This document shows positions 1 through 46,452 of a DNA stretch of 46,452 nucleotides, piece by piece. The stretch covers positions 1 through 46,452 of the forward strand of contig NZ_LSJS01000152.1 in the NCBI RefSeq assembly GCF_001557325.1, read 5' to 3'. The stretch comes from Erythrobacter donghaensis (GTDB lineage: Bacteria > Pseudomonadota > Alphaproteobacteria > Sphingomonadales > Sphingomonadaceae). How positions within the stretch are numbered: the stretch's first letter is position 1; each line of letters starts with the position of its first letter. Made by a program: the position numbers and the translations under genes. The notes beneath the pieces are model-generated. The model ran no database searches and was not told the DNA's origin. It worked only from the letters and a program-made list of their open reading frames with translations.

Positions 1-364
1 GGCTTGGCGCGGGCGGCGGAGGAGGCGGCGCGGGCTGGGGGCGCAGCACCAGCGGCGAGGGCTGGATCGGCGACATCGGCACCGGCTGTTCGGTCTGCGG
101 CGTGTCGGGCGCATCGGTGGCTGGCGGGCTTTCGGCCTCGGGCTCCGCAGCGGGCTCGGGCGCGGCAAATTCCTGCGCCTTGAAGGTGGTGATCGCCTCC
201 TTGGCGTCCTCCTCGCCGACGATGTTCGCGCCCAAGGTGAGCAGCAGCAGCACGATCAGACCCTCGATGGCGAGCGCGATGGCGAGGCTCTGGAGCTTGC
301 GCCGCCGCGATAGGTCGCGCAGGGCCACCAGCCACCGGGCAAGCCCGCGCGGCTCCTCGATCAC
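1..364 (-). CDS. TonB-like protein, N-terminal part (runs off the window)
   Basis: Translating the minus strand from a GTG at 364 gives a short basic cytoplasmic stretch (RWLVALRDLSRRRKLQ), one hydrophobic segment at about residues 28-48 (LAIALAIEGLIVLLLLTLG), and then a region rich in Pro, Glu and Ala that ends in a polyproline run. A short cytoplasmic N-terminus, one membrane anchor and a Pro-rich periplasmic spacer is the layout of TonB, which passes proton-motive force to outer-membrane receptors. The C-terminal TonB domain lies beyond position 1, so the family call is inference. No ATG is available in this open frame after the preceding stop, so GTG is the only ordinary start. It is downstream of comM on the same strand. 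Confidence 0.55.
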   Translation of the reverse strand, partial: MIEEPRGLARWLVALRDLSRRRKLQSLAIALAIEGLIVLLLLTLGANIVGEEDAKEAITTFKAQEFAAPEPAAEPEAESPPATDAPDTPQTEQPVPMSPIQPSPLVLRPQPAPPPPPPAPS

Positions 365-440
365 CAGAGCTGAAGGGTCTTCGTAAATCGCCGCTGCGCC
401 TTTGCCGGGGCCGGGAGGGGGCGGCCCTGAGAAGCGCCTC

Positions 441-1931
441 TTAACCTGTCATCAGCCGGTAGGATAGCGCCTCGGCGATGTGGACGCGGCCCACGGTTTC
501 GCTCCCCGCGAGGTCGGCGATGGTGCGCGCGACCCTCAGCATCCTTGTGTAACCGCGCGCGGAGAGGCGCAGCTTCTCGGCGGCTTGCAGCAACAGCTTG
601 CGGCCCGCCTCGTCAGGGGTGGCATGGGCTTCGAGCTGCTCGCCCTCGAGCTCGGCGTTCGACCTGACCCCGCGTGCGACGGCCCGCTGGCGCGCGGCGG
701 CGACCCGGGCGGCGACTGCCTCGCTGCCCTCGGCGGGCGGCGGCAAGGTCATGTCGAGCGCGCTCACCGCGCCGACATGGACGTGGAGGTCGATGCGATC
801 GAGCAGGGGGCCGGACAGGCGGCTCTGGTAATCGCCCACGCAGCGCGGATACTTGTTGCAGTTCCTCGCCGGATCGCCCGCGTATCCGCAGCGGCACGGG
901 TTCATCGCCGCCACCAGCTGGACCCGCGCGGGGAAGGTCACGTGGGCATTGGCGCGGGCGACATCGACCTGGCCTGTCTCCAGCGGCTGGCGCAGCGAAT
1001 CGAGCACCGGGCGCTGGAATTCGGGCAGCTCGTCGAGGAACAGCACGCCAAGATGCGCGAGGCTGACCTCGCCCGGGCGCACCTTCAGCCCGCCGCCGGT
1101 GAGCGCGGCCATGCTCGCCGAATGGTGCGGCGCGCGGAACGGGCGGGCGCGGCTGATGCGGCCCGATTCCAGCATCCCCGCCACTGATTGCACCATCGAC
1201 ACCTCGAGCGCCTCCGCCGGCGTCAGCGGGGGGAGAATGGCGGGGAGGCACGAAGCGAGCAGGCTCTTGCCCGATCCCGGCGGGCCGACCATCATCAGGT
1301 TGTGGCCCCCGGCGGCGGCGATCTCCAGAGCGCGCTTGGCGGTCTCCTGCCCCTTCACCTGCCTGAGGTCATTGCCTCCCGGTGCATCCGCCACCGCCCC
1401 GCGCGCGGGCTCGGGGAGAACGAGGCTGCCCTTGAGGTGCCCCAAGAGGCTGGTCAGATCGCGCGGGGCGAGCACCGGCACCCCGCTCGCCCAGCGCGCC
1501 TCGGGGCCCTGCTCCTGCGGGCAGATGAGGCCGCTGCCCACCGTGCTTGCATGGAGCGCGGCGATCAGCACGCCGGGGCTCGCGACCACCCGGCCATCCA
1601 GCGCCAGCTCGCCCACCGCGATCCAGTCGCCGAGCTGTTCGGCATCGGTCGCGCCCATCGTCGCGAGCAGCGCGAGCGCGATGGGAAGGTCGAAATGCGA
1701 TCCGTCCTTGGGCAGGTCCGCGGGCGAGAGATTGACGGTGATCCGCTTGGGCGGCAGCGCCAGGCCGATCGCGGCGAGCGCGGCATAGACCCGCTCGCGG
1801 CTCTCGCTCACCGCCTTGTCGGGCAGGCCGACGACGTTGAAGCGCGGCAGGCCGGGGCCGATGTGGCACTGCACCTCGACCTCGCGCGCCTCCAGCCCGA
1901 GATAGGCAACCGTCCTCACCAGCGCGACCAT
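441..1931 (-). CDS. comM: YifB/ComM family Mg-chelatase-like AAA ATPase
   Basis: A 496-residue protein, the normal length for YifB/ComM. The N-terminal part (about 1-180) is the Lon-like ChlI fold seen in this family (VVGLPDKAVSESRERV, NLSPADLPKDGSHFDLP). The AAA core has Walker A GPPGSGKS near residue 216 and Walker B VLFLDELPEF near 296. A Cys-rich segment (NPCRCGYAGDP...C...C) and a C-terminal Mg_chelatase_C helical region (RLSARGYTRMLRVARTIADL) follow. ComM homologues act as hexameric helicases that promote branch migration during natural transformation. No other competence gene is visible here. Confidence 0.95.
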   Translation of the reverse strand: MVALVRTVAYLGLEAREVEVQCHIGPGLPRFNVVGLPDKAVSESRERVYAALAAIGLALPPKRITVNLSPADLPKDGSHFDLPIALALLATMGATDAEQLGDWIAVGELALDGRVVASPGVLIAALHASTVGSGLICPQEQGPEARWASGVPVLAPRDLTSLLGHLKGSLVLPEPARGAVADAPGGNDLRQVKGQETAKRALEIAAAGGHNLMMVGPPGSGKSLLASCLPAILPPLTPAEALEVSMVQSVAGMLESGRISRARPFRAPHHSASMAALTGGGLKVRPGEVSLAHLGVLFLDELPEFQRPVLDSLRQPLETGQVDVARANAHVTFPARVQLVAAMNPCRCGYAGDPARNCNKYPRCVGDYQSRLSGPLLDRIDLHVHVGAVSALDMTLPPPAEGSEAVAARVAAARQRAVARGVRSNAELEGEQLEAHATPDEAGRKLLLQAAEKLRLSARGYTRMLRVARTIADLAGSETVGRVHIAEALSYRLMTG

Positions 1932-2123
1932 CTGGCAGCCCCCCGCATTGTCGTCAGACCCCGCGTGTTTGTGCAGCTATCCGAGGGACTTGTCGAGCGA
2001 ATAGGCGCGCGCGCCGGGCAAGGTTAAGCGCCCCTGCACCTGCCCTTCCGCACGGCTGCGAAGGCACTTTTAAAGCATAAATCTTGGGGATTTCGGAAGG
2101 GCCCGCGGGCGACATTCGCGGCG

Positions 2124-3134
2124 ATGAACCGCGTCCTCGCCCTGCTTCTGGCCGCCTTGGCGCTGCTGCTACCGAGCAGCGGCCTCTTGGCGCAGCCGGG
2201 CGCGCGCGTGGTCAGCCACGTCAGCTGGGTCGAGGAATGGGACCCGGCGACCGGGCAATGGGTACGGGTCGAGGACAGCCCCGCCTCCGTCACCGCCGCC
2301 GCGTGGGAGCCCAAGCCTGCCACGGTGACCCGCGCCGGGGCTGTCACCATCACCGAGACCATCATCGAGGAACCCCAGCCCGTCCGCTTCATCGCGCCGG
2401 GCCCGCGTCTTGCTGCCGGACGCGCGGGGCTCGCCACATTCGGGCCCTTCCGCGTGATCGACGACAAGCGCGCCGCGCTTGTCGCGCCCACCGATGCCCG
2501 CTCGCCGCAGGCCTTCGCCGCGATGCTCGCCGCCTTCCCGGGGCTCGAGGTGATCGAATTCGTCGACGCGCCGGGCACCACGCATGATCTCGCCAACCTG
2601 CGCCTCGGCCGCGCGATCCGCGCCGCCGGGCTCGCCACGCATGTCCCGGCGGGCGGCTCGGCGCGCTCGGGCGCGGTCGAGCTGTTTCTAGCGGGCACCC
2701 GCCGCACGCTCGATCCGGGCGCGCTGTTCGCGGTGCATTCGTGGCGCGACCAGCGCGGGCGCGAGCCCGCCGACTTCGCCCCCGACGCCCCCGAAAACCG
2801 CCTCTATCTCGACTATTACGCCGAGATGGGCATGAGCGAGGCGCAGGCGCGCGATTTCTACGCCATGACCAATTCGGTGCCGCACACGGGCGCGCTATGG
2901 CTCGAGGGGGCCGAGATGGCGCGCTGGATCGCGCCCGCCGCGCGCAGCATCGACGATGATGCCGCGACCACCGTCCGCCTCGCGCTGGCCCGCGCGGGCG
3001 CGACGCTCAAGGACGCGCTGCGCGCGCCGGTGCAGCTGCCGCGCTTCGCCCTCCCGGCCCCCGCGGCTGCGCCCCGGCTTGCCTACGGACTTCAGGGCGC
3101 GGGACTGCTTGACTCATTCGCCGCTTTCCCATAA
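2124..3134 (+). CDS. exported ClpP-fold (COG3904-like) protein
   Basis: A 336-residue protein with a clear signal peptide (about residues 1-23, MNRVLALLLAALALLLPSSG, then LLAQ). The middle and C-terminal parts read like the ClpP/crotonase-type fold of COG3904 predicted periplasmic proteins: a strand leading to VPAGGSARSGAVELFLAG, with Ser182 at the usual nucleophile position, then LFAVHSWRD with His205, and a following YYAEMGMSEAQARDFYAMT helix. Typical relatives have a Cys/Ala-rich SACAS-type nucleophile loop, and here the loop is SARSGA. It is divergent from comM across 192 bases. Substrate and function are unknown, and the family call rests on motif memory. Confidence 0.65.
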   Translation: MNRVLALLLAALALLLPSSGLLAQPGARVVSHVSWVEEWDPATGQWVRVEDSPASVTAAAWEPKPATVTRAGAVTITETIIEEPQPVRFIAPGPRLAAGRAGLATFGPFRVIDDKRAALVAPTDARSPQAFAAMLAAFPGLEVIEFVDAPGTTHDLANLRLGRAIRAAGLATHVPAGGSARSGAVELFLAGTRRTLDPGALFAVHSWRDQRGREPADFAPDAPENRLYLDYYAEMGMSEAQARDFYAMTNSVPHTGALWLEGAEMARWIAPAARSIDDDAATTVRLALARAGATLKDALRAPVQLPRFALPAPAAAPRLAYGLQGAGLLDSFAAFP

Positions 3135-3137
3135 CGG
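3109..3137 (+). promoter_or_regulatory. candidate sigma-70 promoter for rpmH, with a GANTC site in the -35
   Basis: TTGACT at 3109-3114 and TAACGG at 3132-3137 are separated by 17 bases. The -10 overlaps the stop codon of the upstream gene, so the promoter lies in the coding tail. The transcript leader would be about 65 bases before rpmH. A GACTC site (3111-3115) overlaps the -35 element, which could let CcrM-type methylation affect it. Confidence 0.5.
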
Positions 3138-3209
3138 CCCGCGTCTGTTTACGGCTCGCGCTTGCCGCGGGCCCCGGCTTTTCATGCCGGTCAGCTTTTC
3201 GAGGATGAT

Positions 3210-3344
3210 ATGAAGCGTACCTTCCAGCCCAGCAATCTCGTGCGCGCCCGTCGTCACGGCTTCTTCGCCCGCAAGGCCACCCCGGGCGGCCAGAAGGTCC
3301 TGCGTGCCCGCCGCGCGCGCGGCCGCAAGAAGCTCTGCGCGTAA
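3210..3344 (+). CDS. rpmH: 50S ribosomal protein L34
   Basis: A 44-residue protein, [18 protein letters not shown] at the N-terminus and [10 protein letters not shown] at the end, which is textbook bL34 in both sequence and length. The start is fixed by the conserved MKRTFQPS, with GAGGATGAT as a Shine-Dalgarno-like run just before it. An upstream in-frame ATG would add 16 residues not found in L34. It is the first gene of rpmH-rnpA-yidD-yidC, and a structured spacer separates it from rnpA. Confidence 0.98.
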
Positions 3345-3354
3345 TTTGTGTTCC

Positions 3355-3451
3355 GCAGCCCGTCCGGGCTGCGAAATCCTCGCTCACGCGATCTGAAGAT
3401 CGCGTCGCTGCGGGCGCGCGTTCGCGCTTGCGGGCTCCCTTCGGGAGCCCG
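3355..3451 (+). repeat. row of hairpins between rpmH and rnpA
   Basis: Three perfect inverted repeats sit in the 127-base spacer. Hairpin A is 3355-3372 (GCAGCCCG, loop TC, CGGGCTGC). Hairpin B is 3386-3405 (ACGCGATCT, loop GA, AGATCGCGT). Hairpin C is 3431-3451 (CGGGCTCCC, loop TTC, GGGAGCCCG), followed by TTTGCG. A weaker GCGCG/TTCG/CGC stem lies between B and C. Hairpin C has the form of an attenuating terminator with a poor T tract. The rest could set the very different expression of L34 and RnpA from one transcript, or be mRNA stabilisers. The function is inferred. Confidence 0.7.
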
Positions 3452-3471
3452 TTTGCGTTATCGGACCTTGC

Positions 3472-3846
3472 ATGATCTCCGTCCTCACCAAGCGCGCCGA
3501 TTTCCTGGCGGCCAATTCGGGCACCCGCAATGCGCGGGCGGGGTTCGTGCTGCTGACCCGTCCCAACGCAGGGCAGGGCATTCGCTACGGAATTACCGTC
3601 ACCAAGAAGATCGGCAACGCGGTCGTGCGCAACCGCATGAAGCGGCGGTTCCGCGAATTGCTGCGGGCTGCTCTGCCCACGCAGGGCCTGCCCGATCACG
3701 ATCATGTGCTGATCGGCCGCGCGGGCGGGATCGAGCGGGACTTTCACACCATGGCCGATGAACTGACCCAAGTCCTCACGCGCGCGGCACAAGGACGCGG
3801 CGATCCCGCAGGCGGGCGGCGGCCTCGGCGAGGGAGCAAGCGGTGA
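3472..3846 (+). CDS. rnpA: ribonuclease P protein component
   Basis: A 124-residue protein matching RnpA. It has an N-terminal LTKRADFLAAN, a central GFVLLTRPN strand and the signature RNA-binding stretch KKIGNAVVRNRMKRRFRE near residues 43-61. It is the protein subunit of RNase P, which trims the 5' leader of pre-tRNAs with the rnpB RNA (not in this window). The stop overlaps the yidD start by four bases, so translation is probably coupled. Confidence 0.96.
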   Translation: MISVLTKRADFLAANSGTRNARAGFVLLTRPNAGQGIRYGITVTKKIGNAVVRNRMKRRFRELLRAALPTQGLPDHDHVLIGRAGGIERDFHTMADELTQVLTRAAQGRGDPAGGRRPRRGSKR

Positions 3847-4052
3847 AGCAGCTCCTCATCCTCATCGCGCGCGGCTGGCAACTCGGCCCTTCGCGGCTGA
3901 TGCCGCCGACCTGCCGCTACTATCCCTCGTGCAGCCAATACGCGATCGAGGCGCTCGGCAAATACGGCGCACTCAAGGGTGGATGGATGGCCTTCAAGCG
4001 GCTAATGCGCTGCCACCCCTGGGGCGGTCACGGGCACGACCCCGTGCCCTAG
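3843..4052 (+). CDS. yidD: membrane protein insertion efficiency factor YidD
   Basis: A 69-residue protein with the YidD signature PPTCRYYPSCSQYAIEALGKYG, followed by KGGWMAFKRLMRCHPWGGHGHDPVP. The Cys residues, the CHPW box and the DPVP ending are characteristic. It assists membrane-protein insertion together with YidC. It sits in the usual order between rnpA and yidC and overlaps rnpA by four bases. This copy is at the short end of the family range. Confidence 0.96.
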   Translation: MKQLLILIARGWQLGPSRLMPPTCRYYPSCSQYAIEALGKYGALKGGWMAFKRLMRCHPWGGHGHDPVP

Positions 4053-4134
4053 GCCGCTTAACCGAGGGTCGAAAACCCCGGGGGTCTGGTAACGGCACCG
4101 CCTTACCCCCATAATACACCTACTCATCGCTTTC

Positions 4135-5952
4135 ATGCGGGGCTTACACTTGGACAATCGCAATCTTCTGCTCGCCGTGGTGCTTTCGGGCCTGTTGATC
4201 CTGGGCTGGGATATCGGCCTGCGCTATTTCTACCCCGAAGCCTCGATGTCCGCCCAGACCAGCCCCAAGGCCGCGACCGCCGCCGCCAGGGACGCGGGCA
4301 CGGCCAAGGGCGCAGGCGGGCTCGGCACCGAGACGGCCGCGCGCAAGGTCGACCTCAAGACCGCGCTGACGGGCGGCAACCGCGTCGTGATCGACACCCC
4401 GCGCCTCGAAGGCTCGATCAACCTCGTCGGTGCGCGGATCGACGATATCGAGCTGAAGGACTACCGCGAGACGGTGGACAAGGATTCGGGCCCCGTCCGC
4501 CTCTTCGCGCCCGAGGGCACCAGGTCGCAGTATTTCGCCCAGTTCGGCTTTGTCGTGAACGGCAACCGCCAGGCACCGAACCTCGTGTGGCAAGCCGACG
4601 GCACCCGGCTGACCCCGACAACGCCGGTGACCCTCACCCACATCGGGGCGGACGGGATCACCTATCGCATCACCTTCGCGGTCGATGCCAATTACATGAT
4701 CACCGCCAGCCAGTCGGTCAGCAATGCCAGCGCCGTGCCGGCCGTGATCCAGCCCTTCGCGCTGATCAAGCGCACCAGCACCAACGCGACGATCGACCAG
4801 TATGCCTCGCACTCGGGCGCGGTGGGCGTGTTCGACGGAACGCTCTACGACCCCCATTCCTATGCCGAGCTCGAAGAAATTTTCGCGCCCAAGCGCGCGC
4901 AGTTCGCCCGCGGCGAGATCAGCGAGATTCCGTCCGACAAGCCCGAAGGCGCGCCCGACTGGCTGGGCTTCACCGACCAGTACTGGCTCTCTGCGCTCGT
5001 TCCCGGTGACGGGAAGGGCAACGTCAAGGTCGATGATGCGGGCTTCCGCAGCCTCGGCGGCAATCTGTTCCGCACCGACCTGATCTACAGCCCGACCACC
5101 GTGCCTGCCGGCGGCAGCCTGAAGCAGCAGACGCGGCTGTTTGCCGGGGCCAAGGACAGCCAGATCCTCGACGTCTATGAAGACGGCGGGATCACCAATT
5201 TCGGCCTCGCGATCAGCTGGGGCTGGTTCGCCATCGTCGAAAAGCCGATCCTGTGGCTGCTGCGCACGCTCAATGGCGTGGTCGGCAATTTCGGTCTCGC
5301 GATCATCCTGCTCACCGTCATCATCCGCGGGCTGATGTTCCCGATCGCGCAGAAGGGCTTTGCCTCGATGGCGGCGATGAAGGCGGTGCAGCCCAAGATG
5401 AAGGAGATCCAGGAGCGCTTCAAGGACGACAAGCAGCGCCAGCAGCAGGAGATCATGAAGCTCTACAAGGACGAAAAGGTGAACCCCTTGTCCGGCTGTC
5501 TGCCGATGCTGATCCAGATCCCGGTGTTCTTCGCGCTCTACAAGGTGCTGGTGCTCGCGATCGAGATGCGGCACGAGCCCTTCTTCCTCTGGATCCGCGA
5601 CCTTTCCGCGCCCGATCCGGCGCACATCCTCAACCTGTTCGGGCTGCTGCCCTTCGCGATCCCCGAGGCGAGCTTCCTTGCCATCGGCCCGCTCGCGGTG
5701 CTGCTCGGCATCACCATGTGGCTGACCTTCAAGCTCAATCCGGCGGCGATGGACCCGGTGCAGCAGCAGATGTTCGCGATTATGCCGTGGATCATGATGT
5801 TCGTGATGGCGCCCTTCGCGGCCGGGCTGCTGCTTTACTGGGTGACCTCGAACATCCTCACTGTCGCCCAGCAGAGCTATCTCTATTCGAAGCACCCGCA
5901 GCTGAAGGCAGCGAATGCGGCGGCGGAGAAGGCGAAAGCGGCGAAGGGTTAG
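4135..5952 (+). CDS. yidC: membrane protein insertase YidC
   Basis: A 605-residue YidC/Oxa1 insertase. TM1 is near residues 10-28 (LLLAVVLSGLLILGWDIGL). A large periplasmic beta domain spans about 70-355, and the conserved insertase core begins near residue 362 (GWFAIVEKPILWLLRTLNGVVGNFG). NPLSGCLPMLIQIPVFFALYKVL is in the core and the C-terminal tail is Lys-rich. It inserts inner-membrane proteins alone or with SecYEG. The start is uncertain: ATG at 4135 gives MRGLHLDNRNLL, while TTG at 4150 gives LDNRNLL with GGGGC just upstream, closer to relatives. EngB follows after nine bases. Confidence 0.96.
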   Translation: MRGLHLDNRNLLLAVVLSGLLILGWDIGLRYFYPEASMSAQTSPKAATAAARDAGTAKGAGGLGTETAARKVDLKTALTGGNRVVIDTPRLEGSINLVGARIDDIELKDYRETVDKDSGPVRLFAPEGTRSQYFAQFGFVVNGNRQAPNLVWQADGTRLTPTTPVTLTHIGADGITYRITFAVDANYMITASQSVSNASAVPAVIQPFALIKRTSTNATIDQYASHSGAVGVFDGTLYDPHSYAELEEIFAPKRAQFARGEISEIPSDKPEGAPDWLGFTDQYWLSALVPGDGKGNVKVDDAGFRSLGGNLFRTDLIYSPTTVPAGGSLKQQTRLFAGAKDSQILDVYEDGGITNFGLAISWGWFAIVEKPILWLLRTLNGVVGNFGLAIILLTVIIRGLMFPIAQKGFASMAAMKAVQPKMKEIQERFKDDKQRQQQEIMKLYKDEKVNPLSGCLPMLIQIPVFFALYKVLVLAIEMRHEPFFLWIRDLSAPDPAHILNLFGLLPFAIPEASFLAIGPLAVLLGITMWLTFKLNPAAMDPVQQQMFAIMPWIMMFVMAPFAAGLLLYWVTSNILTVAQQSYLYSKHPQLKAANAAAEKAKAAKG

Positions 5953-5961
5953 GGCACCGGC

Positions 5962-6642
5962 GTGGACGATCCCGAACTCCAGGGGCTGCGCGAGGAAGCG
6001 GCATCGCGGCTCTTTTCCGGGCCGGTCGATTTCCTGCGCTCGGCCCCGCAGCTGCAATTCCTGCCCGAGCCGGTGGTGCCCGAGATCGCCTTCTGCGGCC
6101 GCTCGAACGTGGGCAAGTCCTCGCTGCTGAACGCGCTGACGGGGCGCAAGGCGATCGCGCGGGCTTCGGTGACGCCGGGGCGCACGCAGGAATTGAACTT
6201 CTTCGACGTCGGCCGCCCCGAGGAAGAGGGCGCGCTGCCGCTGTTCCGGCTGGTCGACATGCCCGGCTACGGCTTTGCCAAGGCGCCGGTCAAGGTGGTC
6301 GAGAAGTGGAAGGCGCTGGTCAATTCCTACCTGCGCGGGCGGCAGGTGCTGGCCCGCACGCTGGTGCTGGTCGACAGCCGCCATGGCCTGAAGGCGGTCG
6401 ACCGCGAGATGATGACGATGCTCGACAAGGCTGCCGCCTCCTACCGCATCGTCCTCACCAAGACCGACAAGATCAAGGCGAGCGAACTCGCCGCAGTCGC
6501 CGAGAAAACCGCCGCCGAGGCCAAGCAGCACGTCGCCGCTCACCCCGAAATCCACCTCACCAGTTCCGAGAAGGGCATGGGCATCGAGCGCCTGCGCGCC
6601 GCCGTGGTGGCCGACGCGCTGGGTGAGGGGTGGATGGGTTAG
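5962..6642 (+). CDS. engB: ribosome biogenesis GTP-binding protein YihA/YsxC (EngB)
   Basis: A 226-residue TRAFAC GTPase with a GTG start nine bases after yidC. G1 is GRSNVGKS near residue 45, the G2-region Thr lies in ASVTPGRTQELNFF, G3 is DMPGYGFAKAP near 99 and G4 is TKTDK near 167. These are the EngB hallmarks, and the family acts in 50S subunit assembly. The length is normal and nothing is broken. Confidence 0.95.
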   Translation: MDDPELQGLREEAASRLFSGPVDFLRSAPQLQFLPEPVVPEIAFCGRSNVGKSSLLNALTGRKAIARASVTPGRTQELNFFDVGRPEEEGALPLFRLVDMPGYGFAKAPVKVVEKWKALVNSYLRGRQVLARTLVLVDSRHGLKAVDREMMTMLDKAAASYRIVLTKTDKIKASELAAVAEKTAAEAKQHVAAHPEIHLTSSEKGMGIERLRAAVVADALGEGWMG

Positions 6643-6646
6643 GGGG

Positions 6647-7369
6647 CTACTCCCTCGACCGCCTGAACCCAGCCGCCACCGCCTCGCTTTCAGTGCAGAA
6701 CAATGCCTCGGGGCGCGTCACATCGTAATAGCGCTGGCCGGGCAAGTGATAGATGAACTCGCCGCGACGGCTGTGGTTGCCCTTGATCGCGCAGCCCAGC
6801 GCATTGGTGTAGCGGACTTCGCTCGCCGGGCGCTGCGAGGCCGCGCGAGCAGGGCGCTCAGCCGCCGCGACGCGCGCCGGGCGCGGTGCGGCCTGCGGGT
6901 TGGCGGCGCGCCAGGCGGCCGGTTCCTCGAACTCGCCCGCCCACATCCCGAACCGCAACTGCTGCGCCAGATCGCGCGCCTCGGCATATTCGGACGGCGC
7001 ATCGCCGAACGGAACCGCGAGGCCCCGGCGCACCATCTCGTGGCCGAGATCGAACAGCGCATTGCGGCAGGTCGCGAGCGTGCGGCCGTAGCGGTCGGTG
7101 CCTTGCGCGATGCATTCCAGTGGCCCGCCGGACAGGATTTCGTGCAGCGCTGCCGCCGCATCCCTGCCGCAATCCCACGTCGCGCCATCGCGGCGGCATT
7201 GCTGCGCGCTTTCGGGCGCGTCGATGCCGACGAGGCGGATGCGGGTGCCGGTCATGTCGATGGTGTCGCCGTCGATCACTTCGGCAGGGCCGGCGAGGAC
7301 ATTGGCTGCGGCGGGCGGGCTCGCGGTGGCGGCAAGGGCACCAGCGAGGAGGATCAAGGGCTTGCGCAT
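6647..7369 (-). CDS. secreted thermonuclease-family protein with C-terminal Cys domain
   Basis: A 240-residue protein with a signal peptide (about 1-24) and a staphylococcal-nuclease domain. AEVIDGDTID is near residues 31-40. RLVGIDAPES supplies the active-site Arg, Asp and Glu pattern, and TDRYGRTLA gives the second active-site Arg. The tail (about 185-240) is a separate small module, CAIKGNHSRRGEFIYHLPGQ, with a second Cys in LFCTESEA. It resembles the short domain often attached to secreted nucleases. ATG at 7369 is preferred over the adjacent GTG at 7372 because AGGG lies at a better distance. It is downstream of the DUF11 cluster on the same strand. Confidence 0.88.
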   Translation of the reverse strand: MRKPLILLAGALAATASPPAAANVLAGPAEVIDGDTIDMTGTRIRLVGIDAPESAQQCRRDGATWDCGRDAAAALHEILSGGPLECIAQGTDRYGRTLATCRNALFDLGHEMVRRGLAVPFGDAPSEYAEARDLAQQLRFGMWAGEFEEPAAWRAANPQAAPRPARVAAAERPARAASQRPASEVRYTNALGCAIKGNHSRRGEFIYHLPGQRYYDVTRPEALFCTESEAVAAGFRRSRE

Positions 7370-7424
7370 CACGCAACCCTAAAGGAGGCGGGGTTAAGAC
7401 CCCGTCACCGCGCCTGCCCCGCGC

Positions 7425-9281
7425 CTAGCGCACCTGCGCCCTGAACCGGATCGTGAAGCTTGGCCGGTTGGTCGCGCTTGTCGCCGCGGCCATCGTGCCT
7501 GTGGGGGCGATGCGGATGCCGCGGACGTTGGCATCGAAGCTGCCGGTCGGCGTGTAGGTATAGGGCGCCGCGCCGCCGCTCGCCTGCGAGTAGGTCACCA
7601 TCGTGTTCGCGTTGAAGGTGTTGAGCCCGCTCGTCGGCGTGCCGTTGGTGAAGGTCACCGGGGTGCCGACCGCGAAGGCCATTTCGGGCGGCATCACGTC
7701 GAGGAGCACGATCGAGCTCGCATCCACCGTGCCCGCGCCCACGTTGCGCACGGTGATCGCATATTCGACCACCGCGCCGGGGATCGCCTTGGGGTTGTTG
7801 GTGCCGTTGACCGGATCGGAGATGACGCTGCTGGTCTTGCTGATCTCGAGCAAGGCGATCGAGCGGCGGGTGTTGGTGATGGTGCAGGTGATCGAATCCC
7901 CGGGCCGCAGCGTGATCGCCCCGCCCACGGCCGTGGGCAGCACGGTGGTCGATCCGCTGGTGGCGTTGGTGCAGGCCATGGTCGCGGTGTAGTTGCCGAG
8001 GACGGCGGTGCCCGCTGCGACCTCGTCGACCGTGTAGGTGGTGCCGTTCACGACCTGCCGCAGCGTCGTGTCGCCGGTGCCGCCGCTGATCGTCCCGCCG
8101 TTGCCGGTGGTGGTCGAAGAGGCGAACACCGCGCCCCCATCCATGATCCGCACGGTGAACTGGTCGCCGGTGAAGCGCCGCCCGCCGCCGCCGAGCAGCT
8201 TGCGCACGCGCAGCCGCGGCTGGGCGCCGACCTGGAAGGTGCAGACCAGGAACTCGCCGAATTCGAGCTGGCCGATGCTGGTGTTCGTGGTCGAAAGGGC
8301 ATTGGGCAGGGCCGCGCGGGTGGTGCCCGCGGTGTTCACGCAGCTGAGGTTGGCGGCATAGGCCGAGAGCGCGCTGGCGCTGCCCGCGGCCATGGCCAGC
8401 CGCAGGGTGACCGGGATGCCCGCCGCCATGCTCAGCGGGGTGGTGGTGAAGGGGCCGGTGCCGGTGCCGCTCGTCGTACCGCTGCTGATCGTCGCCGAGG
8501 TCGCGGTCGAAGCGATCTGGAAGCTGAACTGGTCGGCGCTGTTGACCCTTGTGCCGAGGATCTGGGTCTGGAGCCGGATGGTCGCGAAGCGGATCGCGAA
8601 CATCACCCCTTGCAGCCCGCCGGCGCGGGTCTCGACCGTGACGCTGGTGGGGCTGTTGCTGCCGAGGATGTAGGCCCCGACGGTGCCGGGCGCACCGGTG
8701 ATGTTGACCGTGCCCGAGCCGACCCCGCTGATCGGCGGCATGGTCGATCCCGAGATCGGCGGCACCGAATCGAGCAGCTGCCATGATCCGCCATTGCTGG
8801 TCATGCGGATGTATTCGTTGTCGTTGCTCGATTCCCCGTCGGCGACGACGAAGGAATAGACCGTCACGCCCCCGCCTGCGGGAGGGGTGACGGTGATGCC
8901 CGTGATCGCGATCGTGCTGGTGCCGGCCTGCGCGGAGTAGAGCACCGGGCGGCCGGGGATGCCGATGAAGGCGCTGTTGCCCACCGCCGCGCCGCTCCAC
9001 GAGGGCGCGGGCACGTCGTTATAGGCCGGGTTGGTGCCGGTGACGCGGGCGTTGAAGCGCAGCACCGAGCCGTCGGGCAGGGTGAAGGCCATGTTCTGGC
9101 CCGAGGCCGAGCGCGCGGCGGCGTCGTCGTAATTGGCCATGTTGAGCCAGCAATAGGTCTGCCAGCTGGCGGGCGCGGTGCCCTGGGTGGCGGCCTGCGC
9201 ACAATCCTGCGCGCGCGCGGCGGGGCTCCATGCAAGGGCACACAGCAACACCAGCAGCGCGAGCATCCGGCGGACAGGCAT
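7425..9281 (-). CDS. secreted DUF11-type multidomain surface protein
   Basis: About 618 residues. MPVRRMLALLVLLCALAWS, with cleavage near ARAQDC, is a good signal peptide. The Shine-Dalgarno-like GGGAAGG three bases upstream favours ATG 9281, with 9296 and 9317 as in-frame alternatives. The rest is Thr/Ser/Gly-rich beta sandwich sequence. It includes a CshA-like N-terminal region (YSFVVADGESSNDNEYIRM), two Cys-bearing prealbumin-like units ending in CTITNTRRS and CTFQVGAQ, and a C-terminal DUF11 domain opening with SDPVNGTNNPKAIPGA. The chain ends TIRFRAQVR. No membrane anchor is seen. It is the last gene of the minus-strand surface cluster, and its function is unknown. Confidence 0.75.
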   Translation of the reverse strand: MPVRRMLALLVLLCALAWSPAARAQDCAQAATQGTAPASWQTYCWLNMANYDDAAARSASGQNMAFTLPDGSVLRFNARVTGTNPAYNDVPAPSWSGAAVGNSAFIGIPGRPVLYSAQAGTSTIAITGITVTPPAGGGVTVYSFVVADGESSNDNEYIRMTSNGGSWQLLDSVPPISGSTMPPISGVGSGTVNITGAPGTVGAYILGSNSPTSVTVETRAGGLQGVMFAIRFATIRLQTQILGTRVNSADQFSFQIASTATSATISSGTTSGTGTGPFTTTPLSMAAGIPVTLRLAMAAGSASALSAYAANLSCVNTAGTTRAALPNALSTTNTSIGQLEFGEFLVCTFQVGAQPRLRVRKLLGGGGRRFTGDQFTVRIMDGGAVFASSTTTGNGGTISGGTGDTTLRQVVNGTTYTVDEVAAGTAVLGNYTATMACTNATSGSTTVLPTAVGGAITLRPGDSITCTITNTRRSIALLEISKTSSVISDPVNGTNNPKAIPGAVVEYAITVRNVGAGTVDASSIVLLDVMPPEMAFAVGTPVTFTNGTPTSGLNTFNANTMVTYSQASGGAAPYTYTPTGSFDANVRGIRIAPTGTMAAATSATNRPSFTIRFRAQVR

Positions 9282-9364
9282 CAACCTTCCCAACATTCCG
9301 CCAGCATAGGAAATCATGGTAAACGGCCGGTTAGCAAACCGCCCTAGACCCGCGCCCGCCATGG

Positions 9365-10807
9365 TCAGCGCCCCAGCCCGAGGAAGCCGAGGTTGCCGGC
9401 GTCGAACTTCATGCGCAGCGCGGCAAAGGCGCCCTTGTCGGTGCTGCGCGCCGGACCGAAGTCGCCGTCGCGGAAGCCTTCGATGTTGTATCCCAGGGTC
9501 AGCAGCATGCCGTCGGTGGGCACGAAGCCGAAGGTCGGGCCGTAGGCGTAGTTGATGGTGTTGTCGTCGAGATTGCCGCGCGCGGTGACGCTCGCGCCGA
9601 GCTCGATGCGTCCGCCGATGCCGATGCGGGCATCGCTCCCGACCAGCAGCGCGGTGCCCTGGAACTCGGTGCCCTCGAAGGCATCGAGATTGTGGCGCGC
9701 GCCGAGGAACAGCGCGATCTCGTGGCGGCGCACCTGCGCGCCCGCGTCGTCTGCCGAGCGCGGGCTGAAATTGGCCGAGAGGCTGCCGACCAGCCGGCGC
9801 GCGACCGCGTTGCCATCGACGGTGAGCGCGGTGCCGCCCAACGCGGTGCCGCCGGCGACCGCGCCGGTCACCTCGTCGCTGCGATATTCGACCCGGCCGA
9901 GCATGGCGAGCGGCGAGTCCGAGGGACGGTGGGCGAAGGCGATGCTGGCATCGATGATCTCGGCGACCGCGCCGCCGGTGGTCTCCGAGCGCGTCCACGT
10001 CGCGCCCGAGCCGACCAGGCTGCCCTCGCCGAGCTGGCGGATCGCGCCGAGCAGCACGCCCTTGCGGTCGGTGGTCTCGCCGTCGCGCCATTCGCCGCGT
10101 GCGGTCACGCTCCAGCGGTCCTTGCGCCAGGCCGCGCCCATGGTGACGGCGGTGAAGTCCTCGAACAGCAGCCCGCCGGTGAGCTGGCCGCCGCTCGCCG
10201 CGGGCTGGTTCGGGTTGACGAGGCTGGCGGGCGCGGGCGCGCCGCCGATGGTGCGGTTGCCGTCGATCGTGGCATCCACGGTCAGCGCCGGGCTCAGTTG
10301 CAGCGTCTGCGACAGGCCGAAGGCGGCGAAGGAGCGGGTGCCGTTCTCGCCGATGGTTTCCTCGCCCAGCGTGGTGGTGATCTGCCCGCCCTGCCACGGC
10401 GCGACCTCGATTCCGCCGCGCAGCTGGCGCGCGTTGAGGCGCTCGCCGTCGGCGATCTCGTAGGTGCCCACCAGCCGTACGTCCTGCGTGATCGCATAGC
10501 GCGCACCGAGGCGGTGGCGGGCGGGGAGGTCGGTGCTCTCGGCCTTGCCGAGCGCCACGGCCGTCCCGGCGGAGAGTTCGAGCTTGTTGCCGAGCAGCCG
10601 CTGGGTCGCGCCCGCTTCGAGCACGGTCGAGGCGGCGCTGCTGCCATCGGCGAGGCGGTCGGTGAAGTGGACGACCCCGAGCCGCAGGTTGGTGTTCTGG
10701 CGGGTCAGCGCGATCTGGCCCTGCGCGGCGCGGCGGCGCGCGGCGTCGGTCAGGCTGTCGTCCTGCCACAGGCTGCCGGTGAAAGTCAGCTCCTCGGTGA
10801 TCAGCAC
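9365..10807 (-). CDS. C-terminal part of giant outer-membrane protein (separated by in-frame TGA)
   Basis: A 480-residue frame from a GTG at 10807. It is really a continuation of the next gene upstream: the same reading frame runs open from 10939 right after a TGA at 10940-10942. The sequence is alternating amphipathic strands with turns (LRLGVVHFTDRLADGSS, RLVGTYEIADGERLNAR, TLGEETIGENGTRSFAAFGL), typical of an outer-membrane beta barrel, and it ends NLGFLGLGR. Alone it has no signal peptide and no nearby ATG, so it could not reach the outer membrane unless the TGA is read through or is a sequence error. It is best treated as the 3' part of a broken or recoded gene. Confidence 0.7.
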   Translation of the reverse strand: MLITEELTFTGSLWQDDSLTDAARRRAAQGQIALTRQNTNLRLGVVHFTDRLADGSSAASTVLEAGATQRLLGNKLELSAGTAVALGKAESTDLPARHRLGARYAITQDVRLVGTYEIADGERLNARQLRGGIEVAPWQGGQITTTLGEETIGENGTRSFAAFGLSQTLQLSPALTVDATIDGNRTIGGAPAPASLVNPNQPAASGGQLTGGLLFEDFTAVTMGAAWRKDRWSVTARGEWRDGETTDRKGVLLGAIRQLGEGSLVGSGATWTRSETTGGAVAEIIDASIAFAHRPSDSPLAMLGRVEYRSDEVTGAVAGGTALGGTALTVDGNAVARRLVGSLSANFSPRSADDAGAQVRRHEIALFLGARHNLDAFEGTEFQGTALLVGSDARIGIGGRIELGASVTARGNLDDNTINYAYGPTFGFVPTDGMLLTLGYNIEGFRDGDFGPARSTDKGAFAALRMKFDAGNLGFLGLGR

Positions 10808-10939
10808 GCGGCCATCGACCCCGAACTTGCGCCGCCCGCGCTCGACCGCGTTCTGCTGGCCGATGCCGTAATCGGCGTCGATCTGGCGGGCATAGGCGAT
10901 GAGGTCGATATCGCCGGTCTGGTGCTGGACTTCGGCCAG

Positions 10940-13900
10940 TCAGCCCTGCGCCGTCTCGCCCTCGCGGCGGCTCAGGCCGATCTCGGCGCGCACTTCGGTG
11001 CTGTCGCCGAGCTTGGCGAGGAGGTCGACCGCGGCGAGATCGGTGCGCTGCGCCGTGCCGCCCGCGCCCTCGAGCCCGGCGTCGCTGATCGCGCTCGCGC
11101 CGATGCGGATCTTGCCGTCCTCGCTCGTCCAGTCGGCGCGCGCGCCCGCGTTCCATTCGGCCTCGCCGCGGGCATCGGTCTCGTATTCGATGACGATGAA
11201 CTGCGGGTTGAGGTTCTCGTCGCGGCTCAGCACCGGGAAGGCAAAGCGGATCGTGCCCGCCAGCAGGTCGATGTCGTAGTCGGTGAAGCGGGTGAGCGTG
11301 CGGCTCGAGACGATCTGCTCCGGCCGGAAGCGGTCGCGCACCTCGATCGTCACGCGCTCCGAATTGGCGAGGATGCGGCGATTTTCCAGGGCGTAGGGGC
11401 CGGAGATGCCCTGGCCCTGCGTTTCCTGACGCTGGAAGCGGCTGGCGATCTGCGCGGCGAACCCTTGCGCCTTGAGCCCGCCGACGCGCGCCTCGCCGGT
11501 CACCCCGGTCGCGGTGCGGTTGTAGGCGGCAAGGCGCGTCTGGTTGAAGGCGGTCTGGAAGTCGCCGTAAAGCGCGTAGAAGGCGGAGGTCTCGATGCGG
11601 ACATAGAGCTTCTCGCGGCTCGCGGCGTCGAACTGGCGCGCCGAGGCATCGCCGAACACGGTGTAATAGGCCTGCGGATCGATCGCGCCGAGCACGCGCT
11701 GGTCGTCGCGCTGCTTGGCGCTGTCATAGGCGATGGTGAGCAGGTATTTGCCCAACACCCGGCCCTTGGCATAGAGCGCGATGCGCGCGTCATCGCCAAG
11801 GTCACTGTCGAAGCGGCCGGCGCGTTCCATGTTGTCGGCCACCGACCGCGCGCCGACAGTCCCTTCGACAAGGCCGATCACGGTCCATTCGACCTCGCCC
11901 GGCTCGATCCACGCTTCCAGTTCCTGACGGCGGGTGATCTCGCCATCGTCGAAGGTGAAGCCGAGGCGCAGCGAACCGCTGACCATGGTGGGGGCAAGCT
12001 CGATCTTCGCGATCCCCTCGTTGCCGTCCACCACCCAGCGCGCATTGACCGGCGCGGTGCCGGTCAGCTGATTGAGCTGCTGGCGGTCGATCTGCTCGGC
12101 GCTCTGGTAGGGGGCGTTGAGGGTGAAGCTGCCCGAGATGCCTTCGCGCAAGGGCCGGTTGTTGCGATCGAGCACGCGGATCGCGATCACCGGACGGGTG
12201 CGACCATCGGCGATGAGGTTCGACTGTTCGCGCAGGAACTCGATCCTGGCGGGCGCGCGGGTGAAGAACACCTCGCGGGTGAAGGTCTTGGAGACCTCGC
12301 CGAAGGAGTTGAGGATGCGCGCCTCGAGCACGGTCTTGTCGGTCAGCAGCGGCACGCCGCGCCACTGGCTGACCGCCCACAGGCCGACCTCGGGGTTCTG
12401 TGTCCCCTCGAAGGCGAGCGGGCTGACCGGCTTGCCGTCGACGAACAGCTGGACGCTCTGGCCGAGGCGATGCCGCACCGCGACCTTGATCGCCGGCGCG
12501 CGCGGGTTGGCGTCGGGGGCGGGGGCGAGGAAGCCGTCCTCGCCATCGCCCAACGCGAGATAATCGGTGACGGTGGGGCCAGAATCCTTCGGCGCATCCT
12601 TCGGCGCATCCTTGGCGGCTTCGGCAACGGGGGCGTCGGCGTCGACGGCGGGGGCCGGGAGCGGGGCGAGCTTGGCGCGCGCGGCCTCGGGCAGCACGGC
12701 GTGGAAATCGGCGACCACCAGGCTTCCGCCCTGACCGATCGCGAAGCGCGAGATCGCGCTGCCCGCGCTGCGGGTGTTCCGGGTGCAATCGACGAACTGG
12801 CCGCCCTCGGGCAGGGTCATGGGCGCGACCTGCACCACGTGGGTGCCGGGGACGACGCCTTCGAAGTGGTAGCGCCCGTCGGCATCGGTGACCGCGAAGC
12901 TGCCGTCCTCGAGCATCACTCGCACGCCCGGGATTCCGCGGCGTTCGGCCTCGGGCAGGGTGCACGGGCCGTCGGTGATGCGGCCGATGATGGTCATGCG
13001 GTCGGCAATCGTATCGCGGTCGATGTCGATCACGGCGTCGGCGCGCACCTCGCGGCCCAGCGCGTCGCGGGCGAGCGCGAGGTTGACCACCCGGCCCGGA
13101 GGCGCATCGGGGCGCACCGACATGGCGTAGGTGACCTTGACCGAGGTGGCGGGCGCGATGTCGCCGAGCGCGATCGTCAGCACGCGGCCATCGGGCGAGG
13201 TGGTGAGCGCGTCCGGCGCGCGGGCGCCGTTGATGCGCAGGCTGTCGGGGCGCAGCCGCAGCCAGCGCGAGGGGGTGTCGGTGATCGTCACCGTGCGGCG
13301 GATGCGCGCCGGGTCGGTGTTGCCCACGGTGAGCGTGTAGAACACCACGTCGCCCGGCTCGGCGCGGGTGCGCGAGGCGGTCTTGACGAGGCCGAGATCG
13401 GCGGCGGGCCCGTCGACCGGAATGTCGACCTCGAAGGGCACGGGGGTGTCGAGCACGAAGATGTCGCCGAACGAGCCCTCGCGGATCACGTAAGGCCGCC
13501 CATCGGGCCGGGTGAGGCGCGCGAGCACGTCGCGCGGGGCGATGGAGGGCGCGGTGAAGGGTTCGGGCGGCTCGACCAGCAGCCGGAACCGGCCTTGCGC
13601 GGTGAGCGGGAACCAGAACTCCCCCGGCCCCATCTGCACCACGCGGCCGCTGCCGTCGGTGATCGGCTGGCCGCTGATGACGCTCGACGGCCAGGGGGTG
13701 ACGCCGTCCTCGGCGAAGACGGTCGCGGGCGCGCCGGTGTCGGCATTGACGAGGCTGACCCGCGCGCCGGAGACGGGCGCGCCGGTCTCGCTGTCGAACA
13801 CCACGCCGAAGGGATCCACCAGCACCGTGACGTCGGCCGTGACGAGCACGGCATCGCTGTCGGGGCGCATCGCGGCGATGGTGATGCGCGAATCCGCGCC

Positions 13901-14530
13901 GACGCTGAGGCGGCAGTCCTCCTGCGCCAGCGGCGGGGGGATGCGCTCGGTGCCGATCACCCCGGCAAAGATGCCGCTGTCGGGGGCGGTCTCGTAGACC
14001 GTCATGGTCTCGCGGTCGCCCTCGGGGGTGGTGAGCACCACGGTCAGGGTGTCGATCTGTGCGGGATCGCGATTGGCCGATGCGGCGGTGATCTCGAAGA
14101 ACAGCGGCTCGCCCCCGCGCAGCTCGTCGGTCTGCTGGACCCTGGCGACGGAGGTGGGGATGGAGGCGACGGCGTTGCCGCCCGGGGTCACGCTGGCGGT
14201 CGCGGTCGCGCGCAGCGCGGCGGTGGAGATGCCGCCCGCGCTGCACTGCGGCGCGCGGTAGACGAGTTCGGCGCCGCCGTCGCCCGGCACGCGCCGGAAC
14301 ACGCGGATCGCGGGCGGTGCGGGGGGCTGGGTGGTGACGTCGAAGGTGACCGCGTTGCTGGTGGTCTGCCGGGGAGCGCCCTGCATCTCCCAGCTGGCCT
14401 CGGCGATGTTGGTGACGGTGCGCACCGCGCTCGCCGGTTGCGCGTGAACCCCCTCCTGCGGATGGCCGAAAGGCAGCAGTACTGCGCACAGTACCGCTGC
14501 CAATCGCCGCAGAGAGGGGGAACCACGCAA
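10940..14530 (-). CDS. giant exported outer-membrane protein, N-terminal part, ends at in-frame TGA
   Basis: 1196 residues from a TTG start at 14530, the only start near the signal peptide MRGSPSLRRLAAVLCAVLLPFG. Beta-sandwich regions come first, then a DUF11 domain near residue 378 (ADLGLVKTASRTRAEPGDVVFYTLTV cut at its strands). An SdrD-B-like/carboxypeptidase-regulatory-type module is near 515-570 (GIPGVRVMLEDGSFAVTDAD, GRYHFEGVVPG). A KDAPKDAPKD linker follows, and barrel-like strands run from about 880 onward. The stop at 10940 falls inside the barrel, and the frame continues for another 524 codons. Reading through would give about 1,721 residues. It lies 19 bases after the preceding DUF11 gene in the cluster. 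Confidence 0.75.
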   Translation of the reverse strand: MRGSPSLRRLAAVLCAVLLPFGHPQEGVHAQPASAVRTVTNIAEASWEMQGAPRQTTSNAVTFDVTTQPPAPPAIRVFRRVPGDGGAELVYRAPQCSAGGISTAALRATATASVTPGGNAVASIPTSVARVQQTDELRGGEPLFFEITAASANRDPAQIDTLTVVLTTPEGDRETMTVYETAPDSGIFAGVIGTERIPPPLAQEDCRLSVGADSRITIAAMRPDSDAVLVTADVTVLVDPFGVVFDSETGAPVSGARVSLVNADTGAPATVFAEDGVTPWPSSVISGQPITDGSGRVVQMGPGEFWFPLTAQGRFRLLVEPPEPFTAPSIAPRDVLARLTRPDGRPYVIREGSFGDIFVLDTPVPFEVDIPVDGPAADLGLVKTASRTRAEPGDVVFYTLTVGNTDPARIRRTVTITDTPSRWLRLRPDSLRINGARAPDALTTSPDGRVLTIALGDIAPATSVKVTYAMSVRPDAPPGRVVNLALARDALGREVRADAVIDIDRDTIADRMTIIGRITDGPCTLPEAERRGIPGVRVMLEDGSFAVTDADGRYHFEGVVPGTHVVQVAPMTLPEGGQFVDCTRNTRSAGSAISRFAIGQGGSLVVADFHAVLPEAARAKLAPLPAPAVDADAPVAEAAKDAPKDAPKDSGPTVTDYLALGDGEDGFLAPAPDANPRAPAIKVAVRHRLGQSVQLFVDGKPVSPLAFEGTQNPEVGLWAVSQWRGVPLLTDKTVLEARILNSFGEVSKTFTREVFFTRAPARIEFLREQSNLIADGRTRPVIAIRVLDRNNRPLREGISGSFTLNAPYQSAEQIDRQQLNQLTGTAPVNARWVVDGNEGIAKIELAPTMVSGSLRLGFTFDDGEITRRQELEAWIEPGEVEWTVIGLVEGTVGARSVADNMERAGRFDSDLGDDARIALYAKGRVLGKYLLTIAYDSAKQRDDQRVLGAIDPQAYYTVFGDASARQFDAASREKLYVRIETSAFYALYGDFQTAFNQTRLAAYNRTATGVTGEARVGGLKAQGFAAQIASRFQRQETQGQGISGPYALENRRILANSERVTIEVRDRFRPEQIVSSRTLTRFTDYDIDLLAGTIRFAFPVLSRDENLNPQFIVIEYETDARGEAEWNAGARADWTSEDGKIRIGASAISDAGLEGAGGTAQRTDLAAVDLLAKLGDSTEVRAEIGLSRREGETAQG

Positions 14531-14549
14531 GACCTAAGTCCCGATCAGC

Positions 14550-15599
14550 TTAGCGGATCGTGACCTGGAAGTAGAGCGAACGGGTCTGCCCCGCCGCCAC
14601 GTCGCTGAGCGTCCCGGTGATGCGGTCGCGCCCGCTGACGCCCGCTCCGGCAGCGAAGGTGCCGCCCGGCGTGCCGTTGGCGCAGCTCGCGTCGCCGTCG
14701 ACGAAGATCCCGAAGCCCGAGGCATAGGCCACGTCCGCCGGGAGATCGTCGAGCAGGTTGACCCCGGTCGCGGTTGCAGCGCCCGCGGCGTTCGCCACGG
14801 TGATGCAATACTCGATCGTCGCACCCGGGATCGCCTTGGGGTTGGTCGCCCCGTTGACCGGATCCGACACCACACGGCTGGCCTTGGCAACGGTCAGCAC
14901 CGCGCCCGACACGCTGTAGCGGCCCTGGGCCGAGAACGCGCCGTCATTGAGGCCGTCCGACACGCCCTGGCCGTCGAACAGCACGGTGTCGACCGCGTTG
15001 ACGGTGTTCGCGCCCGCAGTCGCAGTGATACGGGTGCCGAGCGAGCCGGCAGTGCCCGAGGTGTGCGCCGCCGCGGTGAGCGCAACGTCGAAGGTGTCGC
15101 CGTTCACCGCGTTGATGCCGATGTCGGACACGACCAGCACCGCCACGGTCGCGTCTTCGGCGACTTCGTCGAGGTAGGTGATCTCACCCGCGGTGATTTC
15201 CGCAGCGTCCAGCACCCGGTCGCCGTTGAGATCGCGGTAGATGCGGATGTTGCTGATGTTCGCCGCCGTGCCGCCACGCAGTTCCGTGGTCAGTGCAAGG
15301 TCGGCCGTCGCGTTGCCGAGGTTGGTCACGTCGAAGGCCAGCACGCGGTCGGTCTGGTTCGGCGAAACCGTCACCGGCGTGGTGATGGCGGTGACAGTCA
15401 CGTTGACGCGCTGGTCGACGGTGAAGCTGTCGGTCGCCTGCACCGCGTTCTGCGCGTTGCCGCTGACGTTGTAGTTAACGGTGACGGTGTTGGTGATGGT
15501 CGTCCCGGCTCTGGTCCCTGCGGCCAGAGCAGGGGTGCTGGACATGGCGACGAGTGCTACAGCGCTCACCGCACCCAGCAGCTGCTTGGTGGTCTTCAT
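14550..15599 (-). CDS. secreted DUF11 protein with calcium-loop motif
   Basis: A 349-residue protein. The signal peptide is MKTTKQLLGAVSAVALVAMS to ALAAG (about 1-27). An N-terminal beta domain begins GTTITNTVTVNYNVSGNAQ. Residues 123-134 (DLNGDRVLDAAE) match an EF-hand/dockerin-like calcium loop. The C-terminal DUF11 domain begins near 240 with SDPVNGATNPKAIPGATIEY and ends in SLYFQVTIR. The opening and calcium loop are shared with the gene at 16230, so the two are paralogues. No sortase signal, anchor or autotransporter domain is visible. I infer that it is a structural cell-surface protein. Confidence 0.78.
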   Translation of the reverse strand: MKTTKQLLGAVSAVALVAMSSTPALAAGTRAGTTITNTVTVNYNVSGNAQNAVQATDSFTVDQRVNVTVTAITTPVTVSPNQTDRVLAFDVTNLGNATADLALTTELRGGTAANISNIRIYRDLNGDRVLDAAEITAGEITYLDEVAEDATVAVLVVSDIGINAVNGDTFDVALTAAAHTSGTAGSLGTRITATAGANTVNAVDTVLFDGQGVSDGLNDGAFSAQGRYSVSGAVLTVAKASRVVSDPVNGATNPKAIPGATIEYCITVANAAGAATATGVNLLDDLPADVAYASGFGIFVDGDASCANGTPGGTFAAGAGVSGRDRITGTLSDVAAGQTRSLYFQVTIR

Positions 15600-15670
15600 G
15601 ATTATGGTCCCGAGTGTCTGCCCCGCGTCAAAGTTGCCGCCCGCGGGGCTTGGCGGCTATCTCCCGCCGG

Positions 15671-16159
15671 TCAGCGGATGATCACGGGAAAGGAGACCCG
15701 CCCTGACGCGCCGGGGGCGATGGTGGCGAGCACCCAGCGCACGTGGGTCACGTCGGCATGGGTGGCGGGACGGCTGGTGCCGTCGGCCGCGGTGATGCTG
15801 AGCGCGGCGAGCCTGCCCCAGGTCTTGCCGCCGTCGACCGACACCTCGAGCGCCGGATCGGCGTCGGGCGCGAGGCGCACGGCCTCGGGCAGCGGGTTGG
15901 TGATCGAGAAGTTGGTCACCACCTCGGCGCTGCTGTTGGTGTAGTTCTGACCGAACAGCAGCCGGTCGCCGGGCAGGAAGCTCTCGGGCTCGACCAGCTG
16001 GACGGCAGGCTTGCCGTCGGGGCCGGGGACGGACTTCTCCGCCTTGATGTCGCCGTTGACGGTGACGGCCGGCGGCGTGTCTTGGGCGGCGAGCGGCAGG
16101 GCGGGCACGACCAACCCCGCAGCGGCGCAGACGAGCATCAGCTTGGTGATCGACTTCAT
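15671..16159 (-). CDS. small secreted single-domain DUF11-like protein
   Basis: 162 residues starting at the ATG at 16159, chosen because GGGGAAGC precedes it at the right distance. Longer in-frame starts add a low-complexity MNKKNNNN stretch. The signal peptide is about 1-24 (MKSITKLMLVCAAAGLVVPA, then LAAQ). One beta-sandwich follows: FLPGDRLLFGQNYTNSSAEVV, SITNPLPEAV, EVSVDGGKTWG, ending VSFPVIIR. The pattern is that of a lone DUF11 domain of the kind found in its neighbours. It sits 70 bases after the first gene and 71 bases before the third, consistent with one transcript. Confidence 0.75.
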   Translation of the reverse strand: MKSITKLMLVCAAAGLVVPALPLAAQDTPPAVTVNGDIKAEKSVPGPDGKPAVQLVEPESFLPGDRLLFGQNYTNSSAEVVTNFSITNPLPEAVRLAPDADPALEVSVDGGKTWGRLAALSITAADGTSRPATHADVTHVRWVLATIAPGASGRVSFPVIIR

Positions 16160-16229
16160 GGTTGCTTCCCCGGTGACTCGTAAGGTGTTGACGTTATTGT
16201 TATTCTTCTTGTTCATGTGCTTGTGAGGA

Positions 16230-17141
16230 TCACTGGTCGACGGTGACCTCGAAGGTGATCTGGCGATTGGTGCCCGCCGCCACGCTGCCGAGCGTGACGC
16301 TGATCCCGCTGGCGTCCGAGGCGGTGCCGGCATCGGCGTCGGCCGCGTCGGTCAGCGCACCGGCATCGAGCGCGAGCGTGCCCGGGACGTAGGTCGTGCC
16401 GGCCGGGATGGCGTCGCTCACCACGAGGTTGGCGACGCTGCCCGTGCCGCTGACGCGGGCCTCGATGGTGAAGGTCGCGATCGAGCCCGGCACCGCGCTG
16501 GTGCCGCCGAAGGGATCGCGCAGGGTGACCGACTTGACCAGCTGGACGCTCGCGACAGCCGTGTTGAGCTGGCCGCGTGCATCGGCGAGCGCGCCGGTCG
16601 AGCCGACCACCGCGTCCCCGCCGCCCTCGCCTTCCCCGGCGAAGATGGTGCCGGGCGCGCCGTTGCCGGTCGCCGCGGCCGCGGTGAGCTGGACATTGCT
16701 GGTGTCGCCGTCGGCGGCGGTGTCGGGCACGGTGACGAGCACGAACACGGTGACGCGCGCATCGGGCGCCAGCACCGGAGTGGTCAGCGGCCCGGTGAGG
16801 ATCTGGTCGACCCCCTCGTCATAGACGCCGTTGCCGTTGCTATCGATGGCAAGGCCGCGAATGGTCACGTCGAAGTCATTGCCGGCCACCGCCGCTTCGG
16901 GGGTGAGGAGGAAGGCTTCGGGGCCGTTGCCCGGGTTGGTGACTTCGAAGGTCAGCACCGCATCGCCGCGCGCCGCGCTGATCGGGCCGGTGTCGAGCGA
17001 GGTCACGGTGACATCGAGCAGTTCGTCGACGCGCACGGTGACCGTGTTCGAATCCACGCTGCGCGGCGTGCCCGCCTCTTCGAAACTGGCGGTGGCGGTG
17101 TTTTCGATCAGCGTGCCGGCGGTCACGCCCGCGGCGAGCAC
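16230..17141 (-). CDS. secreted DUF11 protein with calcium-loop motif; start region damaged
   Basis: 303 residues if started at the GTG at 17141. It is a paralogue of the 14550 gene: GVTAGTLIENTATASFEEAG at the N-terminus, DSNGNGVYDEGVD (about 100-112) as a calcium-loop motif, and a DUF11 domain ending ITFEVTVDQ. The GTG start would remove the secretion signal. The frame upstream of 17141 codes for LASIIATALLAGAATPVLA, a good hydrophobic core and cleavage region, but it contains no ATG, GTG or TTG back to its stop. An ATG at 17209 is one base out of frame. Adding one base in the run of five G at 17189-17193 would join them. See the findings. Confidence 0.7.
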   Translation of the reverse strand: MLAAGVTAGTLIENTATASFEEAGTPRSVDSNTVTVRVDELLDVTVTSLDTGPISAARGDAVLTFEVTNPGNGPEAFLLTPEAAVAGNDFDVTIRGLAIDSNGNGVYDEGVDQILTGPLTTPVLAPDARVTVFVLVTVPDTAADGDTSNVQLTAAAATGNGAPGTIFAGEGEGGGDAVVGSTGALADARGQLNTAVASVQLVKSVTLRDPFGGTSAVPGSIATFTIEARVSGTGSVANLVVSDAIPAGTTYVPGTLALDAGALTDAADADAGTASDASGISVTLGSVAAGTNRQITFEVTVDQ

Positions 17142-17209
17142 GGGGGTGGCGGCACCGGCCAGAAGGGCGGTGGCGATGATCGAGGCGAGGGGGCCGTCAA
17201 GGCGAGCAT

Positions 17210-17534
17210 GTCTGGTCGTGCTCAGGGGAACTACGGAGCAATAGTTAGTATTTCGTTAGCCATCATTTGCCGATTCCGGATCACGATCCCGCGCCATCCG
17301 GATAAGTCCCTAGGCGCAAACCGGTATCCGAACCGTTAGTGTGATTAGCTAATTCTTTGTGCGGCGACTCCCGGCCGCTCCGCGCGGAGCGCCGACGCGT
17401 GGGCGCGGGTACGGCGATTGGCAGCGGGCGCAGCCGATCCGGCGCGCCGGCTGCGGTAAGCCGCCGTCAGTCGGCCCCGTGCCCGGGGAGCGGTTCCTTG
17501 CCGCGGCGCGCGCGCACGTCGGCGGCGGTGCGGG
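17210..17534. other. intergenic region upstream of the surface cluster
   Basis: No gene is seen in these 325 bases. The half nearest the surface cluster (17240-17360) is locally AT-rich and is where a minus-strand promoter would be expected, but I cannot point to a convincing -35/-10 pair. It holds a perfect palindrome ATTAGCTAAT (17344-17353) and an inverted repeat GGATC-AC-GATCC (17278-17289). Nearer the VOC gene there is a 16-base perfect palindrome (17376-17391, CGCTCCGCGCGGAGCG), lying 3' of the VOC gene. Confidence 0.5.
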
Positions 17535-17954
17535 TCAGGTGGAGAATAGGCTCGCGGGGTCGGCGAAGGCCTTGAACTCGAGCGCGTTGCCCGAAGGATC
17601 GCGCAGGAACATCGTCGCCTGCTCGCCCGGCTGCCCCTTGAAGCGGATCGTCGGCGCGATCACGAAGTCGCAGCCCCCGGCGCGCAGCCGCTCGGCGAGC
17701 GCCTCCCAGTCGGCCATCGTCAGCACCAGCCCGAAATGGGGGACGGGCACGCCGTGGCCGTCGACATGGTTGCTCGCGCGGTCCCCTGCCTGGCCCGGCG
17801 CGAGGTGGGCGACGATCTGGTGGCCGTGGAAGTCGAAATCGACCCACTCCTCGGAGGAACGCCCTTCCGCGCAGCCCATCACCTCGCCGTAGAACCGGCG
17901 CGCGGCGGCCAGATCGTCGACCGGGAAGGCGAGGTGGAAGGGGGGGAGGGTCAT
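17535..17954 (-). CDS. VOC/glyoxalase-family protein
   Basis: 139 residues with the vicinal-oxygen-chelate fold signature: [23 protein letters not shown] at the N-terminus and [15 protein letters not shown] near the C-terminus, supplying the usual His and Glu metal ligands. The length matches a single-chain VOC protein that works as a dimer. Members range over glyoxalases, dioxygenases and resistance proteins, and the substrate cannot be told from the sequence. It is divergent from the GST gene. Confidence 0.85.
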
Positions 17955-18065
17955 GGGCGCAAACTCCGGTGAAAGTCGATTTGCAATAGACTGTTCAGCC
18001 TCGACAGCGCCAGCCTGAATATCTAGGGCAAGCCCCGATCAGTCCTGCAGGTGGAGCAGACCGAG

Positions 18066-18728
18066 ATGAAGCTTATCATCGGCAACAAGAACTACTCGAG
18101 CTGGTCCCTGCGCGGCTGGCTCGCATTGAAGCAGTCGGGGCTCCACTTCGAGGAGCTCACCGTGCCGATCATGGGCGAGGAGTGGGATCGCCTCAAGCAG
18201 GGGATGGACGAGGTCCAGCCCTCGAGCGGCAAGGTGCCGATCCTGTGGGATGGCGATGCGGTGGTGTGGGACAGCCTCGCGATCCTCGAATACTGCGCCG
18301 ACAAGGTCGGGCGCGAGCGGTTCTGGCCCAAGGATGATGCCGCCCGCGCGATGGCGCGCGCGATGGTTGCCGAAATGCACTCGGGATACCTCTCGCTGCG
18401 CCGCGAGCTGCCGATGAACGTGCGCCGCCGGGTCGAGCTTCCGGGTGTCTCCGAGCAGACCCGGCACGACATCGTGCGCATCCTCACTCTGTGGGCCGAG
18501 GCCCGCGCGCGCCACGGCAGCGCCGGGCCCTACCTGTTCGGCACCTTCGGCGCGGCCGACATCTTCTATGCCCCGGTGGTGACGCGCTTCGTCACCTACG
18601 GCATCGGTGTCCCCGGCTTCGCGCAGGCCTATATGGAGGCGCTGCTGGGGCATGACTGGATGCGCGAATGGATCGGCGCGGCCGACGAGGAGGAATGGGT
18701 GATCGAACAATTCGAGCAGGTGGCGTGA
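18066..18728 (+). CDS. glutathione S-transferase family protein
   Basis: 220 residues. The N-terminal thioredoxin-like domain begins MKLIIGNKNYSSWSLRGWLA, a well-known GST opening with the Ser cluster at the glutathione site, and SGKVPILWDGDAVVWDSLAI gives the cis-Pro and the glutathione-contacting Asp-Ser. The all-helical C-terminal domain has FGAADIFYAPVVTRF. ATG 18066 is chosen over GTG 18051 because it begins at the conserved MKLIIGNKNYSS and has GGAG upstream. The stop shares one base with the nuclease start (TGATG). Confidence 0.88.
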   Translation: MKLIIGNKNYSSWSLRGWLALKQSGLHFEELTVPIMGEEWDRLKQGMDEVQPSSGKVPILWDGDAVVWDSLAILEYCADKVGRERFWPKDDAARAMARAMVAEMHSGYLSLRRELPMNVRRRVELPGVSEQTRHDIVRILTLWAEARARHGSAGPYLFGTFGAADIFYAPVVTRFVTYGIGVPGFAQAYMEALLGHDWMREWIGAADEEEWVIEQFEQVA

Positions 18729-19615
18729 TGCGGCGTCTACTGGGTCTCTTCGCGGTTCTGCTCGCGCTCGCGCCGGTGCCCGCGCTGGCATGGGGCGGAT
18801 ATGCCCACCGCCAGACCGCCGCGATCGCGCTCGCCAATGTCTCGCCCGAAGCGCGCGCCAAGATCGCCAGGCTGCTGGCGCGCGAGAAGGATCTCGGCAC
18901 GCCGAACTGCGCGTTGAAGACGCTCGAGGACGCCGCGGTCTGGGCCGATTGCGTGCGGGCCGAAGGGTGGCGCTGGGGCTACACCGCCGCATGGCACTAT
19001 CGCACCGCGCCGATCTGCAAGGCCTTCGACCCGCGCGCCAATTGCCCCGGCGGCAATTGCGTCACCGCGCAGATCACGCGCGCGCAGCGGGTGCTCGCCG
19101 ACGAGCGCCTGCCCGCGCCGATCCGGCTCGAGGCGCTCGCCTTCCTCGTGCATTTCGCGGGCGATGTGCACATGCCGCTCCATTCGGGCGACAATGAGGA
19201 TCGCGGCGGCAATGAGCGCGAGGCCGATTACGGGATCAAGCCGGGGCTCAACCTCCATTCGATCTGGGATGGCCCGCTCGCCGAGCGCGCGATCAGCGAT
19301 CCGGCCGATCCGGTGGTGCGGCGCTACACGTCGGAAGAGCGCGCCGAGCTGGCGGGCGGCACCCCCGACGATTGGGGCCGCGAGAGCTGGGAGATCGCGC
19401 GCAGCTTCGTCTATCCCACCGCCTTCGACACCGATAATCTGTGCGACGGTAGCCTGCCAGCCAAGGCCGCGCTCAGCCAGGAAGACATCGTCCGCGGCGT
19501 GCCGATTGCGCGGCGGCGGGTGGTGCAGGCGGGCCTCAGGATCGCGGGGCTGATCGAGGCGGCGTTCCAGCCCGGCCCGCTGGTGCCGGACGAGCCGCGA
19601 AGGCGGCGGCGCTAG
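18728..19615 (+). CDS. secreted S1/P1-type nuclease
   Basis: 295 residues. A signal peptide ends at ALA, leaving the invariant mature Trp (residue 22, WGGYAHRQTAAIA), whose amino group is a zinc ligand in S1/P1 nucleases. Other zinc ligands fall in AWHY, FLVHFAGDVHMPLH, and the GDNEDRGGNE and LNLHSIWD boxes. These proteins degrade single-stranded DNA and RNA outside the cytoplasm. The start overlaps the GST stop. The 3' end is convergent with the cupin gene, the two stops sharing a palindromic CTAG. Confidence 0.9.
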   Translation: MRRLLGLFAVLLALAPVPALAWGGYAHRQTAAIALANVSPEARAKIARLLAREKDLGTPNCALKTLEDAAVWADCVRAEGWRWGYTAAWHYRTAPICKAFDPRANCPGGNCVTAQITRAQRVLADERLPAPIRLEALAFLVHFAGDVHMPLHSGDNEDRGGNEREADYGIKPGLNLHSIWDGPLAERAISDPADPVVRRYTSEERAELAGGTPDDWGRESWEIARSFVYPTAFDTDNLCDGSLPAKAALSQEDIVRGVPIARRRVVQAGLRIAGLIEAAFQPGPLVPDEPRRRRR

Positions 19616-20079
19616 GGCGTGCGGCGCGCGGCGTAGCGGGTGCCGTCCTTGCGGGCATAGCCGTCTGCGTCGAACACCATGTCGATATCGTGATACGCGC
19701 CGCTGTCCGCCTGGCGGTCTCCGGCGCTGATGGCGACGAAGACGCAAGGCGCGTCCGAGCGGTTGTGGAGGTGGTGTCCATTGGCCTCCCCCGCCGGGAA
19801 GGCGAGCACGTCGCCCGGACCGACCGGGGTCTCGCCGTGGTCGTCGATCAGCACCGCTTCGCCCGCCAGCATCACCACCAGCTCGTCCTCCGCACGGTGC
19901 CAGTGACGCTGCGAGGAGAAGGCGCCCGGCAAGAGCGTCACATGGCTCGCGCCCATCCGGGTGAGGCCGCTGGCAGGCGCGAGGCGGCGATACCAGCGCC
20001 CCTCCACCGCAGCATCGAAGGGCGCGGGGTATCCGGTCGCATTGGTCTGGGGAATCGCGGCAAGATCGAGCTTGGGCAT
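19612..20079 (-). CDS. cupin-domain protein
   Basis: 155 residues. The cupin motif 1 is HWHRAEDELVVMLAGEAVL and motif 2 is GDVLAFPAGEANGHHLHN, so three or four His/Glu metal ligands are present. The ATG at 20079 is preferred over a TTG at 20088 because AGGAG lies nine bases upstream of it. It is divergent from dapE by 26 bases. Cupins of this small type are often metal-dependent isomerases or dioxygenases; the reaction is unknown. Confidence 0.85.
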   Translation of the reverse strand: MPKLDLAAIPQTNATGYPAPFDAAVEGRWYRRLAPASGLTRMGASHVTLLPGAFSSQRHWHRAEDELVVMLAGEAVLIDDHGETPVGPGDVLAFPAGEANGHHLHNRSDAPCVFVAISAGDRQADSGAYHDIDMVFDADGYARKDGTRYAARRTP

Positions 20080-20105
20080 CGGCGGCAACTCCTGCTAGGC
20101 CTCGG

Positions 20106-21263
20106 ATGATGCTCGACCCGCTCGATATTGCCAAGCGCCTGATCGCCGCGCCTTCGGTTACCCCTGCAACGGGCGCGGTGTTCACCGAGCTCGAGGCGAT
20201 GCTGGTGCCGCTGGGCTTTGCCGTCCACCGCTTCACCCGGGGCGAGGGGCCCGAAGGCTCGGAGGAAGCGCCGGTCGAGAACCTCTTCGCAATCCGGCCC
20301 GGCCCCGAAGGATCGCGGCACTTCGCCTTCGCCGGGCACCTCGACGTGGTGCCGCCGGGGGATGGCTGGGCGTCCGACCCCTTCACCCCGCAGGTGCGCG
20401 GCGAGCTGCTCCACGGGCGCGGCGCGGTCGACATGAAGGGCGCAATCGCCGCGATGGTCGCCGCGGTGGCCGAGGTGCCGCAGGACGCCGGCACGCTCAG
20501 CTTCATCATCACCGGCGACGAGGAAGGCCCCGCGCTCCACGGCACCCGCGCGCTGATCGACCACATGGCCGCAGAGGGCATCCAGCCCGACCTGTGCCTC
20601 GTCGGCGAGCCGACCTCGGTCCACCGCCTGGGCGACATGGTCAAAATCGGCCGCCGCGGCTCGGTCAACATCTTCATCACGGTCGAGGGCACGCAGGGCC
20701 ACGTCGCCTACCCGCACCTCGCCGACAACCCGCTGCCGCGGCTGGTCGCGATCCTCGCCGAACTCGACGCGCTGACGCTCGACACCGGCACAAGGTGGTT
20801 CCAGCCGTCGAACCTCGAGATCACCGAGATCGCCGCCCTCAACAAGGCGCACAACGTCATCCCCGCGCGTGGAGAGGCGCGCATCTCGATCCGCTTCAAC
20901 GACCTCCACACCGGCCACAGCCTGTCCGAACGGGTCTACGCCATCGCCGAAAAGCACGGCGGCCGTGCGCGGCCTGTCATCTCGGGCGAGCCTTTCCTGA
21001 CCGAGCCGGGCGCCTTCTCCAGGCTGGTCAGCGATGCGGTCGCGGCGGAAACCGGGGTGGCGCCGGAACTTTCCACCACCGGCGGGACTTCCGATGCGCG
21101 CTTTCTTCGCAGTGTCTGCCCGGTGATCGAGTTCGGCCTGTGCAATGCGACCATGCACAAGCGCGACGAGGCGGTTGCGATCCCCGATCTTGCCGCCCTT
21201 GCGCGCATCTATGCCCGCATCACCCGAGCTGCGCTGGCGCTTGACGAGGAGCTGAAGGAGTAA
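20106..21263 (+). CDS. dapE: succinyl-diaminopimelate desuccinylase
   Basis: 385 residues of an M20-type di-zinc amidohydrolase. Zinc-site boxes: FAGHLDVVPPGDGW (His, Asp), HGRGAVDMKGAIAAM (bridging Asp), GDEEGPALHGT (Glu base and ligand), LVGEPTS (Glu) and CNATMHK (His). It removes succinate from N-succinyl-LL-2,6-diaminopimelate in the lysine and peptidoglycan-precursor pathway. dapB of the same pathway lies about 6 kb downstream on the other strand. The length is normal. Confidence 0.95.
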   Translation: MMLDPLDIAKRLIAAPSVTPATGAVFTELEAMLVPLGFAVHRFTRGEGPEGSEEAPVENLFAIRPGPEGSRHFAFAGHLDVVPPGDGWASDPFTPQVRGELLHGRGAVDMKGAIAAMVAAVAEVPQDAGTLSFIITGDEEGPALHGTRALIDHMAAEGIQPDLCLVGEPTSVHRLGDMVKIGRRGSVNIFITVEGTQGHVAYPHLADNPLPRLVAILAELDALTLDTGTRWFQPSNLEITEIAALNKAHNVIPARGEARISIRFNDLHTGHSLSERVYAIAEKHGGRARPVISGEPFLTEPGAFSRLVSDAVAAETGVAPELSTTGGTSDARFLRSVCPVIEFGLCNATMHKRDEAVAIPDLAALARIYARITRAALALDEELKE

Positions 21264-21267
21264 GGTT

Positions 21268-22503
21268 GTGTCGTTCTGGTTTCGGGTTCCCCTGTGGCAG
21301 CGGGTGATAGCTGCCCTGATCCTCGGCATCATCGCCGGACGATTGTGGGGGCCTGAAGCGGAAAGCATAAAGATCATCGGCGATGTCTTCATCGCTTTCA
21401 TCAAGATGCTGGTGGTGCCGCTGATCTTCTTCAGCCTCGTCGCCGGGGTCGCCAGCATCGGCGACCTGAGGAAGCTCGGCGCGGTCGGGTGGCGCGCGAT
21501 GCTGCTGTTCGTGGTGACCGGGCAGATCTCGGTGTGGCTGGGCCTCGGCCTCGGCACCGTGATCGGGCCGGGCTTCGGGGTCGACACCTCGGGGATCGAT
21601 ATGGGCGCGGCCCCTCCTCCCAACGAGACGACCTGGCGCGACATGGTGCTCGGCATGATCCCGCAGAGCCCGGTGCAGGTCATGGCCGACGTCAACGTGC
21701 TGCCGCTGATCGTCTTCTCGCTGCTGATCGGGATCGGCATCCTGATGGCCGAGAAGGATGGCGCGCCGGTGCTGCGAATCTTCGAGAGCGGCAGCGTGGT
21801 GATGCAGAAGGTCACGATGATCGTGATGGAACTCACCCCCTTCGGCGTCTTCGCGCTGATGGCCTGGGTGGCGGGCACATTGGGATTCGATGCGCTGACC
21901 GCGCTCGGCAAGCTGGTGTTCCTGAACTATCTCGGCTGCGCGCTGATCATTGCGCTGATCTATGGCGGGATGCTGAAGCTGGTCGCGCGCCAGCCGCTGA
22001 TCGGCTTCTTCCGCGGGATCGTCGATGCGATGGCGGTGAGCTATTCCACCGCCAGCTCCAACGCCACCCTGCCGGTCACCCTGCGCTGTGCCGAGCGCAA
22101 CCTCGGCGTCTCCAATTCCGTGGCGAGCTTCGTCATAAGCCTCGGCGCGACGATCAACATGAACGGCACGGCGATGTATCTCGGCCTTGCCACGCTGTTC
22201 GGGGCGCAGATCTTCGGGGTGGACCTCAGCTGGGCCGATTACGGCATGATCGCGCTGCTCGGCACGCTGGGCGCAGTGGGCGCGGCGGGCATCCCGGGGG
22301 CGGGCCTCATCATGATGGCGCTGGTGTTCGGCGCGGTCGACGTGCCGCTGGAAACCATCGCCTTCGTCGCCGGGGTCGACCGGATCATGGACATGATGCG
22401 CACCACCACCAACGTAACGGGCGACGCCGCGGTCGCGGTAACCGTGGCCAGCCTGACGGGCGAGATTGACACGGCCGAGCTGGTCAGCGCAGACGATATC
22501 TGA
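21268..22503 (+). CDS. dicarboxylate/amino-acid:cation symporter (DAACS), copy 1
   Basis: 411 residues of the glutamate-transporter fold, starting at GTG with GGAG upstream, four bases after dapE. HP1 carries YSTASSNATLP, TM7 has NMNGTAMY, HP2 has IPGAGLIMMAL, and TM8 has DMMRTTTNVTGDAA. The TM8 Asp, Arg, Thr, Asn and final Asp are the residues that bind substrate and sodium in the archaeal homologue, so this copy looks sodium-coupled and specific for acidic substrates. Eight-span topology fits. Confidence 0.9.
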   Translation: MSFWFRVPLWQRVIAALILGIIAGRLWGPEAESIKIIGDVFIAFIKMLVVPLIFFSLVAGVASIGDLRKLGAVGWRAMLLFVVTGQISVWLGLGLGTVIGPGFGVDTSGIDMGAAPPPNETTWRDMVLGMIPQSPVQVMADVNVLPLIVFSLLIGIGILMAEKDGAPVLRIFESGSVVMQKVTMIVMELTPFGVFALMAWVAGTLGFDALTALGKLVFLNYLGCALIIALIYGGMLKLVARQPLIGFFRGIVDAMAVSYSTASSNATLPVTLRCAERNLGVSNSVASFVISLGATINMNGTAMYLGLATLFGAQIFGVDLSWADYGMIALLGTLGAVGAAGIPGAGLIMMALVFGAVDVPLETIAFVAGVDRIMDMMRTTTNVTGDAAVAVTVASLTGEIDTAELVSADDI

Positions 22504-22554
22504 GCAGCCGTTCCCCGGGGCATCGCGCTGCGATTCTAGGGGAAACCGACAGGG

Positions 22555-23889
22555 ATGGACCGCAAGCTTACCCTCTATATCCTGGCCGGCATGGTGCTGG
22601 GCGTGATCGTAGGCCAGGTGCTCAACCAGAGCCTGCCCGCGGACGTGATCAAGGATCAGATCGCGCCGTGGTTCAAGCTGATGAGCGACATCTTCCTGAA
22701 CCTCATCAAGATGCTGGTTGCCCCGCTGGTGCTCTCGACCATCGTCGTCGGCATCGCCCACATGGGCGACAGCGCCGCATTGGGCCGCATCGGCGTGCGC
22801 GCGCTGACGTGGTTCATCACCGCTTCGCTGATCTCGATCGGCCTCGGCCTCGTGCTGGTGAACATCTTCCAGCCCGGCATCGGCGCGCCGATCCCCGATG
22901 TCGCCGCCGCCACCGCCGCGGTGGGCGAGGTAAAGGAGCTGAAGGCGACCGACTTCATCCTCTCGATCTTCCCTAAGAACGCGGTCGAGGCGCTGGCGAC
23001 CAACAACATCCTGCAGATCCTCGTCTTCTCGATCTTTGCGGGCGTCGCCTTGTCGGCCATCGGCGAGCGCGGCCATGCGCTGGTCAAGGGCGCGGATGCG
23101 CTCGCGGAGATGATGCTGCAGGTCACCGGCTACGTCATGCGCTACGCCCCCGTCGCGGTGTTCGGCGCGCTCGCCAACGTGGTCGCGGCGAGTGGCCTTG
23201 CGATCCTCGGCACCTACCTCACGCTCTTGACAGAGTTCTACTTTTCGCTGGTGCTGCTGTGGGTGTTGCTGCTCTCTGCGGGCGCGGTGTTCCTTGGGCG
23301 CCGGACATGGACGCTGATCCGCTACATCCGCCAGCCGCTGATGATCGCCTTTTCGACCGCCTCGTCGGAAGCGGCGCTCCCCAAGCTGTTCGAGCAGCTC
23401 GACCGCTTCGGCGTGCCGCGCCGGATTTCGGGCTTCATGCTGCCGCTGGGCTATTCGTTCAATCTCGACGGCTCGATGATGTACATGAGCTTCGCGACGA
23501 TCTTCATCGCGCAGGCCTATGGCATCGATCTCTCTATCGGCACGCAGATCATGATCCTGCTGACGCTGATGATCTCCTCCAAGGGCATCGCCGCGGTGCC
23601 GCGCGCGTCGCTGGTGGTCATCACCGGCACGCTGGCGATGTTCGGGCTTCCCGTGGAGGGCGTCGCGATCATCCTCGCCATCGACCAGTTCCTCGACATG
23701 GGCCGCACCGCGACCAACGTCGTTGGCAACGCGGTGGCGACCGCGGTGATCACCAAGTGGGAGGGGATGCTCGAGGTCGAGGAGCCCGACTACGTCGATC
23801 ACCCCCATGCTCCCGCCCATACCGCTGCCGACGGCCGCGCGGGGCTGGAGCTCGATCCGAGCAATTTTGAAGACGCGGGGCGCGGCTGA
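22555..23889 (+). CDS. dicarboxylate/amino-acid:cation symporter (DAACS), copy 2
   Basis: 444 residues, same family and orientation as the gene 51 bases upstream. The key segments are FSTASSEAALPK, FNLDGSMMYM, SSKGIAAVPRASLVV and LDMGRTATNVVGNAVAT. In TM8 the final cation-ligand Asp of copy 1 is Asn here (VVGN against VTGD), as in C4-dicarboxylate or proton-coupled relatives. A polar His-rich tail follows the last span. The two copies probably differ in coupling ion or substrate rather than being a recent duplication. Confidence 0.9.
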   Translation: MDRKLTLYILAGMVLGVIVGQVLNQSLPADVIKDQIAPWFKLMSDIFLNLIKMLVAPLVLSTIVVGIAHMGDSAALGRIGVRALTWFITASLISIGLGLVLVNIFQPGIGAPIPDVAAATAAVGEVKELKATDFILSIFPKNAVEALATNNILQILVFSIFAGVALSAIGERGHALVKGADALAEMMLQVTGYVMRYAPVAVFGALANVVAASGLAILGTYLTLLTEFYFSLVLLWVLLLSAGAVFLGRRTWTLIRYIRQPLMIAFSTASSEAALPKLFEQLDRFGVPRRISGFMLPLGYSFNLDGSMMYMSFATIFIAQAYGIDLSIGTQIMILLTLMISSKGIAAVPRASLVVITGTLAMFGLPVEGVAIILAIDQFLDMGRTATNVVGNAVATAVITKWEGMLEVEEPDYVDHPHAPAHTAADGRAGLELDPSNFEDAGRG

Positions 23890-23902
23890 GGAGACCAGTG
23901 CA

Positions 23903-24301
23903 ATGACGCTCAAGTGCAAGTGCGGCGCTGTAACGCTCGAGGTCGCTCGCAAACCCGACTTCATTCATGATTGCAACTGCACGCTCTGCACGGGCGCGGT
24001 GGCGCGCTGGGGCTATTATCATCCGGGCGAGGTGGCCGTTGACGGGGTCACTTGCGGCCATCGCCGCACCGACAAGCCGAGCGCGGCGGCCGAAGTTCAT
24101 GCGTGTCCGGCTTGCGCGGCGACCACCCATTTCGTGATGACCGAAGCGGCAATCGCGCAGCACGGCAATATGATGATGGGGGTCAACATGTGGCTGGCGG
24201 ACCCGGTCGATCTCGCCGGGGTCGAGGTGCGCTATCCTGACGGTCTTGCCTGGAGCGGGCAGGGCGAATGGGACTATGTGCGCGAGGCGACTGTGCTCTA
24301 G
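23903..24301 (+). CDS. GFA-family (CENP-V/GFA fold) zinc protein
   Basis: 132 residues. The Cys pairs CKCGAVTLEV, CNCTLC and ACPAC are the zinc-binding pattern of the GFA/CENP-V fold. ATG 23903 has GAGGAG upstream. It begins 13 bases after the second symporter and may be co-transcribed. Members include a glutathione-dependent formaldehyde-related protein, but most have no tested activity. Confidence 0.88.
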   Translation: MTLKCKCGAVTLEVARKPDFIHDCNCTLCTGAVARWGYYHPGEVAVDGVTCGHRRTDKPSAAAEVHACPACAATTHFVMTEAAIAQHGNMMMGVNMWLADPVDLAGVEVRYPDGLAWSGQGEWDYVREATVL

Positions 24302-24326
24302 GGCTGTCCGGTCGCAGCCGCTCCCG

Positions 24327-24740
24327 TCACTCCTTCACATACTCCACCGGCACGAACTCGCCCAGCGAGCACCCCGCGCCGCGTTGCAGCGTGCCGCCGA
24401 TGTTCTGGAGCGCATAGACGATCTGCTGCGTGCACAGCTGGTTGATCGAGGTCTCGTAGGTGATCGCGCGGTCCCATTCGAGGCCGGGGCAGCGCGCCGG
24501 GAGCGTGCTGCGGTAGACCTTTCCGCCCACCATCTCGAAGTCGATCACCCGGTCGGAGCGCACCACGGTGTTGCGCACCTGCGAGCGGTCGATGCAGTTC
24601 TGACCGGGGCCCTTCACGGTCGCGGCGGGCGCGGCGTCGAGCGCGGCCTGGGTGCGCGCGGCCTCGGCGGCGGGGTCGGAGGCGCAGGCGCCCAGCATCA
24701 GCAGCGGCAGGGGGGCGAGCGCGAGCAAACGGGCGGTCAT
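24327..24740 (-). CDS. putative lipoprotein of unknown function
   Basis: 137 residues. The N-terminus MTARLLALAPLPLLMLGACA is a lipoprotein signal with lipobox LGAC, so the mature protein should be lipidated on the Cys near residue 19. The mature part has four further Cys residues (NCIDRSQ, ARCPGLEW, QLCTQQ, GCSLGEF), enough for two disulfides, and no known domain. It is last in a run of minus-strand genes from dapB. Function unknown. Confidence 0.75.
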   Translation of the reverse strand: MTARLLALAPLPLLMLGACASDPAAEAARTQAALDAAPAATVKGPGQNCIDRSQVRNTVVRSDRVIDFEMVGGKVYRSTLPARCPGLEWDRAITYETSINQLCTQQIVYALQNIGGTLQRGAGCSLGEFVPVEYVKE

Positions 24741-24795
24741 GGCTTCTCTCCACCTGAAGGAAACGCCATCATCGCCCGCCCGCTTGAACCGCGCC

Positions 24796-25488
24796 TTAAT
24801 CCGCTTTGGATTCCGCTACGCGCCCCTTGGGCGGCTCCAGCACCTTCTTGCGGAACGAGCACAGGTCCACGACCTTGCAGCGCCAGCACTCGGGCGTCCG
24901 CGCCTTGCAGACATAACGGCCGTGGAGGATCATCCAGTGGTGCGAATCCCGGCGGAAGGGCTGGGGCACGCGCTTCTCAAGCTTGGCCTCGACCTGCTCG
25001 GGCGTCTTGCCCCTGGCCATGCCGGTGCGGTTGCTGACGCGGAAGATGTGGGTGTCGACCGCGAAGGTCTCCTGCCCGAACCAGCAATTGAGCACCACGT
25101 TCGCGGTCTTGCGCCCCACGCCGGGGAGCCGGGTCAGCGCCTCGCGATTGTCCGGAACCTGTCCGCCATGCTCCTCGACCAGAATGCGGGAGAGCGCCAT
25201 GACGTTCCTGGCCTTGGAGTTGAACAGCCCGATGGTCTTGATGTGCTCCTTGAGCCCCTCCTCGCCCAGGTCGAGCATCGCTTGCGGGGTATCGACCTTG
25301 CGGAACAGCGCCCGCGTGGCCTTGTTCACGCCGACATCGGTCGCCTGCGCGGACAGCGCCACGGCGACCAGCAGCTGGTAGGCATTGCCATATTCCAGCT
25401 CGGTCTGGGGCGCGGGATTGTCCTCGGCGAGGCGGCGGAAGAATTCGAAGATCCGGTCTTTGTTCATGGGCAGGGGGTCATCGGGCAA
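24796..25488 (-). CDS. nth: endonuclease III
   Basis: 230 residues. The helix-hairpin-helix LPGVGRKTANVVLNCWFG contains the catalytic Lys, and FAVDTHIFRVSNR contains the catalytic Asp. A C-terminal iron-sulfur cluster loop CKARTPECWRCKVVDLC fits C-x6-C-x2-C-x5-C. It is a DNA glycosylase/AP lyase removing oxidised pyrimidines. It is six bases from the HEAGH gene. mutM, another oxidative-damage glycosylase, lies 8 kb away. Confidence 0.96.
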   Translation of the reverse strand: MPDDPLPMNKDRIFEFFRRLAEDNPAPQTELEYGNAYQLLVAVALSAQATDVGVNKATRALFRKVDTPQAMLDLGEEGLKEHIKTIGLFNSKARNVMALSRILVEEHGGQVPDNREALTRLPGVGRKTANVVLNCWFGQETFAVDTHIFRVSNRTGMARGKTPEQVEAKLEKRVPQPFRRDSHHWMILHGRYVCKARTPECWRCKVVDLCSFRKKVLEPPKGRVAESKAD

Positions 25489-25494
25489 AGGGCC

Positions 25495-26010
25495 TTAGCG
25501 CAGCCAGCGCTTCATCGCCGGAAAGGGGTGATCGCCGGGCTGCCGGTCGGGATCGCACAGGCCGAAGAAGCCCAGCATCGGCGCGCCGATATGGGAGCCC
25601 GAGGCGAAGGCCTTGCGCAGCATGATCGCATCGCCGCGATAGCCGCCCTCGTGGAACAGCTGTTCGAGCGGCAATCCGCAGGCGCAGGCGGCGGCATAGG
25701 ACCAGGCGATCGTCGCCATCTCGTCGGCGGCGTCAGCGCTGACCGGGCCGAGCCTTGCGCGATCCTCGGGGGCGGCCACGGCGATGTGACCGGCCTCGTG
25801 CAGCAGATCGCCCGGCCAGACCGGCACGGCGGGATCGATCAGCAGCCGGCCGCCGATGATCGCCAGCCCGTCGAGCAATTGCGCCTCGCCTTCGTCGAGC
25901 CGCCCGGTGGCGATCCCGATCCGGTCGAGGAAGGCAAGGCACCGCCGCGCCGCATCCTCGCCCCCGCCCTCGGCCCGCCAGGCGTGCTGCGCGGCATCGA
26001 TTGCGCTCAT
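25495..26010 (-). CDS. small protein with HEAGH metalloprotease-like motif
   Basis: 171 residues starting at ATG 26010, which overlaps the stop of the M48 gene by four bases. The one sharp motif is LLHEAGHIAVA at residues 69-79 (HExxH), with Glu97 in ADEMATIAWSYAAACACG, 22 residues after the second His, a spacing that could make a gluzincin-type zinc site. The rest is helical, with a Cys pair and PMLGFFGLC. No signal peptide is seen. I do not recognise a named family, and enzymatic activity is inference from the motif. Confidence 0.7.
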   Translation of the reverse strand: MSAIDAAQHAWRAEGGGEDAARRCLAFLDRIGIATGRLDEGEAQLLDGLAIIGGRLLIDPAVPVWPGDLLHEAGHIAVAAPEDRARLGPVSADAADEMATIAWSYAAACACGLPLEQLFHEGGYRGDAIMLRKAFASGSHIGAPMLGFFGLCDPDRQPGDHPFPAMKRWLR

Positions 26011-27197
26011 GGTGCCGCGGCGGAAGGGGCCTCCGCCTTCGGATGGGCCGCCTTCCACTCCATCGCCCGCAGTGCGCGCTTTTCGACCGGGGGGTGGGTG
26101 TAGAACAGCGCCTCTTCGAGCGCCGAGGGGCGCGGGTAGCGGTATTCGGCGGTCTTGACCAAGGCCGTCGCGAGCGCATCGGGCTCGTTCACCGTCACCA
26201 GCGAATAGTGATCCGCCTCGGCCTCGCCCACCCGGGTGAGGGTGTTGGTGAGCGGGGTGACGAGCAGCCCCAGCACTGCGCCGACGACCGCGAAGACCGG
26301 CAGGCCGCGCGGCTCGTCGAGGCTCGCATCGCTCCCCAGCGCCCGCGCCGTGGGCGCGAACAGACGGTCGAGCAGGAAGAAGAACAACATCGCCAGCAAC
26401 GGGAAGATCACCACATAGCGCCACACATGGCCGAGCTTGTAGTGCCCCGCCTCGTGGCCGGTCACCGCGCGCACCTCGGCAAGGCTCGCCTGCTTGAGCG
26501 CCACATCCGAAATCGCGATCCGGGCCGAGGGGCCGATCCCCGAGACATTGGCGGTGAAGCGGTCGGACTGGCGCGAGCCGTCATAGAGGAAGATGCGGTC
26601 CTTGGGGATGTCGACATCCTCGGCGATTTCCTCGAGCGCGGTGCGCACCTCGCCCGGCGGCACCGGCTTGTATTCGTTGAACAGCGGCTCGATCAGCGGC
26701 GGCCCGGCGAGCAGCGCCAGCAGGGTCACGCCGCCGGCGAAGCCCCCGCTCCACATCCACCAGCGCTTGCCGGTCTTGCGGATCAGGGCATAGACCCCGG
26801 CGAGGAACAGCGCGCCCAGCGCCGTGCTGATCGCCTCGCTCAAGGCCATCTGGCCGAGGAAATCGCCGAGCGGCTGGCTTGAGAGGCCGAAGGCGCGCTC
26901 GCGGTGCCAATCGGTATAGAGCGTCCAGGGCAGCGCAATCAGGGTCGAGATCACCAGAAAGGCGGCGCTGACAACCAGCGTCGGCCCGAACCGGCGCGGC
27001 TCCGCGAAGCGCGCGGCGATCCGGTCGAGCAGCCTGAGACGCACCATGATGACCGCGACCAGCACCGTGACCAGCACGCCGCCCAGCAGCACCCAGTGGC
27101 CCCCGGTCGTGTAGGCCTGCGCCTTGGCGAGCGCCTCGGGCCCGAGGCTGTCGACCATCCGCGCGGCTTCCTGCGCGGGCGTGAGTGTGGCGGTCAT
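26007..27197 (-). CDS. M48-family (Ste24-like) integral-membrane metallopeptidase
   Basis: 396 residues with membrane spans near 35-52, 72-92, 118-138, 150-170 and 265-280. The zinc motif HEAGH is at 248-252 in VRAVTGHEAGHYKLGHVW, and the third ligand Glu is in EAEADHYSL. Substrate-side features (DGSRQSDRFTANVSGIG, ARIAISD) match CAAX-protease/Ste24 relatives. Bacterial members act in membrane protein quality control. It is followed by the overlapping HEAGH gene and preceded by dapB (70-base gap). Confidence 0.92.
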   Translation of the reverse strand: MTATLTPAQEAARMVDSLGPEALAKAQAYTTGGHWVLLGGVLVTVLVAVIMVRLRLLDRIAARFAEPRRFGPTLVVSAAFLVISTLIALPWTLYTDWHRERAFGLSSQPLGDFLGQMALSEAISTALGALFLAGVYALIRKTGKRWWMWSGGFAGGVTLLALLAGPPLIEPLFNEYKPVPPGEVRTALEEIAEDVDIPKDRIFLYDGSRQSDRFTANVSGIGPSARIAISDVALKQASLAEVRAVTGHEAGHYKLGHVWRYVVIFPLLAMLFFFLLDRLFAPTARALGSDASLDEPRGLPVFAVVGAVLGLLVTPLTNTLTRVGEAEADHYSLVTVNEPDALATALVKTAEYRYPRPSALEEALFYTHPPVEKRALRAMEWKAAHPKAEAPSAAAP

Positions 27198-27267
27198 GTG
27201 GTGCGGATCCCCTGTTTCCGTCTGTGTATTGGCCGGGTGATACGCCGCCCGCCTTGCTGGTCAAGAA

Positions 27268-28002
27268 TTACACGCCGAGCACGTCGTTCATGGTGTAGCG
27301 GCCCGCAGGCTTCCCGGTAAGCCACGCGGCCGCGCGCACCGCGCCGCGCGCAAAGATCATCCGGTTCTCCGCCGAGTGCGCCAGCACGAGGCGCTCCTCG
27401 TTCCCTGCGAAGATCACCGAGTGCTCGCCCGCCACGGTGCCGCCGCGCAGGGTCGCAAAGCCGATCGCGCCCGCCGCCCGCGCGCCGGTCATCCCGTGGC
27501 GGCCGCTTTCCATGTTGTCGCCGAGCACGATCCCGCGCCCCTTCGCCGCCGCCTCGCCCAGCAGCTTGGCGGTGCCCGAGGGCGCATCGACCTTCATGCG
27601 GTGGTGCATTTCCAGCACCTCGATGTCCCAATCATCCCCGAGCCGCGCTGCGGCCTCCTGCACGAGGTGCGCGAGCAGCGTCACGCCGAAGGAGAAGTTG
27701 CCCGATTGCAGCACCGGCACCGCGCGCGCGGCCTCGGCCAGCAGCACGAAATGCGGCTCCTCCAGTCCGGTGGTGCCGACCACGATCGGCTTGCCTGCCA
27801 CGCGCGCTGCGCCGAGGTTCGCCGCGAGGGCATCGGGCGCGGAGAAATCGACCAGCACGTCGCATTGCGAGGCAAAGGGCCCGATGCTCCCGCCCGCGTC
27901 CACCCCGGCAAACAGCGCGTGCCCGGCATCGGTGATCGCCGCCTCGAGCGCCCGCCCCATCCGGCCCTTGTGCCCGATCACCCCGAATTTGAGCTGTGCC
28001 AT
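27268..28002 (-). CDS. dapB: 4-hydroxy-tetrahydrodipicolinate reductase
   Basis: 244 residues. The N-terminal nucleotide-binding motif GVIGHKGRMGRAL, the VVGTTGL box and the active-site EMHHRMKVDAPSGTA (His and Lys) identify DapB, the NAD(P)H-dependent second committed step to diaminopimelate and lysine. The start at MAQLKFGVIG is the conserved one. It is divergent from the sirtuin gene with only about 33 bases between starts. The protein is shorter than the enterobacterial form but complete. Confidence 0.95.
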   Translation of the reverse strand: MAQLKFGVIGHKGRMGRALEAAITDAGHALFAGVDAGGSIGPFASQCDVLVDFSAPDALAANLGAARVAGKPIVVGTTGLEEPHFVLLAEAARAVPVLQSGNFSFGVTLLAHLVQEAAARLGDDWDIEVLEMHHRMKVDAPSGTAKLLGEAAAKGRGIVLGDNMESGRHGMTGARAAGAIGFATLRGGTVAGEHSVIFAGNEERLVLAHSAENRMIFARGAVRAAAWLTGKPAGRYTMNDVLGV

Positions 28003-28035
28003 TGCGTGCCTCCATGCCCCATGCTTGAAGGCCTC

Positions 28036-28746
28036 ATGGCACAGGTCGAACGCATCGTCATCCTCACCGGAGCGGGGATTTCCGCCGAGAGCGGGATCGA
28101 CACCTTCCGTTCCGCAGGCGGCCTGTGGGAGCAGCACCGGGTGGAGGACGTCGCCACGCCCGAAGGCTTTGCCCGCAACCCGAACCTCGTCCTAAACTTC
28201 TACGACATGCGCCGCGCCGCGCTGTCCCAGGTCGAGCCGAACCCGGCGCACGCGGCGCTCGCGCGGCTGGAGCGGGAATGGCGCGGCGAGCTGCTGCTGG
28301 TGACGCAGAACGTCGACGATCTCCACGAACGCGGCGGATCGGCCCGCGTGCTGCACATGCATGGCGAGCTGAAATCGGCGCTCTGCACCGCCTGCGAGAT
28401 GCGCTCGCCGTGGTTTGGCACGATGATCGAACGCCCCCCGTGCCCCGTCTGCCAGGCGCCGATGCTGCGCCCCGATGTCGTGTGGTTCGGCGAGATGCCC
28501 TACGAGATGGGCCGCATCTATGCCGCGCTCGCGACTTGCGACCTGTTCGTCAGCATCGGCACCAGCGGCGCAGTCTATCCGGCGGCGGGCTTCGTGCAGG
28601 AGGCACGGGCGGCGGGGGCGCGCACGCTCGAACTCAACCTCGAGCCCTCCGAGGGCTCGCGGCTGTTCCATGAAACCCGGCTCGGCCCGGCGAGCGTGCT
28701 GGTGCCCGCGTGGGTGGAGGAAGTGCTCAATCGCGCGGAGGAATAG
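28036..28746 (+). CDS. cobB: NAD-dependent protein deacylase, sirtuin (CobB type)
   Basis: 236 residues from the ATG at 28036, with GAAGG upstream; an in-frame ATG at 28021 lacks a Shine-Dalgarno site. Motifs in order: GAGISAESGIDTFR (NAD pocket), TQNVDDLHERGG, HMHGEL (catalytic His), two Cys pairs for zinc (CTAC, CPVC), and GTSGAVYPAAG. FYDMRR holds the Tyr-x-x-Arg pair that marks class III sirtuins, so desuccinylase as well as deacetylase activity is expected. The stop overlaps the end of the convergent membrane-protein gene by 20 bases. Confidence 0.93.
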   Translation: MAQVERIVILTGAGISAESGIDTFRSAGGLWEQHRVEDVATPEGFARNPNLVLNFYDMRRAALSQVEPNPAHAALARLEREWRGELLLVTQNVDDLHERGGSARVLHMHGELKSALCTACEMRSPWFGTMIERPPCPVCQAPMLRPDVVWFGEMPYEMGRIYAALATCDLFVSIGTSGAVYPAAGFVQEARAAGARTLELNLEPSEGSRLFHETRLGPASVLVPAWVEEVLNRAEE

Positions 28747-29062
28747 GCGTCGGCGGATTGTTGCCGCGTTCCTTGCTCCAGCTGCGGCCCGAATCGCTCG
28801 GGGCGACCGGCACGCCGTCACGGCTGCGGGCGGGCGCCGCGGTGGGATCGCCGCGGTGGTCGGATACGGTCGGGTCGATGTCGCCCGGCGTGCCCTCGAT
28901 CGGCGCGGCCGGATCCTCGTGGCGCTGGCGCTCGGCGACCGCGGCGTCCTCGTGATGGTCCTGCGCGCGTCTGGCGCGCAGCCACGAGATCACGCCGATC
29001 ACCAGCCCCGCGCCCAGCGTGAACACCGCCAGCAGCATGATCGTGTCATAATCGAAATTCAT
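28727..29062 (-). CDS. small single-span membrane protein
   Basis: 111 residues. MNFDYDTIMLLAVFTLGAGL begins a single transmembrane segment to about residue 28, followed by a basic stretch (WLRARRAQDHH) and then a hydrophilic Pro/Asp/Arg-rich tail with no domain, probably disordered. It overlaps the end of cobB in convergent orientation. The ATG start is clear. The function is not recognised. Confidence 0.6.
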   Translation of the reverse strand: MNFDYDTIMLLAVFTLGAGLVIGVISWLRARRAQDHHEDAAVAERQRHEDPAAPIEGTPGDIDPTVSDHRGDPTAAPARSRDGVPVAPSDSGRSWSKERGNNPPTPIPPRD

Positions 29063-29173
29063 CGCTCAAGCCTCCTTGGGTGAGAGGTGGGCGACCGGAG
29101 CGGGTGGGGGGATGTTCCTTGCCGGCGGAGCGTTTCGTGCCGCCCCGTGGCCTGTGCAGGGCGGGCCGAGCGC

Positions 29174-29941
29174 CTAGCGCGCGCAGGCGCGGCAGGCAGG
29201 GTCCTTGTGGATGCGGATGGTGCGCATCCCCGGCTCGAGCCCGTCGAGCACGTGGAGCCGCCCCCAGCCGGGCTGTCCCAGCGCGGCCGTGCCCTCGAGC
29301 AGCACCTTGACCGCCTGGAGCGCGGCGAAGGCTCCCGCCCACCCGGCCATAGCGCCGAGCATGCCGTCATCGGCGCAGGTGTCGCAGTCCTCGGCATCGA
29401 AGGCGTCGCCCACGAAGCAGCGGTAGCAGGCCTCACCGGGGAGGTGCCCGGCGAAGGCCCCGACCTGCCCCTGGAACCGGCCCACGGCGGCCGAGAGCAG
29501 CGGGATCCCGGCGGCGACGCAGGCGTCGGACACCGCGAGGCGCGTGGCGAAGTTGTCGGTGCCGTCGAGCACCAGATCGGCCCCGGCGATGAGGCTCGCG
29601 GCGTTCTCGGCGGTGATCCGCGCGTCCGAGACATCGACGCCGAGCGAATCGTCGAAATTCGCCAGCCAGCGCCGCGCCGACACCGCCTTGCCGTGGCCGA
29701 CATCGCGGGTGGTGAAGATCGTCTGGCGCTGGAGGTTGGAGAGGTCGACCACGTCGTCATCGACCAGCGCCAGCCGCCCGATGCCGCTCGCGGCGAGATA
29801 TTGCAGCGCGGGCGAGCCAATCCCGCCGAGGCCGATCACCGCGACCTTGCTCGCCGCCAGCCGCACCTGCCCCGCGCCGCCGACTTCGGGCAGGACGATA
29901 TGGCGGGCGAAGCGGTCGAGCCTTGCAGGCGACAAGCTCAT
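29174..29941 (-). CDS. ThiF/MoeB-family adenylyltransferase
   Basis: 255 residues starting at MSLSPARLDRFARHIVLPEVG, the conserved N-terminus of MoeB/ThiF enzymes. VIGLGGIGSPALQYLAASG is the ATP loop, VDDDVVDLSNLQRQTIF the adenylation core, and LDGTDNFATRLA follows. Zinc Cys pairs are CYRC and the C-terminal CRAC. These activate the C-terminus of ThiS- or MoaD-type sulfur carriers. No carrier or thi/moa gene is nearby, so the pathway cannot be assigned. The start overlaps the DUF983 stop by four bases. Confidence 0.9.
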   Translation of the reverse strand: MSLSPARLDRFARHIVLPEVGGAGQVRLAASKVAVIGLGGIGSPALQYLAASGIGRLALVDDDVVDLSNLQRQTIFTTRDVGHGKAVSARRWLANFDDSLGVDVSDARITAENAASLIAGADLVLDGTDNFATRLAVSDACVAAGIPLLSAAVGRFQGQVGAFAGHLPGEACYRCFVGDAFDAEDCDTCADDGMLGAMAGWAGAFAALQAVKVLLEGTAALGQPGWGRLHVLDGLEPGMRTIRIHKDPACRACAR

Positions 29942-30369
29942 CGCTCGGGCGTGCTTTCCGGCGGCAGGGGGCGCCGCTCCTGCTTGAAGGCGCCGATGCC
30001 GTGCCACCACAGGAAGGCGATCACCGCGCCCTTGGTCGGCTGGAGCGTGACCAGAAGCATCACCACCGCCACCGGCAGGAGGATCGCAAGGGTGAGCCAT
30101 GCCGACATGCCGCCCGCAATCATCGCGATCACCACCGGCGCCAGCAGGTGCCCGACCACGAAGATGCCGATATAGGCGGGGAAATCATCGGCTTGCTGCA
30201 CCGACCAGTCCTGCCTGCAATGCCCGCAGCGGTCCACGGGCTTGAGCCACTTGCGAAACAGCGGCGCCTCCGCGCAACGCGGGCACTTGCCCCTGCCGCC
30301 CCTTAGCAGCGCGGAAATCCAGCCCTGCGGCAGGGCGACAAGCTCGGGGGAAAGGCGTTGGTGCGGCAT
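29938..30369 (-). CDS. DUF983 membrane protein
   Basis: 143 residues. A zinc-ribbon-like CPRCAEAPLF...CGHCRQDW is followed by two membrane spans (IGIFVVGHLLAPVVIAMIAG and LTLAILLPVAVVMLLVTLQP), then KGAVIAFLWWHG. This is the standard DUF983 layout of alphaproteobacteria. Its role is unknown. It is coupled to the ThiF-like gene. Confidence 0.88.
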   Translation of the reverse strand: MPHQRLSPELVALPQGWISALLRGGRGKCPRCAEAPLFRKWLKPVDRCGHCRQDWSVQQADDFPAYIGIFVVGHLLAPVVIAMIAGGMSAWLTLAILLPVAVVMLLVTLQPTKGAVIAFLWWHGIGAFKQERRPLPPESTPER

Positions 30370-30372
30370 GGA

Positions 30373-30432
30373 CAGGCTGTTTACAGCCTGTGGACGCGCT
30401 GTCGACAGGCCTGTGGATGGGCCTGTCGACAG
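30373..30432. repeat. inverted repeats with DnaA-box-like loop behind dnaA
   Basis: In the 111 bases between dnaA and the DUF983 gene there are two perfect inverted repeats. The first is 30373-30390 (CAGGCTGT, TT, ACAGCCTG). The second is 30399-30432: CTGTCGACAGGCC, an 8-base loop TGTGGATG, then the exact complement. The arms themselves contain the palindrome CTGTCGACAG. Read on the minus strand, TCCACAGG occurs twice (in CCATCCACAGG and GCGTCCACAGG), 7 of 9 and 5 of 9 bases of a DnaA box. There is no T tract, so a simple terminator is unlikely. Possible roles are a DnaA-binding or replication-linked site. Confidence 0.6.
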
Positions 30433-30480
30433 AGCGGTGCACAGATTGTGGGGATTATGTGCGAACTAACCTGGTGCCGG

Positions 30481-31938
30481 TCAGCTCTCCAGCTGCCGCA
30501 GCAGGCTCCTCACGTCGCCGTCCATGTCGGCGTCGCGCTGGCGCAGGTCCTCGATCAGCCGCACCGCGTGGATCACCGTCGAGTGGTCGCGCCCGCCGAA
30601 CTTGCGCCCGATCTCGGGGTAGGAGCGGGGCGTGAGCACCTTGGAGAGATACATCGCCACCTGCCGCGGACGCACCACGGCGCGGGCGCGGCGCTTGCTG
30701 CTCATTTCCGCGCGGTCGATGCGGTAGAACTGGCAGACCGTGCGCTGGATCTCGTCGATGGTGATCCGGCGGCGGTTGGCGCTGAGGATGTCGGTGAGCT
30801 GCTCCTCGGCCAGCTGCAACGACACGTCCTGCCCGGTCAGCTGGGCATAGGCGATCAGCTTGTTGAGGCCGCCGACCAGCTCGCGCACGTTGCGGGTGAT
30901 GGTGCGGGCGAGGAAATCGACCACGTCCTCGGGCACGCTCAGCGGCGCGAATCGGGCGAGCTTGCTGACGAGGATCTTCTTCCTCAGCTCGATATCGGCG
31001 GGCTGGATGTCGGCGACGAGGCCCATCGACAGGCGGCTGAGCAGGCGCGGTTCGACCCCGTCGAGTGCTTGCGGCGCGCGGTCGGCGGCGAAGACCAGCC
31101 GCTTGCCCTCGGCCAGCAGCGCGTCGATCGTGTAGAGCAGCTCTTCCTGCGCGCTTGCCTTGCCGATGATGAACTGGATGTCGTCCACCAGCAGCAGGTC
31201 GAAGGAGCGCAGCCGCGCCTTGAACTCGATCGTCTGGCTCGACTTCAGGGCCTGGACGAATTCGACCATGAAACGCTCTGCCGAGCAGTAGAAAATGCGC
31301 GCGCGCGGGTGGGCCTGCAGATAGCCGTGGCCGATCGCGTGGAGCAGGTGGGTCTTGCCCTGACCGGTCGCCGCCTTGAGGTAGAGCGGCGAGAACTGCG
31401 GCTGTTCCAATGCCGCCATGCGCTGCGCCGCGTTGCAGGCGAGGATGTTCGCCTCGCCCGTCACGAAGGCGGCGAAGGTCAGCGAGGCATCGAGCCCGAC
31501 CGAGGAGGTGAAGGTCGCATCGCCGAGCGCGCCGGCTGCCATGGCGATCGCGCTCGCGCCGTCATTGGCGGGGCGGCGGCCGTCGTCCAGCCGCAGGTCG
31601 GGCAGCTGGCGGCGGCCCGGGTGGACCATGATGTTGACCTTGCGCACTTCGCTGCGCGCGATGCTCCAGGCAAGCTGGAGCCGGTCGTGGAAGCGGTCGC
31701 GCACCCAGTTGGCGGAGAATTCGGTCGGCAGGTACAGGTCCAGCGTGCCGCAATCGCGGTTCAGCGCGCCCAGCTGGATCGGCTTGATCCACTGGCTGTG
31801 GAGCTGATGCCCCAGATCCTTGCGCAGCCCCTGACTGATATCGGACCAGTCGGCAGCGAGATTCACGGCTTCGGCATCTTCCATCAGGTGTTCGTCGGCC
31901 TGGCGGCCAGTGGTCCGCGCCTTGTCAGTCCTGTGCAC
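30481..31938 (-). CDS. dnaA: chromosomal replication initiator DnaA
   Basis: 485 residues from the GTG at 31938; an ATG at 31884 is an alternative. Domain I is N-terminal (LGHQLHSQWIKPIQL). The AAA+ domain has Walker A TGQGKTHLLHA, Walker B LLVDDIQFI, and the sensor and arginine-finger region (PRLLSRLSMGLVADIQP). Domain IV ends with the DNA-binding signature FGGRDHSTVIHAV. DnaA-ATP opens oriC. It lies downstream of rpsT on the same strand, with a long GANTC-rich spacer. Confidence 0.97.
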   Translation of the reverse strand: MHRTDKARTTGRQADEHLMEDAEAVNLAADWSDISQGLRKDLGHQLHSQWIKPIQLGALNRDCGTLDLYLPTEFSANWVRDRFHDRLQLAWSIARSEVRKVNIMVHPGRRQLPDLRLDDGRRPANDGASAIAMAAGALGDATFTSSVGLDASLTFAAFVTGEANILACNAAQRMAALEQPQFSPLYLKAATGQGKTHLLHAIGHGYLQAHPRARIFYCSAERFMVEFVQALKSSQTIEFKARLRSFDLLLVDDIQFIIGKASAQEELLYTIDALLAEGKRLVFAADRAPQALDGVEPRLLSRLSMGLVADIQPADIELRKKILVSKLARFAPLSVPEDVVDFLARTITRNVRELVGGLNKLIAYAQLTGQDVSLQLAEEQLTDILSANRRRITIDEIQRTVCQFYRIDRAEMSSKRRARAVVRPRQVAMYLSKVLTPRSYPEIGRKFGGRDHSTVIHAVRLIEDLRQRDADMDGDVRSLLRQLES

Positions 31939-32115
31939 AAGCTCATCCCCAATTCACGTACCGCCTGCAAAGCCCATCCCGAGGCCCCGCAGACTCATTT
32001 AATCCCATTGCGACAGGCAATGCCTTTCCCTTCCCCCGGAATCGCAATCCCGAGGAACCCCCCTGTCGGCCAGTTTGTAAAAGCACCCGGACTGTCCCGC
32101 GCCGGGTGGAGTTCA

Positions 32116-32144
32116 TGTAAAGAACGCATCGGCGCGATGCGCAA
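32116..32144 (-). promoter_or_regulatory. candidate dnaA promoter
   Basis: On the minus strand TTGCGC (32139-32144) and TTTACA (32116-32121) are separated by 17 bases, giving a leader of about 170 bases before dnaA. A run of A/T (32150-32165) lies just upstream. This is the best pair in the 472-base spacer, which holds no convincing gene; the -10 match is moderate. Confidence 0.35.
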
Positions 32145-32302
32145 GCGCGAGTTTTTAAAAAAAGTGAAATAATCCTGTTGACTCGCCTCTACCCCGCAGG
32201 CTTGCGTTGAAGTCGCTGAAATCGCTCGGAAAGTCACCCTCGAATTATGCGAATCGCGGCGAATCCTGACGTTTACGGGGGCGCGGCTTGTCGCAATTGT
32301 CG

Positions 32303-32339
32303 CAAAAGAAACGGGCCGCGCTCATCGAGCGCGGCCCGT
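32303..32339 (-). terminator. rho-independent terminator of rpsT
   Basis: On the minus strand, about 70 bases after the rpsT stop, ACGGGCCGCGCTC pairs perfectly with GAGCGCGGCCCGT across a three-base loop, followed by TTCTTTTG. It is a strong 13-bp stem with a T-rich tail, and it separates rpsT from the dnaA promoter region. Confidence 0.85.
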
Positions 32340-32410
32340 CGGTTTGTAGCGGCCACTCCACTCCGTAGTCCCGCGTAGATCGCGGAAGACGGAATGGCAG
32401 GCGATTCGAA

Positions 32411-32671
32411 TCAGAGCGTGGCGACTCGCTTGGTCAGGCGCGACATCTTGCGCGCCACGGTGTTCTTGTGGAGCACGCCGCGCGCGACTCCGCGGGCCAT
32501 TTCGGGCTGGGCCGCCTTGAGCGCGGCAGCCGCGGCTTCCTTGTCGCCCGCTTCGCAGGCCGCTTCGACCTTCTTGATGAAGCTGCGGATGCGGCTCACG
32601 CGCGCGCCATTGATGGCGGCGCGGTTCGCGTTGCGGATGATGCGCTTCTTGGCTTGCGGCGTATTGGCCAT
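32411..32671 (-). CDS. rpsT: 30S ribosomal protein S20
   Basis: 86 residues, [20 protein letters not shown] at the N-terminus and the typical S20 middle [13 protein letters not shown]. The RNA-binding basic N-terminus and length are standard. It has its own promoter and a strong terminator, and lies between mutM and dnaA on the minus strand. Confidence 0.97.
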
Positions 32672-32782
32672 ATTCGTGTCTGTCTCGCGTTGGGTTCGGG
32701 CCGCCGGGGCGGCCGAAAGGAAATCCGTGGGTGTGCTCGAAAGGGGCGAGCAGACTCATGGTCCGACCGCCGGAAAGCGGCG

Positions 32783-32811
32783 CACATAGTCGGACATGCC
32801 CGGAAGGTCAA
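32783..32811 (-). promoter_or_regulatory. candidate rpsT promoter
   Basis: Minus strand TTGACC (32806-32811), a 17-base spacer, then TATGTG (32783-32788). It lies in the mutM-rpsT gap, about 110 bases before rpsT. A GANTC site (32813-32817) is one base upstream of the -35. Confidence 0.5.
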
Positions 32812-32821
32812 CGATTCTCGC

Positions 32822-33637
32822 CTACCTCTGGCAGAGCGGGCAGAACCAGGTGCTCCTGCCTCCCTGCGCGATCCGCTGGATGACGCCGCCATCGTCCCTG
32901 CGGCACGCCTGCCCCTCGCGCCCGTAGACATCGAAGCTGCTGGCGAAATAGCCGAGCTCGCCGTCGGGGCGGGCATAGTCGCGCAAGGTCGAGCCGCCGT
33001 CGCGGATCGAGGCTTCGAGCACCGCGACGATCGCGGGCACCAGCCGGGCGAGCTGCGGCCCCGTCACCTTGCCTGCCTGCTTCGTCGGCCTGATGCCCGC
33101 CCGCCACAGCGCCTCGCACACATAGATATTGCCGAGCCCCGCCACGATCCGCTGCTCGAGCAGGCACAGCTTGATCGACTGGGTCTTGCCGCTGAGCGCT
33201 GTCTTCAGGTGCGCCGCCGTCAGCCCCGGGCCGAGCGGTTCCGGCCCGAGGGCTGCAAATTGCGGCCAGGCGTCGAGCGCGTCGGTCTCCACCAGGTCGA
33301 CCGAGCCGAACCGCCGCGGATCGCACAGCGCGAAGCGATGCGAGGCGGTTTCGAGCAGCAGGTGATCGTGGGTGTCGGGCGTCTCGGGATCGATCCGCCA
33401 GCGCCCGCTCATGCCGAGGTGGAAGATCATCGTCGAACCACGGTCGAGGTGCATGAGGCCATATTTCGCGCGGCGGCCCAGAGCGCTGACCCTCGCGCCG
33501 GTCATCACCTGCACCAGATCGGCCGGGAAGGGGCGGCGCAGGTCGGCGCGGTTGAGCGTCACGCGCGTGATCCGCTCGCCTTCAAGAAAGGCGGCGAGCC
33601 CGCGCACGGTGGTTTCTACCTCAGGTAATTCCGGCAT
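32822..33637 (-). CDS. mutM: formamidopyrimidine-DNA glycosylase
   Basis: 271 residues. It starts with the invariant PELPEVETT (Pro1 nucleophile and Glu2 after Met removal), so the start at 33637 is certain. It has the conserved catalytic Lys region (GRRAKYGLMHL), the helix-two-turn-helix (GLGNIYVCEALWRAGI) and a C-terminal zinc finger (CRRDDG...CPLC). It removes 8-oxoguanine. The gene is divergent from ubiE. Confidence 0.97.
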   Translation of the reverse strand: MPELPEVETTVRGLAAFLEGERITRVTLNRADLRRPFPADLVQVMTGARVSALGRRAKYGLMHLDRGSTMIFHLGMSGRWRIDPETPDTHDHLLLETASHRFALCDPRRFGSVDLVETDALDAWPQFAALGPEPLGPGLTAAHLKTALSGKTQSIKLCLLEQRIVAGLGNIYVCEALWRAGIRPTKQAGKVTGPQLARLVPAIVAVLEASIRDGGSTLRDYARPDGELGYFASSFDVYGREGQACRRDDGGVIQRIAQGGRSTWFCPLCQR

Positions 33638-33695
33638 GATCCTGCGCCTGTAACACCCTTTGCCTCGGCAGCAATTCCCCTCTAGGGAACCGGGC

Positions 33696-34451
33696 ATGAG
33701 CGACAACACCGACGAAACCGTCTCCTTCGGCTACCAGCAGGTCACCCCGCAGGAAAAGACCCGCAAGGTCGGCGAGGTCTTCTCCAGCGTCGCGCGCAAG
33801 TACGACATCATGAACGATGCCATGTCGGGCGGCATGCACCGGCTGTGGAAGGACCGCTTCGTGCGCCGGGTGAAGCCGCAGCCGGGCGAGCAGATCCTCG
33901 ACATGGCGGGCGGCACCGGCGACATCGCCTTCCGCATGGCCGAGCGCGGCGCGCACATCACGGTGGCCGATATCAACCAGGACATGCTCGATGTCGGCGC
34001 CGAGCGCGCTTTGGAGCGCGGGTTCGATGAAGAGGACGGCGCGCTCGTCTTCACCTGCCAGAATGCGGAAAGCGTGAGCTTCGCCAGCAACACCTTCGAT
34101 GCCTACACCATCGCCTTCGGCATCCGGAACGTGACGCACATCGACAAGGCGCTGGCCGAAGCGCTGCGCGTGCTGCGCCCGGGCGGGCGGTTCTTCTGCC
34201 TCGAATTCTCCACGGTCGAGTGGTCGGGGCTGAAGGAGGCCTACGATATCTATTCGGAGCATCTCCTGCCGCGCATGGGGCAGGCGATTGCGGGCGACGC
34301 GGATTCCTACCGCTACCTCGCCGAATCGATCCGCCGCTTCCCCCCGATGCCCGCCTTCGAGGCGATGATCCGCAAGGCGGGTTTCGCGAATACCAAGGTC
34401 GAGCCGATCATGGGCGGGCTCGTGGCGATCCACTCGGGGTGGAAGATCTGA
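33696..34451 (+). CDS. ubiE: ubiquinone/menaquinone methyltransferase UbiE
   Basis: 251 residues. The N-terminal FGYQQVTPQEKTRKVGEVFS and SAM-binding motif ILDMAGGTGDIAFRMAERG define UbiE, the C-methyltransferase of quinone synthesis. Later boxes are AFGIRNV, LRPGGRFFCLEFS and GGLVAIHSGWK. ATG 33696 follows GGGAAC and gives the conserved start. It is followed after four bases by ubiB, also of the ubiquinone pathway. Confidence 0.96.
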   Translation: MSDNTDETVSFGYQQVTPQEKTRKVGEVFSSVARKYDIMNDAMSGGMHRLWKDRFVRRVKPQPGEQILDMAGGTGDIAFRMAERGAHITVADINQDMLDVGAERALERGFDEEDGALVFTCQNAESVSFASNTFDAYTIAFGIRNVTHIDKALAEALRVLRPGGRFFCLEFSTVEWSGLKEAYDIYSEHLLPRMGQAIAGDADSYRYLAESIRRFPPMPAFEAMIRKAGFANTKVEPIMGGLVAIHSGWKI

Positions 34452-34455
34452 TCCA

Positions 34456-36012
34456 GTGACCGCGTCTGTCGTCCACCTCTCCCGCCTCGCGCGCTGGGGC
34501 GTGACCCTCGCGCGTCGCCGCGCGCTGGTGGGGATCGAGAATGATCCCAACGCGCCGATGGCGCTGCGCAATCTGGTGCGGCTGGCGCGGCTCGCGACGC
34601 TGACCGGCAAGGCGGGGCCGCGCGACTATGCCGGGGCCTTCCGCGCCATCGGTCCGGCGGCGATCAAGCTCGGGCAGAGCCTCGCGACCCGCCCCGATCT
34701 GGTCGGCGATGAGGCGGCGAACAATCTGCTGTCCTTGCAGGATTCGCTCCCGCCGGTGCCCTTCGCGCAGATCCGGGCGGCGATCGAATCGAGCTTCGGC
34801 CAGCCGCTCGAGAACCTCTTCGCCGAAATCGACCCCGAGCCGGTCGGCGCCGCCAGCATCGCGCAGGTGCACAAGGGCGTCACCACCGATGGCCGCAAGG
34901 TCGCGATCAAGGTGCTGCGCCCCGGCATCCGCGAGAAATTCGCGCGCGACATCCAGACCTACGAATGGGCCGCCGCCCATGTCGAGGCGATGGGCGGGGA
35001 GGCCGCGCGCCTGCGCCCGCGGCTCACCATCGCCAACTTCAAACGCTGGACCAATTCCGAGCTCGATCTGCGCCGCGAGGCCGCCAGCGCCTCCGAACTC
35101 GCCGAGCAGATGGCGGGCGTCCCCGGCTACCGCATCCCCGCGATCGACTGGGACCGCACCAATGGCCGGGTGCTGACGGTCGAATGGATCGACGGGATCA
35201 AGATCAGCCGCCTCGACGAATTGCGCGCGCGCGGCCACGACCTTGCCGCAATCTCCGAGCGGCTGGTGATCAGCTTCCTCACCCAGGCGATCAGCGCGGG
35301 GTTCTTCCATGCCGACATGCACCAGGGCAACCTCTTCATCGAGGACGACGGCACCATCGTCGCGATCGATTTCGGGATCATGGGCCGGATCGACCGCCGC
35401 GCGCGGCAATGGCTCGCGGAGATCCTCTACGGGCTGACGACGGGCAATTACCAGCGCGTCGCGGAAATCCATTTCGAGGCGCAATATGTGCCGTCCTACC
35501 ACTCGGTCGGCGAATTCGCGACCGCGCTGCGCGCCGTGGGCGAGCCGATGCGCGGCAAGCCGGTCAAGGAGCTCTCGGTCGGGCAGATGCTCGACGGGCT
35601 CTTCGCCATCACCCGCGATTTCGACATGCAGACCCAGCCGCACCTGCTGCTGCTGCAGAAGACCATGGTGATGGTCGAAGGGATCGCGACCCAGCTCAAC
35701 CCCGACATCAACATGTGGGACACCGCAGCACCCTATGTGCGGGAGTGGATAAGGGACGAGCTGGGGCCGGAGGCGGCGCTGGCGGACCGCCTCAAGACCG
35801 ATGCCGAAACGCTGCTGCGCCTGCCCGGCCTGATCCGGCGGCTCGAGGAGAAGTTCCCGCCCAAGGGCGGCGCCCCCGAACCGCCACCGCTGCCCGAGAT
35901 CCCGCTGATCATCGAGCGGCGCGAGGGGCCGGGCGTGCTCGGCTACCTCGTCGCAGGCCTTGCGGGTGCGGGCGCCTTGTGGGCGGCGCAGGCGCTCGGC
36001 TGGATCGGATGA
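34456..36012 (+). CDS. ubiB: ubiquinone biosynthesis kinase-like protein UbiB
   Basis: 518 residues, GTG start. It has the ADCK/UbiB features KLGQSLATRPDL (KxGQ), the Ala-rich nucleotide loop VGAASIAQVHKG, VAIKVLRPG (Lys), HADMHQGNLF and AIDFGIMGR. Two C-terminal spans follow (about 490-515, LGYLVAGLAGAGALWAAQA). It is an atypical kinase/ATPase needed for ubiquinone synthesis. The stop overlaps the next start by three bases. Confidence 0.95.
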   Translation: MTASVVHLSRLARWGVTLARRRALVGIENDPNAPMALRNLVRLARLATLTGKAGPRDYAGAFRAIGPAAIKLGQSLATRPDLVGDEAANNLLSLQDSLPPVPFAQIRAAIESSFGQPLENLFAEIDPEPVGAASIAQVHKGVTTDGRKVAIKVLRPGIREKFARDIQTYEWAAAHVEAMGGEAARLRPRLTIANFKRWTNSELDLRREAASASELAEQMAGVPGYRIPAIDWDRTNGRVLTVEWIDGIKISRLDELRARGHDLAAISERLVISFLTQAISAGFFHADMHQGNLFIEDDGTIVAIDFGIMGRIDRRARQWLAEILYGLTTGNYQRVAEIHFEAQYVPSYHSVGEFATALRAVGEPMRGKPVKELSVGQMLDGLFAITRDFDMQTQPHLLLLQKTMVMVEGIATQLNPDINMWDTAAPYVREWIRDELGPEAALADRLKTDAETLLRLPGLIRRLEEKFPPKGGAPEPPPLPEIPLIIERREGPGVLGYLVAGLAGAGALWAAQALGWIG

Positions 36013-37151
36013 GGGGCCCCGCGCGGCCATCGCTCATGGAGCGGTGGGAGGCGCTGGGCCGGCCGTTCCCGCATCTGCCCCGCTGGGGGGCGGCGCTGGT
36101 GCTGGTGTTGGCGCTGGCCCTCGCCGTGGGCGCCGCGGTCGCAATCGCCCCGAGCGCGGCGGGCGACGCCCCGGCTCCGCGAAGCATCGCCTCCGCTCAG
36201 TCTTCCGCGCCTGCCGCAAACGCGCGCGCCAAGGGCGACATGGCGCTCTATGCGCGCGTCGCCGCGCGCGTGGCCGCCGGCGAGGGCTACCACGCCGCCG
36301 CGCTCGCCGAGCACCGGGCGAGCGGCTACCCGACCCGGCCCTTCGTCACCATCCGCCTGCCGACGCTGGCATGGCTGCAGGCAGCGATCGGCACACACGG
36401 GGTGCGCTGGCTGGCTCTGGTGCTTGCTGCGGGCGCCATCGCTGCGCTGGTCTGGCGCAGGCTGCCGCTGGCGAGCATCGAGGAGCGGATCATCGCTGCC
36501 GCGCTGCTTGCTGCGGGCGGCGGCGCGGCGCTCTCGCGGCTCGCGGGGTACGATCATGACTTCATCGCCGGGGTGCTGCTGAGCCTTGCGCTCTTCGCCT
36601 ATCGCCCGCATCGCTGGTGGCCCGCCTTCCTCGCCGCTGCCGCCGCGCTGGCGGTGCGCGAGCTTGCCGCGCCCTTCGTGCTGCTGTGGCTCGCTTTCGC
36701 CCTCGCCGGGCGCCGCAAGGGAGAGGCGCTCGCGCTCGCCGCCCTGCTGGCGCTGTTCGTGGCCGGGCTGGCCGCGCACGCCCGCGCGGTCGATGTCCTG
36801 CGACTGCCGGGCGACCTTGCCTCGCAGGGGTGGAACGCGCTGGCCGGATACGGGGTGCCGCTCGCGGGGCTGCTCGAACTGACCGGCCTGCGGCATCTCC
36901 CGCCGCTGCTCGCCGCCCCGCTGGCGGTGCTGCCGCTCGTCGGCTGGGCGGGGCTGGGCGGACGCACGGGGCTGTTCGCGCTCCTGTGGTTCACCGGTCT
37001 TGCCACGGGGATGGCGCTGTTCGCACGGCCCGCCAATTACTACTGGGTCGAGCTCGCGCTCCCCGCCTATGCCGCCGGCCTCGCCTTCGCCCCGCGCGCG
37101 ATCGGCGAACTTTTCGGGCGGCTGGCGGCCCGGACGGCAAAGCAAATTTAA
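36009..37151 (+). CDS. multi-span membrane protein of unknown function
   Basis: 380 residues beginning at an ATG that overlaps the ubiB stop. About nine hydrophobic spans: one N-terminal (GAALVLVLALALAVGAAVAI), a polar periplasmic loop with GEGYHAAALAEHRASGYPTR, then a row of Ala/Leu-rich spans. The polar loop after TM1 and overall plan resemble membrane glycosyltransferase or mannosyltransferase relatives (GT-C). No catalytic motif stands out, so that is only a possibility. It lies between ubiB and coaBC. Confidence 0.7.
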   Translation: MRGPARPSLMERWEALGRPFPHLPRWGAALVLVLALALAVGAAVAIAPSAAGDAPAPRSIASAQSSAPAANARAKGDMALYARVAARVAAGEGYHAAALAEHRASGYPTRPFVTIRLPTLAWLQAAIGTHGVRWLALVLAAGAIAALVWRRLPLASIEERIIAAALLAAGGGAALSRLAGYDHDFIAGVLLSLALFAYRPHRWWPAFLAAAAALAVRELAAPFVLLWLAFALAGRRKGEALALAALLALFVAGLAAHARAVDVLRLPGDLASQGWNALAGYGVPLAGLLELTGLRHLPPLLAAPLAVLPLVGWAGLGGRTGLFALLWFTGLATGMALFARPANYYWVELALPAYAAGLAFAPRAIGELFGRLAARTAKQI

Positions 37152-37158
37152 CCAAGCT

Positions 37159-37186
37159 TTGCGATTGCTGGCGGGTGCATTATGTG
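37159..37186 (+). promoter_or_regulatory. candidate coaBC promoter
   Basis: TTGCGA at 37159-37164 and TATGTG at 37181-37186, spaced 16 bases, about 40 bases before coaBC. It lies in the short gap after the membrane-protein gene. Moderate match only. Confidence 0.35.
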
Positions 37187-37225
37187 CGCAAGACCCCGAC
37201 AGCGGTGCGAGAGGCGATTGGCGAG

Positions 37226-38914
37226 ATGAGCGACGTGGCGGCGACAGGAGCGGCAGCGGGTTTTGCCCCGCGCATCCTGCTGGTCGTGGGCGGCGGGATC
37301 GCGGCCTACAAGGCCTGCGAGCTGGTGCGCCTGATCCGCAGGGGCGGCGGGGAGGTGACCTGCGTGCTGACCCGGGGCGGGCAGCAGTTCGTCACCCCGA
37401 TGTCGCTCGCCGCGCTCTCCGAGAACCAGGTCTACACCAATCTCTTCGACCTCAAGAACGAGGCGGAGATGGGGCATATCCAGCTGAGCCGCGAGGCCGA
37501 TCTTGTGGTGGTGTGCCCGGCGACCGCGGATCTGCTCGCCAAGATGGCGACAGGGATCGCCGATGACCTCGCGACCACCTTGATCCTCGCCACCGACAAG
37601 CCGGTGATGGCCGTGCCCGCGATGAACGTGCGGATGTGGGAGCACGAGGCGACCCAGCGCAACATCGGCCTGCTCAAGGCGGCGGGCGTCACCGTGCTCC
37701 ACCCCGACAAGGGCGCGATGGCCTGCGGCGAGTTCGGCTATGGCCGCCTGCCCGAGCCCGAGGCGATCTGGCGCGCGATCGCCGCGCAGTTCGGCGTGGT
37801 GGTGCCCGAAGCGCCAGCCCCCGGGGCCGCGCCGCTGATCGAGGTCGAGGCGCTCGAGCCCGAGGAGGAGGGCGAGGCCGATGCCAGCGCCGCCCTGCCC
37901 GAAGGCAAGCTCAGCGGCTTTTTCTCGCGCATCATCCCGCGCTCGACCGCCAAGCGCACCCACGCGGAAATCGAGGCCGAGTTCGAGGATCTGCCCGAAG
38001 ATCTGCCCGAAGAACTCCTGCCCGAAGAGCCCGCGCCCGAATTCAAGCCCGATTTTTCCGGACCGCTGCTCGCCCGCAAGGGCAAGGCCGGGGCCGCGCC
38101 GCCGATGGACACCAGCGCGCTCGGCCACCTGATCGATCCGCGCAAGGCGCCCCCCGTGCCCGGTGCCCCCGAGGTGCCCGAGGAGGTCGAGGCCGACCTC
38201 GGCGAGGTGCCCGAGGGCGCGGACTTCGGCCTCGCGCCCGCGCACCGCCCGCTCCATGGCCGCCATGTGCTGGTCACCGCCGGGCCGACCTGGGAGGCGA
38301 TCGATCCGGTGCGCTACATCGCCAACCGCTCGAGCGGCAAGCAGGGCTTCGCGATCGCCGCCGCGGCAGCCGCGATGGGCGCGCGCGTGACGCTGGTGGC
38401 CGGGCCGGTCGCCTTGAAGACTCCGGCGGGCGTTGCCCGCATCGATGTCGAGAGCGCCACCCAGATGGCCGAGGCGGTCAAGCGCGCGCTGCCCGCCGAT
38501 GTCGCGGTGATGGTCGCCGCGGTGGCCGACTGGCGACCCAAGGAATATCGCGGACAGAAGATCAAGAAGCGCGGCGATGCCCCGCCCGCGCTGATGCTGA
38601 CCGAGAACCCCGACATCCTTACCAATGTCGCAAGCGCGCCCCGGCGGCCCGAACTGGTGATCGGCTTTGCGGCGGAAACCGACAATGTGCTCGAACACGC
38701 CAAGGCCAAGCGCAAGCGCAAGGGCGCGGACTGGATCGTCGCCAACGACGTCTCGGGCCCACCCGGTTCAGGCGTGATGGGCGGCGACAGCAACCGCGTG
38801 ACGATCGTCAGCGGCGAGGGGATCGAGGTGCTCGACGAGATGCCCAAGGCCGCCGTGGCGATGGCGCTGGTGGAGCGGATCGTGGCCGCGCTCCACGCCG
38901 AGGCGGCGGAGTGA
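37226..38914 (+). CDS. coaBC: bifunctional phosphopantothenoylcysteine decarboxylase/synthetase, extended linker
   Basis: 562 residues, about 150 longer than usual. The CoaC flavin domain (about 1-185) has [14 protein letters not shown], the catalytic His84 in [18 protein letters not shown] and the [11 protein letters not shown]ys loop. The CoaB domain (about 345-562) has [20 protein letters not shown] and AVADWRP. Together they make 4'-phosphopantetheine for CoA. Between them, residues 191-344 are an acidic, proline-rich linker with short repeats ([17 protein letters not shown]). The start at MSDVAAT is the last ATG before the flavin domain. dut overlaps the stop by four bases. Confidence 0.95.
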
Positions 38915-39363
38915 CAATCAGGGTCGAAGTCAAGCGCCTGCCCCACGGCGAGGGCCTGCCGCTCCCGGCCTATGCCACCAGCGGCGCGGCGGGAATGGAC
39001 GTGGTGAGCGCCGAGGACGTGACGCTGGCCCCCGGGGCACGACATGCGGTCGCGACGGGCCTGTCGATGGCGATCCCCGACGGCTACGAAATCCAGGTCC
39101 GCCCGCGCTCGGGGCTGGCGCTGAAGCACGGCATCTCGGTGCCCAACACCCCCGGCACGATCGACAGCGACTATCGCGGCGAGCTGAAGGTGATCCTCAT
39201 CAACTTGGGCAGCGAGCCCTTCGCGATTGCCCGCGGCGACCGCGTGGCGCAGCTGGTGCTCGCGCCGGTGGTGCAGGCGACGTGGGACGAGGTCGCGGAG
39301 CTGGACGCGACGGAGCGGGGCGCGGGCGGTTTTGGTTCGACCGGGGGGCATGCGAAGCTCTGA
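38911..39363 (+). CDS. dut: dUTP diphosphatase
   Basis: 150 residues from a GTG that overlaps the coaBC stop. Trimeric dUTPase motifs in order: TSGAAGMDV (I), RPRSGLAL (II), [17 protein letters not shown] (III), [12 protein letters not shown] (IV) and the C-terminal [11 protein letters not shown] (V). All five are intact. It hydrolyses dUTP to keep uracil out of DNA. Confidence 0.97.
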
Positions 39364-39450
39364 GGCTTGACGCCGCGTTCCGCGCGCCGCAAACTTCCTG
39401 CTGTCCGACCTATTGGAAGCTTCATGTCCGAGAATGTGATCCGCTGACGA

Positions 39451-39518
39451 GCCTTTGCGCGGTCTGATTCCGCGCAAGGCTGATCGTGTCGCCGCCGCAA
39501 GCAAGGCTTGCCGCGGCG
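39451..39518 (+). promoter_or_regulatory. double-hairpin leader upstream of yjhX
   Basis: Two strong inverted repeats lie in the 186-base gap between dut and yjhX. The first is 39451-39480: GCCTTTGCGCGG against CCGCGCAAGGC with a TCTGATT loop and one bulged base. The second is 39490-39518: CGCCGCCGCAAGC against GCTTGCCGCGGCG, one mismatch and a three-base loop. The second ends about 30 bases before the GTG. Neither has a T tract, so they look like leader RNA structure rather than dut terminators. A TTGACG at 39367 could be a -35, but no good -10 follows. Confidence 0.5.
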
Positions 39519-39549
39519 CCTGTCAGCATATCTTCTCAGGACAATTCCC

Positions 39550-39807
39550 GTGAACATTTCGAAACACGAGCAGCGTGTGCTGCACGTACTCGCGCAGGGC
39601 GGGTCGATCTGCTATCGGCGCGACGCGCATGGCAAAGTCATCGAAGTCGACTGCTTCAACCGCGACGGCTGTCGCCTCGTCGATTGCAGCCTTTCTGTGT
39701 TCGAACGACTACGAAAACGCCGGCTGATTCGAAGCCGCGAAGGGCAGCCCTATCGCATCACGCGTGAAGGGCTGGCAGCGGTCAGGTCGCAGCTCGACAA
39801 CCGCTGA
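39550..39807 (+). CDS. yjhX: YjhX-family protein, possible toxin
   Basis: 85 residues, the same length as E. coli YjhX. NISKHEQRVLHVLAQGGSI at the N-terminus, DCSLSVFERLRKRRLI in the middle and PYRITREGLAAVRSQLDNR at the end give a small winged-helix-like layout. The GTG start has AGGA about eight bases upstream. A longer ATG frame (39508) would add 14 residues not in the family. In E. coli YjhX pairs with the acetyltransferase-like YjhQ, but no such gene is adjacent here. A 14-base perfect palindrome (39805-39818) spans the stop codon. Confidence 0.88.
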   Translation: MNISKHEQRVLHVLAQGGSICYRRDAHGKVIEVDCFNRDGCRLVDCSLSVFERLRKRRLIRSREGQPYRITREGLAAVRSQLDNR

Positions 39808-39828
39808 GGGCGCCCTCAAGTCAGGCAA

Positions 39829-39859
39829 CAAAAAAGGCGGCGCGATCCCCTGCGCCGCC
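39829..39859 (-). terminator. rho-independent terminator of the DUF4136 lipoprotein gene
   Basis: On the minus strand GGCGGCGC and GCGCCGCC form an 8-bp perfect stem with an 8-base loop, followed by TTTTTT. It lies about 45 bases after the stop of the DUF4136 gene. On the plus strand, for yjhX, only TTCT follows, so it mainly serves the minus strand. Confidence 0.8.
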
Positions 39860-39902
39860 TTCTCGTCCCGTCCAAGGGTCTCTTGAGTCCGCCCTTACAC
39901 CA

Positions 39903-40559
39903 TCAATCGGTGGGGCGCACGGTCTTTTCGTCGTCACGGATGGTGATGCGCACGGTTTCGCCCGAATTGCCCGGGAAATCGGTGAACAGCGCGTCCACCA
40001 GGTTGGGCACGAGGCGCGGCAGGCGGTTCGAGCGCGACACGGCTTCGGCCTTGCCCTCGAACAGGCGCTGGCCATCGGCGCGGCGGTCGATCTTCACGTC
40101 GACCCCGCTGGTGTAGATGGTGTAGCTGCGCACGTCGGGGCCGCCGAAGAACGGATCGTTGAAGCCGTAGCCCCAGGCACCGAACCCGCCGCCCCAGCCG
40201 CCCCACCGGCCCCACGGGCCGAATGCGCCATAGCCGCCAACCCCGGGCGAGGTGCGCACGCGCTCGCGCCCGCCATCGACGCGGTAGTCGAAGCGCACCA
40301 GCATGTCGGCGCTATCGGGCGAGGCGGCCTGGGCATAGCCGAGCTGTGTCAGCTCGGCGGCGACGGCATTGGCATAGGTCGCGAATTCGAGGCCGCCCGC
40401 CAGCTTGGGATCTTCCGCCACGACCGCGAAGGTCTGGCCCTGGGGCGCAGGCAGCGGCACCGCGAAGCGCGAGACATCCGCCTTGAAGGTGTTGGTGGCG
40501 CAGGCCGAAAGCCCGAGCGCAAGCGCCACGGGCAGGGCCGCACGGGTGAAGGTCTTCAT
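39903..40559 (-). CDS. DUF4136-domain lipoprotein
   Basis: 218 residues from ATG 40559. MKTFTRAALPVALALGLSAC is a lipoprotein signal with lipobox LSAC. The mature part is a DUF4136 domain (FAVVAEDPKLAGGLEFATYANAV cut by turns; ADMLVRFDYRVDGG; SYTIYTSGVDVKIDRR). A Gly/Trp/Phe-rich insert at about residues 117-145 (GYGAFGPWGRWGGWGGGFGA) is unusual for such a small lipoprotein. Function unknown; it has a terminator and a candidate promoter of its own. Confidence 0.88.
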   Translation of the reverse strand: MKTFTRAALPVALALGLSACATNTFKADVSRFAVPLPAPQGQTFAVVAEDPKLAGGLEFATYANAVAAELTQLGYAQAASPDSADMLVRFDYRVDGGRERVRTSPGVGGYGAFGPWGRWGGWGGGFGAWGYGFNDPFFGGPDVRSYTIYTSGVDVKIDRRADGQRLFEGKAEAVSRSNRLPRLVPNLVDALFTDFPGNSGETVRITIRDDEKTVRPTD

Positions 40560-40640
40560 CGAAAGCATCGCAGGCATGATGGCACAACCTCTGTCTGGTG
40601 GCCATTGGCTATGGCAGCAACGGCCTGTACGCGCGATACC

Positions 40641-40669
40641 ATATTACGCGCCAATGAACCGCAATTGAA
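40641..40669 (-). promoter_or_regulatory. candidate promoter of the DUF4136 gene
   Basis: Minus strand TTCAAT (40664-40669), 17-base spacer, TAATAT (40641-40646), about 80 bases before the start codon. The -10 is good and the -35 poor. Confidence 0.35.
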
Positions 40670-40706
40670 CGCTCGTCGCTGCCAGCAAGCGGTTCGTCGC
40701 AACTGC

Positions 40707-41726
40707 TTAGTGGCGCACCAGCCCCAGCGCCTTGTAGGCCGCATCGAGCGTCGGCGTGCCGCGCTCGCGCGCCCGGGCCGCGCCGCGCGCGAGGATCGCA
40801 TCGAGGGCCTCGCGATCATCCTTCAGCTCGACGAAGCGGTCGCGGATCGGCCCGAGCCTGGCCACCAGCAGATCGGCCAGCGCGGGCTTGAAGGCGCCGA
40901 AGCCCTGTCCGCCATATTGCGCCAGCACCTCGCCCTGCGTCTGCCCGGCGAGCGCGGCATAGATGCCGACGAGATTGCGCGCCTCGGGCCGCTCGGCGAG
41001 GCCGGCTTCCTCCGAAGGCAGGGGCTCGGGATCGGTCTTCGCCTTCTTCACCTTCTGCGCCATGGTGTCGGCATCGTCGGAGAGGTTGATGCGGCTCATG
41101 TCGCTGGGATCGGACTTCGACATCTTCGCCGCGCCGTCGCGCAGGCTCATGATCCGCGCGGCCTCGGCCGGGATGATCGGCTCGGGCAGGGTGAAGATCG
41201 GCGCGTCCTCGGTGCCGAAGTCGTTGTTGAACTTCTGCGCGATGTCGCGGGCAAGCTCCAGGTGCTGCTTCTGGTCCTCGCCCACCGGCACGTGGGTCGC
41301 CTGATACAGGAGCACGTCGGCGGCTTGCAGCACGGGATAGGTGAAGAGCGCGACCGACTGGCCTTCGCGGTTCTTGCCGGCCTTGTCCTTCCACTGGGTC
41401 ATGCGGTTCAGCCAGCCCATCCGGGCCGTGCCGTTGAGGAGCCATTGCAGCTCGGGGTGCTGGGGCACCTGCGCCTGGTTGAACAGGATCGCCTTGTCGG
41501 GATCGAGGCCGCAGGCGACCAGCGTCGCCACCAGTTCGAGCGTGGAGGATTTGAGCTCGGCCGGATCGTGCGGCATCGAGAGCGCGTGGAGATCGGCGAT
41601 GAAGATCAGGCACTCGCCGCCCACGGCGTGGGCGTCGTCCTGCAACTTCACGTAGTTGCGGATCGCCCCCAGGTAGTTGCCGAGATGGGGCTTGCCGGTG
41701 GGCTGGATGCCGGAGACGACGCGCAT
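40707..41726 (-). CDS. trpS: tryptophanyl-tRNA synthetase
   Basis: 339 residues. Class I synthetase motifs: GIQPTGKPHLGNYLGAI (HIGH-type) and AAKMSKSDPSD (KMSKS). TrpRS-specific features are MPHDPAELK near residue 53 and PVGEDQKQHLELARDIA. The start lies one base after the murJ stop, suggesting coupling. Confidence 0.97.
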   Translation of the reverse strand: MRVVSGIQPTGKPHLGNYLGAIRNYVKLQDDAHAVGGECLIFIADLHALSMPHDPAELKSSTLELVATLVACGLDPDKAILFNQAQVPQHPELQWLLNGTARMGWLNRMTQWKDKAGKNREGQSVALFTYPVLQAADVLLYQATHVPVGEDQKQHLELARDIAQKFNNDFGTEDAPIFTLPEPIIPAEAARIMSLRDGAAKMSKSDPSDMSRINLSDDADTMAQKVKKAKTDPEPLPSEEAGLAERPEARNLVGIYAALAGQTQGEVLAQYGGQGFGAFKPALADLLVARLGPIRDRFVELKDDREALDAILARGAARARERGTPTLDAAYKALGLVRH

Positions 41727-41727
41727 G

Positions 41728-43305
41728 TCAGTTTGCTCTCTTTGTCAGGGCCGCGATGCGTTGGCGGTCGAGCGCGCCGATCGCAAAGGCAAGGCCGAAA
41801 TAGACGATCCCCGCGGCCGCAACCAAGGCGATGAGCGCGCCGAGGCGGGCGAACAGCCCGGCCGCGAACCAATCGGTTAGCATCCCTTGCGCGTAGAACA
41901 AGGCCGCGCCCATTGCGGCAGCGGCAATCGCCTGGCGCCCGATCCTCAGGACAAGCACCGGCGGAATGCGGTAATGGCCGCGCCAGGCGAGGACGAGGAG
42001 CAGGAACACGAGATTGATCCATGCCCCGATCACGCTGGCAAGCGCGACGCCGACGACGCCCATGCTTGCGAGGAGCAGAATGCTGGCGGCGACGAACACG
42101 CCCAGCGAGATGAACGCAGCGATCACCGGCGTCTTCGTATCGGCGCGCGCATAGAAATTGGGCACCAGCACCTTGACCAGCACATAGGCCGGCAAGCCCA
42201 TGACAAGCGCGGCCAGCACCGCGCCCGTCGCCGCCGCATCCGCAAGGCCGAACCGTCCGCCGGCAAAGATCATCGTCACGAACGCTTCCGCGCACACCGC
42301 CAGCGCGACCGTGGCGGGCAGGGTCAGCAGCATTGCGAGCTCGATCGCATCGGACTGGACCCGGCTTGCGCCCTCGCGGTTGTCGCTGCCCACGAATTTG
42401 GAGAGCGTCGGCAGGATCGCGGTCGAAAGCGCGATCCCGATGATGCCGAGCGGGAGCTGGTTGAGCCGATCGGCGTAGTTCATGTAGCTGACTGCGCCCT
42501 CGCCGATCTGGTTGAGGAAATAGAGCTGGACGAGCGTGTTGATCTGGTAGGCCCCGCCCCCGATCGCGGCGGGCAGCGCGATGATGCCGAGCCGCTTGAC
42601 CTCGGGGGTGAGCCGCGGCCACGCCAGCCTCGGGCGAAACCCTTCGGCGCGGGTCCAATGGTAGAGCCAGGCGAACTGGCAGACCCCGCCCAGCGTCACC
42701 GCCCAGGCGATCGCATAGGCCACCTCCTCAAGGCTCGCCCCCGCCGCCATCCAGCGCTCGCCGATCAGCAGCGCCGCGATCAGCACGAGGTTGAGAATGA
42801 TCGGAAAGCTCGCCCCGGGCGCAAACCGCGAGACGCTGTTGAGCATGCCGGTGAACAGCGTCACCAGGCTGACGAGGACGATGTAGGGGAACATGATCCG
42901 CGCAAAATCGACGCTGAGCGCAAAGGTCTGCGGATCGAGCGACTTTTCCGACAGCAGCCAGATCACCGCGGGCATCGCAAGCTCGAACAGCGCCACCAGC
43001 GCGATCAGCACGGGCAGGAAGACGCTCAGCACATCGGCGCTGAATGCGCGCGCGTCCTCAAGTCCCTCCTCGGGCGTCGCCGCGCCGTGGAGGCGCTTCG
43101 AGAACATCGGCACGAAGGCCGCCGAAAACGCCCCCTCGGCAAACAGCCGGCGGAACACGTTGGGGATGATGAAGGCCTGAAACCACGCATCGGTCACCGC
43201 ATTGGCGCCGAGCACGCGCGCGAATATCATCTCGCGCGCCATCCCGGCGAGGCGGCTCACCAGCGTCAGCCCGCCGATCGTTCCGACGTTCCTGAGAAGG
43301 CTCAT
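41728..43305 (-). CDS. murJ: lipid II flippase MurJ
   Basis: 525 residues with about 14 membrane spans. The opening LLRNVGTIGGLTLVSRLAGMAREMIFARVLG and the FRRLFAEGAFSAAFVPMFSK box are MurJ hallmarks. It flips the peptidoglycan precursor lipid II across the inner membrane. secB and trpS flank it on the same strand with small gaps. Confidence 0.96.
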   Translation of the reverse strand: MSLLRNVGTIGGLTLVSRLAGMAREMIFARVLGANAVTDAWFQAFIIPNVFRRLFAEGAFSAAFVPMFSKRLHGAATPEEGLEDARAFSADVLSVFLPVLIALVALFELAMPAVIWLLSEKSLDPQTFALSVDFARIMFPYIVLVSLVTLFTGMLNSVSRFAPGASFPIILNLVLIAALLIGERWMAAGASLEEVAYAIAWAVTLGGVCQFAWLYHWTRAEGFRPRLAWPRLTPEVKRLGIIALPAAIGGGAYQINTLVQLYFLNQIGEGAVSYMNYADRLNQLPLGIIGIALSTAILPTLSKFVGSDNREGASRVQSDAIELAMLLTLPATVALAVCAEAFVTMIFAGGRFGLADAAATGAVLAALVMGLPAYVLVKVLVPNFYARADTKTPVIAAFISLGVFVAASILLLASMGVVGVALASVIGAWINLVFLLLVLAWRGHYRIPPVLVLRIGRQAIAAAAMGAALFYAQGMLTDWFAAGLFARLGALIALVAAAGIVYFGLAFAIGALDRQRIAALTKRAN

Positions 43306-43332
43306 GGCCGGACCCCCACCAGGGCGTCAGGG

Positions 43333-43878
43333 TCAGGCGTTGCCCGTGACCGGCTTGATCGGTTCGCCGCCGGCGGCCTCCTCGGCCCGGCGCGCGGCGA
43401 GCTGCTGGGCGTAGATCCCGTTGAAATCGACCGGATCGACCATCAGCGGCGGGAAGCCCGCATCGCGCACGGCATCGGCGACGACGCGGCGGGCGAAGGG
43501 GAACAAGAGGCGCGGCGCTTCGGCATAGAGGAAGGCGTGGCCCTGCTCCTCGGGCACGTTGCGCATGCCGACAAGCCCGCAATAGGCGAGGTCGACGATG
43601 TACATCGTGCCGCGCTGCGAGGCGGCGGTGAGGGTCAGCTTGAGCGTCACTTCGTGCACGTCGGGGCTGACCTTCTCTGCGCCGATGTTGAACTGCACGT
43701 CGATCTGCGGCGGCTCGGGCCACTGGTAGACGTCGGGCGCGGCCGGGTTCTCGACCGAGAGATCCTTCACGTACTGGGTGATGATCCCGACCGCGGGCGA
43801 GGTGTCCTCGCCATTGGGCTGCGGGCCCGCGCCGCCGGTGGTGTCGAGGTTGGTGAGGACGCCTTCTTCTTCGGCCAT
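43333..43878 (-). CDS. secB: protein-export chaperone SecB
   Basis: 181 residues. The SecB core runs from ITQYVKDLSVENPAAPD through VQFNIGAEK, the strand LKLTLTA and YCGLVGM to LFPFARRVVADAVRDAGFPPLMVDPVDF. A longer N-terminal extension (about 25 residues) and a tail of about 20 residues are acceptable for alphaproteobacteria. It is a cytoplasmic tetramer feeding SecA. It is divergent from the Tim44-like gene across 252 bases. Confidence 0.96.
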   Translation of the reverse strand: MAEEEGVLTNLDTTGGAGPQPNGEDTSPAVGIITQYVKDLSVENPAAPDVYQWPEPPQIDVQFNIGAEKVSPDVHEVTLKLTLTAASQRGTMYIVDLAYCGLVGMRNVPEEQGHAFLYAEAPRLLFPFARRVVADAVRDAGFPPLMVDPVDFNGIYAQQLAARRAEEAAGGEPIKPVTGNA

Positions 43879-44035
43879 GGTCTTGCCAGTCTTTCAAAAT
43901 GAGTAATCGGTGGTGCGTCCGCTGCACGAGCGCCGTGCGCGGGCGGTCTGCGGGCGCGCCTAGCAGGGGCGCGGGGCCGCCGCAACCGCGCGCCTTGCGC
44001 GAATTGCTTTGCCCCGCGCCGCAACCTATCGGGCG

Positions 44036-44063
44036 TTGGCGAATTGTAATGACTCCCTATTTA
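44036..44063 (+). promoter_or_regulatory. candidate promoter of the Tim44-like/mltA/smr operon
   Basis: TTGGCG at 44036-44041, 16-base spacer, TATTTA at 44058-44063. It is the only AT-rich spot in the 252-base secB-TimA divergent region and leaves a leader of about 60 bases. Confidence 0.4.
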
Positions 44064-44130
44064 AGGCAGGGTGTTGTTCCTCACGGCGGCGCGGCGACCC
44101 CCGGCCCCCGCCAGATGCGACGATCGGATT

Positions 44131-44787
44131 GTGATAGTGCTCGAAATCGTTCTCCTCGCCATGGTGGCCGCGTTTCTCGGCCTGCGCCTCTATTCGGTGC
44201 TCGGCCGGCGCGCCGAGCAGGAAGAGGAGCCGGTGCCGCAGCGGTTCGAAGCGGACGAGCCTCCCGCGGTTCGCCCGGCCGCGATTCCCGCCGCCGTTCC
44301 TGCCCCGCGCGCCGTGGAGCTCGAAGGCGTGATGCCCGCGGTCGAGCGCGCGCTGCGCGAAATCGCCGCGGCCGACAGCAAGTTCAACCTCGCGCAGTTC
44401 CTCGACGGCGCGCGCGGTGCCTACCGCATGATCCTCGAAGCCTTCTGGAAGGGTGACCGCGAGACCCTGCGCGAGCTGTGCGACGATGATGTCTACGCCG
44501 GTTTCATCGCCGCGATCGACGCGCGCGAGGCGGCGGGCGAGCGGATGGACAACAAGCTGATCCGGATCGAGGAAGTGCGCATCCACTCGGCCGCGCTCGA
44601 TGGCCGGATGGCGCGCATCGCGCTGCTGTTCGTGGCCGACATCGCCGCCGTGACCCGCGACCGGGATGGCACCGTGATTGCCGGATCGCTCGACGATGCG
44701 ATCGAGAGCCGCGACGTGTGGACCTTCTCGCGCAATGTCACCGCGCGTGATCCCAACTGGCTGCTCGACGAGACCGACGAAGGCTGA
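44131..44787 (+). CDS. Tim44-domain membrane-anchored protein (TimA)
   Basis: 218 residues from GTG 44131 (GTG 44137 is possible). An N-terminal membrane anchor (IVLLAMVAAFLGLRLYSVLG) leads into an acidic Pro-rich linker, then the Tim44-like domain (FLDGARGAYRMILEAFWKGD, CDDDVYAGF, LDDAIESRDVWTFSRN). Such proteins sit opposite secB in many alphaproteobacteria and are thought to be import or assembly factors. It is 42 bases before mltA. Confidence 0.9.
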   Translation: MIVLEIVLLAMVAAFLGLRLYSVLGRRAEQEEEPVPQRFEADEPPAVRPAAIPAAVPAPRAVELEGVMPAVERALREIAAADSKFNLAQFLDGARGAYRMILEAFWKGDRETLRELCDDDVYAGFIAAIDAREAAGERMDNKLIRIEEVRIHSAALDGRMARIALLFVADIAAVTRDRDGTVIAGSLDDAIESRDVWTFSRNVTARDPNWLLDETDEG

Positions 44788-44829
44788 ATGCGCGGCCGCA
44801 GGCGGCCCGCCCCGATGAGGAGCTGACCG

Positions 44830-46008
44830 ATGCGCATGCTGCCTGCCGTGGCCTTGCTGCTGCTGCTGGCGGCTTGCGGGCGGGTGGTGCCTCAGCCCGC
44901 GGTGAGCACCCCCGTCGCGCCGGCCGCGGCCAATGCGGTGATGGCGGGCGTCGCGCTCGGGCCCGCGCTTGCCGGGCTCGCCCTTGCCGATGCCGATGCC
45001 CGCGGGGCGCTGGCGAGCTTCATCGAATCGTGCCCCCGGCTGCTCGCCCGGGAGGATGCAAGCGGGCTGACCCGCCGCGAGGATTGGGCAGGGGTCTGTG
45101 AGCGCGCGCGCGTCGCGCCGCCGTCGCGCGCGCGGGCGTTCTTCGCCGAGGAATTCACCCCCGTGCAGGTCGGCGACGGCAAGGCTTTCGCCACCGGCTA
45201 TTTCGAACCCGAGATCGCCGGCAGCCGCACCCGTCGCCCCGGCTACGAGGTGCCGGTCTATGCCATGCCTTCCGATCTGGTGCGCGGCTGGCCCGACGAC
45301 GTGAAGCCCTCCGAGCGCACCGGCCGCCCGCCGCTCGGGCGCTATGACGAGCAGGGCCGCTTCGTGCTCTACCACGACCGCGCGGCGATCGAGGACGGGG
45401 CGCTCGCAGGCAAGGCGCCGGTGATCGCCTGGGCCGCCGATCCGGTCGAATTCTTCTTTCTCCAGATCCAGGGTTCCGGGCGGCTCATCACCCCCGAAGG
45501 CGAGGTGATCCGCATCGGCTATGCCGGGAAGAACGGGCGCGAATATGTCGGCATTGGCGGGGTAATGCGCGAGCGCGGCCTGCTGGGGAGTGGGCCGGGG
45601 CAGTATTCGGGCTCGATGCAGGGCATCATGGCCTATATCCGCGAGAACCCGGCGGAAGGCCGCGCGCTGATGCGCGAGAACAAGAGCTGGGTGTTCTTCA
45701 CCGAGGTGAAGGGCGATGGGCCCTTGGGCGCGCTGGGCGTGCCGGTGCGGCGCGAAAGCTCCGTTGCAGCGGACCCGGCCTATGTGCCGCTGGGCGCGCC
45801 GGTGTGGCTCGATCTCGACCGGCCCGAGGCGAACGGCTTGTGGGTGGCGCAGGACACCGGCGGTGCGATCAAGGGCGCGAACCGGTTCGACACCTTCTGG
45901 GGCGCGGGCGAGGATGCGCGCCGGATCGCAGGCGGGATGAGCGGGCGCGGGCGCGCCTATGTGCTGCTCCCCAAGGAGGCCGCGGCAAGGCTCTCGGCAA
46001 GGCGATGA
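44830..46008 (+). CDS. mltA: membrane-bound lytic murein transglycosylase A
   Basis: 392 residues. MRMLPAVALLLLLAACG is a lipoprotein signal (lipobox LAAC). The MltA barrel has TGYFEPEIAGSRTR and FFLQIQGSGRL; the C-terminal 3D domain has VAQDTGGAIKGANRFDTFWG with the catalytic and structural Asp residues. It cleaves glycan strands to 1,6-anhydro products. The stop overlaps the smr start by four bases. Confidence 0.95.
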   Translation: MRMLPAVALLLLLAACGRVVPQPAVSTPVAPAAANAVMAGVALGPALAGLALADADARGALASFIESCPRLLAREDASGLTRREDWAGVCERARVAPPSRARAFFAEEFTPVQVGDGKAFATGYFEPEIAGSRTRRPGYEVPVYAMPSDLVRGWPDDVKPSERTGRPPLGRYDEQGRFVLYHDRAAIEDGALAGKAPVIAWAADPVEFFFLQIQGSGRLITPEGEVIRIGYAGKNGREYVGIGGVMRERGLLGSGPGQYSGSMQGIMAYIRENPAEGRALMRENKSWVFFTEVKGDGPLGALGVPVRRESSVAADPAYVPLGAPVWLDLDRPEANGLWVAQDTGGAIKGANRFDTFWGAGEDARRIAGGMSGRGRAYVLLPKEAAARLSARR

Positions 46009-46452
46009 GAGCGCCGCGCGGTCTTTCGATCGGCGAGCAGGCGGCCTGGGCGCACCTTGCCGCCAGCGTGAAGCCGCTGCCGGGCAAGAAGCGGCCGGTT
46101 CCTCCCCGGAACGCGGAAGGGGACCAACCGAAGGTTGGTGGAGGGGCACCCGCGGCTGTTCCGAAGGCACCGGCCAAGGTCGCCAAACCTCCCAAGCCTT
46201 TCGGAGCACCGCGCGTGCCCCTCCACCCCCGGGCTGCGCCCGGCGGACCCACTCCCCCGGTGGGGGAGGTCGGCCTCGATTCCCACTGGGACCGGCGGGT
46301 GAAGGGCGGGAGGGTGGAGCCCGATCTGACGCTCGATCTCCACGGCCACACGCTCGACACTGCCTATGACCGGATCATGACCGCGCTCGATCAGGCGCGG
46401 GCAATGGGGGCACGGGTGGTGCTGGTGGTGGCGGGGCGCGAACGGCCCGTCG
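46005..46452 (+). CDS. Smr/MutS2-type domain protein, N-terminal part
   Basis: 149 residues are visible and the gene runs off the window. A short head (MRAPRGLSIGEQAAWAHLAA) and a long Pro/Ala/Lys linker lead to an Smr domain with LTLDLHGHTLDTAYDRIM and VVLVVAGRER. Stand-alone Smr proteins are nucleases or RNA/DNA-binding proteins. The linker is coded largely by a palindromic repeat (next feature). Confidence 0.88.
   Translation, partial: MRAPRGLSIGEQAAWAHLAASVKPLPGKKRPVPPRNAEGDQPKVGGGAPAAVPKAPAKVAKPPKPFGAPRVPLHPRAAPGGPTPPVGEVGLDSHWDRRVKGGRVEPDLTLDLHGHTLDTAYDRIMTALDQARAMGARVVLVVAGRERPV
46101..46269. repeat. composite palindromic repeat inside the smr reading frame
   Basis: The left arm (46101-46147) starts CCTCCCCGG, contains the stem ACCAACC/GGTTGGT and ends TGGAGGGGCAC. 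The right arm (about 46212-46269), read in reverse, starts CCTCCCCCACC, contains CCGGGCGCAGCCCGG and ends TGGAGGGGCACGCG. Facing arms with a similar frame but different inner stems, and a Lys/Pro/Ala-coding middle with GAAGGC/GCCTTTC, look like an interspersed element that landed in frame. No second copy is seen in this window. Confidence 0.55.

Follow-up and report, generated by a model that had tools for sequence, protein, structure and literature searches.

Five consecutive genes of Erythrobacter donghaensis, here called A, B, C, G and E, constitute one real module that is conserved beyond chance. G codes for a giant predicted outer-membrane protein, and the other four genes code for secreted proteins. 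Our preferred reading, held tentatively and at somewhat less than even confidence, is that the module is an outer-membrane platform handling Sec-exported DUF11 proteins, with E as its variable outer part. More generally, the module probably assembles or tethers some component of the cell envelope. We found no description of this module, which reaches from Erythrobacter to Ghiorsea-like genomes, and its function is one that we infer.

Organization of the locus

In the window, by which we mean the whole stretch of 46,452 nucleotides that was analysed, the module runs on the minus strand from 17219 to 7425 with intergenic spacers of 70 (A/B), 71 (B/C), 19 (C/G) and 2 bases (G/E), which agrees with the five consecutive minus-strand genes of the first-pass annotation. 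Gene A (16230..17219, minus strand, as are all the following) codes for a secreted protein of 329 aa, counted from an ACG, that carries a hairpin motif, a calcium-loop-like motif and a C-terminal DUF11 domain. B (15671..16159) codes for a small secreted protein of 162 aa with a single predicted beta-sandwich, and C (14550..15599) for a secreted A paralogue of 349 aa with a C-terminal DUF11-type domain. G (9365..14530) comprises 1721 codons with a TTG start and one in-frame TGA. Its soluble half (11918..14530, codons 1–871) contains a signal peptide, the hairpin motif, DUF11 and CarboxypepD_reg domains (both by Pfam), a Pro/Ala-rich linker and an Ig-like part; its barrel half (9368..11917, codons 872–1721) has about 40 predicted strands and an insert near codons 1039–1108. 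E (7425..9362) codes for a secreted protein of 645 aa with CshA_NR2, SpaA_3 and a DUF11-type repeat close to the C-terminus.

The earlier description of all five products as DUF11-type proteins held for A, C, G and E, whose TIGR01451/DUF11 scores (34.9, 31.3, 30.3 and 26.9 bits, respectively) exceeded the curated cut-off of 24, and failed for B, which gave no match. Signal-peptide-like N-termini, also part of that description, were found across all five families (A 62/73, B 65/75, C 73/76, G 59/72, E 58/61) by a strict home-made rule rather than SignalP, and the same rule was positive for 130/551 control ORFs outside the module. The module is flanked on one side by YidC, a GTPase and a staphylococcal-nuclease homologue, and on the other by a glyoxalase-type protein, a GST and an S1/P1 nuclease. 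Pfam identified no outer-membrane secretion domain in these six flanking genes, one of which codes for YidC, an inner-membrane insertase. Very long antisense open frames at 9692-14563 (plus strand) and 4144-6555 (minus strand) were also present in the window at 69% GC and are probably mechanical rather than genes.

Conservation of the module in close relatives

A genome-collection scan returned 147 relatives of G, and the best 80 of these 147 loci, mostly from Erythrobacteraceae, Novosphingobium/Sphingomonas strains and MAGs, were analysed. Among these best 80, A-B-C-G were collinear on one strand in 72/72 loci in which more than 3 kb of sequence preceded G, and in 74/80 loci overall, the other 6 being cut and without upstream sequence. 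The synteny check proposed at first pass therefore found the genes together in relatives wherever there was room for them, and the alternative outcome, an absence of linkage, did not occur. Gaps between the module genes were mostly short, the exceptions being 796 bases in L069 and 1031 bases before a truncated G in L017. The window flanks were not conserved among the best 80 loci, some of which are cut: the glyoxalase gene was present in 9/80 and YidC in 6/80. The largest downstream gene cluster other than E had at most 13 members in this set.

In a family sample of 149 genomes, the barrel was matched in 53 and B in 81. For long barrel matches, defined by at least 680 model positions (48 of 57 rows, 47 genomes), B, read from a hand-copied subset of rows, was located no more than 8 kb upstream and in the same orientation in 47/48, and in the remaining 1/48 it was on another contig. 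Some genomes carry two copies of the module (L113 and L114 in G256). Stand-alone B-like genes count against exclusivity of the module: no match to A, C or G was detected in the central 13 kb at any of 14 B-like places outside it (14/14), of which 6 were second copies and the other 8 came from genomes in which the barrel was not matched. The products at these places (L115–L128) are small secreted proteins, and several of the genes lie beside apparent 2-oxo acid dehydrogenase genes, named by eye.

Wider distribution

Barrel profile matches were obtained in 46/196 genomes of an order sample, 9/289 of a class sample and 41/349 of a phylum sample, tallies that include matches to the first 300 residues alone (5 of 9 in the class sample). 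By hand count, 30/41 matches in the phylum sample span about 670 or more positions in one row. Gene context was read for fifteen hand-chosen loci of the 41, L144 and L145 belonging to the order sample. The order A-B-C-G-E was found in L133 and L144, as in L113 of the family sample, and E-A-B-C-G in L134. Seven loci (L135–L139, L141, L147) showed B followed by at least two A/C-type genes and then G, some of the A/C-type genes of L136, L137 and L147 being recognised by size and hairpin motif alone. Other arrangements were B-A-G-E (L142) and A-C-G (L145); L143 combined a DUF11 protein with a small barrel protein, and L140 and L146 were cut by contig ends. Two loci outside these fifteen showed B-C-G (L105) and B-DUF11-G-E-like (L106). 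B lay upstream in 11/15 of the hand-chosen loci, and B or A is absent from some distant loci (L145, L142).

Named relatives of the G protein of L139 came from Ghiorsea, Mariprofundaceae, Geomonas, Geobacter, Desulfuromonadales, Desulfosarcina, Smithella and a gammaproteobacterium; cultured hosts among the relatives include Erythrobacter, Novosphingobium and Qipengyuania strains. Histidine-kinase-like and response-regulator-like genes (named by eye) lie divergent to the module in L135, L137, L139 and L147; these could possibly be its regulators, or they may just reflect clade synteny. A similar protein of about 300 aa is encoded directly after G in L135, L137, L139, L140 and L147.

Two lesions in the window copy

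The frame of G in the window consists of 1196 open codons, a TGA at 10942-10940 (codon 1197) and 524 further codons in the same frame. Because of this stop, which had been missed at first pass, G is not one open frame in the window, and the giant gene cannot stand as the single frame initially described. The residue at the stop position is Trp in 23 homologues of alignment A1; over 77 related loci (the best 80 of 147 G relatives minus 3 without a frame by the rule used) it is W in 69, Y in 4, F in 3 and M in 1. The lost start of A had also been overlooked: positions 17219-17217 read ACG, and six relatives compared have ATG in the aligned sequence, so the signal peptide of A is left without a standard start.

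Sequencing error and genuine decay are both possible for each lesion, and if both lesions are real, the window copy is probably not fully working. The in-frame TGA in G and the ACG in A are what would be expected of an operon that is decaying and idle in this organism and used by its relatives alone, which we regard as improbable. Against it, B, C and E of the window are open frames with ATG starts, A and G contain no further stops, and P0044, a near-identical copy of G (99% identity over 77% of G), keeps Trp at the TGA position. Moreover, each lesion is a single base that may have arisen in sequencing, and such decay would be silent on the module elsewhere; intact copies of both G and A occur in relatives. 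One stop was reported inside the G barrel match of G340, G823, G830, G846 and G880 despite a full-length frame, perhaps merely the terminal stop.

A very large barrel is predicted for G

The barrel half was modelled on L013, an intact copy 89% identical to that of the window, using 49 sequences. The model is of middling quality (pLDDT 72.4, pTM 0.60) and by hand count of DSSP assignments has about 40 strands of at least 6 residues outside an insert at model positions 168-237. The large protein ending in a beta barrel that the first-pass annotation had claimed is thus upheld as a prediction, and the opposite outcome, a large protein without a predicted membrane barrel, did not occur. The intact barrel half of L013 matched no Pfam family at E up to 1 apart from a chance-level Ctf8 row (E 0.19), and nothing in NCBIfam. 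Usher, TonB-receptor and autotransporter profiles of both libraries were absent from it. This agrees with the earlier statement that no autotransporter or usher accompanies the genes.

SlpA, LptD, SprA and FimD were among the structural neighbours of the barrel as partial matches with 7-12% identity, and these matches mainly show that the barrel is a large one. Rows for porin-type proteins, AlgE and Wzi also appeared. Together with the large predicted barrel, they would suit a channel for uptake or polysaccharide export in which the DUF11 proteins serve as ligand-binding helpers, the least probable of the readings considered here. However, all three kinds of row are unspecific hits to barrels (6-13% identity, rmsd at least 8), no transporter or polysaccharide cluster downstream of G was shared by more than 13 entries among the best 80 of 147 loci, and Pfam named no transporter or polysaccharide gene among the six scanned neighbours in the window.

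Features of two further known systems were looked for. A chaperone-usher system did not fit by sequence: a search permitting E values up to 1 gave no usher profile in the intact barrel half, and B is a one-domain sandwich. In addition, no two-domain PapD-like chaperone family of Pfam was present among A, B, C and E, and the model of B is a single domain. FimD, which is 24-stranded with a plug, was the first VIA structural row for the G barrel, at an rmsd of 9.1 and in a tie with unrelated barrels (VDAC within 1 Z, 14.0); the G barrel model has more strands. As to an autotransporter (type V) system, Pfam found no autotransporter-type barrel family in the intact barrel half.

Several related proteins show other domain combinations. 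In a 4545-aa open frame (L112:19-13656), the barrel core is combined with a DUF11 domain. L107–L111 and L143 code for proteins of about 900-1720 aa that resemble G mainly over the ~300 residues with which its barrel half begins; of three scanned, those of L107 and L111 have an OmpA domain and that of L109 has none. A DUF11 protein is encoded directly upstream in L107, L108 and L111, and L143 contains a long frame whose DUF11 part resembles that of G.

The soluble half of G is probably periplasmic

OmpA-type domains bind peptidoglycan. By hand count, such a domain is given for 105/120 far relatives of G among the matches listed, which cluster around a single OmpA-bearing clade, and for 0/120 closer relatives of the window G, again among the matches listed. 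The G profile aligns to 120/120 listed far relatives, and in 103/120 of them a gap of at least 100 residues separates collinear G blocks, 99 of these gaps falling near profile positions 480-700. Pfam placed the OmpA domain inside that gap in L139 (722-824), where NCBIfam also assigned the OmpA/MotB type, and ahead of the CarboxypepD part in L134 (703-805). It was absent from G of L133 and L142 (2 of 4 distant G proteins scanned) and from that of L106. Sphingomonad G proteins have a Pro/Ala-rich linker near the place of the relatives' OmpA domain, and Pfam found no wall-binding domain in G of the window or of L013. Since a peptidoglycan-binding domain separates the N-terminal part from the barrel in many far relatives, the soluble half of G is probably periplasmic and not the surface stalk initially proposed.

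A related architecture is described for Deinococcus SlpA, a connector of the outer membrane to the wall whose barrel has 30 strands and whose N-terminal part binds the wall through an SLH domain (PMC9388160). Like SlpA, G is predicted to have a soluble N-terminal part preceding a large C-terminal barrel, and many of its relatives have a wall-binding domain. These likenesses are consistent with an envelope connector, in which G would tie the outer membrane to the wall as SlpA does, A, B and C would be periplasmic struts or wall-facing partners, and nothing would be exported through the barrel; we consider this a serious but somewhat doubtful alternative. Unlike SlpA, G lacks an SLH domain by Pfam (identity 9-12%), has Ig/DUF11 parts where SlpA has a coiled coil, as judged from domains, and is accompanied by the partner genes A, B, C and E.

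The partner proteins

By hhalign, A and C proved to be paralogues (99.8% over 321 columns), and both resemble the soluble half of G: the DUF11 domain of A matched it at 94.5% and its hairpin motif at 89%, and the corresponding values for C were 84% and 37% (hhalign). The hairpin motif common to A, C and G spans 30 residues and follows the signal peptide. The profile links of B are weak (C 59-70%, G 43%, A 10.5%), and B had no Pfam or NCBIfam match above chance; its structure was predicted as one beta-sandwich domain (pLDDT 88). A C-terminal Arg is present in 73/75 B family members. Past the first 25 residues, Cys is absent from 69/73 A and 72/75 B family members, and two Cys are present in 73/76 C family members. 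As to the calcium-loop motifs claimed earlier, sequence and family consensus gave a calcium-loop-like motif in A and a less strict one in C.

E is the variable member of the module, as judged by sequence comparison. In 56 loci with all five genes, the median identity to L013 was 63% for A, 56% for B, 56% for C and 64% for G, at coverage of 0.93-1.00. E, in contrast, matched that of L013 in 53/56 loci with a median identity of 38% and a coverage of 0.25, 14 of them at 70% coverage. An E-type gene follows G in about 62/72 loci with at least 700 bases downstream among the best 80 of 147 relatives and is missing in about 10; the test used position and length, which 62 passed, L059 falsely, and the E of L006 was found by another scan. 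Pfam identified CshA_NR2 (E 8.2e-19) and SpaA_3 in E, neither of which had been named at first pass. CshA is a fibrillar adhesin of streptococci, and E resembles it in carrying CshA_NR2. CshA_NR2 and SpaA_3 were found in E of the window's clade and in 0/9 other E proteins tested. All nine of these have a DUF11 match, two below the cut-off, at differing positions. Such lineage variability would fit a binding part that is exposed, and E may be one. A 98-base direct repeat (77%; window positions 7742-7839 and 14789-14886) joins the DUF11 parts of E and C, pointing to a recently shared domain.

Discussion

Under the platform reading that we prefer, A, B, C, E and G would be exported by Sec, as their signal-peptide-like N-termini suggest. 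G would then insert a very large barrel into the outer membrane, its soluble half remaining in the periplasm, where in many relatives it may bind peptidoglycan via the OmpA domain, as the domain order suggests. Because the hairpin motif and DUF11 are shared by A, C and the soluble half of G, we propose that A and C dock on this half, with B as a putative single-sandwich companion. The folded beta-sandwich proteins might be retained inside the wide barrel or travel through it. E, with an N-terminal part that differs between lineages and is CshA/SpaA adhesin-like here, could form the outermost binding part. A, B and C may instead be periplasmic.

A translocon for folded cargo has been described in the type IX secretion system, in which SprA/Sov forms a 36-stranded barrel of about 7 nm (PMC7463736). 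G resembles SprA in its very large predicted single-chain barrel and in its folded beta-rich secreted partners, and SprA chains appeared in the Foldseek rows for the G barrel (8gl8, E 1.3e-06; 6h3i, 1.3e-04). The hand count on the G model, of pTM 0.60, gave about 40 strands, against 36 in SprA. Unlike SprA, with which it shares 7-8% identity at TM-scores of 0.09-0.25, G is hosted by Pseudomonadota and Geobacter/Desulfosarcina-type bacteria. NCBIfam scans, in a library that presumably contains a SprA model, gave no SprA-type match. Since G combines traits of SprA and SlpA, with no sequence kinship to either seen, we divide our confidence between an exporting or holding platform and a connector. 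A bolder proposal, which we think unlikely, is that G could serve as translocon in an outer-membrane export system, so far undescribed, across Pseudomonadota and relatives, in which a single-chain barrel of at least SprA size, anchored to the wall inside, would pass folded DUF11 proteins and display the lineage-specific adhesin E.

The outer-membrane anchor or exporter with a surface structure envisaged in the first-pass annotation gains from the predicted barrel and the linked genes, and a surface layer or fibre built by the module is possible. A precedent for DUF11 filaments is GhlA of Litorilinea (Chloroflexota), described as one protein of 6,596 aa without a signal peptide whose 49 DUF11 domains form grappling hook-like surface filaments (PMC13319060). 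The module shares with GhlA, as described there, the DUF11 Ig-like domains and differs in having small separate proteins and an outer-membrane barrel. The term 'DUF11' is absent from the main text of the OMPdb paper (term search; PMC9581022).

The module would represent either a novel means of transporting or retaining folded proteins at the outer membrane or a novel tie between membrane and wall. In size, the predicted barrel could compete with the largest known ones, and the domain of unknown function DUF11 gains a concrete operon for testing.
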